From Yarrowia lipolytica (Eukaryota; Ascomycota; Dipodascomycetes; Dipodascales): a stretch of DNA of 64,000 nucleotides. Every line of letters begins with the position of its first letter. Position 1 is the stretch's first letter. The stretch covers positions 3,603,001 to 3,667,000 of the forward strand of contig NC_090775.1 of the NCBI RefSeq assembly GCF_001761485.1, read 5' to 3'. A program made the translations under genes and the position numbers. The notes under the pieces are model-generated. The model was not told the DNA's origin, searched no databases, and saw only the letters and a list, made by a program, of their open reading frames with translations. Positions 1 to 64,000 of this stretch are shown here, piece by piece.

Positions 1-370
1 ATCCTGAATGGTCTTGATGATTGGGCCGACGGGAGCAACACTGCCCTGGCCACCCCAAGAGTTGGTTTCCTCCTTGGATCCACCCCAAGATCCACCCTTG
101 GAGACTTCGCCCTTTCCACCCCAAGATCCACCCTTGGAGACTTCGCCCTTTCCACCCCAAGATCCACCCTTGGAGACTTCGCCCTTTCCACCCCAAGATC
201 CACCCTTGGAAATTTCGCCCTTTCCACCCCAAAGATTCCACCCTTGGAGACTTCGCCCTTTCCACCCCAAAGAATCCGTGGTCGGGCCTCCTCCGCTCCT
301 CGAGAGCGGGGGCGGCCATGGCGGAGGCGGCGAGGATAGAAGCAGCGAGAGAGTACTTGATAGCAACCAT
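1..370 (-). CDS. Secreted tandem-repeat protein, 5' part (runs off left edge)
   Basis: The minus-strand ATG at 370 starts a classic signal peptide (MVAIKYSLAASILAASAMAA, then PALEE), so the product should enter the secretory pathway. It is followed by 36-bp repeats at 89-271. A TATA box lies about 63 bp upstream. The frame is odd. The start-codon frame stays open to the edge but reads the repeats as an unnatural Trp/Arg-rich string. A second open frame reads them as GGKGEVSKGGSWGG-type units and then as a natural sequence (GGSKEETNSWGGQGSVAP...) in well-adapted Yarrowia codons. The two rightmost repeats are 38 and 37 bp instead of 36. Either the gene is shifted by repeat slippage or the sequence has an error between about 240 and 310. 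It is probably a cell-wall or secreted Gly/Trp/Lys-rich protein; the family is not recognised. Confidence 0.5.
   Translation of the reverse strand, partial: MVAIKYSLAASILAASAMAAPALEERRRPDHGFFGVERAKSPRVESLGWKGRNFQGWILGWKGRSLQGWILGWKGRSLQGWILGWKGRSLQGWILGWIQGGNQLLGWPGQCCSRRPNHQDHSG
89..271. repeat. 36-bp minisatellite, five units
   Basis: Units start at 89, 125, 161, 197 and 234. The first three are 36 bp (12 codons) and nearly identical. The last two are 37 and 38 bp because of extra bases in homopolymer steps. A further partial unit lies at about 50-88. The units are contiguous and inside an open frame, so this is a coding minisatellite and not a spacer-separated array. Confidence 0.9.
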
Positions 371-2937
371 TGTTTGATGTAGAGAAGAAGTGAGTGTTGT
401 TTGATATTTATTATAAGAGGGGGTGGGGGTGGTTTATATATTGGTGACAAGTGGGTCTGGGCCGCTTCGGAAACTCGGAATCCAGGGTCCAGGAATGAGA
501 GACTCGGTCTTATTCTGCATATTGACTTGACTGCAGATTCTATCAACACGCAGGTATTATTACTTTGTTCTGAGGGTGGGCACGGCTATATACTGATGGA
601 AAGTAGTGCTATTGGAAGCGGTTGACATAAATCTGTGGTTAGAGACTGACCCCCTTCTGCATTCTATCGACTAAAGATGATCTCCAGCATCTCCGAGTAA
701 GGCTCTCTCAGTTCTAGTGAACTCTTCATTCTGCTGGAGTTAACCGCCAAAACCCTGAAGCATCGCCCTCGACAACTATATTTGAAACACAGTGGTGATA
801 TCGCATTCTTCTTCTTCGTATCATAAGTTAATGTGGTTGTTTGTTTGACACAGGTTGAAGAAAGGACAGGGGAGCAGATATTATCTAGCAACAGTACAGG
901 CACCTCAAGAAAAATTGAGACTATATTCCCCACTCAGTCCCATTAACCACAATGATATTCACCACAGTCAGTCAGGCAGTGACTATAATCGTTTCCCTTT
1001 TGTGTAATGGTAATAAGCCCATATTTCCCCAGAAGAAGTGCATGGTAGAAACACTCTACCTTGTCTCCATCTCTGGTCGAGAGGACACTGTAACGGGAGG
1101 TAACGTGCAATGAATAAAGAATAACAGCAAGGGGGGAGAACACTGCCAGGGGCGTAATTATCCACTCCAGGTGAACAAATTACTACTTTGGTCGACGTTC
1201 TAGCCTGACTTCTTTCTCTTGTGTTTCATGATTAGCTTTTATGGTGCATCATACCAGATCTAGAAAATGATCGGCGGGGATCAACAACGGCAGTGGTTAG
1301 GGGTATCGGTATGAAGATATGTTGTTGAAACTTGTCTGCGCGGCTATCGAGAGACGACTCTGTGTCAGATTCCCGTAGCATGTTCTCACAATTCTTATCT
1401 TTTCACTGGCTTTGACGATCTCATCCCGATTCAACCCTTCCCCACAAGCACAACGTCTGCCCTTGCATGTGCACCATTTATACCCTGAGTCTATGGATAC
1501 AACGAAACAAGCCCATATCTCTTCCTATACTATTCTACCATACCAATAGTGAATGATGCAAGTTAAGGAACGTGCATAATTACCACAGACGAGAGCTACT
1601 CATAGTACCGGTACCTGTGGCTATTTTTGGCAGAGCAGTCGATTTCCAAATATGCATGACGATAGAGGTTATTTCAGGGGCTAATTTCAAAACGGGTTTA
1701 TCAGAACAAAGACATGTACATTATTTATTAGTAGAACTGTAAATACCCCCAATGCATGCTTACTTACCACTCATTTTAAGACTGTTTTCCCTCGTTTAGG
1801 GCAAATGCCCATGCAAGATACACTTCGGCTGCACGATGCGAAACGTTTCAGGTGGCTGAAGCGGAGACATGTCTGTCTTGTATTGTACGAGTCCTTGGGC
1901 GTGGCGAGTGGTGATGGAGAGTACACATGTGCCAATAAGATAACCAGAGGCGGTGTTTATATCGAAAAGAAGGACTATAGCTTATTGAAACAATTGACAT
2001 CGATATCGTTCCAAGCTGAGTATTGGCCAAAAGGTGGCTGTCGCGTTGGAAGGTCTATCAGATCATAAATGTCATCCTCCCTACAACAGAACTAACAAAA
2101 ACAAGACAGAAATCAGTATTTACATCTCTGTTAAGCGTATACACTAGACGAACCTATTGCTCGTGTCATGATGTCTCAAAAAAAAAAAAAAGTGAGGAAC
2201 GAAACCACAGACAGGTTATTGAAAACAATCGACTACTTGTAGCTATATATAGAACCACAATGCGTTTCATGCGTTAATATTCGCGCCGCCACCGTTTCAA
2301 GGTATCTACAAGGTGAACGTGATTCTGTTTTGACAGCTTTATCTGCTAAAGAAGCAACCTCGAAGTGTATCAAGCGCGACATTCACTTCAGAACGAGACT
2401 GGTGTTTCGAGTGAAGTGTCATTGCTATACTCTACTTACATTTTACATTAATTAAGTAATTAATTACTAGTAGCTACTGTAGGTTGCCTTTTTAGTATTG
2501 ATATCCAGTCCCCAATTGTATGTATTCCGCTCTTACTATACACACAAGTTGTTCCACTAATTGTATCGAAAGAGCTTGAAGAGTTTATCACAACTACTTG
2601 TACATACTGTATGAAGAGTATTTGTTTCTATCATCGGGTTTATCTACTTCTAGCTACTTTTGGTCATAGCGGTCTAGAATCTGGCTAAGGATGAGATGAA
2701 CGAATATTCAAGCCAGAAAAGTCATTCAACGCTTTTTAGTATAAATGTAAGGAAAGTGGCTAGGGTTAATCGTAGAGTTACAGATGCTGTAAATCCCCCA
2801 TTTCCCGTTCTTTTGTCCTTTCAACAGTTCAAATTGTGATAGGGACAAGTCTGCACCTCTTCCCAGTACCACACAGTCTCCAACTAAACTTCCAACAAAT
2901 CTTCTATGTAACAATCAACTAATATTGCGCATACAAG
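371..2937. other. Gene-poor interval
   Basis: Only short open frames with poor codon usage are seen, so no gene is called. Contents include the promoter of the left-edge gene, a 14-base A-run at about 2178-2191, and AT-rich DNA near 2440-2490. TATAAAT at 2740-2746 may serve the Gag-like gene downstream. Confidence 0.6.
433..440 (-). promoter_or_regulatory. TATA box of the left-edge secreted protein
   Basis: The minus strand reads TATATAAA about 63 bp upstream of the ATG at 370. Several other likely highly expressed genes in this window have TATA boxes 50-60 bp before the start codon. Confidence 0.5.
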
Positions 2938-3897
2938 ATGCATAAAAAGTCTATTTTAGAACTACAACGAAATATTGTGGATCACAACATCGTCAATCAT
3001 CATCTCTCAACCATGTCTCAACCGATAGAAAACAAGATAGCTGGTATGAATGCGGCACTTGGAAGCATGTCTTCTATGTTCGCAGACTACGTCAACACTG
3101 TCAAAACAGACTACGAGCACCAGATCGCACAACTGGAGAAACAGGTGACTGCCCTTAAGATGGGTGAGCAAGTGGATTCCATATCTGTCACAGACCCTCG
3201 GGAGAACCTGCCGACATTCCCACTCCCCATTCAACGACAGAAGTTTCTTGAACTTGTTGATCGGGACAAGACCAACCAGATCTACGTGTATTCGGGTGAA
3301 GTGACCGAATCGCCTGCATTGTGGGCCAGCAGAATAGAGAACATCATGAAGACGTTCAACTTCTCGACATGCATTTTGGAAACTAGTCAGGTGGTCTCAA
3401 AACTACTTGGAGGAAAAGCGCTGCTTCTCTACAGGAAACAGAAGAACCAGGTGCTTCCATGGGTGGAGTTGAAACGGCTGGTTCACACGCTTGATAAGCC
3501 CGTATTGAGAAGTATCGCAGTGCACAAGGAACTGGCAAAGCTGGAAGATACAGATCTACCGATAGAGTACAGGATAAAGATGATCCGGCACTGGGAACCC
3601 CAGCTGGACCCCAGTCCTCTGGGTGACCGGGTAGTGGAGGTAATTAGGATCATTCCTGAGAAGGAGGCGGATATCATGAAGGCAGTGGAGGGAGGCATCA
3701 GCAGCTTTGATCAACTCTTGGGAATTATGGGACCAAAAGATGAGAGTAGCCATCAGCCTCAGAAGGCGGAGGAACAACCGCCAGTGCTATCGTACAAGCA
3801 GAAGCGGGCAGCAAAGGATGTCAGAGACAAGACTTGTACGTATTGTCATAAGGAGGGTCACAAATCCAGTCAATGCTTCAAGCGTCCCAAAAGATGA
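2938..3897 (+). CDS. Stand-alone Gag-like protein with zinc knuckle (retroelement-derived)
   Basis: This 319-residue reading frame looks whole. Its parts, in order, are a predicted coiled-coil segment at about residues 30-80, a Gag/capsid-like helical middle, and a C-terminal CCHC zinc knuckle (CTYCHKEGHKSSQC) followed by a basic tail. This order is typical of Gag from Ty3/gypsy- or Ty1/copia-type LTR retrotransposons. No protease, reverse transcriptase or integrase coding is visible downstream, and I see no flanking LTR pair. It is therefore a Gag-only fossil or a co-opted Gag. An intact frame without the rest of the element suggests either recent loss or retention by selection; age cannot be judged further. 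A second in-frame ATG at 3013 could be the true start. Confidence 0.65.
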   Translation: MHKKSILELQRNIVDHNIVNHHLSTMSQPIENKIAGMNAALGSMSSMFADYVNTVKTDYEHQIAQLEKQVTALKMGEQVDSISVTDPRENLPTFPLPIQRQKFLELVDRDKTNQIYVYSGEVTESPALWASRIENIMKTFNFSTCILETSQVVSKLLGGKALLLYRKQKNQVLPWVELKRLVHTLDKPVLRSIAVHKELAKLEDTDLPIEYRIKMIRHWEPQLDPSPLGDRVVEVIRIIPEKEADIMKAVEGGISSFDQLLGIMGPKDESSHQPQKAEEQPPVLSYKQKRAAKDVRDKTCTYCHKEGHKSSQCFKRPKR

Positions 3898-6405
3898 TCT
3901 TGATAGTACGCCACCATTAAATTATTATAGCATAGATTAAACATGAATTTTCATTTTAATATTGTATTACTGTAGACACATCAAGCAAGAGCCTCTGGAA
4001 GTCATCTGAAATGTACACTTCCAAATACCTCTTGACCTCTGCGTATCATCAAGCTCTGTTCGAAAGTCGCGATTGAAACTTGGCTATAGACTTACAAGGA
4101 TGCGGTGGCTGACAATTACTTCACTGACGGTGGCCCTGATTTCGTATGTGGCCTCTTAACTGTGTAATAGACTTCATGGCCGCAACCATTACCATGCCGT
4201 AGTAGCTTGGTAAAGACTGTGTCAGATTACGCACCTGCACATCTCTTGGTTGTGTTGTCAGATTTCCCCAGCGACAGCTCGATCTTTGGGTTGGGAGGAT
4301 CACTGTCTTCGCCCACAAGGTGAGAAAAAAAGTGCCTACATCAGGTGGTTTGTTTGAGATCAACAAAAAGTACAGGGTATCACCGTGCCGGAGCGCGTTC
4401 AAGGGCTCTGGGTCACCATCACGAGGTATCTCAATGTGAGGTATCGTCCTAGGTGGAAAAATCAACTTGGTCGTGTATCTATTTGTTGGGTGTCACGTCT
4501 CGTTATGACTATCGAGTAGTATGGAGTAAATTACCTACAATTAGCCCTACAAATCTAAATAGCTACAAACACATCCCACCCTGTCACGCTCTCCCGATGT
4601 GAGAGCCGCTGCTCATGCATATATCCTTACATCTTAAAATTAGAGACACAGAGTCGAGTTCCCTCCTACAAGTAAACAGTAACGTGTCGTATCGTACGAC
4701 CGTAGATGTGCCTAACAATTTCCCTTCGACACCACCGAACAGCAGTGTGTTGCAAGGCCTCTCACACAGATGTGTTACCTGGTTGAGACTGGCACCGCGC
4801 CCTACAAGTAGAGACACTTGTACACTTCATGACAAGCTTGTTTGATCCCGCGTACTGTGTGTCCTTACTACACAAGCATTTACAAGAACCATTATGTTTT
4901 TCAGTATTTGCCATGAGTAACTTCTCCTTTAATTTTTAGAATTAGGATTGCTATAACAAGTCAGGGACTTGGTTTTTCTAGTTTTTTTCTCACAAGGGTA
5001 ATACCTTCCTTGGTCTTAGAGAAAGTACTACTTGTAGCTACTTGTAGCGACAAGAGAGAAACATCGGTACGACACTTCACCCTACAGTATGTACTGTACA
5101 GCACATAGTGTTACCTACAGGAGCTACTCCCCCTTTCCCCCCCCCCATGGCCCACTAAAGTTACCCCAACTTCCCCACAAAGCCTGCTTGCGATTTGGTT
5201 TCATTTAAGACACGGGCACGGTTTGTGATGTTTTGCGGATACCGAGAAAGTATTCAGTTTAGCGCCTCAAGTATAGTCGGGTATCGAGGGTGTCTAGTTC
5301 CTGGGAACCTCATAAATGCACTAAAAGTGGCTCTTTTTGTATCCATTGCCACGCTCACATCATTCATAGAATGTACATTTTCCGGACATGCTCATCGGAG
5401 TTACAGACATTACGCGACTTTACGACGGGCTAACTACTCTGAGGTTTATTTCCAAAGGTGGGGTATGTATTTGTATGAAAAACTTGCTTTTTGCTGCTTC
5501 CGTGTATGTACGAGTCAGACAGTGCCGACGTGGGGGGGTTCGCTAGACTTTTATTTGACTATAGATTTTGATAATACTCTGTACTGTACCAGGAGTTCTG
5601 TTGATGCACCTAACCACGAATGAACCTGACTTTTCTGCCTAAAAGTATTGTATTTGGTACAGTAAGTAGTTGTACTGTAGGTGGCTTCCGTGGGCCCTTA
5701 CAGTAACTTGTCTACATCATACCCAGGGGATGGCCTTATAAAGCTAGAATCACTCTACCTTCGAAGGGGGCCAAATCTGCTCACAGAATAAACAACCACT
5801 TTACCCAAAAGGCGGCTGTGGTGAACACACTTTATCCAGCCGGGTGGGGCTTTACCATTCGTTATTGCAGCCGTGTTTGGTAGAACATTGTCCACCAACT
5901 GGAGCAGGCAATTGAAAGAATGGTCGCTAATTGTATTTCATAAGTCACGTCACATTATTATCCACCTTTTTCTGCAATAACACATTTGATCTAACACAAA
6001 TACCCCCACAGTCTCATCAAATCAAGACATCTATCGTCTTTTGTCATCTGTCTATGCTTTTTTGACCAGAAAAGGCTGAACCCTATGCGGTCAAGGTTGG
6101 CTAGGTTCAGAAAAACTCTGCTCGTGAGTCATCATGTGTTTGAATAACTGTTCTGGCGGTTTGGGGTTGTTATACGACGGGTATTTCTCATCCACTCAAG
6201 TCTACCAACGAAGTACAACGTTGCCAAGCATTATGGTGCCCAGATCATCTCCTCCTCCTTCTTGGCACATAAGCAATGCACTACACCAGCTTCTTGAACT
6301 CTGTCTTGAAATGCGGGGAATCATTGAATTGATCTGAGACACAGTTCCGAGGCCTATATAACCTATTGGATGTCCTAGAAGTGTTTTTGGCACCCATAAG
6401 CCAGT
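3898..6405. other. Gene-poor interval upstream of the permease
   Basis: No convincing gene is seen. A minus-strand stretch at 4121-4492 has some protein-like character but no ATG and is rejected below. Repeated CTACTTGTAG and TACAGTA-type words occur near 5030-5100, and a C-run lies near 5138-5150. Confidence 0.55.
6355..6361 (+). promoter_or_regulatory. TATA box of the ACS-family permease
   Basis: TATATAA lies 51 bp before the ATG at 6406, the same spacing seen at the other TATA-driven genes in the window. Confidence 0.55.
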
Positions 6406-7923
6406 ATGGATAAAGAATCACTAAGTCACGACGAATACACCGAGTCAGGGGGGCTTGAGCATGTCGAGTACCCTCAGGGTCAAGTCCCGCAAGAAGTTAT
6501 CGACGCTGAAATTGCGCAACTTGCTGAAAAGTACGGTATAAATCAAAGGAAACTCATGTTCAAGGTCGACATTTGTGTCATTCCTGTCATCTGTATCCTC
6601 TACATTCTTGCCTTCCTGGATCGAGTCAACATTTCCAACGCCAATGTTTACGGAATGAGTAAAGATCTCAATCTCTACGGTGACCGTTTCAATACCGCTC
6701 TTGCAATCTTCTTTGTTCCTTATGTTGTCGCTGAAATTCCTTCGAACTGGCTCATGAAGAAGTTCACGCCGCACGTGTGGTTGACAGGCAGCATGCTACT
6801 GTTTGGAGTAACTCTTCTGGGTCAGGGCTTCGCCAACAACTACTCTGCACTCCTGGCCACACGGTTTTTACTAGGACTCTTTGAAACAGGAATGTTTCCC
6901 GGGTCTTTCTACCTGATCTCCATGTGGTACCGACGAGAAGAGGCCCAAAAGCGATACTCTTTCTTCTTTTCAAGCACAACCCTGGCCGGAGCCTTTGGAG
7001 GTCTCATTGCCGCAGGTATTCATAATCTCGATGGAGACAAAGGCCTCGCTTCGTGGCGGTGGATCTTCATCATTGAAGGTGCCTGTACTGCTTTCATCTC
7101 TATCATCATGTTCTTCTTAATGGCCGACTTCCCAGAGGACGCTAAATTCTTAACTGAGAATGAGCGGCAGTTCATGAAAGAGAAGCTTGAAGTAGGAAAT
7201 GCAGGTGCCAGTGAAGCCGAGAGACCCATGACTTGGAAAGACGTTAAGAGTGTCTTTTCTGACTGGAAGGTGTGGGTCATGGGGTGGATGTACTTCGGCA
7301 CCATTGTACCTGCATACGGATACGCTTACTTCGGGACAGCTATTGTTAAGACGTTAGGATATTCTGATGTCAAGACCCAGCTGTACTCGGTCCCTCCCTG
7401 GGTGGCGGCCTTTGGTTTCTCAATGTTGGCAGCCATCTTCTCAGACTACCTCAGACATAGATTCTATTTTGCAGTGTTCGCCGGTATCGTTGCTATAGCT
7501 GGTCTGGCAGTTGTTATTGGCGTACACGACAAAATTGGAACTCGATATGGCTCTCTGTTCATGATCTGTGCCGGAACCTACACTGCTATGCCTCTGTTTG
7601 TGTGTTGGACCCAAATGAACTTCTTAGGCCATCATAGGCGAGCTATCGCGTCAGGATGGCAGATTGGGTTCGGAAACTGCGCTGGGTTCATTTCGACCTT
7701 TGTTTTCCAAGCAAACGACGCTCCATTTTATACGCCTGGTTGCGCCGTTTGTCTTGCCTTCGCTTGTCTCTCGCTTGTTATGCAGTTTGTCTATGCCGCT
7801 GGAATCACCTGGGAAAACAAACGAAAGCGAACACCAGAATACATTGAAAAGTTCAACGCTCTCTCCGAAGATGATAGGAGAATCGCAGGAGAGCTAAATC
7901 CCAGCTTCTTCTACTACTATTAA
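6406..7923 (+). CDS. MFS permease, anion:cation symporter (allantoate/Dal5-Tna1-like) family
   Basis: The 505-residue protein has a cytosolic N-terminus and about 12 membrane segments starting near residue 54. TM1 ends in LDRVNISNA, the hallmark of fungal ACS-family carriers (Dal5, Tna1, Seo1, Vht1 relatives). The region around residues 120-180 (IPSNWLMKK...RFLLGLFETGMFPG...W) carries further family signatures. Length is normal for the family. Members import allantoate, nicotinate, vitamins, dipeptides or other small carboxylates across the plasma membrane; the substrate cannot be read from the sequence. It has a TATA box 51 bp upstream. It converges on PRP28 with only 55 bp between the stop codons, so the two genes must share a very short terminator region. 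Confidence 0.9.
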   Translation: MDKESLSHDEYTESGGLEHVEYPQGQVPQEVIDAEIAQLAEKYGINQRKLMFKVDICVIPVICILYILAFLDRVNISNANVYGMSKDLNLYGDRFNTALAIFFVPYVVAEIPSNWLMKKFTPHVWLTGSMLLFGVTLLGQGFANNYSALLATRFLLGLFETGMFPGSFYLISMWYRREEAQKRYSFFFSSTTLAGAFGGLIAAGIHNLDGDKGLASWRWIFIIEGACTAFISIIMFFLMADFPEDAKFLTENERQFMKEKLEVGNAGASEAERPMTWKDVKSVFSDWKVWVMGWMYFGTIVPAYGYAYFGTAIVKTLGYSDVKTQLYSVPPWVAAFGFSMLAAIFSDYLRHRFYFAVFAGIVAIAGLAVVIGVHDKIGTRYGSLFMICAGTYTAMPLFVCWTQMNFLGHHRRAIASGWQIGFGNCAGFISTFVFQANDAPFYTPGCAVCLAFACLSLVMQFVYAAGITWENKRKRTPEYIEKFNALSEDDRRIAGELNPSFFYYY

Positions 7924-7978
7924 TTTATATGATTATCTTAATAAATACTGCATATTTTTATATACATACTATGTACAG

Positions 7979-9706
7979 CTACTGTTGCAGCTTCTTCATT
8001 CGAGCAGCAGGATGTCTGCTCAACTCCTGGTTGTTAGGACTTGCCTCAGATCGACTGATCATCTGCTTCAGCTCAAATAGGACGTCATCATCCTCCTGAC
8101 CAAGGAAGGTAACGGCAGTACCTCGCTTACCGGCTCGTCCAGTACGTCCGATTCTGTGTGTGTAGGACTCAATGTTGTTCGCCATCTGGAAGTTGACGAC
8201 CAGCGAAACATTAGGAATATCAAGACCTCGACCAGCAACATCAGTGGCAACAAGCACATCCACAGCACCTCGCTTAAGATGCTGAACAGCCTGTTCTCTC
8301 TGCTCCTGTTGTTTTCCACCGTGAATAATAGCTGTTCTCCATCCTGCTGCAACCAAAGCATCTGAAACGGCCTCACAGTCTCTCTTGTAGTTGAGGAAAA
8401 CGACAATTGGGGGTCGGTATTGTCGCTTACTAATGATATCAAGAAGACGACGCTTTCGTTTCTCGTCAGTGTTAAGAAATTCAACCAGCTGTGTGACTGT
8501 AGAACCCGCCTGGCCAGCAGAACCAATAGTGACAATACCGGGACGTCGAAGATACTTCTTAGCCAGCTTCTCAATAGCCACGGGCATGGTGGCAGTGTAC
8601 ATCATGGTCTGTCTGTATCGCCTGGTGGATACAGCCGCAAGGTTTTCGGCCTCATCAGAGTCGGGCTTAGCATTTGACGAGGGTAGAGACGCCAGAACCT
8701 TCTGGACTTGCTCCTCGAAGCCCATGTCCACCATACGGTCGGCCTCATCCATGACCACATAGCAACACTGGTTTAGAACCAACAGTCGCCTGTCAATGAC
8801 ATCAAGCAAACGGCCAGGGGTAGCAACAATTAGTTCTGCTCCTTCTTGTACAGCCAGAGCCTGCTCTTGAGCAGAGTATCCACCAACGACAGAAACCACC
8901 TTGAAGCCGAGTGGTGCGCAGAACTTGACTGCTTCGTCTTTGATCTGCATAGCCAGTTCTCGAGTGGGGGCCAAAATAAGACCGTAGGGACCATTAACCT
9001 TCGATCTCTCATCTAGCTTGGGTAATTCACAAATGTAGCTGATCAGAGGGATCAGAAAAGAGGCAGTTTTACCACTACCTGTCTCAGCAACGCCAATCAC
9101 ATCCCGAATGCCTAGAGCAATAGGAATAGCAGCTCTCTGGATAGGCGTGGGCTCCTTGTATCCCATTCGAGAGATTGTATCACGTACAATTCCTGGTATT
9201 TCCTTGCACTCATTCCACGACCTAAGAGGATTGGGAATATTTCCTCCGCCCTTGGTGACAATGCTGTAATCTTCCTTGAAGATACGCCAGTCACGCGACG
9301 TCATGCTTTCCACAGGTTTATCAGACCAGTGTGCGTCCTCCAGGTCACGCTTTTGGCGTTTGGGCACCTGCCCATCTCCGGAATCGATACTGTAGCTGGG
9401 CTGATATGCCTTGGAGGTGTCATCTGCAGCACTCCAGTCGAATGAAAACTTTCCAGAGGTTGATTTTGGCTTGGGTTTCGAAGGGAGAGGCTTGGTGGTC
9501 TCCACAGTCTCCTGAACAACTGACCTTTTCAGGTCGGTGGTAGATCGAATATCCTTCAACGTAGTCTCTTCAGATGTCGTGTTTTTCTGGATCTGTTTGG
9601 CCTTCGCAGCCATCTCGGCCCGCTTAGCCTTGGAGATGAACTTTGGCTTAGAAGCCTCTTTCTTTTGAACCTGCAAAGCCTTGAGCTCTTCTATCGACAC
9701 TGGCAT
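7979..9706 (-). CDS. PRP28: Pre-mRNA-splicing DEAD-box ATPase Prp28
   Basis: This is a 575-residue DEAD-box RNA helicase that acts in the nucleus, where Prp28 exchanges U1 for U6 at the 5' splice site. A basic, low-complexity N-terminus (about 1-130) precedes the Prp28/DDX23 signature RDWRIFKEDYSIVTKGG. The core shows a Q-motif region ending PTPIQ, motif I AETGSGKT (207-214), PTRELA, DEAD (320-323), motif III as TAT rather than SAT (as in DDX23), and HRIGRTGR (517-524). The chosen ATG at 9706 gives MPVSIEEL..., which matches family starts; a longer frame would need a non-ATG codon at 9742. It is divergent from RPN3 across a 544-bp shared promoter. Confidence 0.95.
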   Translation of the reverse strand: MPVSIEELKALQVQKKEASKPKFISKAKRAEMAAKAKQIQKNTTSEETTLKDIRSTTDLKRSVVQETVETTKPLPSKPKPKSTSGKFSFDWSAADDTSKAYQPSYSIDSGDGQVPKRQKRDLEDAHWSDKPVESMTSRDWRIFKEDYSIVTKGGGNIPNPLRSWNECKEIPGIVRDTISRMGYKEPTPIQRAAIPIALGIRDVIGVAETGSGKTASFLIPLISYICELPKLDERSKVNGPYGLILAPTRELAMQIKDEAVKFCAPLGFKVVSVVGGYSAQEQALAVQEGAELIVATPGRLLDVIDRRLLVLNQCCYVVMDEADRMVDMGFEEQVQKVLASLPSSNAKPDSDEAENLAAVSTRRYRQTMMYTATMPVAIEKLAKKYLRRPGIVTIGSAGQAGSTVTQLVEFLNTDEKRKRRLLDIISKRQYRPPIVVFLNYKRDCEAVSDALVAAGWRTAIIHGGKQQEQREQAVQHLKRGAVDVLVATDVAGRGLDIPNVSLVVNFQMANNIESYTHRIGRTGRAGKRGTAVTFLGQEDDDVLFELKQMISRSEASPNNQELSRHPAARMKKLQQ

Positions 9707-10250
9707 AGTAGTTCTTGTTGGTACTTGTAGTGAGGTGACCACTTGTATATTATAAATTGGAGTTCATTCAATTAAGTTCATGGTCCATATGCAGCTGGAG
9801 ATCAAGGTTGTTAAGGTGGGTTGTTACTTGGAGTGGAGGTGCGGAGAGAGGGTGTGCGACAGTGGCGAATATCTGTATCTATAATCCCACATCACGACCA
9901 GTACTTCTTATGAAATCATTTAGCTTCATCAACCAACTTGAGGTTCATACATGTATACTCCTATCGCATGCACACATTATGCTATTGTACGCCATAAGTA
10001 CAGGTTATGAGCTACACCTTTCTGTATAATCTCCATCTAACGACATCAATCCGTCGCTCAATTACCTCAAATGTTGAACCGAACCCCATCTACAGTACGT
10101 CTTCTCCCAATAACACGCTGCTCGTTCGGAATCACCTATACGTGACCACTTACAAAAGCACCACCAATTAAGGTTGTCGCCACACATCACCACACTCAAT
10201 CACATAGGATTCATCACCACACAATCATACTCATTTCAGCACAGACAACC
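9707..10250. promoter_or_regulatory. Divergent promoter region PRP28 / RPN3
   Basis: This 544-bp interval separates two diverging essential genes. It contains GTGGCGA-type words (AGTGGCGAAT near 9860 and, on the other strand, near 10165) that loosely resemble the proteasome-gene PACE element GGTGGCAAA. The match is imperfect and the assignment is weak. No TATA box is clear for either gene. Confidence 0.35.
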
Positions 10251-11672
10251 ATGACCACAGACCACCCTGTTTTGGCTGAAATCAAGCAATCCTTCGCCTT
10301 TCTGGAGAAGGCCGTCGCCTCCTTCGACCAGCGATTCGTCCTGCGAGTCCTACGAGGTCTGCCTGCTCTACGAAAAAAGCTCACTCCAGAATTGCTGGCA
10401 CAAATCGCCGTCATGACCTACCCTGCTGGCGATGAGCGAAGAAGCGGGTTTGTTGCTCTGGCTGGAGTCAACCCCAACACCGACGAAATGGAGGTTGATG
10501 GAGCCTCTGGCGCCACTGAGGCCACCACCCAGCCTCTACCAGAGATCGACATGTACGTTTCACTGCTGTTCCAGGCCTGGCTGCTCCACGAGAACCGAAT
10601 TGACGACTTGCGGAAACTCAGCGAGCACGTGGTGGCTAGATTGAGAACCTATAACCGACGATCGCTCGACTACCTTGCCTCCAAGATCTGGTTCTACCTG
10701 TGTCGAGGTGAGGAGCTCAGTGGCAACCTCGAGGCTGTCCGACCCATCCTGCTGGCATCTCTGCGAACTGCCTCTCTCCGACATGACCCCGAGACTGAGG
10801 CCTCGCTGATCACCCTGCTGCTGCGAAACTACCTGCTCTGTGCACATGTGACCCAGGCCTCTAACCTCGTGTCCAAGGTCAACTTCCCCGAAAACGCCGC
10901 CAACGCTCTGGCCGCTCGTTACATGTACTATCTGTCCAAAATCAGAGCAATCGAGCTTGACTACACAGCTGCCCACGCCCACATCACTGGAGCCATCCGA
11001 AAGGCGCCTCAGACCCCTCTGGCTGCCGGCTTCCTGCAAGCCGCACAAAAACTCAACATTGTGATCGAACTGCTGATGGGCGACATTCCCGAACGAAGCG
11101 TGTTCAAGAGCGGACGGGAGCAGAGCCTCAAGGCTTACTTCGAGGTGGTCAAGGCTGTGCGAGTCGGTGATCTCAACCAGTTTGCTGACACAATCAAAAA
11201 GTATGCATCCGTGTTCAAGGCCGATGGTACCTACTCCCTGGTTCTGCGTCTGCGACAGAATGTCATCAAGACCGGTATCAGAATCATGTCTCTGGCATAT
11301 TCACGAATCTCTCTTAAGGATATTTGTATCCGTCTGAGACTCGAGTCGGAGGAGTCTGCAGAGTACATTGTGGCCAAGGCCATTCGAGATGGTGTCATTG
11401 AAGCCACCATCGACTCGGAGCGAGGATTCATGCAATCTAAGGAGGTGCTGGACGTGTACTCTACTAACGAGCCTCAGCAGACCTTCCACGACCGAATTGC
11501 CTTCTGCATCGGTCTCCACAACGACAGTGTGAAGGCCATGCGGTACCCCATGAACTCCAACCGAATTGATCTGAAGAATGCTGACGAGGCTCGTGAGCGA
11601 GAGCGGGAGCTGGTCAAGGAGATTGAGGAGGGCGAGTTGGACGACGATGACGACGAGGATTTTGATCTTTAG
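10251..11672 (+). CDS. RPN3: 26S proteasome regulatory subunit Rpn3 (PSMD3)
   Basis: The 473-residue PCI-domain protein is a non-ATPase subunit of the 19S lid, acting in nucleus and cytosol. Helical repeats fill the N-terminal two thirds. The PCI winged-helix region contains SLKDICIRLRLESEESAEY and runs into DGVIEATID, followed by the Rpn3-typical tail with FHDRIAFCIGLHNDSVKAMRY. The extreme C-terminus is acidic (EEGELDDDDDEDFDL). It is slightly shorter than S. cerevisiae Rpn3. The ATG at 10251 is the first in frame and gives a normal start (MTTDHPVLAEIKQ). Confidence 0.95.
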   Translation: MTTDHPVLAEIKQSFAFLEKAVASFDQRFVLRVLRGLPALRKKLTPELLAQIAVMTYPAGDERRSGFVALAGVNPNTDEMEVDGASGATEATTQPLPEIDMYVSLLFQAWLLHENRIDDLRKLSEHVVARLRTYNRRSLDYLASKIWFYLCRGEELSGNLEAVRPILLASLRTASLRHDPETEASLITLLLRNYLLCAHVTQASNLVSKVNFPENAANALAARYMYYLSKIRAIELDYTAAHAHITGAIRKAPQTPLAAGFLQAAQKLNIVIELLMGDIPERSVFKSGREQSLKAYFEVVKAVRVGDLNQFADTIKKYASVFKADGTYSLVLRLRQNVIKTGIRIMSLAYSRISLKDICIRLRLESEESAEYIVAKAIRDGVIEATIDSERGFMQSKEVLDVYSTNEPQQTFHDRIAFCIGLHNDSVKAMRYPMNSNRIDLKNADEARERERELVKEIEEGELDDDDDEDFDL

Positions 11673-12258
11673 ATAGGCTAGCATATGATTTTAGAATGTC
11701 CACCATTGTAGGTAATGTGTTACGAAATTGTAATTGGGTTAATGGCAGCTGTAGACTACAACGTGGGCGTTTACTTTGTCCCAGACTCCGTTTCTGTGAT
11801 GCCCTATTATCCTATTTTATTGCAAGTAACCATGTCTCCTTCTCCTTTTAGGCGAGTATAGTATGTGCAGTAGAGATGACAATAACATAGGTTACTACTG
11901 TGTACAAGTACGAGGTTATGAGATCGACAAATAGATGTTTTTGGGTTCATTTACACGGGATAATAAGTAATTCTTATTCGTATGACGGAAAACCAGATGA
12001 TGGTAGCTTTCCTCTTCAAATACCGGTACAGTACAATAGTAATTAGGTACGGGAACTACTTGCAGTACGTTGGGCCAATTCCTAAAAAACTCAAAATTAT
12101 TGCTGCAGCTGCAAACCACCATCTGAAGATGTAAATATCACCGAACCTTGACTCACGACAATCACCGACACAGGGCAATCATCAAGGGCACATTAACGAC
12201 ACCAGCATATAAACCAGGAGAGACGACCATACAGTACTAGCGACACCAAAAAGCAATC
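11673..12258. other. Intergenic RPN3-MED17
   Basis: No gene is seen in these 586 bp. CATATAAA at 12206-12213, 46-53 bp before the MED17 ATG, may be a TATA box. Short GTACAGTAC-like words occur near 12025. Confidence 0.6.
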
Positions 12259-13794
12259 ATGAGCGACATCAAAGTCACCTTAGCGGTGGAAGATCGGGCT
12301 GAGAACCAAGACACATTAAGTATTTCAGAAATCGTGCCTCGGATCGTTGCTGAACGGAAGTCGTTCGTGGACGTTACCGAGGAGTCGCTACTCGAGGAAA
12401 TCGCCAATTGTGTGGCTGACTCGGCTGACGACAATGTGAAGGATGAGGTGGATGAGAAGCCCGATGAGTCCCCCTTTGACCAGCACCGACTCAAGCTGCT
12501 GGAGAACGTCAAAGCCGCATACAACGAGAGTGCGCTGGCGCTAGATTTCGTGTCACTGCTCATTTCGAGCGTGCGACCCACTTCTGCATCCACGTCCATG
12601 TCTCCACATCTCAAAACACACATTCCTGTGGGCTCTCTGGGTGCAGACCGAGTGCCTGCTCCCCAGGTGGCCAACGAGCCCGGCGTTGGCATTGGATGGA
12701 AAATTGAGTCTTTGACAAACGCGCGTGACCGACTCAAGACGTGTGCTTCGAGGCTGCGGACTGAGGCTGCCAAGGAGAAGACCTACTGGGCTGGCGTTGC
12801 CTCTATTGCTGCGACTGGCGAGGTTCTTTTCAAGGTGCGAAATTCTGATACCCGAGGGCTAGGCATCAAGTATGGTTTTGGAGACGCTGGAAGTAAATAT
12901 CGTGATCCAGGTATCGGTGTGTTGAAGCGTTCGGCTACAGGAACTGTGGACTTCGAGCCCAAGGAGGAGGTGCAAAAGAAGTTTGTCAGAGTGACTATTA
13001 AGTCTGAAGAGGGAGAAGTCACCAAAAGTGTCAGCAATGTATATACCAGGGACTCTAAGCCGCCAACTGACCCGACGCTAGCTGCTATTCACGAGACTCG
13101 CCATGCACTGTTTGAAGAAGAGTTGTTCTTTGAGATTGCCAGAGAGGCAAGACTGCTGACCTCGAGAAAGGTGACCGTTGCTGATGGAGCTGTAACGGTG
13201 GATCTGGGCGAAGGGGACATGGTTGTGATTGAGTGGGTGGAGGTCCCAGAAGAGCCTACAACTACATTTGCACCTTCTCTAGCAAACTTATTTGTGCTGG
13301 CGCTGAGACTGCTGCTGGCTAATGCTCATCGACAGCAATTGGAGAAGATGAGAACTCCCCCTGCTCCGTTGCAATCTAAGGGTGGTCCCAATCCCAACCC
13401 TCCTCTGCCTATACTAAGACCTCTTCTCGCACACATTCTGCACAAGCGGCTGGTGAGTCGCGCCAGAAGATCCCTCTATCTTCTGTCTACAACCCATTCC
13501 GGTCTCAGCTTCGAGATAACCACAAACAACTCTACAGATAAGGAATCTTCTTCTTTGGGTCGACTCATGGCAGCTCCTGTTTCCAATCTCAAGATCAAGT
13601 TTTCGGACAAGGGTAATGCCAAGGTAGTTATTCCTTCTCCTCTACAGTCGCATCAGTCGATGTTCGATGTGACCATGTTCAAGGGTACCTCTCAGGAGAC
13701 TGTGACTAGCCATACTGGGTTCCATGAGCTGGTCGAGTTGGAAGAGTGGGTGCGGTGGGCTGCCGATAGATCTGAGCCCAAAAAGAGTAACTAA
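12259..13794 (+). CDS. MED17: Mediator subunit 17 (Srb4 homologue)
   Basis: The 511-residue protein matches fungal Med17, the head-module scaffold that links RNA polymerase II to activators in the nucleus. Evidence is the family-typical N-terminal block VPRIVAERKSFVDVTEESL, an acidic linker, and a helical segment with DQHRLKLLENVKAAYNESALALDFVSLLIS, where members dock onto other head subunits. Globular C-terminal beta-rich domains follow. There is no membrane segment or catalytic motif. Length is in the usual range for yeast Med17 proteins, which vary. The start is the first ATG after a candidate TATA. Confidence 0.85.
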   Translation: MSDIKVTLAVEDRAENQDTLSISEIVPRIVAERKSFVDVTEESLLEEIANCVADSADDNVKDEVDEKPDESPFDQHRLKLLENVKAAYNESALALDFVSLLISSVRPTSASTSMSPHLKTHIPVGSLGADRVPAPQVANEPGVGIGWKIESLTNARDRLKTCASRLRTEAAKEKTYWAGVASIAATGEVLFKVRNSDTRGLGIKYGFGDAGSKYRDPGIGVLKRSATGTVDFEPKEEVQKKFVRVTIKSEEGEVTKSVSNVYTRDSKPPTDPTLAAIHETRHALFEEELFFEIAREARLLTSRKVTVADGAVTVDLGEGDMVVIEWVEVPEEPTTTFAPSLANLFVLALRLLLANAHRQQLEKMRTPPAPLQSKGGPNPNPPLPILRPLLAHILHKRLVSRARRSLYLLSTTHSGLSFEITTNNSTDKESSSLGRLMAAPVSNLKIKFSDKGNAKVVIPSPLQSHQSMFDVTMFKGTSQETVTSHTGFHELVELEEWVRWAADRSEPKKSN

Positions 13795-14799
13795 GTGGCC
13801 GACTCCACTCAAGTTTAGTTGACACGAGTTGGCTCACTTTTAACTATTACTTATGCTGTCGTTTTCAGCTGATCCATTAATTATATATGCTGTACTAATG
13901 GGAGTCAGCCGACAGTTAGGAATTGTAACAATACACACTTTGTATAAAGCCACTGTATTATTCCCACGCACACTTGTATTCGTACTTATCCTGTCATACA
14001 GTAGTTATTTCATGATCCTCTTGTCAACTCGCGCTCGGATCTACAGTAGATAAGCTCTACCCCATCTCTGGATTTACACGTGATGGTGAACTCTGTCAGG
14101 AGGGAATAAGATAATAATCCGGCAAACGGTCGGCACAGAACCAAAACTTGAGGGGCAGGTAACGGACTGTCTGACAGACAATGAATAATAGGAAAAGACT
14201 GAGTGTCGCCCGTCTGGTTAGTAATCGTCGTCCCTTCCATTGGGTCTGCGAGTACTCCATTAAATTAAATACCACTCCCTGACAATCTTCCAGCATGTTC
14301 TGTATGGCGCTCGGCCTTAACAAGGCTCCCCCACATTTTAAGTATCCTCGGCCGCCAGCGCGGTAGTTGCAACCTTATCCCCCAACTGCTCTGGCTTCGT
14401 TAGTAAGAAACTTTTGGAACAGGCCAACGTGAAAAATTGAGTGTATTCGAAGTCGTCAGATTGTGGGGTAATAGGGGCGTGAAAGACAAAACTTTAAGGA
14501 TCTCAATATGATGAGATTGGCGCAGAGTACCACTCTGTGCAGTCGCCACTGAATCCACGTTGCGCACGTGGCCTTATGCCTCGGCTCAAATTCCCCAGAT
14601 ACCCCATTCAACAAGGGTAAGGGCACTCAGTCGTGGGGGAACCTTAATGTTACTGCAGTGACTGCCAGCAGAGAACTATAGACTTGCATATTACACATGA
14701 TTTCCTTTGGACTGAAATAACTAAACTGTGACTCTTGCCAACCACTTTTCTTGCACACAGCACACACAGAGACCACCAAAGCAAGCAGGAAACATCATT
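13795..14799. other. Intergenic MED17-PEX5
   Basis: No gene is seen. The PEX5 frame is open upstream to about 14728 but without an ATG, so this is taken as 5' leader and promoter. Confidence 0.6.
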
Positions 14800-16596
14800 A
14801 TGTCGTTTATGAGAGGAGGAAGCGAATGCTCTACGGGCAGAAACCCCCTGAGCCAGTTCACCAAACACACCGCTGAGGACCGATCCCTCCAGCATGATCG
14901 GGTGGCGGGTCCCTCTGGGGGCCGAGTTGGAGGCATGCGATCCAACACTGGCGAGATGTCACAGCAGGACCGAGAGATGATGGCGCGATTCGGTGCTGCC
15001 GGACCCGAGCAGTCGTCTTTCAACTACGAGCAGATGCGACATGAGCTCCACAACATGGGTGCCCAAGGAGGCCAGATTCCCCAGGTTCCCAGCCAGCAGG
15101 GCGCTGCTAACGGAGGACAGTGGGCCCGAGACTTTGGAGGACAACAGACCGCTCCCGGCGCTGCTCCCCAGGACGCCAAGAACTGGAACGCCGAGTTCCA
15201 GCGAGGAGGATCTCCTGCAGAGGCCATGCAACAGCAGGGTCCCGGCCCCATGCAAGGCGGCATGGGTATGGGGGGAATGCCCATGTACGGCATGGCTCGT
15301 CCCATGTACTCTGGAATGAGTGCCAACATGGCTCCTCAGTTCCAGCCCCAGCAGGCTAACGCACGAGTTGTCGAGCTGGACGAGCAGAACTGGGAGGAGC
15401 AGTTCAAGCAGATGGACTCTGCCGTTGGCAAGGGTAAGGAGGTCGAGGAGCAGACTGCCGAGACTGCTACTGCCACCGAGACTGTCACCGAGACTGAAAC
15501 CACTACTGAGGACAAGCCCATGGATATCAAGAACATGGACTTTGAAAACATCTGGAAGAACCTCCAGGTCAACGTTCTCGACAACATGGACGAGTGGCTG
15601 GAGGAGACCAACTCGCCCGCGTGGGAGCGAGACTTCCATGAGTATACCCACAACCGGCCTGAGTTTGCCGACTACCAGTTCGAGGAGAACAACCAGTTCA
15701 TGGAGCACCCTGATCCCTTCAAGATTGGAGTCGAGCTCATGGAGACTGGCGGTCGACTTTCGGAGGCTGCTCTGGCCTTCGAGGCAGCTGTTCAGAAGAA
15801 CACTGAGCACGCCGAGGCTTGGGGACGACTTGGAGCCTGCCAGGCCCAGAATGAAAAGGAGGACCCTGCTATCCGAGCTCTGGAACGATGCATCAAGCTG
15901 GAGCCTGGTAACCTTTCTGCTCTGATGAACTTGTCTGTTTCTTACACCAACGAAGGATACGAGAATGCCGCATATGCTACTCTGGAGCGATGGCTTGCCA
16001 CCAAGTACCCCGAGGTTGTGGACCAGGCCCGAAACCAGGAGCCTCGACTCGGCAACGAGGATAAGTTCCAGCTGCACTCTCGGGTCACTGAGCTGTTTAT
16101 CCGAGCTGCCCAACTGTCCCCTGACGGAGCTAACATTGACGCTGATGTCCAAGTTGGTCTCGGTGTTCTGTTCTACGGAAACGAGGAATACGATAAGGCC
16201 ATTGACTGTTTCAACGCCGCCATTGCTGTTCGACCCGATGATGCTCTTCTGTGGAATAGACTCGGAGCCACCCTTGCCAACTCCCACCGATCTGAGGAGG
16301 CCATTGATGCTTACTACAAAGCTCTCGAGCTGCGTCCCTCTTTTGTGCGTGCTCGATACAACCTTGGTGTGTCGTGCATTAACATTGGCTGCTACAAGGA
16401 GGCTGCCCAGTATCTTCTGGGGGCTCTGTCCATGCACAAGGTTGAGGGAGTCCAGGATGATGTTTTGGCCAACCAGTCCACTAACCTGTACGATACCCTG
16501 AAGCGAGTTTTCCTGGGTATGGACCGACGAGATCTGGTGGCCAAGGTTGGAAACGGAATGGACGTCAACCAGTTCCGAAATGAGTTTGAATTTTAG
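14800..16596 (+). CDS. PEX5: Peroxisomal targeting signal 1 receptor Pex5 (Pay32)
   Basis: At 598 residues this equals the length I recall for Y. lipolytica Pay32p. It shuttles between cytosol and peroxisome, carrying proteins with C-terminal SKL-like signals. Visible parts are Cys10 in MSFMRGGSEC (the conserved cysteine monoubiquitinated for export) and four WxxxF docking motifs: WARDF 108-112, WNAEF 129-133, WEEQF 198-202 and WERDF 275-279. A Met/Gly/Gln-rich disordered region and a Thr/Glu stretch (216-237) lie between them. Seven TPR-type repeats cover about residues 305-545. The ATG at 14800 is chosen because it places Cys10 correctly; upstream in-frame codons lack ATG. A client, the AKL-ending isomerase at 25240, lies in the same window. 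Confidence 0.97.
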   Translation: MSFMRGGSECSTGRNPLSQFTKHTAEDRSLQHDRVAGPSGGRVGGMRSNTGEMSQQDREMMARFGAAGPEQSSFNYEQMRHELHNMGAQGGQIPQVPSQQGAANGGQWARDFGGQQTAPGAAPQDAKNWNAEFQRGGSPAEAMQQQGPGPMQGGMGMGGMPMYGMARPMYSGMSANMAPQFQPQQANARVVELDEQNWEEQFKQMDSAVGKGKEVEEQTAETATATETVTETETTTEDKPMDIKNMDFENIWKNLQVNVLDNMDEWLEETNSPAWERDFHEYTHNRPEFADYQFEENNQFMEHPDPFKIGVELMETGGRLSEAALAFEAAVQKNTEHAEAWGRLGACQAQNEKEDPAIRALERCIKLEPGNLSALMNLSVSYTNEGYENAAYATLERWLATKYPEVVDQARNQEPRLGNEDKFQLHSRVTELFIRAAQLSPDGANIDADVQVGLGVLFYGNEEYDKAIDCFNAAIAVRPDDALLWNRLGATLANSHRSEEAIDAYYKALELRPSFVRARYNLGVSCINIGCYKEAAQYLLGALSMHKVEGVQDDVLANQSTNLYDTLKRVFLGMDRRDLVAKVGNGMDVNQFRNEFEF

Positions 16597-16916
16597 TATA
16601 TAGTAATTGATTATTTAAGGATGAGCGAGATGATACATATACAGTATTTACTCGTAACTTTCTCACTGCATGCAAGAACCATGCCTTAAAATTGCAGTAC
16701 TGTACAGTACAATTGTACTGTATGTACTTGAGCTGATACAGGCCTGCTTCAACACTGTAATACGTTTCATATATAAATACCTAATTACCCCTTATGTGTA
16801 TATAAATAATGGCTTGGGATGGTAGCAGCCATGGATTATTGGCCAATAGTCCCGGTATGGTTTGGAGGCCCAAGGTTATTAGTGAGTCCCAGATCGGTTA
16901 ATGAGCTCTTTATCAG
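16597..16916. other. Convergent intergenic region with GTAC palindromes
   Basis: This is the 320-bp gap between PEX5 and the convergent minus-strand gene. It contains nested palindromic words built from GTAC and TACAGTA at about 16696-16731, and an AT-rich TATATAAAT stretch near 16799. No gene is seen. Confidence 0.6.
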
Positions 16917-17492
16917 TTAGTTGGTATGTTTTGTCTCAGTGCTGTCTCCACTTTGACCACTCACGATGCTGTTGGATCTAGGGGCCGTTCTCTCACTGTT
17001 CCCTGAAATGGTACTTGTGCCAAAAATCAGTTCGCGCGCAAACCCATCGGATAGTTGTTCGGCATCCATAATGGCACTAGGTGCTTGGTCCTCGAATCCA
17101 AGTAGGTCGTTCCTAGACCGTAGAGAGCCCGAGCTTTCGCTTCTATCGGCGTAGTTCATGGGCCTCTGGTCCTCTGGTTCAGGCAGTCTATGACCCCTGC
17201 CGCCGAATAACCCCCAGGACCAGCCTGACCATCCGGACCATCCCGTGCTAGCCTGAACAGCCAGACCCGAAAGCCATTGCCTCACGTTTGTGTCCCCTAT
17301 GGAGTGTTCAATGCCGAATTCTCCCGGGTTGGCGGCCGCAACATACTCTCCAAACTCATTGGCCGGTTCAGCCCCCTCCTGAGACAGCAGGGCCTGGGCC
17401 TCCTCCTCCTCCTCGTACATGTCGAACTGGATGGTATCGTTCTGTCGCTGACAACACCCCAGGCAGGAGCTATATATTTCCTTTAGTGTCAT
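16917..17492 (-). CDS. Acidic protein with N-terminal Cys cluster; possible Ego1/LAMTOR1-like
   Basis: This 191-residue protein is not recognised with confidence. The N-terminus holds three cysteines close together (SSCLGCC, residues 8-14), a good palmitoylation cluster. Next comes an acidic dileucine-like stretch (EEEEEAQALLS), then a Trp/Ser/Gly patch (GWSGWSGWSWG) and a Ser/Thr/Asn-rich tail. The order of lipidated cysteines, acidic patch and LL recalls the vacuolar/lysosomal Rag-GTPase anchors Ego1/Meh1 and LAMTOR1. Those start with a myristoylated Gly2, which is absent here (Met-Thr), and I saw no upstream intron that would supply one. It may instead be a palmitoylated membrane-associated protein of unknown role. 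The codons are moderately adapted. Confidence 0.6.
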   Translation of the reverse strand: MTLKEIYSSCLGCCQRQNDTIQFDMYEEEEEAQALLSQEGAEPANEFGEYVAAANPGEFGIEHSIGDTNVRQWLSGLAVQASTGWSGWSGWSWGLFGGRGHRLPEPEDQRPMNYADRSESSGSLRSRNDLLGFEDQAPSAIMDAEQLSDGFARELIFGTSTISGNSERTAPRSNSIVSGQSGDSTETKHTN

Positions 17493-18762
17493 AGCCGTGG
17501 GTGTTCTTTCGAGTGACCTCTTGTAAAGTCGCGTTGTATATTGTTGTTTCTGCCGTATTGCAGCGCAATAGTCGGAAAGTGCAATTCTGGCCGGTAGTTC
17601 GGTTCTGGGTTCTCAATATGTCGTATTCTCGCCCTTATGAGTGTCAGAGCTCGTCGGCGGTCTGGTCCTTGTCTGGAACGGCGCGTAGCTCGTTATCTTA
17701 GTCGCCTCTGAGATGTGTGTGGGGTCACTCACGATTACTCAACTTTAGTCTAAAACGGCAACTTAATGAATTCTACTGGCAACGGAGAATACTCAAGCCT
17801 CTCATAATTCGGGCTGACGAGTAAATTAAGAGGTTCTCTAAAATGAACGCCAGCCACTGGTGTTGGGTCTATATGAAGGCATACTCTAGATTCCTTCATT
17901 GATATTCACATAGTGCCATGGACTGACTGTACATCAGCAGACAAACAGCGTACTAATGAATCCCAAGCTTTTGACTGGTCAGGAGGATATAGGAGATGAC
18001 GTGATTCCACATTACACAATTTCCCCAGGGATGTGAGAGATAACCCTGACAATTGAAAGAATTATAGTCACTTTTATGGCTGTCACTAAACTCGACTCGA
18101 TCCAATTACTTGTACCCATACTATCCCCATCGAGCGATTTCTGTCTCATTCATACCTCACCCCATTTTATTTACAGTTCCGAACCACAAATTCTGTCGTG
18201 CTGAGAGATTGCCACAGGTACATACTGTACTGTACTGGAGCTGTACTGGCTGGGACCATACTCGTATGTACTGTAACCATGGTTACGGATGTACAGGAAT
18301 ACATGGATCACAGTCTACCTGTACGAATAATTTCAATTGAACAATTATAAAGCACCATTATACTTGTGCGAGTATTACACTATACAGTATTATGAAGTTT
18401 GCTATTTTATTTACTGTAATTCTCTAGACTACTGTAACTACTGTATTTCTACTGTACTTGTACATACTTGTGTACAGTAGTTCCTCCCCATCACTTCTCA
18501 TGTAAAAGATTTACACCAGAGCTCGCCTTAATATACAGTACAGATGAAACCCATTGTTCTACACCTAAAGAAACAAACACAGATATATATTCCCTCGCGA
18601 TTTACTTCCCGTGAGGTTAAATCCAGCTCCACAACAGGCTTCTTAGAGCGGCCTACACCGCCTAATTCCATCACACATGACTGTCGTACTACTCCAATCT
18701 ATTACTACATTGATATCCTACTTTCATCGCCATTCCCGTTCGTTTAGTTCCTTACCTGGTAT
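17493..18762. other. Intergenic, rich in TACAGTA/GTAC words
   Basis: No convincing gene is seen. The part at 18210-18545 is dense in TACTGTA, GTACTGTAC and TACTTGTAC words, a feature of Yarrowia-type intergenic DNA. Confidence 0.6.
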
Positions 18763-20358
18763 CTACTGGAAGTTGAAGGAACCCTGCTGCTGCTGGCCAC
18801 CAAATGCAAATGCATCACCCTCGGTCTGAGGAGCGAGGTCAGTGTCGTCCACACCCTCGTCACCACTGAAATAGGTCTCGATGATGGTGTAAGCCTTCTT
18901 GTAGATGGCCTCGTTGTCGTTCTGCTGGCAAGCATGGATGGCCTCCATTCCATCAGCGTCCTCGATGAACAGAGCGTACTCGTTCTGGCCATCACCTCGC
19001 ATGTGTCGATCGGACTCACCCACTCGGAGAATGTTTTCAAGAGCGTCAAGAGAAATCTGAATGATCTTGTTGTCCATGGAACCCAGCAGGTCACACAGAG
19101 GCTTAATACAGCCCTGCTGGACAAGGTATCGGATCTGGTCGGGCTTGGAAAGACCACCGGAGGTGGCGTTGGAGATGGCCCAGCATGCCTCCTTTTTGGT
19201 CTTGACCTCTCCGGTGGACAGGAGCTGGATAAGTGGGGGGATAAGGTTGCTGTCAATGACAGACTGGATCTGGGTGGAGTTACCAGCGGTAATGTTGGAA
19301 ATGGTCCAGCAGGCCTCCTTTCGAATAGAGTCCTTAGGCGCAGTCAGAAGCTGCAGAAGAGCGGGCAGGGCACCGGCGTTAATGACAATCTGGGTCTGGA
19401 CGTCATCACCAGTGACAATGTTACCAACGGATCGCAGAGCAGGGGTCTGGACAGATGTGCTCTGGTGGCCGAGGAGCTCAATGAGTCGTCGGGGGATTCC
19501 GGCGTCCACAACGGCCTGAATTTTGTTGGTGGTGCCGTCGGACAGGTAGGAGATGGCCCAGCAGGCATCGATAAGAACCTCATCGTCATAGGAGAAGATG
19601 AGCTTGGCGAGAGCAGGAAGAGCGTGCTTGATAACCTCCCAGTCGGGCTGGGGGTACTTGCCTCGGCAGAAGTTGGACAGAGTCCATGTGGCGTTTCTGA
19701 TCATGGAGAGCTTCTTGGTGTTTGTGGCAATGTTGATGAGAGGCTGGAGAGCGTCGCACTTGAGAACGTAATCTCGGCACTGAGGGGAGTCACCGGCAAT
19801 GTTACCGAGAGCCCACACGGCCTGCTCTCGCACATTGGTCTCGGGAGAGTCCAGGAGGTGCACAAACAGAGGCACAGCTCCGGAATCAACCACAACCTTG
19901 GTTTGTTCGCTGGTACCGGAAGCGATGTTGGTCAGAGCCCATGCGGCCTCGAATTGCAGCAGGTTATGGGGGGACTTGAGGAACTCGACAAAGTACTTGA
20001 CCACGTCGCACTGGATCACCTCGTTAATGGGTGGCGATCGCTCCTTGGAGAGCAGCTTTCGGAACTTGGTGGTGGCATCCAGCTGGGCCTCGAGGTTGTT
20101 GCTCTGAATGTTGGCAATCATCTCGGGGAAAGCATCCTGCCACTGGAGGTTAGAGGAAGCAGACTCGGCCTCGTCCTCTGAGTCGTCTCCGCCCACCAGC
20201 TCGCTCATGTTTCGTCGCTTGGACAGCTGTTCCTCTCGTCGGGCCTTTCGGATTTCGACCTGGGCCTCATCTCGTCGTCGTCGCAGCTCGTCGGCGCTGA
20301 ATTTGTTCTTGTCCTTGAAATCCGTCTTTCGGTGCTCGGGCACAAATTTCTCGCTCAT
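18763..20358 (-). CDS. SRP1: Importin subunit alpha (karyopherin alpha)
   Basis: The 531-residue adaptor binds classical nuclear localisation signals and importin beta for nuclear import. The N-terminal IBB domain (about 1-70) is Arg/Lys-rich and includes [25 protein letters not shown]. Ten armadillo repeats follow, with the NLS-binding WxxxN ladder clearly visible: WALTN, WALGN, WTLSN, WAISY (the usual degenerate middle repeat), WTISN and WAISN. The C-terminus has an acidic DDTD segment and a Gln/Phe-rich tail. Length is close to S. cerevisiae Srp1. The ATG at 20358 gives the conserved start [15 protein letters not shown]. Confidence 0.97.
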
Positions 20359-22119
20359 GTTGTGGTCGGGTCACAAAGGTGTGGTGGTGGAGGAGGTAAG
20401 TAAAAGAAGTACTGCACAAGTTTTGGATTCTTTTTTTCCACACGCAGACTCGCACACAAACATGGTCTTTGGGACTTACAACCGAACCTTAACCTTACCC
20501 CTGGGGGACGACATACTCGAAATTTGGACGAGAGCCGTGGAGCTGTAGAAGTGGACAATTACGAGCAGCTGATGGCGAAAATTCTGATATATCAGTATCC
20601 CTTGGTCAAGCAACAATTTTACCTGGTTTTTCCCCCACCCGCTCGTGTTTTGCGTCCAGAAAATACAGCGTGATATGCACCAACTGGATGCCCTCAAGAC
20701 GCAAAATATGACGTGCGCTACAGTATGTAAATGTGTGAATAGACTGTGTTGGCGTGTGCTATAGGCTATAAAAACGACGAGTACAACTTCCCTACTGCCA
20801 GAAAGGCATTTCTAGTATTCTCAATGGCATCCCTCACCTCCGAGGTATTATTTTTCGAGATCCCACGCTTGGTCAGCCCCAATTACAAGCAGTAACTCGC
20901 GGGGGACAGAGTGGGGCTGCAGCTTTCCAAATACTACATCCCCATGATTCAGCTCTAAAAATACATCTTGAATTGGAATGAAAATGGCATACGGAGTGCG
21001 AAAGTATCCCGCATGTCGATTATTGATACAAAATGCTTCTGATACAGGTGTGTTCATTTTCAGCCTCATCCAGTTCCTATTGGGGTATGTGGTAGCAAGC
21101 TGGATTACATTTAGGCACCGACAGCAAGCAAACTAGAGATAATTCCTTGAATGGGCCACGATACCATACCGATGAGGGTAAAAGAAGCATGGAAGTGGTG
21201 GTAAAAGATAAATCAATTGATAAGTTCCTCTGTAACTGTTGAATCTACCTCGCAATCCCTTTATAATCATAACATCTGTCTTATCCCTGTCCATCTGGTA
21301 GCGGTACTTCTAACCTGTATACACACCAACTCTAAGCTGCAAGTCACACGCTCCCGTACATATCCACACACACTAAGAGATCAACAAAAAAGTACACGTA
21401 GCTCCTTCCAGAAGGTAATTTGAACGAATTTGAACTACAAGGGGTGCGAGAGTTGCATATTTCTGCAATAATGCCCTCGGTAAGGTTGCACGATATTATC
21501 CATTCAACCCACCCCTTCGCTTCTCCCGTGGGACGACACATCGCAACAGAGCTGTGATCTGTCGTCAACACAGCCGCGTTGCTACGCAACCATTGTTTGC
21601 CTCACATCTGGCAGTTGCCATGCCTCTGCTGCTGCACTTCTGTAGCTAGAATCCCGTTGCAACTCATACGGTGGGTAACTGCAGCAGGCCGGGTAACTGA
21701 ACAGATCAGAGTTCGTAAATTCCCAAACAGTGCCAGAAAAGCCAATGGTCGTTGTCCCAGTGACCATAATGATTGATTAGCTGGTATAATGGTGCAAGTA
21801 CATACAGTAGTGCTGTTGGTACGAGCACTAGTACAGCACAGTAGAGTAGCAGAGATGGCGATATTGCTACTTAGAGGGTCTTTATACGCAGAGTGTGTAG
21901 AGTAAATGACTTATTTCCGAGAGAGATTTTGTTAAGACAATACTCCGAAGTGTACCTCCAAGCTGAAGGAGATGTTTACAGTAGAAAACCAGTCTACAGT
22001 GAAAACCATTGGCATCTTTTCATCTTGCTCGAGTGTACTAAAGCATTACTTAATTTTGTAAATACTGTCAATTAATTAGTGACACTTCTACTTGTACGTC
22101 ATATCTATAAGTTAATGCA
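20359..22119. other. Intergenic SRP1-WSS1
   Basis: No convincing gene is seen in 1.76 kb. A 73-codon minus-strand frame at 20848-21069 is rejected below. A perfect 5-3-5 palindrome GTTGCTACGCAAC at 21578-21590 resembles an RFX-type X-box. Confidence 0.55.
21578..21590. promoter_or_regulatory. RFX/X-box-like palindrome
   Basis: GTTGC-TAC-GCAAC is two perfect inverted GTTGC half-sites, the core of sites bound by RFX-family factors (yeast Crt1/Rfx1). It sits far (about 530 bp) from the nearest stop codon and more than 1.2 kb upstream of SRP1, so a target gene is not obvious. It may be chance. Confidence 0.25.
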
Positions 22120-22935
22120 TCAAGTGAGGTCGATGACCTCAATCTCACTTGCGTTTTTAGCCCCGAGAAACACAACGTCATCGTCGTTCTCGTCGACCTC
22201 CTTGGATATCTCCACGTTTTCACTGGCGCACCATTTGGTATCGGCTATTCGCTTCTCCACAGCAGCGAGAATCTGCTCACGCGTAGGAGCCCTCGGCCTT
22301 CGTCTACCAGGAACAGGTGGTGGAGAGGGGGTAGAGCTACCTAACACATTGCCTGTTCCTGTGAATCGCTTTTGTCGACCCGTCTTTGGCTTTACTACCT
22401 TTGAAGGAGAAAGTGTGACATTTGTCTTTGGTAGAGCTCTTCCGCCAGGACCAGCACCCAAACCTGGAATGCCTGCAATACCACTAGCTGGACCGTTCAA
22501 TTTACGTCCACCTCCACTACCAAGTGTCTTGCCAGGTCCCAGGAATCCGTAAGGGGTATCTGGGTTGAAACCTCGTGCCTTTAATGCATAATAGTCGTCC
22601 TCAAGCTCCTTGAGGTACGCGTAAAACTGGGCATTGTGAGGACCATACTTGTTATGGCACAGTTCATGGAGCAGGGTGCCCATGATACTCTCAAACGGTA
22701 GGAACATCTTGTCGTCGTAATGCTGTCTCAATCTCAAACATACCTTCTGGCCATGGTTCACGTTGAGACCCAATAGGTTGGCGTGTTTGGGGAACATCTC
22801 ACACAGAGTACCTACTTTGAACCCGTGGTTTTTCATGATGGGTTGCACGAACCGTGCGGCCCTGGTTATCATTTCCAGAGCAGCCTCGGATCCTGGCCGC
22901 TTTTTCAGTACTGTGATGTTGGAGATGAACTCCAT
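22120..22935 (-). CDS. WSS1: DNA-protein crosslink protease Wss1 (WLM/SprT-type)
   Basis: This 271-residue metalloprotease is predicted to cleave proteins crosslinked to DNA in the nucleus. The WLM domain fills the first ~130 residues, with the zinc site HELCHNKYGPH at 90-100 (His90, Glu91, His94, His100). A Gly/Pro/Lys linker follows. The Cdc48-binding SHP box FTGTGNVLG is at 191-199. Two SUMO-interacting motifs follow acidic residues: VVFL (254-257) and IEVIDLT at the extreme C-terminus (265-271). This order of protease, SHP and SIMs is that of S. cerevisiae Wss1, so all three working parts are present and intact. The ATG at 22935 is well placed. Confidence 0.95.
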   Translation of the reverse strand: MEFISNITVLKKRPGSEAALEMITRAARFVQPIMKNHGFKVGTLCEMFPKHANLLGLNVNHGQKVCLRLRQHYDDKMFLPFESIMGTLLHELCHNKYGPHNAQFYAYLKELEDDYYALKARGFNPDTPYGFLGPGKTLGSGGGRKLNGPASGIAGIPGLGAGPGGRALPKTNVTLSPSKVVKPKTGRQKRFTGTGNVLGSSTPSPPPVPGRRRPRAPTREQILAAVEKRIADTKWCASENVEISKEVDENDDDVVFLGAKNASEIEVIDLT

Positions 22936-23760
22936 GACATTTGAGTCGAGTCGTCTGCTTTGTCGTGTATATTTCCTGATTGTGTATATAGTATTTCCTG
23001 ATTCCAGATTTAGCGTTGTTTTTCCAATATGGCGTTTTAATTATCTTCTGCAGCATGCACGATGAGCTTGGATGGCAAACACGCGCGTAAAATATCTGTG
23101 TGAAGGCGGCTATTATTGGATCTGAAGACGACATATAATTAATAGAGAGTCGAGAAGGGCATTGGGGTATTTTCCTCAAAGTAAATATAGACATTTCTCA
23201 GCTATCACATATACCAACCATCTACTTAATGAAATGCTCACTTGTTCTTTTGGAAGGGGTTACAGTACGACTGTCATGGGGTACCCCGCAACAACCAATA
23301 TGTGGCAATAGTGCTTGACCCTCCTTCCACATCATGGATCTTCCTTCTGTTTATGAATATTTCCCCTTGTCGAAAATGCTCAAGTCAACACCCACACTAC
23401 AACTACAGTACACAGAGCAAACACTCATTTCGCAATTTCAGGTGGCAAACTCCCAATTCAAAATAGAGGTTCTTACACCTGACCAGATCGCAGACATAGA
23501 ATAGGCCCTGTAGTACCACGCCGTATCCCGTTGGGACGCACTGCATTTGAAAATATGAAGAAACTGGTCAAGAGTGAAATATTACCGATACAAAACGTCT
23601 ATTCCGTTACAGCCCAAAACTGCCTCTAACCGCATGTCCTTCCAGCTGCACTTGCCTACAATTAGAATCAAACTCAATTCCTTATCACGAGAGAAGCTAG
23701 TTTAAAACATTAGTTCACATATCAAGACGCCATCCCTCTGTCTCACACTACTCTTCCAAC
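22936..23760. other. Divergent promoter WSS1 / YSC83-like
   Basis: No gene is seen in 825 bp between two diverging genes. No clear TATA box serves either one. Confidence 0.55.
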
Positions 23761-25113
23761 ATGACGCCTCCGGACGACCCTATTGCCAACATTTTGGCTG
23801 GAGTGAACAAAATTAAACACAAGGCGTCCACCATCATTAATGACAAGCTGGGAGACGCCGAAGAGGCCCAGCACCAGGTTGGCACATGGCTCTTGAACCG
23901 CAAAAAGGATATCCAGTCCGTTCTGACTCCTGCCAAGCTGGAGCACTTCAGTCCCGGGCCTCCTCCCCCTCCCCCATCATACTATGACAAAATCACCGGC
24001 TTTGTGTCCGCTCACAAACTGGCTGTCGGTCTGGTCACCATCAGTGCTGTGACCGCCTCCGGATACTATATGTGGAACAACCGAATTCTGCCCGGAGGAC
24101 TGTTCGGCAACAAAAAGCAGCCGCGACGAAGAGCAGTGAGAGCTGCCAATGGAGCACGAACCGAAGTGGTTGTGCTGGCCGGTTCTTTCCTAGAACCTAT
24201 CGTGAGAGTGGTTGCTAACGATCTGGACAAGCGAGGTTTCATTGTCTATGTCACTACTACCTCCGAAGCCGAGACCGCACTGATCGAGAAGGAGAACTCC
24301 GCAGACATCCGGTCCCTCAGTGTCAACACCCAAAAGGCCGACGTCATCAAGTCAACCATGAAAGAGTTTGGTACCTTCCTGGCTACTCCCCAGGTGGCGT
24401 TCCCTAATGCCAAGCCCCACGTCTTGAGACTGGCTGGCGTTGTGCTCGTTCCCGACCTCTACTATCCCTTTGGTCCCATAGAGCAGATGCATCTGGAGTC
24501 CTGGAACTCTGTCATCAACAGTAAGCTTTTGGCTCCTCTGGCTCTGCTGTCCCAGGGTCTGCTGACTCTGGTTCGACAGACCGCCTCCACCCCCAACCCT
24601 GCCCGTCTCGTCATTGTTACCCCTAACATTACCGCTGCCCTTTCTCCTGCTTACTCTGCTCCTGAGGCCATGGTTGTCTCCGGTATCAACGCTCTTGCCA
24701 CTTCTCTTGACCGAGAGCTTGCTCCTCACGGTATCAAAACTACACATATCCGCCTTGGCTCCTTCGACGTCTCCCACGGCCACTCTCAATCCAAACAGCT
24801 GGCCTCTGCAATCCATGCGGATCTCATTACCTGGTCTGAAGATATGAGAGCTGCCTACTCCAACTACGGAGGAACAATGGCCTTCCTCTACGGCTGCCGA
24901 AGCACACGAGGATCGTCTCTGAAGAGACTGAATTTCGCCATTTACGATTCTCTGACTGTGCGACGGCCCAAGCGAGTGTGGCATGTTGGGTTCGGATCCA
25001 GAATGTACGAGCTGGTTGCTGCCTTCCTGCCAGAGTGCGTGCTGTCGTGGCTCATGCGATCCGGAGCTGCTCTTAGAAAACGATCCTTTGACAAGGAACT
25101 GAATGGTATGTAA
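23761..25113 (+). CDS. DUF1776 protein, YSC83-like (SDR fold, membrane-anchored)
   Basis: The 450-residue protein matches the fungal DUF1776 family, whose yeast member Ysc83 (YHR017W) was found in mitochondria. It has an amphipathic N-terminus, a proline run (65-72), and one membrane segment at about 87-105 (LAVGLVTISAVTASGYYMW). A basic stretch and a Rossmann-like short-chain dehydrogenase-type domain from about 135 onward follow. The usual SDR glycine motif (TGxxxGxG) is replaced by VVLAGSFLEPI. The Tyr-x3-Lys pair is not evident: YSAPEAM stands where YxxxK is expected. The protein may therefore bind nucleotide poorly or have lost dehydrogenase activity. Biochemical role unknown. Confidence 0.8.
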   Translation: MTPPDDPIANILAGVNKIKHKASTIINDKLGDAEEAQHQVGTWLLNRKKDIQSVLTPAKLEHFSPGPPPPPPSYYDKITGFVSAHKLAVGLVTISAVTASGYYMWNNRILPGGLFGNKKQPRRRAVRAANGARTEVVVLAGSFLEPIVRVVANDLDKRGFIVYVTTTSEAETALIEKENSADIRSLSVNTQKADVIKSTMKEFGTFLATPQVAFPNAKPHVLRLAGVVLVPDLYYPFGPIEQMHLESWNSVINSKLLAPLALLSQGLLTLVRQTASTPNPARLVIVTPNITAALSPAYSAPEAMVVSGINALATSLDRELAPHGIKTTHIRLGSFDVSHGHSQSKQLASAIHADLITWSEDMRAAYSNYGGTMAFLYGCRSTRGSSLKRLNFAIYDSLTVRRPKRVWHVGFGSRMYELVAAFLPECVLSWLMRSGAALRKRSFDKELNGM

Positions 25114-25239
25114 ATAGAAGTTGTAGTAATGATGAAATGACAGATGTTACCCTGCACTCTTCATGAGTGTCTACTTATACCGTATGTTCTCGGCTGTGTA
25201 AGCAAGTTAATCTATTGGTCTCTATACACTATTGCACGC

Positions 25240-26052
25240 TTAAAGCTTAGCCTTGACCTCCTCAATTCGGGCGGCCTGGTGGTCTCTAGCAGCTGCCTGT
25301 CGAGCAACGTCTCGGGCCTCCTCCTCATAGTAGTTAATACAGTGGTCGAGCACAGGAGCGAACATGGTCATTCGCATCTGGCCGTAGGAGTTCTTGCCAA
25401 CGGAGTTTCGTACCTTGGCAACAATCTCCTCTACCTCGTCCCAGCCGCCAGCAGCATCGATGATACCGTCCTTGAGAGCCTCGGCAGCGGTGAATCGGTG
25501 GCCCATCATGGTGATCTTTCGGCCGATAACGGGACCGTACTGGTGGGCGTGGATGGACATGAGCTGTCCAATGAGAGGAGCATCGAACTCGATCTCGTTC
25601 ATGCAGAGCCAGCCCTTCTTGTCGTTCTGGACCTTGAAGTCGTGGGAGTTGGCCAGGATGAAACCTCCAGCAAAGGCGTGGCCATTGACGTAGGCGATGG
25701 TGGGCCAGGGGAATTCGAGCAGAGATCGCTGGAGTCGGCCAAGGTATCGCTCAAAGAACCGATCGGTCTTCATGGCAGCCTCTAGATCCAGACCATTGGA
25801 GTAGAACTTGGGGATGGCAGAAGTGGTGACCAGAGGCTTGGGCTCGTCCTCCTTGGTGGCTAGCAGGTAGTGCAGAGCCTCAACAAAGGCGTCAATGAAG
25901 ACGTTGGACAGCCGGTTATCCTTGGGGGAGTGGAACTCGATGAGGTAGTAGTCCTCGGTGTCGTAGAGACTCAGCAGCTTCTTATCGTCGGGTTGGGTCT
26001 CGCCCTTCTTGGGTAGAGGAAACGAGGCAAGGAGTGTTCGTTCGGCAGGCAT
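25240..26052 (-). CDS. Peroxisomal enoyl-CoA hydratase/isomerase family protein with PTS1 (AKL)
   Basis: The 270-residue crotonase-fold protein probably acts as a delta3,delta2-enoyl-CoA isomerase, shifting double bonds so that unsaturated fatty acids can enter beta-oxidation. Visible features are the substrate-pocket segment YSNGLDL (84-90), the oxyanion-hole region NGHAFAGG (123-130), and acidic residues in MNEIEF (151-156) where family catalytic glutamates lie. The C-terminus is ...VKAKL, a PTS1 variant read by Pex5, so the enzyme should be peroxisomal. The first ATG in frame is at 26052 (MPAERTLLASFPLPKKG); the longer open frame has no ATG. A TATA box lies about 60 bp upstream. Confidence 0.88.
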   Translation of the reverse strand: MPAERTLLASFPLPKKGETQPDDKKLLSLYDTEDYYLIEFHSPKDNRLSNVFIDAFVEALHYLLATKEDEPKPLVTTSAIPKFYSNGLDLEAAMKTDRFFERYLGRLQRSLLEFPWPTIAYVNGHAFAGGFILANSHDFKVQNDKKGWLCMNEIEFDAPLIGQLMSIHAHQYGPVIGRKITMMGHRFTAAEALKDGIIDAAGGWDEVEEIVAKVRNSVGKNSYGQMRMTMFAPVLDHCINYYEEEARDVARQAAARDHQAARIEEVKAKL

Positions 26053-27745
26053 TTTGTGAGTGTGAACAGTCGATTGAAAGAGCTGATTATCTGCGGTAAA
26101 GTCCAAGAGCTATATATCCAATCTGAAAATGGCTTGGGGCAAAGGAAAGACAAGAAGGGGTGGTGTGCTTCTCCCGGTTAAGGTACAGCCAAAGTTCGTT
26201 CTTCCCCACAGATGAGTTTTCACGTGGGGTAGATGATCCGTGATTTTGTAGCTACTGGAACGCCGAAAAAAACAAAAAGGGGGTATATTGACTTCAATCA
26301 ATAGATTTTAAAAGCAACTTTTGCCATTATATCCATCCTCGGCACTTATTCGCATCTCTCCCAGACCTTTACTGCCGAGCCGAGGAGCTTAATTGTCCAT
26401 ATCCAACTTAAATCGGTCCATCCACAATCATGCAGCAACACATCATAACGGTTGCCAGCTCAGTATCTTACAGAAGGCAGCAACATATACCTTGTGTCTA
26501 TTTATCAGATGTGCAGCCTTGAATTCTTCGTCTTCACAAGCGGGGTAATATCGGACCACGATCTTTATACTATCTCGGCATTAAAACGGCATAGGGTTGC
26601 ATATGGCCGATGCGTGGGGTTCATGGTGACCGACCCTCATGGCACTTATGATAACTGTACTACAAGTACAGGCTATTGCTATGCGGAAGTGATTAGGGGC
26701 CGGTTCTTCAGATAGTATAGATTGAGGTAATGTTGCAGCTGAAGATAAAATACGTGTATAAGTACTTGTACAAAAAAACTAACGACCCTTGACCAAACTG
26801 TTTCAGTTTGTTAGTGCTTTGTCTCTTGGCATCTAACGGTAATTATGTACGCTAAATAACCGCTACAGTCTTGAGACTAATTTTCACGCGAAAGCACTGG
26901 ATTCAAGCAGAACAGAGTCTTACACTGTGAAAACATACTCCAGACCTCCACAGTGTCATGATTTTGTCTTTTACTGTATATCAACCTACAATAAATACCA
27001 CAGATGATGTTCTAAAGTGTCAGAAATCTTTCCATAGACTTCGCTCATACTCCATCTTACCCCAGACAATCATATTTCGGCACCCAATAAATTACTGTTT
27101 GGTTATAACATTTTATAGGTTACTTGAGCAAAATGGAGTGCATGGCGAGACGGAAGTCCAGTGTCAAAGTTCACAAGATTATCCGAGGCTTCTTACAATC
27201 TCTGAGTACGATGTTACAGTGCATCGTGGCTACAGTATATACCATGCACTGTCGGACGCAACCACGCCTGTCGGCTTCCTTTCTCGAAACCCAATCGCGA
27301 TGGAAGGCTGTGCTTGTTCATTCTGTACATACGATAGAACCATTCGTTTGTATTTTAATAGAAGTTCCTGATAGATAACCTTCTGGTGTTGTGGTGTTGT
27401 TATTATTATTACTTCCCTATAGGTCTATTACTTGGCTCTCCTAGAAGCCCATTTGTAGTCCATGGGAGTATATGCCCAGTTGTATCCAGTATAAGTACGC
27501 ACCATAAGGCATGCGCACACACATCATTATCGTCACAACGGCTCTCAGCAGAGTAAGGCAAAACAACTGCTACACCACTTCTAAATACCTCGGGAGTGAA
27601 GTTTCAGAATCTTGTAGGCATCTACAAACATTCATTCCTGCCTAAACGGTTACGACGAGATACTCTAGATACAAACACATATACAGCACAACCTCCAAGT
27701 TGAGGTATCAATAAACAGAGCAATTGCACTCAGTTTACTACAGTA
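26053..27745. other. Intergenic isomerase-CoA-transferase
   Basis: Apart from the isomerase promoter no gene is supported. Open frames at 26452-26715 and 26958-27371 have poor codon usage and no recognisable motifs. Confidence 0.55.
26111..26117 (-). promoter_or_regulatory. TATA box of the enoyl-CoA isomerase gene
   Basis: An alternating TA run (minus ATATATA) lies about 60 bp upstream of the ATG at 26052. Confidence 0.45.
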
Positions 27746-29110
27746 CTAGGAATCCCACTTAGACATATTCCAGTTCAATTCCACACCGCCGATCCTGATG
27801 GGATGAGAAACAAACGACAGGTTCCCAAACTGGGAGTCCTCTTCTTGAAGAATATCGGTGCCCTGGAGCAGTTCGCTGGTGAGAACTGGAGCATCGATGT
27901 AATCTGCGGACTGTCCCAGCTTCCTGAGGTAGGCCATCACTCCAGCTAAAGACACCTCTACCATGTAAGAACCACCTTCATGTGTTTGTCTTAACCGGGA
28001 GATCATAAGCCCCAGAGCCAAAAAGTAACCTGCGGCATGGTCAAGCACTTGGCAAGGACATGGTTTAGGCACACCTAGATCCAGTCCAAAGTATTCTCCC
28101 TCTGATACATTCATTCCAGAAGCTGCCTGCACCAGCGAATCGAACCCTTTCTTGTCATGCCATTCTCCAAGTCCATATGCACTCAGAGTTCCCACGATAA
28201 TGCTCTTGTTTCTTGTATGAATATCCTTGAGTGGTAAACCTAGACGTTTCTCCAGCGACCCAGGTGCATATGATTGTATGAACATGTCCGTCTCCTCGAT
28301 CATATCCCAGAGTGTCTTCATATCTTCTTCATTCTCCAAGTCCAAATTCACTCTTCTTTTACCCTTGGTGAACTCGACATCCAATTCTGGTGCTGTGGGA
28401 AGATTGGGGGACGTGACCCACGTGTTGTCTGCACCATGGGCAGCCAGTACTTTACCGCAAACTGGGGCAGCAATTACTCTGTTGAGTTCCAATACCTTCT
28501 CACCTGACAAAGCAAGTGGACCATTCAACGGTATCACAGAAGAGTCTCCTGTCTTGGTGATTGTTACAGGGAAATCAAGTAAGTCCACATTTTTATCCTC
28601 GTCCCACTCACTGTAGCTTCTCACAGCTGAAACGGGAAGACGACGTTTAGCTGCTTCTGTCTCGAAGTCCACTGCCTTCCATTTAAGCAACGCATCAGCG
28701 AGTTCTGCTTTCAATACTTTCGGGTCTCTGGAGACCATTTCTTTTCCTGTTGCTAGCTCGTAGCTTCCCTTAATGTGGTGGGTGTATCCATCATGGATTC
28801 TGACCCACCCATCTCTCGTCTTATGATGTCCTCCAATTGGATATAGCGATGAGGAGGGAATCTTCTTTCCATCACAGGTAAGTAGTTGTTCACTATGGAA
28901 CTCTGCAACACTGTGTAAGGTGTCTACAGTTGCGACCTTGTTCTCTGTAGACATCAACTCCAGCGACACTGCAGCTACTGCAGCTATCAGGCCCTGTGCC
29001 AGCGTGGCAATCCTGAAAGAAGATGGAGGACCAGAATATTGGTCTCCAATCAGCTTGACTTTGTTCTGCGGTAGTTTGAAACGGTTTGCAATGTCATTGA
29101 ATACTTCCAT
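27746..29110 (-). CDS. Family III (CaiB/BaiF) CoA-transferase
   Basis: The 454-residue protein matches the CaiB-BaiF superfamily, which moves CoA between carboxylic acids such as carnitine, formyl, succinate or 2-methylacyl groups. Two family segments are visible. The N-terminal half reads SLYPIGGHHKTRDGWVRIHDGY. The core includes VLELNRVIAAPVCGKVLAAHGADNTWV, KRRVNLDL, and IVGTLSAYG followed by GFDSLVQAASGMNVSEG. In this order it resembles the fungal proteins annotated as alpha-methylacyl-CoA racemase or L-carnitine dehydratase-like. No targeting signal is clear (C-terminus MSKWDS, no PTS1). The true substrate is unknown. It is intronless, and the ATG at 29110 is the first in frame. Confidence 0.88.
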   Translation of the reverse strand: MEVFNDIANRFKLPQNKVKLIGDQYSGPPSSFRIATLAQGLIAAVAAVSLELMSTENKVATVDTLHSVAEFHSEQLLTCDGKKIPSSSLYPIGGHHKTRDGWVRIHDGYTHHIKGSYELATGKEMVSRDPKVLKAELADALLKWKAVDFETEAAKRRLPVSAVRSYSEWDEDKNVDLLDFPVTITKTGDSSVIPLNGPLALSGEKVLELNRVIAAPVCGKVLAAHGADNTWVTSPNLPTAPELDVEFTKGKRRVNLDLENEEDMKTLWDMIEETDMFIQSYAPGSLEKRLGLPLKDIHTRNKSIIVGTLSAYGLGEWHDKKGFDSLVQAASGMNVSEGEYFGLDLGVPKPCPCQVLDHAAGYFLALGLMISRLRQTHEGGSYMVEVSLAGVMAYLRKLGQSADYIDAPVLTSELLQGTDILQEEDSQFGNLSFVSHPIRIGGVELNWNMSKWDS

Positions 29111-30296
29111 TGTGGTGTAAATTAATAATAGAAGGAAGACGCGTGAGCTTCATGCACTTCATGTGCATGCCAGTTGGTTATAGGATGAAACTTAATTTAC
29201 AGTACATGGAGACCCAGCGAATCTGTGCCATAGACTGTGGTAACAAGAGCTATACGATCTCGGACCGTTCGATACACAATTAATATTCTATGGATATTAA
29301 TTAATCATCGAATACGTGCAGTACTTGTAGTCTATGTTAACATTGGTTAAATCCATCATGCGTTGGAACTTCCTATTGTGACGTGTGTATGTGAGCGTAC
29401 TATATGGAGACGCGACGATAATATGGCTCTCTCGAAATCCGGTACTTTATGCATTTGATGGTTTAATATGTGGGTATTAGTGTCTCGGGGTCAACGATAT
29501 GAAACCTATTGGATTGGTAGACACGCGTTTTCTCGTATAGCCAAGCTTGTGGGGATTTTCCAGACTCTGGTACAATGTGTACGCGCGATACCCTTGGGTC
29601 CGACCAGTCGCTGTTCCACTTTGTTGGGGCTATCTTATTTATGCACTTTCGGTTCATGTCTTAACCGGCATAATCTACCTAACAAATTCCTGGTTAGCCT
29701 TCAATATCCCTACTTGTGGTGTTGTCGAACCATACTGCATGTGCCAGGTTTGATAGAGACAGTAGCAAGCGTAAAAGGCGGCCGAGGCCACCGAGAGAAC
29801 AGCGTAGCAGGGCGCGTATTTTTATTATTTTATTATTTTATATAATAACCCTAGGTAAAGTTTGTTAAGGATTAGTTGGGTTAGCTGGAATCAGTGGGGT
29901 GCTGATTCTGGCAGTGGAAAAAACTGGAGACTGGAGTGGCGTTTTCCCGATGAACGAACAAACACGCGAAGCTATGTGGACCAACATACAACACGGACTG
30001 AACCAGGTTTTTTTATGATTTTTTTACTGGAAATAGGTACGTGCCAAGTTGGACCATGACACTAAACGTGTTTAATTAGTAATATTCGTGTAAGCGTACA
30101 TTCATTTCAAAGGTTATTCTTTCACAGCAAAGTTATAATTAAATGAATGTATATGCAGAAAAAAAAAAAAAAGATATTGGAAGTCATGGCATTAAATGGC
30201 AAGAATTTGCAATGATCGGTTTTGGGTACTGTGTCTATATAAGACACCATCAGATACACCCTCTAGATATCCAATTATCAACCAACCCAACCAACA
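29111..30296. other. Intergenic CoA-transferase - secreted Cys-rich protein
   Basis: No convincing gene is seen. It contains AT-rich palindromic words near 29280-29310 (TTAATTAAT types), an A-run near 30160-30173, and the promoter of the next gene. Confidence 0.55.
30236..30242 (+). promoter_or_regulatory. TATA box of the secreted Cys-rich protein
   Basis: TATATAA 55 bp before the ATG, matching the spacing at the permease (51) and formate dehydrogenase (56) genes. Confidence 0.6.
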
Positions 30297-31064
30297 ATGA
30301 AGGTCCAGTCTGTTTTTGTCTTTTCTCTTGCTGCTATCGCCGCTGCGTTCGAGGCAGGCATCACTGATGCTGACAACATGCCCGTTCCCACCCCCGTTGA
30401 GAACTTTGGTGAAGAGATCGTTGATCTCCCTCTCGTTACTGGAGAGAGTGTCATTGACGAGGCTACCAACGAATATGAGTACAGCGAGGGCGACTATGAG
30501 GGTAACACTAACGAGGAGCTTACTGATTACTTCATGCAGGACTATCAGGGAGATGCCGAGAACCCCGAGGATATCCACAAGCTGATTGACCACATCAAGG
30601 AGAAGAAGTGCCCCAAGAAGAAGTGCCTCAACAAGATTGTTAAGACTAAGACCTGCTACGTCACTCTGCACAAGCTACACTACAAGACAGTCAAGAAGCC
30701 TTGTGCCGTCCCGACCAAGCACCTCAAGAAGCCCGTGAAGAAGCAACCCTCCAAGAAGCAGCGATGCCCCAACTGTGGATCCACCAACTGTGATGGCGGC
30801 AACCAATGTCCCAACAAGGGCAACAAGGGCAACAATAAGAAGCAGCAGAGCAAGAAGCAGCAATGCCCCAACTGTGGTTCAGTCAACTGTGATGGCGGCA
30901 ACCAGTGTCCCAATAAGGGCAATAAGGGCAACAAGGGCAACAAGAATAATAACAAGGCCCAGCGGTGTCCCAACTGTGGAGACACTAGCTGCGGTGGCTG
31001 CTCTGGAAAGAACCACAACAAGTGCCCCAACTGCGGTTCTCGAAATTGCGGTGGAAACTGTTAG
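30297..31064 (+). CDS. Secreted Cys/Lys-rich repeat protein with four CPNCG zinc-ribbon-like knuckles
   Basis: This 255-residue protein is of no family I recognise. It has a clear signal peptide (MKVQSVFVFSLAAIAAAFEAG). An acidic Glu/Asp/Tyr region (25-95) and a Lys-rich segment with four cysteines (KCPKKKC 104-110, plus C120 and C136) follow. The C-terminal half is a repeat region with four CPNCG units starting at about 157, 190, 224 and 243, each continuing as CPNCGxxxC. The first two are nearly identical and spaced by GNKGN/KKQQ linkers. Paired CxxC knuckles suggest metal binding or a disulfide-knotted wall protein. A strong TATA box and CGA/AAG-rich, well-adapted codons argue for high expression, probably regulated. 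No GPI signal is seen at the C-terminus, which ends in Cys. Confidence 0.85.
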   Translation: MKVQSVFVFSLAAIAAAFEAGITDADNMPVPTPVENFGEEIVDLPLVTGESVIDEATNEYEYSEGDYEGNTNEELTDYFMQDYQGDAENPEDIHKLIDHIKEKKCPKKKCLNKIVKTKTCYVTLHKLHYKTVKKPCAVPTKHLKKPVKKQPSKKQRCPNCGSTNCDGGNQCPNKGNKGNNKKQQSKKQQCPNCGSVNCDGGNQCPNKGNKGNKGNKNNNKAQRCPNCGDTSCGGCSGKNHNKCPNCGSRNCGGNC

Positions 31065-31400
31065 ATTATTTTGTAAGCGTTTATTTTAGTGTTAAAAGAT
31101 TAATTGGTGTAAGTTTCGAGTAGGTCCCATACTGTGCGTAGTAACTACTGTACCCTCTTGTTGATGCCCGTTTGGTTGCAACTATTTGTAAAAATTGTAG
31201 CTACAGTATTTGTCCAGTATGTACTTAGCATGTAGACCTCGTATTTCTGTTGCATGACACTCCAGAGAGTTGGAAAAAGGAGATCAAACTCAAAATAATC
31301 CAACTACAAGTAGTATTGGGTTTAAAATTAAGAGACGCGCTGTGAACTAAATATTCAATTGCGTGTCTCAACTTACACCATAGCACACAACACTCGCCTC
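31065..31400. other. Intergenic
   Basis: 336 bp with no gene. The downstream frame is open to 31359 but its first ATG is at 31401. Confidence 0.6.
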
Positions 31401-33539
31401 ATGGACATCTTTCTACAGACCCTGTTGGGTTCTGTCATGCTCAACCAGCATGTAGACGAAGAAAGCTCATACTACGAGTTTTTCAGTGGGTGGATCTCTC
31501 GAAACCAACACAAGTGGGGGGTCATGACCACCAGAGCGTATCAGAACGCAGTGGGAAGATCGGAGGAATATCTGCTGACAACCCATAGACGTACCGAGAA
31601 GAAATTACAGCTCGAAATTTCGGAACGGTCCTTACCATGGCTGGTTTTAGCATCTCATGTGCTCTTGGGGTTCACGACAGACGCAGCCCAGATCTCAGAA
31701 CTGATGGTCTTCTGTGGGTTCAGGAGAGTACACGAGAAGGTTATTAAATCAATTGTCGAATGGTCGACGTATCCTTCACGCCTGAACATGGGCGACACAT
31801 CCCAGGAGTACACAATTACGGCATTTGAGAATCTACAGAAAGCATTCTCAGAGGGTGACGGTAGTGAAAGCATAGGATGGAGGCGACTGGGATACCAGAA
31901 GCTCATGTGGAAGACGATATATCAACATCATCTATCGACGCCTGATCTCAACCCCATGTTTAACACCGCTGGCATTATTTTCTATGGTCTGATTTCGCTG
32001 GATGATGACCGGTATGCAGTGCTATTCATCGATGCAGTGACTGAAGCATTGCAGTTCTCACGACAATTCAGCGCCAACAACGAAATTGAACTAGCTCAGC
32101 ATATTGCTGATACCATCGCTGCATACATGAAGGAGTACGGCCATCCCTGGTACTTTATTTTGCTCAACCCTTTGCGAGGCTGGCTACACTCAACCATGTC
32201 GAAGGCACTTGGCATGCTAACTGAGCCCTCAGCTTGTCAATTCATTGCTCCTCGACAGCTCACCGCCAATTTGAAACTGGTCCCCACAAAAGTAGAAGCT
32301 CTTCTGTCCTCCATCCAGCAGATGCTGCAAGATGAAAGCATCATGAAGGAATACCCGCCGTTCAGTCTGGTCGAATACGACGGCCCATGGCCTTTGGTGT
32401 TTGTTGAGAATCTGCATTGGAGCCAGCATCAACTGAGCAGCACACATCCTAATGTCTTTGAACAGGTTTCCAAGAACAACCCCGAATTGAAGTTCGCCAA
32501 GGAACTGCGGGTCGTAGACTTGCCCAGTTTGGAAACAGGTGAAATTAGCCATGACAGTTTCGAACTACTAAAATGCCAGGCACCTAGTGGTGTCGGACAG
32601 AATGAGGGCATTACTGACAACGCTGGACTGCAGGATGAGCTGTTGGATAGGAACTTTGCATCTCTCATGAAACGTTCAAATGAGTTCAATATTGTACCTG
32701 GGAGGGACTATCAGACTTCACCAGTAGATTACATTTCCAGAAAGATGGTTCTGCACATCTGGCAATGTTTCAAGCTTCGAGAGACCATGGCTACCAACGG
32801 ACAAACGCGAATGTTGGATTTTGACGACCTGGTTCACGTGCTTTCTCGTGGCCATGATGTCTATAAGGTGATTAATCATGAGGAGGCACTGTGGCAGTCC
32901 AAAGGAGTCGAGATTGCCCATGGGTTGGATGATTGCATTCTCATATTTATTGGAGCTGACTCGGCCATTCAACAAGTAACATGGTGGGAAGAAGGACGTC
33001 TGGGCTGGGATGTTTTTTCTCAGGAATCAATGGTGAGTTTCCTGCCCAAGACTGTGGAAGAAGCCGTTGAAGAAGGCGGGAGACGTGATGCCCCTATTCA
33101 GCTGTCTGAGTCAGATGATGAGGACCCTGTCAATGCTAAAGATACGATGAGCACCCCCACTCAGCGACGAAGCCGGAGAGTTAGAGAACAGGAAGTTGGT
33201 TCGGCGGAAACTGAGGAACCCAATGGGTATGATTTCGATTCATCTTCTGAAGACGACCTCGAGAGGACCGTATCTGACCCTGCGCTGCCTGCGCAAGCCC
33301 AGCGACGCACGTCCACCCAAGTCCCTGCTCATCTCAGAGGCCTCTATGACAGCATTGACCCTGCTATGAGAGAAGGCCTTTACAACAAGAAGCATCCCCT
33401 TATTAGAAATCTTGTCAAGCTGATTCCCAAACTATCGGACCGAAATATGACGGAAGACTCAAGGCCATTTTCATACGATATCAGAGAGGCGTTGGGCCTT
33501 GCTGAGGGGGATAATGATGTTGAGACGAACGGAAACTGA
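31401..33539 (+). CDS. 712-residue hypothetical protein, possible SIM-bearing nuclear protein
   Basis: I do not recognise this protein. The first ATG in frame is at 31401 (MDIFLQTLLGSVMLNQ). The first ~560 residues look globular and largely helical, with no catalytic or zinc motif. The C-terminal ~150 residues are acidic and disordered, with IQLSESDDEDP (a SUMO-interaction-like hydrophobic patch followed by Ser/Asp), an RRSRRVR basic patch resembling a nuclear localisation signal, and a second acidic Ser cluster (DFDSSSEDD). The final ~60 residues (HLRGLYDSIDPAMREGLYNKKHPL...) again look folded. Composition suggests a nuclear, possibly chromatin-associated protein; this is inference only. Less biased codons suggest low expression. 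It converges with the chitin synthase gene, 112 bp between stops. Confidence 0.8.
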   Translation: MDIFLQTLLGSVMLNQHVDEESSYYEFFSGWISRNQHKWGVMTTRAYQNAVGRSEEYLLTTHRRTEKKLQLEISERSLPWLVLASHVLLGFTTDAAQISELMVFCGFRRVHEKVIKSIVEWSTYPSRLNMGDTSQEYTITAFENLQKAFSEGDGSESIGWRRLGYQKLMWKTIYQHHLSTPDLNPMFNTAGIIFYGLISLDDDRYAVLFIDAVTEALQFSRQFSANNEIELAQHIADTIAAYMKEYGHPWYFILLNPLRGWLHSTMSKALGMLTEPSACQFIAPRQLTANLKLVPTKVEALLSSIQQMLQDESIMKEYPPFSLVEYDGPWPLVFVENLHWSQHQLSSTHPNVFEQVSKNNPELKFAKELRVVDLPSLETGEISHDSFELLKCQAPSGVGQNEGITDNAGLQDELLDRNFASLMKRSNEFNIVPGRDYQTSPVDYISRKMVLHIWQCFKLRETMATNGQTRMLDFDDLVHVLSRGHDVYKVINHEEALWQSKGVEIAHGLDDCILIFIGADSAIQQVTWWEEGRLGWDVFSQESMVSFLPKTVEEAVEEGGRRDAPIQLSESDDEDPVNAKDTMSTPTQRRSRRVREQEVGSAETEEPNGYDFDSSSEDDLERTVSDPALPAQAQRRTSTQVPAHLRGLYDSIDPAMREGLYNKKHPLIRNLVKLIPKLSDRNMTEDSRPFSYDIREALGLAEGDNDVETNGN

Positions 33540-33651
33540 GATGGCATACGGTGGCTTAAAATGCAACCATTATTTATTCATATGGGTAGGAAATACACAG
33601 GTCTACTCAAATCGTTAACAATACAATAAATCAATAACATACAAAAGCGTT

Positions 33652-36600
33652 TTATAGTTCGCCAGAGAGGATGGCCTCAACCACAAAGTTGATGTAGTCT
33701 CTCTTGGGGGTAAGCGAACAGCCAAATCTCTCCTCCAGCGACCGTCGGATACTCTTCTTGGTGACGGACATGAGATCAGCTGTTCGTAGGATATCTCGAA
33801 CACCTTCAGTGATTTCTTCATTGGAAGGCAGGTTGTGGGACATGACGGGGGCAGGATCCGGAGTGGACAACAGACCCACCTTGGACTCGTTCTGATGCAT
33901 TGACACTTCGTCCATGAAAGGAGAGTCATGGTAAGCATCGTAGGACGACATCTGGTCAAAGTTAGACCGTCGGTCGTACTGCTCATGGTCGTGCAGATCA
34001 TCCTCCTCCCAGTTTTCGGCCTGGTAGTCCTCCCATCGCTGCATGGGAATCTCAGCAGGGTCAAACTTTCCCTCGGAGCTAAGAATCATCTTCTTACCCT
34101 TCTCTCCGAGAACAACACGAGTGTTACCCCAAGAGAAATCATCCATGTGCCAGAAAGAGTACAGTGGGATGGCAAGGGAGAAGATAGGAATGGCGAGGAT
34201 GTAAATGAACATCCATCCAATCATTTCCCATCGTCGTCGCATCAAGAAAATGATCGCCTGCAGACCGTAGATGGCTCCAAGGAGAGCAATGGATGCAATG
34301 GGAATGTTGTTGGGGTCACTGGCCAGTCGGTAGATGAGGTAGACAATGTAGCCAACCAGCACGGGCTGCACAATGGTCGACATGAGATCCAGAAGAACCA
34401 CAAATCGCATGGAGAAACAGCAGAAACCACACAGCTGCTGCATGGGCACCAGCTCCATCAGATTGTGGACAGTGGAGTTGATCCATCGTCGTCGCTGAGA
34501 CAGGAAGACGGACCAGGTATCTGGAGCAAAGGTCCAGGCCTCGGCCTCTCGAATGAACTTAGTCTTGTACATGGGGAAGTGCTTGAGCAGCAGAGTGGTC
34601 AAGTATCGATCCTCTCCGAGATGCAGCAGGTTCTTAAGATGCAGAGTGTCGACTCGGTTGATCATATAGTTGTGAACAATGGCGTTGGACACAAACAGAG
34701 GCTTTCCTGTGTCAAGTTCAACAATCTTGTACATGGAGAAACAACCAGGCAGACATGTGACACTTCCAAACAGGGACTCAAATGCCTTCGCCATATTATG
34801 CGAAATGTAGTACTCGTAGACCTGCACCATGGTGACAATGGTAGACTTCGCGTTCGACAGCGAAGTCTCACCACATAGAGCAATGATACGAGTGTCGTGA
34901 AGAAAGGCGGAGATCATTCGAGTAGCAGCATCGGGAGCAACCTGGGTATCGGCATCGACCTGGAACAGGTACTCGTAATAAGCAGGGTTGACACCAATGA
35001 CATTCTGGATCTGGTGGTACAGCTCAAGCTCTAGAGGGTTCATGGGAAGACCGTAGTGAACTCGGTTGAGGAACCGCATGACAACCATCTGGGAGTCTCG
35101 CTTACCTCGATTACCGGGTCGGTTCACCTCGGTAGGTCGACCAACCTTGACGACAACAACAAAGGGCACGATATGGCCTCCGACTTCGTAAAGACCACTG
35201 AACACCTTACCCATGTTGTGCTGCTTGTTGCCCTCACCGAGCGACTCAAACGATAGGGCCTGAGCATCGACCTCCGGAGGAACACCGAGAATATCAAGCA
35301 CAATTCGAGGAGTGGGTCGATCGTTACCAGCACCGACAATCATACCATCACAAACAACAAACAGTAGCTTTCGCTTATCGTCGTACTTGGAACGGGCAAG
35401 CGAGTCAATGGCTCGTCGCAAAGACTCCTCGTCCTCAGTGTAGGCGGGGATCTGGCAAATGTAGAACTTGTCCAGATCCTCGGGCTTCTTGGGCTTGGAG
35501 AATTGGAGTGCGGCAATAAACTTGAAGGCAATGACGGCAACAAGGAAAATGGAAATTGCCAGCAGGAAGTAACGGGCGAACTCACACTGCACAGAGTGTC
35601 GAGTGTCGAGCTTGCCAACAAAGAACAGGTTGTCAAGACAGTCCTTCATATCGAGTTTTCCATTTCCATCAAGCTGCATGTTGTCCCACTTCTTGGTTAT
35701 ATCCTGGCCAGAGTAGGTCTGGAACAGATTGACAACCTCACTAGCAAGGAACTGAGTGTCGACGTCCTTGTTGACAGACTCGCCGGATTTGGCTCGAACT
35801 CGCATATCTCCAGTTACATACTGGGTAAGGTCGTATACGTTGTTGTGCAAGTAGGCAATGGTTCGCTGCTTACCGGCTTGCTCCTTGATATGCTTGGAAG
35901 TGATACCGTTGTAGCCCTTGAAGAAGTTGATTCGCAGGTTTTTCATCTGTTCCATGTACCAGTCGGGTCGAGAGTCGTTTTGGAACGATCGGAAGTCGTG
36001 GTACTGGGCGTTCTCATCGGTATAGTTGTTGGTGGAGCCCATGACGAGCATGTCATCAATGGGGCCATTTATACCATTGCACACGGCAGAGATCTGAACG
36101 GGGAAAATGTCAGAGGCATCCTTACCGGCGTACTTGAGAACAGCAGAGGAAGAAACAATGGGAGGATAATGACCAGGAGCAAACTTTGTAAGGTCAAACA
36201 CATTGCCTCGAATGGAGGTAAAGGCCTGTTTGGGATCATTGTCAAAGGAATGAGACTGCAGCTCTGCAGTGGAGAAGACATGCTGAGTGGGACAGATGAG
36301 AATGGGGAAACCGACGAGGAAAAGAACAACACCGCCGCAAGCCAGCCAGATGAGCAAGTTGATGGCAAACTTTTCTCTCCATGCAATTCGAACGTCTTTT
36401 CGCTTCATTCGACCAATATACTTGATGGCTGCATCAGGAACCCACCAGGTAAGTGTCCAAACAATGAACATCCAGAACTTTCGCTTTCCAGTCACTGCTA
36501 CATTCTCCACAACGTCATCCTCGGCCTCGCCAACCTCCTTGGCTTGCAACTCGCCGTTAGCATTGTATCTAAACATGTCGCCAGTCTGTCCAACCACAGG

Positions 36601-38932
36601 GTTTCCGTCCTGATCGTAGTAGAAAGCATCCTCAGGGGTCAGACCCATATCTCTGTTCAGAACATCCTCCATGGCGTGCTCAGTAGCATGGGATGGATCA
36701 ACCATATTCTTCCATGCTCTCTCAGACAAAAAGACTCCTGTGAGACCGATACGAGCATCTCGCTCCTTCCAGCCGTGGTGACCCACGATCTGGGCACTGA
36801 CAACTCGGTCTTCTCCTCCCTCAAACGTATCATCATCGTAGATCTGCTCCTCATTCTTAGCCAGAGCAATGAACCGGGCAAAGGGAATGAACATACCCAC
36901 ATCGGTGGTCTTGACTCGCTGCGTGAACTCGGTGATACCAAAACATTTGATCTGCTGTCGAACACATCGAGCATCAAATTGACCGGCAATTCTTCGATCG
37001 TTGGGTTTCAGACAAATGACGAAGTAAGGATTGGCCTCTTCAAACGCGTCCGTGAGAGCCTCGACGGAAGACACAAACTGGCCACAGGCGTCGTTTCGGG
37101 CCTTTTGCTTTCTTCGGCCTCCATTGGCGTCTTTTCGTCGAGTCGACTTTCGTACCAAACTGGGCTGTCGAGCAGGCTGACTGTTGAGAGAAGCCTGAAC
37201 ATACTCGCCACCAAAGTCCTTGGAGGCATCGGCATGCACAGCACCAGTGTGGAACAGCTGTCGCAGGAAAGGAGAGGTGGAATCACTAGTGAACACAGCC
37301 ACTGTGTCTCCAGAGATCGACTCGGCATTGTCAGCAAGAAGATGGTCAGTTCCATACTCAACCTCACCGGCAAAATGACGAACCAGGAAAGATCGAGGCG
37401 AAGAGGGAGACTCCACAACAGTGGACTTAGAAAACCGTTTACTCAGCGAGTCCAGAAGCTGACTGTCTGACTTATCTCGTCGGGAATAGTCGTCAACAAC
37501 AGAAAGAATTCCCAAACTAGGTTTGAATAGAGCCCGCACAATGTCGGAGTTGTCAAAGTACTCGGCCGTAGGCACCACGATGTCCTCAGACTCCAGCAGA
37601 TCAGTCATGTTCTCAAAGTAGATGGACTGGACAAACTGGTAGAACTTTTCATTGGCGGCATTGTGAAGAAGACGGTCGAGAGTGGGGACGGCAGGAGACA
37701 CGTTGAAACCGGGGAAGTCCACAAGAGTGATACTGGTCTCGACCAGGGTGTTCTCCTTGACATCCCCGGTGCTGTCATCCTCAGAGGTCTGTGAGAGTAG
37801 CACGTTTATCTGCTCAAGTACCCAAGAGAAGAGCATGGCATACAGGCACCGGGCAAGAGTGTCTGCAGACTCTCGGGCTCCCTTCTGGTCAAGAACCAGC
37901 GTGACTCGGTCGTTTCGCATCATCACGGTCTTGTACACCATAGCGTTTTCCAGCACGGTGGTTCGCACTCCCAGGAAGTTGGCCACCAGGTTGAGTTCCT
38001 CGGGGTTGGCAATTTCAACAGCAGGACCGCTAGTGCCGTCGTTTCCAGTGGACTTGAACTGGATCTGACCTAGGTGCAGGACAGCTGCCAGAATCTGAGA
38101 CATGTTGGCCATATCACTTCTGGAGAAGCCCAGGGAGGCCATGGAACCCTTCAGATGGGTGAATCGCTCCGCATCATTGATGCCAGACTTGACTTGGCTC
38201 TGGTGGCCGAGATATCGGAAAGATCGGGATTCAGAGGGGTCAGGAAGCTCCAGATACTCTCGTTCGGTTGCACTGATACCAGCGAGGAGGTAGTAGAAGA
38301 CATGGAAGTTTCTTTCGGCGGTAGGCACCTTTGTAATTCGAGACCTTTCAAGTCGGTAGTCCAGGAAGGAGGCTCCGATCAGAGTGGAGTCTGCGGCGTA
38401 CTGGAGTTCGGCCACCACTCCGGCTCGAGAGGCCTGGGTTGAGGTGAGTGTCTTGGAGCAGGTGAATGCTGAGGTGATGAATTCTGCATTTTTGATCTTC
38501 GTTGAAAGGGGGTTGTTGGACAGTGCTGTGTTAGTGAAACCTTTGCAACTGATGTGTTTTTCTGGCACTATGCATGACTCTCTCCGACTCCTTGAGTCAT
38601 ATTTCTCCCTCTCTCTCTTACTCACTCAATAAACTGAAAAGAATGCTGTTCTTGAACTCGGTCTTGCCGCTACCACTCTCTCCTAGGAATAGAACCAGCT
38701 GAGACTCACCCCGCTTGACCATTCGGTTGAAGATCTGAATGGAAAAGGCGTTGAGAGGTTCCTTGCGCTGCTCGTCCATGGGGGTGTATGTGTTGATCAT
38801 GACCAGGGTTCGAGACGAAATGGTAGCAAAGGGCATGCCCTGGTGGTATCTGGCGGCCAGATGGGAGGCCAGACCCACATCCGACATGGCCGACGGGGGC
38901 AACTGCGACAGGTCCGTCACGTTTGCGGTCAT
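33652..38932 (-). CDS. Class V-type chitin synthase with myosin motor-like domain (two exons)
   Basis: Exon 1 is 38932-38626 and exon 2 is 38525-33652, giving about 1726 residues. The enzyme makes cell-wall chitin from UDP-GlcNAc at the plasma membrane. The order is a myosin-like motor domain (about 1-700) with an intact P-loop GESGSGKT (84-91), then membrane segments and a cytochrome b5-like region with YAGKDASDIFP. The chitin synthase core carries DADTQ, a region around PGCFSMY, and QRRRW at 1446-1450. SWGNTR follows, and a DEK_C domain (about 1671-1726) ends the protein. The retained P-loop fits class V rather than class VII. The splice join gives ...NSILFSLL-T-LSNNPLSTK..., restoring the frame. 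A large antisense frame within it is a codon-bias shadow. Confidence 0.95.
38526..38625 (-). other. Spliceosomal intron in the chitin synthase gene
   Basis: A 100-bp phase-1 intron. The 5' splice site is GTGAGT. The 3' end reads CACTAACACAG, with the CTAAC branch point only a few bases before the AG, the pattern typical of Yarrowia. The intron lies directly after the P-loop coding segment. Read without splicing, exon 1 ends 4 codons into the intron. Confidence 0.93.
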
Positions 38933-40710
38933 CTCTTTGGTAGTAGAGGCACAATAAGCAGCGTAGCTGTCGGGTGTGTGTGTGTGTGTGTAGATGTGTA
39001 GTGGTAGTGTGAGATGAACCTGTGCAGCTGTATGCTGTAATTAGAATTACTGTGTGTCCTTCTCCAGGCTTAGTCCCGAAATAGCTACCAAATAATAGTC
39101 TGTAGCGAAGTGTAATTTGAGTGTGTGCTATTAATAGGTGTTTTTGTGAGACCATTTTGGAGGGCAATCGAAAATATTGTTACAAAAAAGAGGTCACATG
39201 ACACTAGTGTTCGCCCTTTGACCAGAAAATATTTTTCCCCTCGTTGAAATCTGCCCAACTCGTCATATTGATGCCTCCTGTTGTATACGCTCACCCCTTT
39301 TGCACTCTACAGCTTCTGCCCAAAACACGAGACCGAAACCTTATTTCTGTTTGATCGCGTTACCGCGGCAACGAGTAGTCTGTCCAGGACGCTTTGGGAC
39401 ATGGTCAAACACAACACCATAAGATCATCAAAACAGATGTGAGTAGTATTGGGGTTTGAAACGAGAGTAAGAAACTGCTACTTGTAGGACTTTCCAATAC
39501 TCCATCATGTACTCTATATTCCAGAAAGGAGACTCTTCCCTAACCAAACCACTGACAAATAACGAAAAGCGGTTAGGGTAAACAAGCCTCATCCAGGAAC
39601 ATCTCCCATGCAAGATTCATGATTAGTAACGTGTATGTGTAACTGAGGGAATTAAAAGGAGTTGACTGATGCTTGCTTTGAAAGAAGGTGTTTAGAAATG
39701 TTGGGTTACAAGTAAAAGTATTGTACATACAAGTACAGTATTATTTTACAAGCGGATCAGCTGTTTACTGTATGTCTTCCGTTGAGCAATGTACAAGTAC
39801 TACTTGTAGTATGGTGCAACACTGGCTTTAAACCTGTGATGATACATGTACAATTTAGCTGTTCCAAACAATGGCATTATGAACAGACATGACAACGAAC
39901 CAGATCGCGGGTGAAAGAGATAATTCTCTTACTACAAGTGCAAGTACAAGTACGGTACAAGTATAGGTACCTGTACTTGTCTCCGGGGCGGTTCACATAA
40001 TCGACCCAGAAGTTCGCTGAGCCGGTCCAGTAGCCCGCATTTATCGGACAGTTCATCTAACGTTATTTTTACGGAGGGTGCTTGTGCTCTAAAAAAGTGG
40101 AGGCTAGCGAGTAAGAAATTAATCCAAGCTAAGTACAATTACGTAATAGGCCTGGTTTGAGGAATATTGTGTGAGTTAGGAGGGGCTAGTTCTAGAAGGG
40201 CAGGTAGGATAATATCAAATACAATTGGTCATAATTGTGATATATTGGGCGAGTGGGTTATTAAGCTTTGAGACGATTTGGAAATGTCATGTAGAGGGCT
40301 AAGCGTGGATGTCACACCTCAGCTGAACCGTTGAAGTGAGAGGCAGATCCAGTTCGTCTCAGTGGATATCACTCCAATGACACAGCATATGTTAATCACG
40401 TGACAATTAATTGAAAGCAACATCTCACAAAGAAAGAAAGTTCTTAATGGCGTTTTTAGTGAATGCATCATTGTAGCAAGGCCAACTGGTGCTATGCTGT
40501 CCATAAATAATTATCACAGTGTGCACAGCACAATCTTCAGTTACAGTACCATATTGATGACCAACGTTCATTACTTCATTACAGTGGTTCAATTGCTTCT
40601 CATCTGTCTGCCTGTTATCATTTCATACGGTAGCAGCTCTACAGCATACAGGATTACAAGATGGATCAGATAATGATGTGTATTAATAGAGGTATAAATA
40701 TTTTGGTTCG
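38933..40710. other. Intergenic chitin synthase - metallothionein
   Basis: No gene is seen in 1.78 kb. Dense clusters of TACAAGTAC and CAAGTAC words occur at 39705-39800 and 39938-39980. Confidence 0.6.
38974..38991. repeat. (GT)9 microsatellite
   Basis: Nine GT units lie about 40 bp upstream of the chitin synthase ATG, within its presumed 5' leader or core promoter. Confidence 0.9.
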
Positions 40711-40881
40711 TTAGCACTTGCAAGTGTCACAGGCGCACTTAGTGCAAGCACAGGTGGCCTTAGTGGTGGTGGCATTGATAGAGCAGCCGCAAGAGTTGTG
40801 GTTGACCATAGAACGCTTAGAGTGGGTAGGCTTGGGGGCAGACAGAACGCTAGCGCCAAGGGAGACAGGGAAAAAAAGCAT
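40711..40881 (-). CDS. Metallothionein (Yarrowia MTP type)
   Basis: A 56-residue minus-strand gene. The C-terminal half holds eight cysteines in CxC/CxxC array (SCGCS...TCACTKCACDTCKC) and ends in CKC. The N-terminal ~24 residues include LGASVLS and HSKR, matching my memory of the Y. lipolytica metallothioneins MTP I-III, which share an LGAS...SK leader and end in CACTKCGCKTCKC. It should bind Cu(I), Zn or Cd in the cytosol and be metal-induced. The ATG at 40881 is preferred over an internal ATG at codon 25 because the leader is conserved. A TATATAA box lies 56 bp upstream. An unrelated plus-strand open frame overlaps it and is rejected. Confidence 0.93.
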   Translation of the reverse strand: MLFFPVSLGASVLSAPKPTHSKRSMVNHNSCGCSINATTTKATCACTKCACDTCKC

Positions 40882-42811
40882 TGAAGTGTTGGTTGAATGT
40901 GAGAGTTGGAAGGGGAGAGTGTGTGAAGAATGGTAATTATATATGGGTATCTAACATGTTTAAATACTTTTCTACAAGTCTAAGATCATAAGAAGTCATC
41001 TCCAGTGGCAAATTTAACGCGGTCTAAATTCCAACAAAGTTATTCAGCCGTAGCGAATTCCTCGCAAATCGTGCATGATAGACGCAACCAACGATGCGGA
41101 GTCCGAACCGAGGGCATCTGACGGCCGAATTTGACGACTACTTTTTTTTCTTCTTCTCGATTCGGAATCCGATGAAGCAGAAGCCCCGTGACATATCCAT
41201 CCCTTTCCTGTAGTTATATGACTTCTTGTACATGCAAGTGGTGCTTCGAACGATAGCTACATTAATTACACACTCTCTCCAAATGTGTTAAGGATTATCC
41301 AGCCATATTGGATCCTCTCGTCTGTAAATCATTGCGTACCATCTAATAACTTCTGACAAATAGCATAACTGGCTCGCAAGTGACAAATGTCAGCCATTGA
41401 AGTTACACAGCCTCGCCGCAGCCGTTCCAAAAAGGTATAGGCGCATCTCGGCTATTGTACGCCAAGTCGAGGACAATAGACATTTCACTAGTGCAAGTGT
41501 CAGAATAATTTTCTGGAATGGTGAGATTATGGCGTGTTTAGTGGAACAGAGTCCTTATTCAGCTAGAGTACACTTCTAAGGAACCACTGATAGTGGTACA
41601 GTTGCAGCCAGAGTATATATATATATATTATCTGCGCACATAAGGAAAAAGAATGTACGGTATGTACAGGTACCGACTCCTATACTGTACTGTGTGTACA
41701 TACTGTAGTTCGTCTTTTTAAATTAGCCCATTCTGGATTGAAAGTCTCATCAATATGTCTAAGGACCCAAAGACGCAAGTGCTCGTACAGATATGAGCGT
41801 CTGGTACGAGCACGATGCAGTAGCTATTACATATTCTGACATCTTGGTTTATCGACGTGAATGTCAACATACCTTAACATTTTCAGATTATCTGAGCTTA
41901 GTCCCAAGATAATGGGTATTATGTATCGAGTCTCACCTCTACCGCGGTACATACATACTACACGGTGTACAAGTGTACGAGTACATCTAACCATCCATAA
42001 TATTATTTTACCTACTGTGTGGTACATACGAGTTATCTACCGTAGGAACTGTTACCAGTATGCACGGGATGTACTCGTGCTCGCGAGGATCAAATGGAGG
42101 TCTCACACACCACATCAAGCCGAAGATTGAGGGAGTGGCAGTAGGAGCACAACCAGCCAACCGCATCACATTTGGTAACAAATATTATATTAAAACCAGC
42201 AACTAAGTATAGAAACCATTCCACCTTGTACAATGACATCCAAGACATTGGAGAAACACGAACATTTGTAGTTTGATTACTGTCTCTCATTGTCATAATA
42301 TCCCTTACCAACATACAACTCCCCATCAACAGTCCAAATTCAGAAATCACGTGTCGATATAACCTCTCTCACAGCCATTTCCGTATCCAAAAAACGCTCC
42401 TTTGACCTTGTCGTGTACACTTGTACGTCGCCCAATCGAATAGGGCCCAAACTCACTCCAAGGCCATATTAATTAACGTTCGGGGGCTGCTCTGGGACGT
42501 TAATTCAGATCTCGACCCGCCAAAGAAACAAAAAAGAACAAACAAACAAGAAAGGTCAAGGTTAGAGATCGAGTCATATGGTGCATATATTGGAAAATTT
42601 TCTGTGGGGATAGCTACAAGTAGCTACAGTAACTACAGTAGCTGTAATATACTGAATAGTAAGTCACAGCTGGTACTGTGTGAACTGTCGTCCACACTGA
42701 TTTTTCCAGAAAATACATGATCCATACCGTTTATTGTAACAGCTCGCCATCCCACATCAAAATACACAATAAATAGTTAGTTACAAAATTCTCACACTGT
42801 TGGACTCCTCC
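40882..42811. other. Intergenic metallothionein - 1131-residue gene
   Basis: Apart from the metallothionein promoter no gene is supported. It contains an (AT)n run near 41617-41629 and repeated GTACTGTA words near 41655-41705. Confidence 0.55.
40937..40943 (-). promoter_or_regulatory. TATA box of the metallothionein gene
   Basis: The minus strand reads TATATAA 56 bp upstream of the metallothionein ATG. Confidence 0.6.
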
Positions 42812-45800
42812 TTACAACCAACCTCCTCCTTGTGCCAAATATTCTCGTGCGATGTTGTCTCCAGCCTTGGCGGCACATCGCATCCAATGTCGAACAATGG
42901 CCATCCGAGTAGGGTCCAACTTGTCCAAATCAGACGTAGAACAGTTGGGCATGTCCTCAAACAGCTCATTCAGCCGGGTCAGAGGCATGACACACAGGTT
43001 GACCTCACCAGGGTGACTCAGTTGCATGATTCCAAGTTCCCGCTGAGCCACCGAGTTACCTTCCTTGGCTGCAATGGTCCATAGCTCACCACACTCCTTC
43101 ATTCCAAAACCAGCGAGCGGTGAAGAGCCGTTGAAAGAAGACTGTGTGCGAGAAACGTCGCTGCTGGTAGACTGGAAGATCTCGTTAGCTGCCTCTACAA
43201 TGCATTCCACAGCCTCGTGCTTGATTGAAAGAGCAGCTAGCACAACGTCCCAGAACATCTTGCCAGAGTAAGACAGGTCCAGATTGTCGAGCGGTGCAAA
43301 AGCTGCAATCATTTGGAGATCTCTGAATAGGGTCTTGGGACGCAAATCGGAGCGGAAAAGACTTTGCAGCTCCTCCACAATGGCGTCGGCTCCAGGATCA
43401 GAACGCGTGCCAGCAGTCAGAGCGGCAACAACCAGTGTTTCAAGCTCATATAGGCACTGCATCTTGGCATGAGGCGAAGTGACAGTGGAGAATTTGGACA
43501 GAATCTCACTGTAGGCCCGGTCGTAGGGGAATGGAGCAGACAGAGTGTTGCTGCAAATCGCACCGGAAATCACTGGAGTGATACACGAGGGTATGGAAAT
43601 GGGAATTCCATCGGGCAGGCGAGCCTCTACTGCAGCACTGGGGGTGTTGGGAAGCGTGAGTTTAAACGTAGGAGGCAGAGGCGACGGGGTAGCTGTGGCA
43701 GAGACCATGTTCTGCGCACCAGCTCCTGCTGTTCCGTTGGAGCTGTTCACTTTAACGGGCGTGATCGGTGCACTGGAGGCGCTAGTGGCAGCTGACGGGG
43801 GAAGTGTCAGCCTGAAGGCACCACCCTGGGCGTTGGGTCGCATGGAAAAATACGATTCAGTGGGACTGGAACAGGTCTTCTGGGGCGTTCCAAGATGCTC
43901 GCAAGAAGTTGCAGCCGCGGTGGACGCCACAGTTCCAATGCTCAGAATCGACGACCTGTGTCTCAGAGCTCTTGGAGGGGCATGTTTCACGGACAGACAA
44001 GCCTTTACAAGATCAGAAGATAGCCATTGGTCAGTCTCACTTCCAGAAAACCACCCAGAACCAAGGTCAGAGTAAACAATGGAGACCAAGAACAGGTGGA
44101 GATCTTCAGAGCATTGAGGGGTTCTCTTCTCAGGGAACAGAGGCGAGCCTCCAGCAGCCAGCTCGGCAATGAGTCGCTGGCAAAGATCATCCACCTCACA
44201 GTAGAATCTGTGCAGTCGCTCTTCTCCCTGGCAGAGATTTTGCTTGCGCTGCTCCTCTAGCCATCGTCGCGTGGCATCACTCTCTCTGTCGGACAACTTG
44301 TTTGGACCAGCAAACGAAGGAGGTGCAAACATGGTAATTTCGGAAGGCAGAGAGACGATACTCTGTCGCTGTCGTCGCTTGTTATACCCAAGAGAAAGCC
44401 TTTTGAAGAAGGATTCTCTGGAGGCTGTAGAGACAACGGAACTTGGCCGCCTGAACTTGCTGTCCAGTCCTCCAAGGCTGCCCATGGCGGCAGCCGGGCC
44501 TAAAGAAGGCGTCGAATTGGGATCAGCCAACTTCTGTGCAACACAGGAGGCTCGAACGTAAACCTCAGAGTTCCGAACCTGCGTCACGTACCACACCTTG
44601 TTCCGCAGAGTGCCCATAGCCTTGACCAGCTGAGAGGTCTTGTCACGGAATCTCTCAATGGACCGATTGTAGAGGCACACTTCAGTCTCTAGTCGCTCAC
44701 ATTCAGTTGTGTACTGGTCCAGCTGGACCTCCAGGGCACAATGAAGGGCCACAATGTCCCCTGAAGTAATGGAGGCATCGTGGAACTCCTGGGCCTGGTT
44801 CCAGTTGCCCTGGGACAGTTCCTTCGCGGAAGCTTGGGCGAGAAGTACAGATACGTCCTCCGACGAAGTGTCATAGTTTCTGATAAGCTGATGCAGGGGT
44901 GAAAAGTAGGTGAAGGCGACGGTGTGGGGATCGATGTTGAACACGTGCCAGGTTGTGAAGTTGCGCGGGCAGGAGATTCCCAGTGATTTGAGCTCTCCAG
45001 GAGACAAGACCACGTAGGAGGGGTTGTGGTGTGTTCTGTAGTCGAGGTGCTGAGGCGTTCCAGACGCGAATTTGCCAAAGATGGCGTTGGTGGCTCGGGT
45101 GCTGGGGTCATGGCTCAGATCCACGAGCTTGGCATGGATGCAGCTCATCTGCGATCTCTGTGCTGGCGAGATGTAGAAATCATGGCACATGCCATACTGT
45201 TCCGGGTTCACCAACATGTCTTTCACATAGACGCTAAAATAGTACTCGGCGATTGTGTGAAGATGCGACTTGTCCAGCGCACAGAGAGAGTTGGTGAACT
45301 GCAGCCACTCTGAACACAAGTAGGAGAACTGACCCAGGTGTCGAAGGATTGTGGTGGCTGCATCGACGACGCTCAGATGCGACGCCTGGAAAATCTGGAG
45401 AATGAGAGTCTCTAGTTTCGAGAAGTTGCATGTGTTATAGTTGTTGTTCAGGAATGCAAGCGCCTGAGTAATGAAGGTGGAGGTAGGGAGAGTGGTAGAT
45501 GCAGAAGTAGTGTTTGTGTTGTTAGTGGCGGTAGTATAAGACCGTGGGGTCGATGCATGCAATGACTTGTTTTGTCTGTGTGTTGGCTTGTGCTGTGGCT
45601 GTTGTAGTGACCGTGTCTGTGTCGTTAGTTCCTGTCCTTCCTTGTGCTGACATGCTGCATTGCACACCGCGGCCAGATAAGCCATGTCGGTGTCCACCTT
45701 ATGGAGAGCTGCGAGGGTGACGTACACATGGCGAGCCGTCGAGTTGCGGGTTCGCAGCAGGTCTGCGGCCTTCTGTACTCCATTGTCTCCCTTGAGTCTC

Positions 45801-46207
45801 TGTATCTGGGTCCATACTTCGATCTCCTGGGTGCCCGACAGCTCGGGTTCGGGATTGACCGAAGGGCGCGGTTCCGCCGCATGCGCCATTATTCTTTTGT
45901 ATAGCTCGTAAAATTCGCGTGACTCATTCTGAACTTGAGAGTCACACAGTTTCCGGTGGTTGGCAATTGTGTCGTAGTATCGTTTTTGAGCGTCAACGTT
46001 TCGAAGAGCGGCCTTGCGCAGTCGGTAGCGGAGCTTGAGTGTCGTGTCCTCGTAGAGCCACGTTTTGTGGTCCAGAGCCGCCAGCTCAGCTAGCGACACG
46101 CCGTTGGTCGTAGAGTGTGGCGTAGACGTTGTAGTAGAAGTGTGAGAGCTGTGCCCGTGGATGCGGAACACTCCCGAGTCGCGTAGAGATGTAGTGACGG
46201 TTGTCAT
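42812..46207 (-). CDS. Large fungal protein of unknown function with C-terminal Sel1-like segment
   Basis: The 1131-residue protein starts with a Ser/Thr/His-rich disordered stretch, then a charged helical region (about 35-115). The middle is helical, with low-complexity Thr/Asn/Gln patches. A Ser/Ala/Pro/Thr-rich linker spans about 770-890. The last ~250 residues are more conserved-looking: YSEILSKFSTVTSPHAKMQCLYELETLVVAA and later repeats of the type AAKEGNSVAQRELG...HWMRCAAKAGDNIAREYLAQ. These resemble Sel1-like (TPR-related) repeats found at the end of a family of large ascomycete proteins. A scaffolding role is plausible but not shown. There is no membrane segment or catalytic motif. It is intronless, with the ATG at 46207. 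Confidence 0.8.
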   Translation of the reverse strand: MTTVTTSLRDSGVFRIHGHSSHTSTTTSTPHSTTNGVSLAELAALDHKTWLYEDTTLKLRYRLRKAALRNVDAQKRYYDTIANHRKLCDSQVQNESREFYELYKRIMAHAAEPRPSVNPEPELSGTQEIEVWTQIQRLKGDNGVQKAADLLRTRNSTARHVYVTLAALHKVDTDMAYLAAVCNAACQHKEGQELTTQTRSLQQPQHKPTHRQNKSLHASTPRSYTTATNNTNTTSASTTLPTSTFITQALAFLNNNYNTCNFSKLETLILQIFQASHLSVVDAATTILRHLGQFSYLCSEWLQFTNSLCALDKSHLHTIAEYYFSVYVKDMLVNPEQYGMCHDFYISPAQRSQMSCIHAKLVDLSHDPSTRATNAIFGKFASGTPQHLDYRTHHNPSYVVLSPGELKSLGISCPRNFTTWHVFNIDPHTVAFTYFSPLHQLIRNYDTSSEDVSVLLAQASAKELSQGNWNQAQEFHDASITSGDIVALHCALEVQLDQYTTECERLETEVCLYNRSIERFRDKTSQLVKAMGTLRNKVWYVTQVRNSEVYVRASCVAQKLADPNSTPSLGPAAAMGSLGGLDSKFRRPSSVVSTASRESFFKRLSLGYNKRRQRQSIVSLPSEITMFAPPSFAGPNKLSDRESDATRRWLEEQRKQNLCQGEERLHRFYCEVDDLCQRLIAELAAGGSPLFPEKRTPQCSEDLHLFLVSIVYSDLGSGWFSGSETDQWLSSDLVKACLSVKHAPPRALRHRSSILSIGTVASTAAATSCEHLGTPQKTCSSPTESYFSMRPNAQGGAFRLTLPPSAATSASSAPITPVKVNSSNGTAGAGAQNMVSATATPSPLPPTFKLTLPNTPSAAVEARLPDGIPISIPSCITPVISGAICSNTLSAPFPYDRAYSEILSKFSTVTSPHAKMQCLYELETLVVAALTAGTRSDPGADAIVEELQSLFRSDLRPKTLFRDLQMIAAFAPLDNLDLSYSGKMFWDVVLAALSIKHEAVECIVEAANEIFQSTSSDVSRTQSSFNGSSPLAGFGMKECGELWTIAAKEGNSVAQRELGIMQLSHPGEVNLCVMPLTRLNELFEDMPNCSTSDLDKLDPTRMAIVRHWMRCAAKAGDNIAREYLAQGGGWL

Positions 46208-49200
46208 CTATGTTAGTATGAGTTGAGGTGGCGGTGGATAGCTGCCGTTGAAATGACAAGACCCATGTGACCTAAGCGAAGGTGGCGGGCTGGGAGTGCG
46301 GATGACACCTGCTTGAATAGATGGTAGATGAGCTGAGAAAACGACAGAGATACACGTGAGGGTTCATAGAACACGTATCTTTCTGTCTTCTAACCTTGGT
46401 ACTGACACTGGTCGTGTAGTGTGCAGTTTCAGAAGCACATTTTCTCCTACTCTTCATCTCTTGTACATAGTCATGTATCTCTGAGTCATGTGGACTCAGA
46501 GAGTGAGCCTCATCGAATGCATTATCGCGCCTTGACGCTGTCCCGGTGACGGGTTGGCTTCATTTAGACCCCCTTCTGTTCGCAAATACTCACATTCAAA
46601 ACCACCTTATGCCATACCCATGGAAGAAGAAAACCATGCAGAGAGAAGAAGAGATTGGCGATAAGTCACTACACCACTATACTCCTCTCCAAACTCTCTT
46701 TGCATTAAGGTATCTACAAGCGTCGAGGTAAACACCATAAGGTTTACTTACCTTTGTTTGTCCCTCACACGGGGTGACGAAGACATGCAGCTACCATGTA
46801 TTGTGTAAATGAGTGAGAGATAAATGGGGCGATTTAACCACGGTATTGCATTAGCGACAAGTCGGGCCAGTATGGGATGTTATTTTCGCAGCCAATATTA
46901 TAAAGACGGACACTGAGGTTTGAAAATTTTTCAAAAGTTTCTCCGACCCAAGAATATTTTCCGTGGCTCTGTTTTTTTCTCTTCGTATTGTGGGGCTCGT
47001 CTTTCTTAGATAGCCCATTTTCCGGGCCCCGTACTTTCGAAAAGCTCGCACCTCATTTAACTCAAAACAGAAAGATGAATCAGGCACACAGTGGAGCCTG
47101 ACACTCACAGCAGGGAAACAAGGTGGGCTGCACCAGTCATGCAGCTGGGGAATGGGTTTTGGGTACGGTTGGTCGCAATTGGGAGCAGAAGTGGCCTTGT
47201 CCTCACCCGCGTACTGAGACAAGTGTATCGCCGACGTCCGGTGGCCTCTACAGAGGTAGTTTGGGGGCAGTGGTTCGACACATGTCACCGTAACATATGC
47301 TAGTGTTTTATCCGTAGATAGCATGGAGATCTGTACACCCACCGGTACACTAAATTGCAGGTCGCCTTCCAACAAGCATGCAGCCTAACGCTCAACCTGT
47401 ACAAAAGTGGTAACGTAGCGCCGACTGATAAGAAAAAAATGCATGAACCTTGACCCTCCCAGCTGTCCGTCCAGATAGCGGGGGAGTCCCAATGCATGCG
47501 TAGACCAATAATCTTCACCTTCTGGGAGCATATACATCAGCACCGCACTTGGTAATTTTGCTTGGTGTAATATTGGCAAGGACGGATATATATTTCGCAT
47601 CCCCGCTACTGACTGGGACTACTGTATCCCTTGGCACACGTCATGTTTCAAACCATATACCCAGCTAATGGCTTGGAAAAAGGGCGTGTGTGGGGTGTAC
47701 ACTATAAATAGGCTATAGAGCGACCCCCCCTGTATAGTGGCATTCTGATGATGTCATCTCTGCCAATATTGAAACTGCAGCGCGTGTGAGTGACAGAAGG
47801 AAGCGTCTCCCACCCATATGGCCCCTATTACTGCTCGTATTCCGTCCAAACGGATGGTGTGAAATAATTTCTGCACGCTAGTGCTCGAGAGTCTACATGG
47901 TCAGGGGCGCTGAATGTGGAAGCACGTACACCATGTCGCTGCAATACACCATCTACGACACGGCATTGAGTGACATTTCACAATAATTTGCAACACGGCA
48001 TTAATGGAGCTGTTTGTTGTGATGCCTACAAGTGTGTCACTCGTATTGACAGGGTCAATGTCTTCCGGTTTAAGAAATAGCTAATGGTCATGGGACAACC
48101 TGTGTGCAAGACACTCACACGTATGTAGGTCCTCGTACTTGTACTGTAGAGCATTTTGTAAACTACCGCCATTCCAGCCTCTTGCCCTCTTCTTCGGGGA
48201 TCTATTCTTAGCGCACTGTCTGTGGTGGACCCCACCCTGGGCGGGAATAAACAAACAAGTCATGGCGGCCCTACGCTCGTAATGATACCTCGTTTTGGGA
48301 GCTTGTGGAGATGTGTTGCTAACGGTTATAGGCCATCTGTATATATCCACGTCCTGGGTCTCATGATTTTTCAGGGCGGAATAATTATCTACAGTCCCAG
48401 ATGTCTGTTATGGAATGAGGCTTGGATAGCTCTTAAGCGTGGGCGAGCGTTGGAAAGACACATTTTGGGTTGTGTCAGAACAAAGACATAACAATGGGAG
48501 AAAAGCAAAAAACCAAAATATGCAGGAAAGAATAACATGGCCAAGCCATGGTTCATCCTCGAACCCCTGAACTACAACTTGCGGCATTGTCGATCTGTAC
48601 ATGGCCAGGGCAGCCGTTTCGCCTGTGCACTGAGGCTGAAACAAGCACAGCTTTGATCCAATTATTACAAGTATAGGTACTGTATACACTCTCTAACTTG
48701 CACTACATCATAGTGTACCAGTAGCACTACCAGTAGCTGTCGCGCTAAAGAGCTGATCTAGCCCAATGATTACACAGTGTACTGTAGAGCTCTTGCTGGT
48801 GATACGAACCAAGGTCGTATTAACTGTCATGCTGTATGTACAGCTTGTCTGCTTCCGGAACTGTGCGGAGCACAGCCAAACCAATAAACGGGTCATCCGG
48901 ACTTCAGGCTGCTTCAAGGCAGTATGAAGAATAATAAAAGCAAAAACATCAGCTGCCCTAATTATACCCCTGCTGTTGACAGTTGGACAACTGGCCCGGT
49001 GGTAAATTACAAGTTGAGGGTTTTAGCGCAATTTCGACTTTAGAACATTGGTTTTTGGCTGCGTCATTGGACACTGTTAACAGCAACTAGTTCCACACAA
49101 GCAACACACTGGACAAGTGCCGTGAGTTAGATAGCTCGAACGGTATGTCTTGACGCTAAATGAGATATCAAGAGACTTCTGGCTTTGATTCAATACTGAC

Positions 49201-52200
49201 GATATCTCAAAACCTCGCCTATCGCTGTTTCTGGAATAGTTGGACCGACTGGGTAAAAAAGTAGTGGTTGTTGCAAAATCTCCTCTCATGCATGCAGACT
49301 ACCCCGCGTTTCTTTTAGCGAAGAGAGTTTGCACAACTATTTCTTGTAGCTGCTGTGATTACTGAGTCCGTCATGTGACTTTTACAAGTGGTGATATCTT
49401 TGCTACAGAACTTATGATGCTCACAACCGCAATGGATGTTACATTGAGTATGCAAGTCACACGTGGCCCCAAACTCCCCTGTTGCCCTAGACCGCCTGGA
49501 TCATCACATCTTCCTGTTTCACGCGTCTCGTAGGTTTCAATATATGCAAGCAGATCAAACCCACGGCAGGGCTGTCTAAACTTTCGAAAGTACGCTGTAG
49601 CTGTAGGTGACGAACGCCTATCAAAAGTTTCACAGCAATGACAGGCACATCACATGGCAGGTTCATTCATAAAGAAGCAGGCGCGCAGACGATCCCCACC
49701 CCTGTCCCCACGTTTTGCTCTGTACTATCGTGCAAGTTGTATCGTGTCTTTCCAAGACGGATTCGAGGTCGAATATTATTCACACAGCTTATTATTATAC
49801 AACAGGCTCATTAGAAGGTACAGACGAACATGAACGTCGAACTGAGCGTTAAAATTTTTGCACTCACGACAAATTATTGATGGCCTGACTCATACAAGGG
49901 AGTAATCATTCCATGTTGCAAAACCGGTGTTAAAAGAAATAAAAATATAAAAATATACTTGTGAGCATGGTGTCCGACGCAGCGTAGACAACGCCGCCTA
50001 TGATGAGATTTACATATCCGTAACCAAGCTGAGAATAATGAAGCGCGTAACATTCATCAAACACTTCACACGTTCCCGTTTTCGAGTTTCATACACTGCG
50101 TTGACCCTGGACTTACAAAACTGTGTATCTGATACTGTGCAATTTACTGTGCTTGTATGTTCATGAGCTTAGTCAGTCATCCCCAACTTCATCCTCAGAC
50201 CTTAAATAAAGTTCTAGCTCATCTCCCAACCGTTGACTACTCGTCATACTTGTAGCTACTGGTACGTAGGGTTGACTTTTCAAATTACCCTACCGTGGAC
50301 TATCATTTATAAAAGACTTTTCAGAACTTTTTTCTCTCCAGAGCACATCCCCGAACAGTGAGTACCTTAACATGTCAGCACACAAGCGCAATTTTAGTGA
50401 TGATATTACCAATTTACATGGGCTAGCCTTGCACGGCAATGATGCTTCTGTTAACCATCTTTCGGGACTGATATTCATTACCCCATTTCTGGAGTCTTTT
50501 GAACCCTTCTAACTTAGGTATGAGTGGCACTACTGGAACCCTGCTATTTAGTGAACAAATCAACTGGAAGAGACAACCTCAGAACAATTGTAGTATTATG
50601 GACTGTATCTAGTGGTACTTTTACTTATAGTGATATTTTGGTATAACTATCTGGATATGAATCAGTGCCATTTGAAGCTCTGATACCACATTCGTTTGTG
50701 TCATGTCCCACATGCCCTAACTCACGCCTTGGATCCATATGCGTGCACTCCTGCTACATTAGCTACTTGTAGATATCGGTCCGTCTCACGATCCAAATCA
50801 CGATGTTACCTGCACTCCAGATCTAATAGTTACTTATAGGAGCTACAAGCAGCTGGCGTATTCTAGCTTTGCATGGGCCGAATGTGAGTATCACATGAGT
50901 CTGGAAAACTACTGTGGTATGGCTGCGGTTCCAAATCAGTGGCCCTTGATCATGATCACCATGTCTATCTACAGTAACCACCTACAACACTGTGTGAAAA
51001 GGGGTAGTGTCAGAAAAGGACTGCGTGTAACTATTGTACATAATACAGTATCACAGTATCATACCCATAGCTGCCATACAATTTATTTCTAGTAATTGTA
51101 GAGTCCAAGTACATGAAGAAACTGCTCACTGTAGTAGCCCTACATACCTGAAGCACCGTTTGTTGACTCTCGCTTGTCCACTCACTGCCGTGTCGTAAAG
51201 GGCCATTCCGAGGAAGGCAAATTCGGGTGACCTGAACATCAATGAAGTTTCATTTGGCTTCGCCGTTGTGTTCTGAGAGATTATCCGGGTGTCGTATCTC
51301 CTTGAAATGTATTGGACGTGCTACAACTTAGTGAACCTGGTACTATATCTACAAGTACATACAGTACATGACATTAACATCACATAAAACTAGTGTACAC
51401 GAAGGAATGGACAGCCTCTACTCGTAGTCCACAACCCCGTAGCCCCGCCATATAAGCCTTTTTATAAGCAGTCTTAGTGGGTGAGATAGGAGTGAAATTC
51501 CGGCAGAACAAATATCTTTGGACCCGTCTTACAAGGTCAAAAGACATCATCTCTTAGCCAAATGACTCACGCGAGGGAGGGCTTGTGCCGCGTGATACCG
51601 CCGTGGCCCACTATTTTGCCACTCTGGCAGCACGTGTGTGAATGCCTGGTTGTGGGACGTTGGTTGGTTCGAGCCTTATTTGTCCTTTTATTTCTTACAC
51701 ACCCTGCTGGAAAAGGGTCACAGGGATAGCCACTCCTTATCTTCCAAATGGCTCCTGACTCGCGCGACTTTTCGATAGCTAGACCCACGGCTATAGTTAT
51801 TCACTCCCTTTACCCTGTTGGATCATCCCCGGCTCCAGGGGCTGTGTGAACACGTCCATAATATCGTCTTATGCGCAGTTGTACCGTCCACTTGTAAGCC
51901 TCCTCTCCAGCTGGGAGTTCGCATTCATAACGCAGCTACATTAGACACTTTCTGCTGGTCACCCCCACATCACGTGCTCTTGGCAAGTGTTATCAAAGTT
52001 AATATATAGTTGGCAGCACGCGCAAGAGCAAGTGACTTTTCTTGAAACTGAGAATCAAAAGATATCTTCACAGTCACAACCTGAAACGGCGTCTCTTGGG
52101 CAGCCCATAAACGTTTGCCACTAACACCTACCATCTCATCTCTTTTCACACTTATCTACCTTGAGAACTACCCACTCGACACATCATCAACGACACGTTG

Positions 52201-52215
52201 TTGCCACAACCCACA
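46208..52215. other. Six-kilobase gene desert
   Basis: I see no convincing protein gene, tRNA or rRNA here. Frames such as 46851-47375 lack an ATG at their start and have poor codons. Base composition is mixed, with short A/T tracts (for example ATAAAAATATAAAAATATA near 49939-49957). An intron-split gene with short exons, a non-coding RNA or an origin cannot be excluded by eye. Confidence 0.5.
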
Positions 52216-53517
52216 ATGGACACCCCCCTGACACGAAACACGTCGTCGGCGTCGCTGTCGTCGCTGGAGTACGAGCATGATATGGACCGGCATCAGATGT
52301 TCGATTTTCTCGATCACCTCTCATTGACCACACAACTGACGAAGACCATCCCCACCAAGGCGCGGCAAAAAGCGTCGGAAATCAAAGATGCAGCCATTCG
52401 ACAACGAAACAAGATCAAAGGGAACCAGGACATCGACCGACTGCGTCAACAGATGATCAGACAGATGGAGAAGATGGAGACCCGGCTGGGAACTGCCACG
52501 GCCATCAACTCGACGGAGAAATACACCTTCGCCATTGGCCTGGTCACCATATTCTTCATTGGATACGTCATGGGACACGCGCCAGAATATCTTCATGTCA
52601 TCTACACGGTGCTGTTCTGTTTTCTGATGCCCATCAGAGCGTATACGTACCGAAAAAAGGAGTACCACTACTTTCTCGCCGATCTATGCTACTTCGTTAA
52701 CTTCCTCACGCTTTTGTACCTGTGGGTCTTCCCCAGCTCGGAGCGATTATTTATTTCATGCTACTCTCTCACTACAGGAACCCTCTCCTGGGCCGTCATC
52801 ACGTGGAGAAACTCTCTGGTTTTGCATTCCCTAGATAAAACCACCTCTGCCTTTATCCACATCTTTCCACCCGTGCTGTTCCACGTTATTGTCCACGTTC
52901 TGGATCAGGACTACAAGGCCCACCGATTTCCGGGGGCTGTAAAGGTTGAGTCGTGGAAGATGGTCCAGGGTCTGGTATGGACATCTATTGCTTACGCCAT
53001 CTGGCAAGCGCTGTATCACTTCTTCATCACCATTCGAAGAAAGGACAAGATCAGAGCTGGTCGGGTCACTTCCTTTGAGTGGCTGCGGCGATCCTACAGC
53101 AAGACACCTCTCGGTAAGTTCGTCAACGGCCTTCCTGAGCCTTTCCCTGTTGTTGCCTTTACTGCCATCCAGTTTGGCTACCAGCTGGGAACTATGCTGT
53201 TCTGCCCCATCTGGTACTCTTATGGCTACCTTTCTGGCTGCTTCATGACCTTCATCCTCTTCACTGCGTCTTACAACGGAGCCACTTACTACATCGATGT
53301 GTTTGGCAAGCGTTTCCAGAAGGAGCTGCAATTGCTGCAGGCTGAGGTGGCCCAATGGCAGGACACCAACCAGATGATCATCAGCCCCAACCTCATGCCC
53401 AACATGGCCCACCCCGAGAAGAAGAGTGCCCAGAGTGTGTGGCTGAAGGATATCGAAGATGACGGCCATCCTACAGCCTATCAGGAGAACAAGGATGTCA
53501 GCGACATCAAGTTGTGA
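52216..53517 (+). CDS. GPC1: Glycerophosphocholine acyltransferase Gpc1
   Basis: The 433-residue multi-pass membrane protein of the DUF2838 family corresponds to yeast Gpc1 (YGR149W), which transfers an acyl group from acyl-CoA to glycerophosphocholine to rebuild lysophosphatidylcholine in the ER. A Ser-rich cytosolic N-terminus and a charged helix (about 55-95) precede about eight hydrophobic segments. The family core includes YFLADLCYFVNFLTLLYLWVFP, the IFPPVLFHVIVH segment, HRFPG and the AIWQALYHFFI segment. The cytosolic tail is charged. The first ATG in frame is at 52216 (MDTPLTRN). GC-rich, well-adapted codons indicate solid expression. Confidence 0.92.
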   Translation: MDTPLTRNTSSASLSSLEYEHDMDRHQMFDFLDHLSLTTQLTKTIPTKARQKASEIKDAAIRQRNKIKGNQDIDRLRQQMIRQMEKMETRLGTATAINSTEKYTFAIGLVTIFFIGYVMGHAPEYLHVIYTVLFCFLMPIRAYTYRKKEYHYFLADLCYFVNFLTLLYLWVFPSSERLFISCYSLTTGTLSWAVITWRNSLVLHSLDKTTSAFIHIFPPVLFHVIVHVLDQDYKAHRFPGAVKVESWKMVQGLVWTSIAYAIWQALYHFFITIRRKDKIRAGRVTSFEWLRRSYSKTPLGKFVNGLPEPFPVVAFTAIQFGYQLGTMLFCPIWYSYGYLSGCFMTFILFTASYNGATYYIDVFGKRFQKELQLLQAEVAQWQDTNQMIISPNLMPNMAHPEKKSAQSVWLKDIEDDGHPTAYQENKDVSDIKL

Positions 53518-54184
53518 TTGATAATGGTTTGATTCGTGTAATAATAGACAATGACCCGTTGTCAGGGCAGTACTCTCCACCCTGTGTATACCAATACAAA
53601 CAAAAATGAACGGGTCTTCATAGAGTGAGAAGCTTGTATATAACGAACGCCTGAGACTTTATGAGAAAGAAGGTCTCCCTAAATACAGTATTTCGGGGGT
53701 AAGCAGCTAGATATAATCATCTGGACGTGTCTCATGAAATCCAGCTTCTTGTGGTTCACTCGTAACGTCTTGCCAGGATCGTCAAACGAGATGGCTTGTT
53801 GGATGTGTAGAGGGCCCAGCAGCTTGTAAAGTGACTTGGAAATAAGCAGCACCCTTATCTGTCGAGGGACAGCCTCACTGACGTCCTTTTTTCTTTTTTT
53901 TCCCGTACTTTTCAGCTATAACCGTGTTAAATCCACATATCTGACCCGGATTCGGGGGTTCAGAAGAGCTTCTGATAATTGTGTTTGTTGATTCCCTTCA
54001 CTTCCTCCTCTGGACCAGATAAATACAAAATATCAACCGTCAAACATTGCAAATTGTAGGGAATTATAAAAAAAATTATAAAATATTTTTTTTATTCTAA
54101 TGATTCATTACAGCACAGCAAAAAAAATTGGGAAAAATTGTTTTAAGCTGCTGTAGACAAAATCATTGTAAATCTGCATCTCTA
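53518..54184. other. Intergenic GPC1 - tRNA-Leu
   Basis: No gene is seen. The AT-rich part from 54058 to 54150 holds a tRNA-associated A-tailed repeat (listed separately). Confidence 0.6.
54086..54113 (-). repeat. A-tailed tRNA-associated repeat, copy upstream of tRNA-Leu
   Basis: The minus strand reads GCTG, then TAATGAATCATTAGAATAA, then an A-run. It lies 72 bp upstream of tRNA-Leu with the A-run pointing away from the tRNA. It shares its whole 23-base core with the copy at 61524. Confidence 0.8.
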
Positions 54185-54284
54185 GGCAACCTGGCCGAGC
54201 GGTCTAAGGCGCCAGGTTAAGGCTAACACCTTAACGAATATCCTGGTCTCTTCGGAGGCGAGAGTTCGAATCTCTCGGTTGTCA
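54185..54284 (+). tRNA. tRNA-Leu(AAG), intron-containing
   Basis: The acceptor stem GGCAACC pairs with GGTTGTC. The D-arm is TGGCCGAGCGGTCTAAGGCG. The anticodon stem CCAGG/CCTGG encloses TT-AAG-G plus an intron of about 18 nt. A long type II variable arm (CTC-TTCG-GAG) and the T-loop TTCGAAT follow. A long variable arm and AAG anticodon identify leucine. An oligo-T terminator follows at once. Confidence 0.95.
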
Positions 54285-54983
54285 ACTTTTTTGGCTGACT
54301 CTTCTATTGACGTCGGCTTTTATCATGCATTTGTCTTAAGTACTTCTTTTTCATTGATTTGAGGTGTGTTCTGTCGATGTCATCATATAGTACAAGTAGT
54401 GTCTCACTACCGAGCTTCAAATGCTTGGAAGTTACGCTACTGTATATCTGGCCAACCATCGATTTACTTGTATAGTGTTATGTTGAAGAACAAGACGCTA
54501 TAGACACACAGTATATCTACAGGCACTTGTACGCAATGAATGGACGCCGTATACTGTTCAAATGTTTGATATTCAGTATCACCAGCTCACATCTACAAAT
54601 ACTCCACTCCCACATGCCGGAGCCGCACGAACTTATGAGATCAACTTGTGCTCCTTGTACAAGTACCGGTACAAGTACCTGTTCCTATAGATCTGCGTGA
54701 TCAAATGCAGGTTGCACACAGAACAACAACAAGAGAGTACAACACCATCAAGTGAAATCTAATATGCTGCCACACACTGATGAGAGACACCGCTTCTATG
54801 ACATGATTGAAATGAGTTACAGTAGGATGGAAAGACTGGTCGTAGCTAGGTACAAGGATGTGGGGAGGTATGCGTTTATTAGTTCATAGACCACATGGTC
54901 TTTCCATGGGTTAATATCTCGTATAAATGTCCAATACCAGCCACTCTCATTGTATACCACTGCTGCCTGCCTCACGTCCCGTT

Positions 54984-55202
54984 TCACGGGTCATACGTGC
55001 GGCTGAACTCTACAACTTCCGTGCTGTGCGGCTCATCATCAAGTAGCCTTTCATTCTGTTGAGCATCCCGTTGTGATACAGAATATGATCCACATGTCCA
55101 TCTCTTCACCACGACATCAAGTGACACGAAAACGACACATAGCAGCGCAAGATACGACGAAAAATACCCAGTGATTTCAGCAAGAAATGTACACTCAATC
55201 AT
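54984..55202 (-). CDS. Possible 72-residue single-pass membrane protein (doubtful)
   Basis: An ATG-started frame with one hydrophobic segment (about 12-30: YFSSYLALLCVVFVSLDVVV) and a polar tail with an acidic dileucine (NERLLDDEP). Codon usage is mediocre and the family is unknown. It sits in the upstream region of the formate dehydrogenase gene on the opposite strand. It could be a chance frame. Confidence 0.2.
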   Translation of the reverse strand: MIECTFLAEITGYFSSYLALLCVVFVSLDVVVKRWTCGSYSVSQRDAQQNERLLDDEPHSTEVVEFSRTYDP

Positions 55203-55356
55203 GATACCATAACGAGGTCACTAGCCTTTCAAACCACCACCTCTAGATGACATCAAGAACGCATCACAGTGCATGTCATGCACCTCTCGTCACCCACAAC
55301 CGGGTCAAGGACTACGGAAATCCACTTGAACGATACCCGAAGCGTCTCGGGGTATC

Positions 55357-55363
55357 TATATAA
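55357..55363 (+). promoter_or_regulatory. TATA box of the formate dehydrogenase gene
   Basis: TATATAA 56 bp before the ATG at 55419. Confidence 0.65.
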
Positions 55364-55418
55364 GGCACCCATGGAACCCTGTTGATTCCTCATTCAAACA
55401 CGCACACGAACAAACACT

Positions 55419-56516
55419 ATGAAGGTCCTTCTCATTCTCTACGACGCCGGCTCCCACGCTGTTGATGAGCCCAAACTACTCGGATGCACCGAGAACGAGC
55501 TCGGTATCCGATCATGGCTCGAGTCCCAGGGCCATACTCTGGTAACCACCTCTTCCAAGGATGGCGATGACTCTGTCCTCGACAAGGAAATTGTCGACGC
55601 CGATGTCGTCATCACCACTCCCTTCCATCCCGGTTACATTACCCGAGAGCGAATTGCCAAGGCCAAGAACCTCAAAATATGTGTTACTGCAGGTGTTGGT
55701 TCCGACCATGTCGACCTTGATGCCGCCAACGAGCGAGACATTGCCGTTCTCGAGGTCACTGGTTCCAACGTCCAATCCGTCGCTGAGCACGTCGTCATGA
55801 CCATGCTCGTCCTCGTCCGAAACTTTGTCCCCGCTCACGAGCAGGTCATGGCTGGTGGTTGGGATGTTGCTGCTGTCGCCAAGGACTCTTATGACATCGA
55901 GGGTAAGGTCATTGGTACCGTTGGTGGTGGCCGAATTGGTCAGCGAGTCCTCAAGCGAGTGGCTCCCTTCAACCCTAAGGAGATGCTCTACTACGACTAC
56001 CAAGGACTTTCTGCTGAGACCGAGCAGGAGCTCAACTGTCGACGAGTCGAGAAGCTTGAAGATATGCTTGCCCAATGTGACATTGTCACCATTAACTGTC
56101 CTCTCCACGAGTCTACCAAGGGCCTCTTCAACAAGGAGATGCTCTCTCACATGAAGAAGGGTGCTTGGCTTGTCAACACCGCTCGAGGAGCTATCTGTGT
56201 CAAGGAGGATGTCGCCGAGGCTCTTGCCAACGGCCAGCTTCGAGGCTACGGTGGTGATGTGTGGTTCCCTCAGCCAGCCCCTGCCGACCACCCTTGGAGA
56301 TCGATGCGAAACAAGTACGGCGCCGGTAACGCTATGACCCCACACATATCTGGTACTTCCATTGACGCCCAGGCCCGATACGCCGAGGGCACCAAGAACA
56401 TTCTCGAGGTCTTCTTCTCCGGAAAGCAGGACTACCGACCCCAGGATATCATCTGTATCAACGGTCACTACGGTACCAAGGCTTACGGCGACGACAAGGA
56501 GCACGCCAAGAAATAG
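55419..56516 (+). CDS. FDH1: NAD-dependent formate dehydrogenase
   Basis: The 365-residue cytosolic enzyme oxidises formate to CO2 with NAD+. It is a D-isomer-specific 2-hydroxyacid dehydrogenase. Its Rossmann motif GGGRIG is at 169-174. Asp193 in YYDYQ sets NAD rather than NADP preference. Catalytic or binding residues are present: Asn117 ([11 protein letters not shown]), Arg256 (NTARGA), Asp280 (GGDVW), Gln285 and His309 (TPHISG). Length equals that of Candida boidinii-type enzymes. There is no PTS1 (C-terminus HAKK). Very strong codon bias and a close TATA box indicate high, probably inducible expression. I recall that Y. lipolytica carries several FDH paralogues, so the symbol marks the family, not one locus. 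An antisense frame is a shadow. Confidence 0.95.
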
Positions 56517-56590
56517 ATAATATTCATTAACATACAAATACAGTCTACAGTCCTATATCGATTCGGTCGCTTCGAGTTACTGTAGGTCTT

Positions 56591-56611
56591 GTACTTGTTT
56601 TGTACAAGTAC
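56591..56611. terminator. Inverted repeat downstream of formate dehydrogenase
   Basis: GTACTTGT and ACAAGTAC form 8-bp arms around a 5-base loop, 75 bp after the stop codon. It may mark the transcript end region or simply be another member of the GTAC/TACAAGTA word family common in this DNA. Confidence 0.3.
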
Positions 56612-56775
56612 GATACTCGTACGCAAATCCAATAGTCTCATACGACTAAAGTGGCCTGCAGCAAGTCAAACACTCATTAATCAGAAGAACTAGAATGGCG
56701 CGTTTTCAGAAGCATTTGTACCAACAAAATGAACCACAGTTTTAGTACATTGGAGCAAAAAAGATTTGCAAAAAA

Positions 56776-56864
56776 AGAGGACGACAGGACTCGAACCCGC
56801 AGCCTTTGGAGGACGTCGTTCTGGAGAACCGAAATCCAATGCGCTACCATTACGCCACGTCCTC
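56776..56864 (-). tRNA. tRNA-Arg(UCG), intron-containing
   Basis: Acceptor GAGGACG pairs with CGTCCTC. The D-arm is TGGCGTAATGGTAGCGC. Anticodon stem TTGGA/TCCAA encloses TT-TCG-G plus an intron of about 17 nt. The T-arm is GCGGG-TTCGAGT-CCTGT. The T-arm and anticodon loop match eukaryotic tRNA-Arg(UCG). It reads CGA, the dominant arginine codon in the genes of this window. A T-run follows the 3' end. Confidence 0.95.
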
Positions 56865-58003
56865 ATTGTGATTTTTATTTCTGCTGAAATCTGACAGCCA
56901 CATTTTGACATATGCTTATGTGAGCCGGGAAATATTATTTTTTACCTGAAATGTATATCCATAGAATTTTTATAGATAAAAGTCCTAGAATAATAAAAAA
57001 AAAAAAAAAAGGGTCTAGTATAAAAGAAAAACCAACGTGTTGGCCCATGCCTAAATAAACACGCTGACGACTCTGATGAATGAAACTATGAAATATATAT
57101 AAAAAAACCACCTCTTCGCGGTCGCTACCCTTTGAATATAAAAAAACAAAGAAAAAAATAAAATAGAGGAGGAATAAGAGGACATCCCAAGCACTACTGT
57201 CATACGCTCTTCTGCAAACACCCGAATCCGAGTCCGATGTGTGGGTTTGACATTGCTGAGATGTATTTCCCTTGAACCCTTGAACAAAAAAAAAACAAAA
57301 CAAAACAAGAAAAACAGGCCATACACCCGTCATATAGGCGGGATCGCAGTAAGAATTGCCGCTGATATAGCATATTCCAATAACAACCTTGAAAGAACAT
57401 GTTTTGAGGGCGTTGTCTTGCACATTTGACTAATCAACTCGATACAGTGCCGTGAAATTTCGAATTGTACCATACTGACAGTACCAAAATTGTGATGCAA
57501 GTTTGTACGAGAACGAGTACTGTAGCTGTAGCATGGTTTATACCACGAGTTGCTGGACCCACTGTGATTACTAAAACATAGCCAACCATTCATATCCACA
57601 TGATACAGCAGCAGTTAGCAGCAGTTGGAACTCATGCGCACCGTCTTGAATATGAGCACGGCTGAGTTGAACAATCAAGGTGAGAGGGTGGTAAATAAGT
57701 ATAAGAGGAATTCCAGAGGTAGCTGCCAAATCTATATACCTCTAAGGTATCTGCCACCACCTTTGCAACCTGACAGCTCGCCACGAGAGAAAAATTTCGC
57801 AAGCTACCACTCCCTACCCTTGCCCAGCTCATTACTGATTAGGTTCGTCCAGCAGGTAAAAAAATCTTGTGATAACGTTACGTGATTAGAGACGACACGA
57901 CTACAAGTAGACGCAAAGGATTCCTCTAGGAGCTGACGGAAACGATAGACGAACATTCACCCAGCAACTTGTTAAACACCGCGTCGACCACCTCACATTC
58001 AAA
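56865..58003. other. A/T-tract-rich interval tRNA-Arg - FUN30
   Basis: No gene is seen. Several A-runs on the + strand (56995-57010, 57100-57170, 57288-57315) lie on the 5' side of tRNA-Arg. The first is preceded by CTAGAATAATAAA, a diverged form of the tRNA-associated repeat in the same polarity. Confidence 0.6.
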
Positions 58004-60766
58004 ATGAAAGACCAGCGAGTCCAGGTGCCTGCATCGCCCTCGCAGTCCCAAGCAAACGCGTTTTCGGCTCTCTTTGCACCTTCTGACAAGAACTCCCTCT
58101 CCAGCTTTGCCTACAACCCTTCGAAACCGGCATCCAATGGACAGAGACCCTCGGCAGCAACTCCCGCAGCCTTCACTGAAGAGCAGAAGCAGCGCCTGCA
58201 ACGACTGAAGCCCATGTTCAACCAGCTGCCCCTCGTCAAGCTGAGAGAAGCAGTTGCTAACAGCACCGATTTCGACCGAGCTGTGGCATACCTTCGACGA
58301 CAGGGTAGCATTCCATCTTCTTCTATAAACTCCGCGCCAACCCATCGAAAGCCTGCTTCACTGGTCAATCCGTTGGCTTTCCTCAACCCTTCTGTCACCA
58401 CCAAGCCTGCCCCTCTGTCAACCAAACGGGAGGTTTCCAAGTCCAAGAGTATCAGAGAGAAATGGAAAAAGGAGGAGCCTAAAGCTGAGGACGATCTCGT
58501 TGTCATGGAAGACAAGCCTAGTGCACCCAAGAGAAGGCTGGTGCAGGCAAAAGACCGAGCAGGATATACCCCTCAGCCCACACGGTCTCCCACTCCATTG
58601 TCTCCTGTGTCCATTTCTCGAGACACTCCCATGGATATCGATGAAGCAGAGGCCGACGAATCTGACGACTTCTCTGAGAAGGAAGATGTCGACCCTGGCT
58701 TCGATCTCAGAGTGTTGGAGTTCCTCAACACCTCTTCTCAGAGAGACCTCATCGACCTGTCGTCGTGTTCCCAGAAGGTCGGTGAGCTCATGGTCAAGAA
58801 CCGACCCTACAAGAACCTGCTGCAGGCCCAAAACGTTGAGTTTTCTGACTCGGAATCCTCATCTACTGAGAAGAAGCGGGGACGAGGAGGCCGAAAGCGA
58901 AACGCCGGAGAACGTATTGTTGATGCCGTCTCCGCTACTCTTCGAGGCTACGAGGCGGTGGACTCGTTGATCCAGAAGTGTGACGTCTTGGGTAACCAGG
59001 TGGCTGCCGATATCAAATCTTGGGGTGTGGATATTTTTGGAGCTAAGGACGGAGAGGGTGTTGACATTACAGACATAGACGAGGACGTTGTCAAGAAGTC
59101 GACGGTCAAGTTCCTCACCGAGAAGCCCTCTATTCTCAGTGACGATCTTGTTCTGAAGGACTACCAGCAGGTTGGAATCAACTGGCTGTATCTGCTCTAC
59201 AAGAAACGGCTATCTTGCATTCTGGCCGATGAGATGGGTCTCGGAAAGACCTGCCAGGTCATCTCTTTCATGGCTCTGCTGAAGGAGCAAGGAGAACACG
59301 AGGGTCCCCATCTTGTCGTGGTGCCTTCTTCGACACTGGAAAACTGGCTGCGAGAGTTCCAGAAATTCGCACCCTCTCTAGTTGTCGAGCCTTACTATGG
59401 CTCCCAGAACGAACGCGCCGAGATGCGAGAGACTCTGTCCGACCCCGAGAATAAATACGACGTCATTGTGACCACCTACAACCTGGCTTGTGGCACCAAA
59501 TTCGATGTGTCCTTCCTAAAGTCCATCAAATTTAATTGCTGTGTTTACGATGAGGGCCATATGCTGAAGAACTCTCAGACTGACCGATACAACAAGCTAA
59601 TGCGACTCAAGGCCAATTTCCGACTTTTGCTGACAGGTACTCCTCTGCAGAATAACCTCCGGGAGCTTGTGTCTCTGCTTGCATTTATCATTCCGTCTCT
59701 ATTTGATGGTTGTAAGGACGATTTGGCAGAGATATTCAAGCACAAGGCCACCACTAATGACGCCTCTTCACACATGCCTCTCTTGTCACAGCAGCGAGTT
59801 AACCGTGCAAAGACAATGATGACTCCATTCATTCTGCGACGAAAGAAGGAGCAGGTGCTGAAGCATCTGCCTCCCAAGACTCACGAAGTCGCATACTGCC
59901 ATCTTTCTCCTGATCAACAGGCCATTTACGACGAGCAGATGGAGCGAATGAGACAGATGCGACGAGACAGAGCTGCTGGCAAGCCTTCCTCTCGAGTTGG
60001 AAACCCCCTCATGCTTCTACGTAAGGCGGCTCTTCATCATCTGCTTTTCCGACGAAAGTTCGACGATGACACTCTCAAGAGCATGTCCAAGGAGATCATG
60101 AAGGAGGAGCGGTACTACGATGCTAACCGAGACTACATCCGAGAGGATATGGAGGTCATGAGCGACTTTGAGCTAAACAGATTAGCTCTCCAGTTCCCCA
60201 GCATCGAGAAGTATGCTCTGGAAGAGGAGCCATGGATGGACGCTGCCAAGGTTAAGAAGTTGGCCGAGATGCTGCCTATCATGAAGGAAAACAATGATAG
60301 AGTCCTCATTTTCTCGCAGTTCACCCAGTGCTTGGACATTCTTGAGTCTGTTCTTAACACTCTGGGAATTGCATTTCTCCGCCTGGACGGCCAAACCCCC
60401 GTCGAGGCCCGGCAAGACATGATCGACAAGTACTATGAGGAGACTGATATCACCGTCTTCCTGCTCTCTACCAAAGCTGGAGGGTTTGGTATTAACTTGG
60501 CATGTGCTAACACTGTTATCATTTTCGATCTTTCGTTCAACCCTCATGACGATAAGCAGGCCGAGGATCGAGCTCATCGAGTCGGTCAGACTCGGGACGT
60601 CCGAGTCATTAGACTGGTGTGTAAGGGTACTGTGGAGGAGAAGATTCTTGAGCTCAACAATACCAAGCTGGCTCTGGACAAAAGTGTGTCTGGTGAGGGT
60701 GGTGAAGAGGAGGCCAAGAAGAACGAGTCCAAGATCGAGGAGATGCTGATGGCGGATGACGAGTAG
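58004..60766 (+). CDS. FUN30: SNF2-family chromatin remodeller Fun30 (SMARCAD1/Fft3)
   Basis: The 920-residue nuclear ATPase of the Fun30/Etl1 subfamily slides or exchanges histones and supports silencing and DNA-end resection. A CUE-like ubiquitin-binding helix set lies at about 62-103 (MFNQLPLVKLREAVANSTDFDRAVAYL). An acidic/basic linker with Ser-Pro sites (TRSPTPLSPVS) follows. The ATPase has DEMGLGKT (409-416), DEGH (516-519, the subfamily's form of the DEAH box), LLTGTPLQNN, and a C-terminal helicase half ending HRVGQTRDVRVIRLV. Length is somewhat shorter than S. cerevisiae Fun30. The ATG at 58004 is the first in frame. It is intronless. Confidence 0.95.
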   Translation: MKDQRVQVPASPSQSQANAFSALFAPSDKNSLSSFAYNPSKPASNGQRPSAATPAAFTEEQKQRLQRLKPMFNQLPLVKLREAVANSTDFDRAVAYLRRQGSIPSSSINSAPTHRKPASLVNPLAFLNPSVTTKPAPLSTKREVSKSKSIREKWKKEEPKAEDDLVVMEDKPSAPKRRLVQAKDRAGYTPQPTRSPTPLSPVSISRDTPMDIDEAEADESDDFSEKEDVDPGFDLRVLEFLNTSSQRDLIDLSSCSQKVGELMVKNRPYKNLLQAQNVEFSDSESSSTEKKRGRGGRKRNAGERIVDAVSATLRGYEAVDSLIQKCDVLGNQVAADIKSWGVDIFGAKDGEGVDITDIDEDVVKKSTVKFLTEKPSILSDDLVLKDYQQVGINWLYLLYKKRLSCILADEMGLGKTCQVISFMALLKEQGEHEGPHLVVVPSSTLENWLREFQKFAPSLVVEPYYGSQNERAEMRETLSDPENKYDVIVTTYNLACGTKFDVSFLKSIKFNCCVYDEGHMLKNSQTDRYNKLMRLKANFRLLLTGTPLQNNLRELVSLLAFIIPSLFDGCKDDLAEIFKHKATTNDASSHMPLLSQQRVNRAKTMMTPFILRRKKEQVLKHLPPKTHEVAYCHLSPDQQAIYDEQMERMRQMRRDRAAGKPSSRVGNPLMLLRKAALHHLLFRRKFDDDTLKSMSKEIMKEERYYDANRDYIREDMEVMSDFELNRLALQFPSIEKYALEEEPWMDAAKVKKLAEMLPIMKENNDRVLIFSQFTQCLDILESVLNTLGIAFLRLDGQTPVEARQDMIDKYYEETDITVFLLSTKAGGFGINLACANTVIIFDLSFNPHDDKQAEDRAHRVGQTRDVRVIRLVCKGTVEEKILELNNTKLALDKSVSGEGGEEEAKKNESKIEEMLMADDE

Positions 60767-60975
60767 CTATGTAACGGACGATAAATAAACGCATAAGATC
60801 TGAACTTAGAAACATTAATAGATTATTTACACTTTTTTGGGTACTTTTACTCGCGCGAGTATTGGGATGTATGTACTGTACTTGTAGGTAAGACCTTCAA
60901 AAGAAACACATCATGACTTTGCAGGACGAGATACCAGCTACCCAAGGAAAAAGAGAGCAAGCCAGAAATAAAAAG

Positions 60976-61048
60976 TGATCATGCCGAGGATCGAACTCGG
61001 AGCCTCCCCGGTGTGAGCGGGACGTGATAACCATTACACCACACGACC
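60976..61048 (-). tRNA. tRNA-Val(CAC)
   Basis: A 73-nt gene without intron. Acceptor GGTCGTG pairs with CATGATC. The D-arm is TGGTGTAATGGTTATCAC. Anticodon loop CT-CAC-AC lies between TCCCG and CGGGG, and the T-loop is TTCGATC. It is the only one of the six tRNA genes here with no intron. Confidence 0.95.
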
Positions 61049-61093
61049 TTTTTCACGTGACATAATAAGAATGATTGCCATGCAATTATGGAT

Positions 61094-61172
61094 AATGAAT
61101 CAATAGAATAAAAAAAAGAATGAATCATTAGAATAATAAAAATCATTGCAATGAATCATTAGGATAAAAAAA
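61094..61172 (+). repeat. Three A-tailed tRNA-associated repeats upstream of tRNA-Val
   Basis: Copies at 61094-61117, 61119-61143 and 61150-61172 each read AATGAATCA(T/A)TAG(A/G)ATA followed by an A-run. The first begins 46 bp from the 5' end of tRNA-Val. All A-runs point away from the tRNA. Confidence 0.85.
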
Positions 61173-61245
61173 GGATTATTGTCCAAACCTTGGGGAATTA
61201 AGGATGTCCATCAAAAAAGTGGAAAGGGTGTACTCATGAGTAGTA

Positions 61246-61338
61246 CTCCCCCACAGGGGCTCGAACCCTGGACATTTCGGTTGCAATGCCTTTAGGGTTA
61301 CTAAAAGCCGAACGCTCTACCAACTGAGCTATAGGGGA
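61246..61338 (-). tRNA. tRNA-Lys(UUU), intron-containing
   Basis: Acceptor TCCCCTA pairs with TGGGGGA. The D-arm is TAGCTCAGTTGGTAGAGC. Anticodon stem TTCGG/CCGAA encloses CT-TTT-A and an intron of about 20 nt. The T-loop is TTCGAGC. This is typical of eukaryotic tRNA-Lys. Confidence 0.95.
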
Positions 61339-61383
61339 TTTTTTCATATTTGGTAATTCTGGGCTACCAAATCTGAATTTCGC

Positions 61384-61562
61384 AAATCATTAGCTGAATC
61401 ATTAGAAAAAAAAATTATAGAATCATTAGAATAAAAAAAAATAAATAGCTGTAGTAAATCATTAAGAATATATATATTATATAAAAAAGCGCCAATAACC
61501 CGGCTTACTAGGGTATATATATAGCTGTAATGAATCATTAGAATAATAATAATAATAAAAAA
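61384..61562 (+). repeat. Cluster of A-tailed tRNA-associated repeats upstream of tRNA-Lys
   Basis: About five copies or partial copies, at 61384, 61394-61413, 61420-61440, 61456-61470 and 61524-61562. The last has the full GCTG plus TAATGAATCATTAGAATAA core followed by (AAT)n and A. The first begins 46 bp from the tRNA-Lys 5' end, the same distance as at tRNA-Val. A-runs point away from the tRNA. Confidence 0.85.
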
Positions 61563-61802
61563 AGCAGCGCACACCGAAACGATTTGTAAGTGCATGATTT
61601 ATCGAACGCCAATTACTACACAATACAACTGGCTCGATAGTCATGTGCATAGTCGTATATAACGGCAACAGGCAACAACGAGTTTAATAAAACAGCTTGT
61701 GTCTGTATAGACTTCCAATTCAAAATTACGCTACAAGCACGACGCCTCAGGCTCAGTCAAACGAACTGAGGTGCCCTTTATTCTGCCACTATGAGTGGTG
61801 TC

Positions 61803-61815
61803 GCTTGGCAGAATC

Positions 61816-61852
<37 letters not shown>

Positions 61853-61908
61853 TTGACATTGTGTAGAGACATAGGGGGGTGTAAGAATAAAGTGGGAGCT
61901 TCGGCGCC
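61803..61908 (+). pseudogene. Fragment of 25S ribosomal RNA
   Basis: About 106 bp match the highly conserved large-subunit rRNA segment from GCTTGGCAGAATCAGCGG through AGACCCTGTTGAGCTTGACT to GTGGGAGCTTCGGCGCC. From memory it differs from the S. cerevisiae 25S sequence at about four places (two substitutions, two single-A insertions). Sequence on both sides is unrelated, so this is an isolated piece, not an rDNA unit. Confidence 0.9.
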
Positions 61909-62100
61909 GCCAGAAGGAACTCCAGAGACGCGTAGATCTTGTCATGGGGAAGGGTGTCGACCACGTGATCCAGACCATCAGTGAGCTCGTACAGCGAGAC
62001 GTCCAGCTAAGGACCCACAGTTGTGTAGAAGATCTGCTGCTGCTCGGTGTAATCTTTTAAAAAAGACCCAGGCAGACATGAGGGGACACGGTGCCAAACA
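61909..62100 (-). pseudogene. Broken piece of a protein-coding gene, identity unknown
   Basis: The minus strand keeps one frame across the interval with good Yarrowia-type codons: FLKDYTEQQQIFYTTVGP, one TAG stop, then LDVSLYELTDGLDHVV, DTLPHDKIYASLEFLLAAP. It has no start, no proper end, and abuts the 25S rRNA fragment directly. The protein family is not recognised. Confidence 0.5.
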
Positions 62101-62220
62101 AGTTAGAGGCACAAATTGATACTCGTGGCATTAATTACGTACAAGTAGATATTAGATACTTCTCTTATTTTTAGTTCATCTGAGATGCTTTTTTTTTACT
62201 TTGTTGTTTAGCCTACTTGT

Positions 62221-62254
62221 AGGTATTGAAGATCATAAGTATTATTGATGTGAT
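62221..62254 (+). repeat. 34-bp direct repeat, left copy
   Basis: Begins AGGTATTGAAG and ends TTGATGTGAT. It is identical over 34 bp to the segment at 63050-63083. Confidence 0.95.
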
Positions 62255-62312
62255 ATAGCTAGTTAATTAACAACTTACAACCCACTTCTAGGGAAAACGC
62301 GTTCCGATAGTT

Positions 62313-62338
62313 AGCACACACCAGAAAGGGTGTGTGCT
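62313..62338. repeat. Perfect hairpin, 10-bp arms
   Basis: AGCACACACC and GGTGTGTGCT form perfectly paired arms around the 6-base loop AGAAAG. It lies between the two 34-bp repeats. Confidence 0.9.
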
Positions 62339-62543
62339 TGCTCATTCACCAGAAAAGAGATTCTAAGATCAGTGGATAAAAACTATCTACAGGATGGAAC
62401 ATCTCGTCTACGAACCCAGCTTGATTCCTCTCATCACTATGTGGTGACATCTCATCATTATGTGAGGAATTAGCCAGGTATTACCCACCGGGTATTACCT
62501 TCAACAGTAGGTGTGGGGGAATACTCCAGGGAAATAGACATTG

Positions 62544-62590
62544 GTTTTTTTTTTTTTATTTTTTTTTTTTATTCTAATGATCATTTCAGC
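62544..62590 (-). repeat. A-tailed tRNA-associated repeat
   Basis: The minus strand reads GCTGAAATGATCATTAGAAT and then two long A-runs separated by TA-type bases. It is 5' of tRNA-Tyr (about 820 bp away), with the A-run pointing away. Confidence 0.75.
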
Positions 62591-62769
62591 TAACTCGAAG
62601 CCCCATTAAACAAATTGTTATACAAGCACATCGCGATTGGGATTCGCGATTCGGTTGTTCAGGGAGAGCGCGCCATGACATTTTTGCTCCGCGTGTTCAA
62701 TGTATTCTTTCCTGTTCCAATCTCTTGACCAGTTAAATATATCATCAAATTTTTATTTAAAAAAGGGGG

Positions 62770-62796
62770 TTTTTTATTCTAATGATTCATAAAAGC
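62770..62796 (-). repeat. A-tailed tRNA-associated repeat
   Basis: The minus strand reads GCTTTTATGAATCATTAGAA, then TAAAAAA. It is about 610 bp upstream of tRNA-Tyr, in the same polarity as the other copies. Confidence 0.75.
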
Positions 62797-63049
62797 TATA
62801 TACCTAGAAAGCCGGGTTTATTGGCCGTTCAATAAATCATACACTTCTGGAATCTTTGCGATATGACGCTGCTGCGGCGCTGTCCGGTTGGTTTGTCCGA
62901 CGCTTCGTCTAGTTGGAATGTCATTGTCGTGGTCTCGTGGTAGTGAATCATGGGCTAACCAACTAATTTTTTAATGGTGAAGGGCTACCTACGACTCAGG
63001 TAGAACCTCCAAAACTCTGGTTGCAAGCTTTCTTCAATTAAATACTACA

Positions 63050-63083
63050 AGGTATTGAAGATCATAAGTATTATTGATGTGAT
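63050..63083 (+). repeat. 34-bp direct repeat, right copy
   Basis: Identical to 62221-62254, with starts 829 bp apart in the same orientation. Confidence 0.95.
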
Positions 63084-63408
63084 CGTGTGTGTCCTGTTTT
63101 GAGATCTTTGCGGCATCGGGGGATTGAAGGTGGGGGTAGCAACGTGTTTGAGTTGTTTTTTTTTTTCTTTTTTTTTTTCCATAATTCCAATTAATCTTGA
63201 GACGTCAGCGTGTATATTTAGCCGTGCAGCAGACCTCACGAGTACGTCATGTGTACCAGCCATCGTAATAATGCTCCTAGAGTAGAAAACAACTTCGGCG
63301 CTCATTCCTCTCCGCGCTTCCGCCTCATAGCCACGACCACCATGTCGCGATAATTACTAAGCCGAACTTACATAGTAGAGTCTAGAATTTTCGAATTTTC
63401 GAAATATT

Positions 63409-63501
63409 CTCCCGGTGGCCAAGCTGGTTTAAGGCGCGAGACTGTAATGGTATTAAAAATTTGTAATCTTGAGATCGGGCGTTCGACTCGCCCCCGGGAG
63501 A
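63409..63501 (+). tRNA. tRNA-Tyr(GUA), intron-containing
   Basis: Acceptor CTCCCGG pairs with CCGGGAG. The sequence is very close to yeast tRNA-Tyr (GGTTTAAGGCGCGAGACTGTA; TTGAGATCGGGCGTTCGACT). Anticodon GTA with an intron of about 19 nt sits in an anticodon loop closed by CGAGA/TCTTG. Confidence 0.97.
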
Positions 63502-63575
63502 GGATATTGTTTTGTCACAGCTTTTTTGTTTCTTTATTCTTATGTAAGATCGTGGTGCAAAAAGATTAGGAGAGT

Positions 63576-63656
63576 TGAGCTGTAGGGGAATTGAACCCCT
63601 GGCACCTGCTAACAATCGAATGGAAGGCAGATATGTTACCACTACACCAACAGCCC
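63576..63656 (-). tRNA. tRNA-Gly(UCC), intron-containing
   Basis: Acceptor GGGCTGT pairs with ACAGCTC. The D-arm is TGGTGTAGTGGTAACA. Anticodon stem TCTGC/GCAGG encloses CT-TCC-A plus a short intron of about 10 nt. The T-loop is TTCAATT. Confidence 0.93.
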
Positions 63657-63673
63657 AGAATTAATTTAAATAT

Positions 63674-64000
63674 TGTTAGAACCCAGGGCCTCAGGACTTG
63701 GGCTCCCAACCAGTACTTACTGGAGAAGCTCGGTAGTTAGTAGTCGAAGTGTCAGAACAATTGTTGGTGCATTATAATATAGGAAATAGGGCAAGTTATA
63801 TAATCTCAGGATCGGCGTCCGCAACTTCCGGAACTCCTCCAGTTCCGGACGGGCAGTGCTCTCCAAGCGGCGTAGTGCGTAGGTTATCCGCTAGATCATA
63901 TTGGACCAATATTGGACCAATATCCACTAACCTTTGTTAAACGGTCAAGTACAAAGGCAGACAACCATGGACAAGTAGAACAGAGAGTTCAGACTATTGG
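63674..64000 (+). mobile_element. Possible LTR next to tRNA-Gly, running off the right edge
   Basis: Sequence beginning TGTTAGAACCC starts 18 bp upstream of the mature 5' end of tRNA-Gly, the position and the TG start typical of Ty-like LTRs. A TATATAAT word occurs inside (near 63798) and no gene-like frame fills it. The element's other end lies outside the window, so family (Ty3/gypsy-like or Ty1/copia-like) and state cannot be judged. A direct repeat of an ATTGGACCAAT word lies at about 63899-63921. Confidence 0.3.

What the first reader, a model, noticed from the sequence alone, without database searches (positions are those of the whole stretch)
54086..62796. Polarised A-tailed micro-insertions on the 5' side of tRNA genes
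Seen: about ten copies of a short sequence (core TAATGAATCATTAGAATAA, often preceded by GCTG) end in A-runs. Every clear copy is 5' of a tRNA gene (Leu, Val, Lys, Tyr; a diverged one at Arg near 56980). The A-run always points away from the tRNA, and the first copies start 46, 46 and 72 bp from the tRNA. Known: Dictyostelium TRE5 non-LTR elements insert about 50 bp upstream of tRNA genes, and LINE copies are often 5'-truncated and A-tailed. Inference: these are extreme 5'-truncated tails of a tRNA-targeting LINE (Yarrowia has Ylli), or a small Pol III-linked repeat. Fixed distance plus fixed polarity is hard to explain by chance AT-richness.
Basis: partly seen in the sequence, partly recalled or inferred. 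Interest (0 to 1): 0.8.

Follow-up and report, generated by a model that had tools for sequence, protein, structure and literature searches.

The report
Yeast retrotransposon that targets tRNA genes
Short A-tailed repeats beside tRNA genes in this yeast are the broken-off tail ends of a jumping gene, distinct from the known Ylli element, that inserted at a nearly fixed spot upstream of tRNA genes in one direction only, a habit known for this kind of element from social amoebae.

Summary
The 16-base core occurs 189 times in the 20.5-Mb genome at up to one mismatch, against 0 for the reversed pattern. Copies lie 5' of, and antisense to, tRNA genes; for 68 of 75 genes the nearest copy starts within 130 bp, median 63. 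The genome is almost certainly Yarrowia lipolytica (inferred).

Longer copies identify the element: the core is the 3' end of a LINE. Detected copies run from 18 bp to over 1.3 kb, and the long ones carry an ORF2 C-terminus. It is not Ylli: protein identity is 28%, the 3' end differs, and Ylli tails are not near tRNA genes. It belongs to a sister lineage with LINE proteins of Yarrowia sp. E02 and C11. Only broken copies were found here.

Two long relics found by protein similarity alone were then predicted, and shown, to abut tRNA genes. Stacked insertions are ordered by age: the copy nearest the tRNA is the cleaner in 14 of 14 non-tied stacks. No target-site duplication was detected.

Best reading: a TRE5-like, Pol III-gene-targeting LINE in a budding yeast. 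The searches listed found no earlier description. The targeting mechanism is inferred.

The parts
54185..54284 (+). tRNA-Leu gene with intron; target of the first microcopy
   Evidence: read; A-box and B-box matches; missed by ARAGORN and Rfam
54086..54114 (-). microcopy: 23 nt of LINE 3' end plus A-run, 5' end about 70 bp from tRNA-Leu, A-run pointing away
56986..57012 (+). strongly decayed tail (CTAGAATAATAAA...) on the 5' side of the tRNA at 56776-56864
   Evidence: too weak to stand alone
57051..57107 (+). fragment of the LINE 3' region (80% identity over 59 alignment positions to the long copy), antisense to and on the 5' side of the same tRNA
   Evidence: E 4e-7
60975..61048 (-). tRNA-Val(CAC) gene
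61093..61173 (+). stack of three microcopies (61093, 61118, 61149) upstream of and antisense to tRNA-Val; first one about 45 bp from the tRNA
61246..61338 (-). tRNA gene with intron (ARAGORN Leu; probably Lys)
61384..61562 (+). stack of further copies upstream of and antisense to that tRNA; first about 46 bp away; the one at 61490-61546 covers 52 positions of the LINE 3' end
62774..63350 (-). long 5'-truncated copy (551 positions of the LINE 3' end, 81% identity), 5' end 57 bp from the tRNA at 63408
62552..62592 (-). further microcopy, distal in the same stack
63408..63502 (+). tRNA gene with intron (ARAGORN Leu; probably Tyr), target of the 62774-63350 copy

Best explanation
The repeats are copies of a second, non-Ylli, L1-type non-LTR retrotransposon (LINE) of Yarrowia, truncated to various extents at the 5' end. 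Shown: they share one 3' end (TAATGAATCATTAGAATAA followed by A's); copies form a series from 18 bp to over 1.3 kb; the longest encode the C-terminus of a LINE ORF2; the 5' end of the nearest copy sits mostly about 50-70 bp upstream of the mature tRNA; the element is antisense to the tRNA, with its A-tail distal; copies accumulate in stacks in which the nearest is the least diverged. Inferred: the element's endonuclease nicked AT-rich DNA just upstream of the assembled Pol III initiation complex, guided by TFIIIB/TFIIIC as proposed for Dictyostelium TRE5-A; the polyadenylated RNA was reverse transcribed from its tail by target-primed reverse transcription; and synthesis often stopped after a few tens of bases, leaving micro-insertions. 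Each new insertion lands at about the same distance from the tRNA and pushes older ones outward. No intact copy was found in this genome, so the family looks extinct in this strain.
For: Genome-wide repeat: 189 matches at up to 1 mismatch, reversed control 0. Of 134 cores in 99 fetched stretches, 98 lie within 600 bp upstream and antisense of an ARAGORN tRNA, 4 in other arrangements and 32 have no ARAGORN tRNA within 600 bp. Of 115 tail-bearing copies aligned to a long copy, 95 are assigned to 75 Pol III genes (ARAGORN tRNAs plus 6 genes added by hand); 68 of 75 nearest copies start within 130 bp, and for those the median is 63 and the interquartile range 58-82. Length and distance are uncorrelated (rho 0.09, p 0.47). 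Of the 20 unassigned copies, 8 have a decayed tRNA or 5S sequence on the expected side and strand; 1 of 118 control pieces gave a weak hit. Set not chosen by the core: around 63 Rfam-scored tRNA genes lie 9 of the 100 listed exact cores within 700 bp, at 8 genes, all upstream and antisense; random placement gives 0.42 (maximum 4 in 2,000 trials). Ylli tails under the same test: 1 of 97, downstream. Long copy L037 encodes an open frame 28% identical to the Ylli ORF2 C-terminus, E 6e-19, 99% to an unnamed public protein (P0001), and 64-73% to P0002, P0012 and P0013, among them LINE-1 ORF2 of Yarrowia sp. E02, in a clade apart from Ylli (100/100). The RT relic at C1:359331-359678 is 71% identical to the E02 protein and 44% to Ylli. 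Protein-first test: the four best relics each have a tRNA at the 5' end; two were checked only after the prediction. Stack order: of 27 stacks counted, nearest copy cleaner in 14, distal cleaner in 0, 13 ties, p 6e-5.
Against: No target-site duplication: flank similarity in 68 copies does not exceed permuted flanks (31 of 200 permutations as high), though Ylli is also reported to lack them (PMC5014426). No family member with an intact RT was found and the endonuclease part was not traced in the relics, so autonomous mobilisation is not shown directly. Of 115 copies, 12 have no Pol III gene or relic detected on the expected side; 2 of those continue a stack already counted, 2 lie at the edge of a fetched stretch, 2 show A- and B-box-like motifs by eye and 6 remain unexplained. 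For 7 of 75 genes the nearest detected copy is 151-981 bp away. Most tRNA genes carry no exact core: 55 of the 63 Rfam-scored ones; 46 of 47 Rfam-scored 5S genes likewise. The median distance (63 bp) is slightly greater than TRE5's 40-54 bp. The fetched copies were chosen by 100 listed exact cores and 30 places of a DNA search; the remaining 89 of 189 matches were not listed. The Ylli branch in the tree is long. One isolate only; no empty sites compared.
Confidence: 0.9

Rival explanations
1. The copies are non-autonomous tails mobilised in trans by Ylli, the only LINE with intact long frames seen in this genome.
For: Ylli has 21 RT-bearing copies, 19 with a 1313-aa open frame. Both families end in poly(A); Ylli is reported, and this family found, to lack target-site duplications (PMC5014426).
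Against: Different 3' ends. Ylli tails are not near tRNA genes: 1 of 97 within 700 bp of the 63-tRNA set, 0 of 97 near the 91 tRNA genes of the fetched stretches. The 5' flanks of 3 of 3 Ylli copies read and the 3' flanks of 4 of 5 show no B-box match; the fifth has one about 0.7 kb away. The repeats grade into their own ORF2.
Confidence: 0.05
2. A SINE or other small Pol III-transcribed repeat with its own defined ends.
For: The first long query gave many alignments starting at the same point (query 95), which looked like a 177-bp unit.
Against: That boundary is the truncation point of the query copy itself; other copies continue upstream into shared sequence and an ORF. Rfam found only tRNA and 5S in the window and the 28 loci scanned.
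Confidence: 0.02
3. Copies spread mainly by duplication of tRNA genes together with their flanks, or are a conserved upstream regulatory motif, rather than by repeated insertion.
For: A few pairs of copies share 45-bp flanks and truncation points, for example C2:829721 and C1:1283351.
Against: The flanks of 68 nearest copies fall into 54 groups, and by my reading the similar ones are mostly further A-tailed tails. Targets are many tRNA isotypes plus 5S; truncation points vary from 18 bp to 1.3 kb. Stacks with A-tails are not expected of a motif.
Confidence: 0.03

Closest known systems
Dictyostelium TRE5 elements (TRE5-A, -B, -C)
   Same: Non-LTR element with oligo(A) tail; inserts about 44-54 bp upstream of tRNA genes in opposite transcriptional orientation; also hits 5S genes (PMC5911963, passages read; PMC5006619, abstract and section 9 read).
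Ylli, L1-clade LINE of Yarrowia lipolytica
   Same: Same genome, related ORF2 (sister lineage), poly(A) tail, 5' truncation, no target-site duplication (PMC5014426, section 41 read).
   Different: 28% identity in the ORF2 C-terminus, different 3' end, no tRNA association.
LINE-1 ORF2 proteins of Yarrowia sp. E02 (P0012) and C11 (P0002, P0011)
   Same: 43-65% identity in the ORF2 C-terminus, same clade as the relics.
   Different: Longer open frames for P0012 and P0011 (1051 and 1087 aa); their insertion sites could not be examined here.
Polysphondylium NLTR-B
   Same: Non-LTR element 39-64 bp upstream of tRNA genes (PMC5911963 table; PMC5006619 section 9).
   Different: Has an RNase H domain and a different lineage by its authors' account; not compared by sequence here.
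Ty3/gypsy LTR elements Tyl3, Tyl6, Ylt1 of Y. lipolytica
   Same: Also target Pol III genes in this yeast.
   Different: [quoted passage not shown] not A-tailed, 5'-truncated insertions.

Membership tests
TRE5-type tRNA-targeting LINE (works like) | inserts about 40-54 bp upstream of mature tRNA | tested here: met
   approximately met: nearest copies at 36-130 bp for 68 of 75 genes, median 63; 43 of those 68 at 45-70 bp
TRE5-type tRNA-targeting LINE (works like) | opposite transcriptional orientation to the tRNA | tested here: met
   109 upstream-antisense against 4 upstream-sense hits in 85 flanks, and 5 and 2 downstream hits in 70 flanks (stretches chosen by the core); 9 of 9 in the set not chosen by it
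TRE5-type tRNA-targeting LINE (works like) | needs B box / TFIIIB contact by ORF1 | not testable with these tools
   needs experiment
TRE family (membership) | ORF2 sequence kinship to TRE5/TRE3 | not tested
   no TRE sequence was fetched; similarity of Ylli to TRE is recalled only
L1-type LINE | ORF2 with RT and C-terminal Cys/His motif | tested here: met
   RT relic 71% identical to Yarrowia E02 ORF2; C-terminal CX2C...HX6C read in L037; relatives carry RVT_1
L1-type LINE | APE-type endonuclease | tested here: inconclusive
   not traced in the relics; in relatives P0009 and P0007 only below the Pfam cut-off (17 and 14 bits against 24.5)
L1-type LINE | poly(A) tail and 5' truncation | tested here: met
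   115 copies: 46 of 30 bp or less, 14 of 31-60, 15 of 61-120, 25 of 121-250, 13 of 251-600, 2 longer
L1-type LINE | target-site duplications | tested here: not met
   no excess over permuted flanks; Ylli is also reported without them, so not treated as disqualifying
Ylli | Ylli 3' end and ORF2 identity | tested here: not met
SINE | defined 5' end with Pol III promoter | tested here: not met
   copies extend beyond the apparent boundary into LINE coding sequence

The most novel reading that the evidence does not exclude
A tRNA-gene-targeting lineage of L1-type LINEs exists in the budding-yeast genus Yarrowia, arisen independently of, or sharing deep ancestry with, the dictyostelid TREs. Two sister LINE lineages live in one genome, one targeted to Pol III genes and one (Ylli) not, so the targeting determinant can be mapped by comparing them. 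The 5' flanks of tRNA genes act as chronological records of its insertions, many of them micro-insertions that ordinary repeat annotation would miss.
Probability: 0.75. Interest if true: 0.8.

Novelty: new variant of a known kind. Interest (0 to 1): 0.72.

Why it matters
Position-specific insertion of non-LTR elements near tRNA genes is listed only for dictyostelids in the table of the review read here (PMC5911963, passages). Finding it in a genetically tractable yeast, beside an untargeted sister LINE, would make it testable which part of the element reads the Pol III machinery. It also accounts for many A-rich stretches upstream of Yarrowia tRNA genes, gives an internal relative clock (stack order), and documents truncation to 18-30 bp as a common outcome of LINE insertion.

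Tried and rejected
Ylli as source: rejected by 3' end, protein identity and tail locations. Target-site duplications: none found. Structured tail RNA: weak, z -1.1, 31 of 200 shuffles as stable. 5S genes as main target: only 1 of 47 Rfam-scored 5S genes has an exact core within 700 bp, and that 5S lies just downstream of a tRNA-Glu gene at C5:3526068; 3 other 5S genes and one 5S relic do have copies. One of the 9 cores (C1:1539828) in fact lies beside such a 5S gene, not beside the tRNA it was counted with. Intact member of the family in this genome: none found. RVT_1 hits outside Ylli, and the fifth-best relic's surroundings, were not examined. Flank clustering suggests that many 'nearest' copies at 76-126 bp have a further undetected tail between them and the tRNA.

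Rows dropped: of 33 stacks at up to 3 edits (Wilcoxon p 5e-5, none favouring the distal copies), 6 were left out: 5 whose distal copies had only 3-edit matches, and 1 that repeats a neighbouring stack. Copies whose nearest distance was over 130 bp (7 of 75) were left out of the median, of the test for target-site duplications and of the flank clustering.

Literature: searches cover open-licence PubMed Central papers only, and I saw listings, some of them capped. In them, and in the passages read, I met no second LINE family of Y. lipolytica and no tRNA-targeting LINE in a fungus. PMC12888388 (passages) lists 9 'undetermined' retrotransposon sequences and at least one uncharacterised retrotransposon that could include it. 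The 2002 Ylli paper was not read; that it reported no insertion specificity for Ylli and kinship to TRE is recalled.


Full report
What the window is. The window lies at C6:3603001-3667000 of a 20.5-Mb, six-contig genome.

The observation. The 19-mer core has 7 matches at up to 3 mismatches in the window, 0 in shuffles. Reading, each clear copy is on the 5' side of a tRNA gene, antisense, with the A-run pointing away. One tRNA-Leu (54185-54284) is missed by ARAGORN and Rfam, probably because of its intron.

Genome-wide test. The 16-mer core has 105 forward and 84 reverse matches at up to 1 mismatch; the reversed pattern has none. The first 100 places, all exact, were listed. I fetched DNA around all 100 and around the best 30 of the 52 places. 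Merged with the window and 10 RT loci, these make 99 stretches with 134 cores at up to 1 mismatch, 100 of them exact. Of the 134, 98 lie within 600 bp upstream and antisense of an ARAGORN tRNA, 4 have another arrangement and 32 have no ARAGORN tRNA within 600 bp. The 4 exceptions resolve: two lie upstream of a 5S gene (L108), one beside a tRNA half-relic (by eye), and one is the third copy of the tRNA-Val stack assigned to the wrong neighbour.

Because those stretches were chosen by the core, I used another set too. Against 63 tRNA genes scored by Rfam (63 of 1,095 candidates), 9 of the 100 listed exact cores fall within 700 bp, at 8 genes, all upstream and antisense; random placement gives a mean of 0.42 and a maximum of 4 in 2,000 trials. 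The other 55 genes have no exact core. One of the 9 really belongs to a 5S gene in between (L018). The same test on 97 Ylli tails gives 1, downstream.

Strand and side controls on the fetched genes (15-mer, up to 2 edits, 500 bp): upstream antisense 109 in 85 flanks; upstream sense 4 in 85; downstream 5 and 2 in 70.

Longer copies. A DNA search with one 281-bp copy first suggested a 177-bp SINE, but that was the truncation point of the query: other copies continue upstream into shared sequence. Copy L037 (C5:3029.0-3030.4 kb) is about 1.3 kb long and encodes an open frame 28% identical to the C-terminus of Ylli ORF2 (E 6e-19). Copies of many lengths share the 3' end. Of 115 tail-bearing copies, 46 are 30 bp or less, 14 are 31-60, 15 are 61-120, 25 are 121-250, 13 are 251-600 and 2 are longer; copies too short to align are not counted. 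The copy at tRNA-Thr C4:2138008 reaches further into ORF2. Relics with RT similarity exist at C1:358.2-360.4 kb and C1:1116-1117.6 kb, broken by stops. No intact member was found.

Which family. Ylli ends in ...ATGAATGTATATGCAG(A)n in 5 of 5 copies read, not in the core. The relic ORF2 C-terminus is 99% identical to an unnamed public protein (P0001), 73% to P0013, 65% to an ORF2 of Yarrowia sp. E02, 64% to a protein of Yarrowia sp. C11 and 28% to Ylli. A tree of the C-terminal region puts it with those proteins, apart from Ylli and its relatives (100/100, where the Ylli row is flagged as long). This is a second LINE lineage.

Position. For 75 Pol III genes with at least one copy, the nearest copy starts within 130 bp in 68, median 63 for those, whatever the copy length (rho 0.09, p 0.47); in the other 7 it is 151-981 bp away. 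Many of those at 76-126 bp seem to have another decayed tail in between. Of 20 copies left unassigned, 8 have a decayed tRNA or 5S on the expected side and strand by BLAST, against 1 weak hit in 118 control pieces; a further copy outside the 115, at C1:324270, has one too. Of the other 12, 2 continue stacks already counted (C6:3703789, C6:2174375), 2 lie at or near the edge of the fetched DNA (C3:2500300, C4:1657583), 2 show A- and B-box-like motifs by eye (C5:2083043, C6:106689) and 6 are unexplained.

A prediction tested. The four best relics found by protein similarity alone each have a tRNA at the 5' end. Two were already in hand: C5:3029121 (tRNA-Pro) and C4:2136640 (tRNA-Thr, with two small tails between). 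Two were fetched afterwards: C4:3124897, where a tRNA-Ser gene starts 18 bp from the last base matched, and C6:3937002, where a tRNA gene starts about 56 bp from the last matched base; both read away from the element. The fifth-best relic (C1:358242) was not examined for a tRNA.

Stack order. Of 27 stacks with tails at up to 2 edits, the nearest copy is cleaner in 14, the distal copies in 0, with 13 ties (p 6e-5). New insertions therefore seem to land next to the tRNA and displace older ones.

What was not found. No target-site duplication; Ylli is also described as lacking them (PMC5014426, section 41 read). No notable RNA fold in the tail.

Mechanism. Shown: shared 3' end with A-tail, graded 5' truncation, fixed polarity, near-fixed distance, ordered stacks. 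Inferred: target-primed reverse transcription at a nick just upstream of the Pol III initiation complex, guided by Pol III factors as proposed for TRE5-A (PMC5911963, passages read), with early abortion of cDNA synthesis.

Known or not. The review's table lists non-LTR elements near tRNA genes only from dictyostelids (PMC5911963, passages). Papers on Y. lipolytica elements name Ylli as the LINE and no other in what I read (PMC5014426, section 41 and passages; PMC9865632 and PMC12888388, passages). Nine searches of the open-licence library (listings seen) showed no description of this family; subscription papers are not covered, so prior description elsewhere is possible.

Noticed in passing
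window 30142-30159 (+): An exact Ylli 3' tail lies in the window (C6:3633142), far from any tRNA gene found in the window; not looked at further.
   Followed up: no
window 62214-62254 and 63043-63083; also the C3:1374186 flank and L123: A different dispersed repeat (TATTGAAGATCATAAGTATTATTGATGTGAT; by eye about 270 bp more, at window 62240-62510, shared with the C3 locus) lies beside these copies; perhaps a solo LTR.
   Followed up: no
window 62774-63350; C4:434620; C5:2083043: By eye, some copies carry many single-base insertions compared with other copies; this could be old decay or assembly error.
   Followed up: no
C4:1127870 and C5:1789670; C2:829721 and C1:1283351: Pairs of copies at different Pol III genes share identical 45-bp 5' flanks and the same truncation point, as if flank and insert were duplicated or converted together.
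   Followed up: partly
C1:324270, C3:1860868, C6:2174798, C1:1529861 and others: Several copies mark decayed or half-deleted tRNA genes, so the element could serve to find extinct tRNA loci.
   Followed up: partly
window 54185-54284, 61246-61338, 63408-63502: ARAGORN misses or seems to mis-type intron-containing yeast tRNA genes here; counts of tRNA genes near copies are therefore lower bounds.
   Followed up: partly
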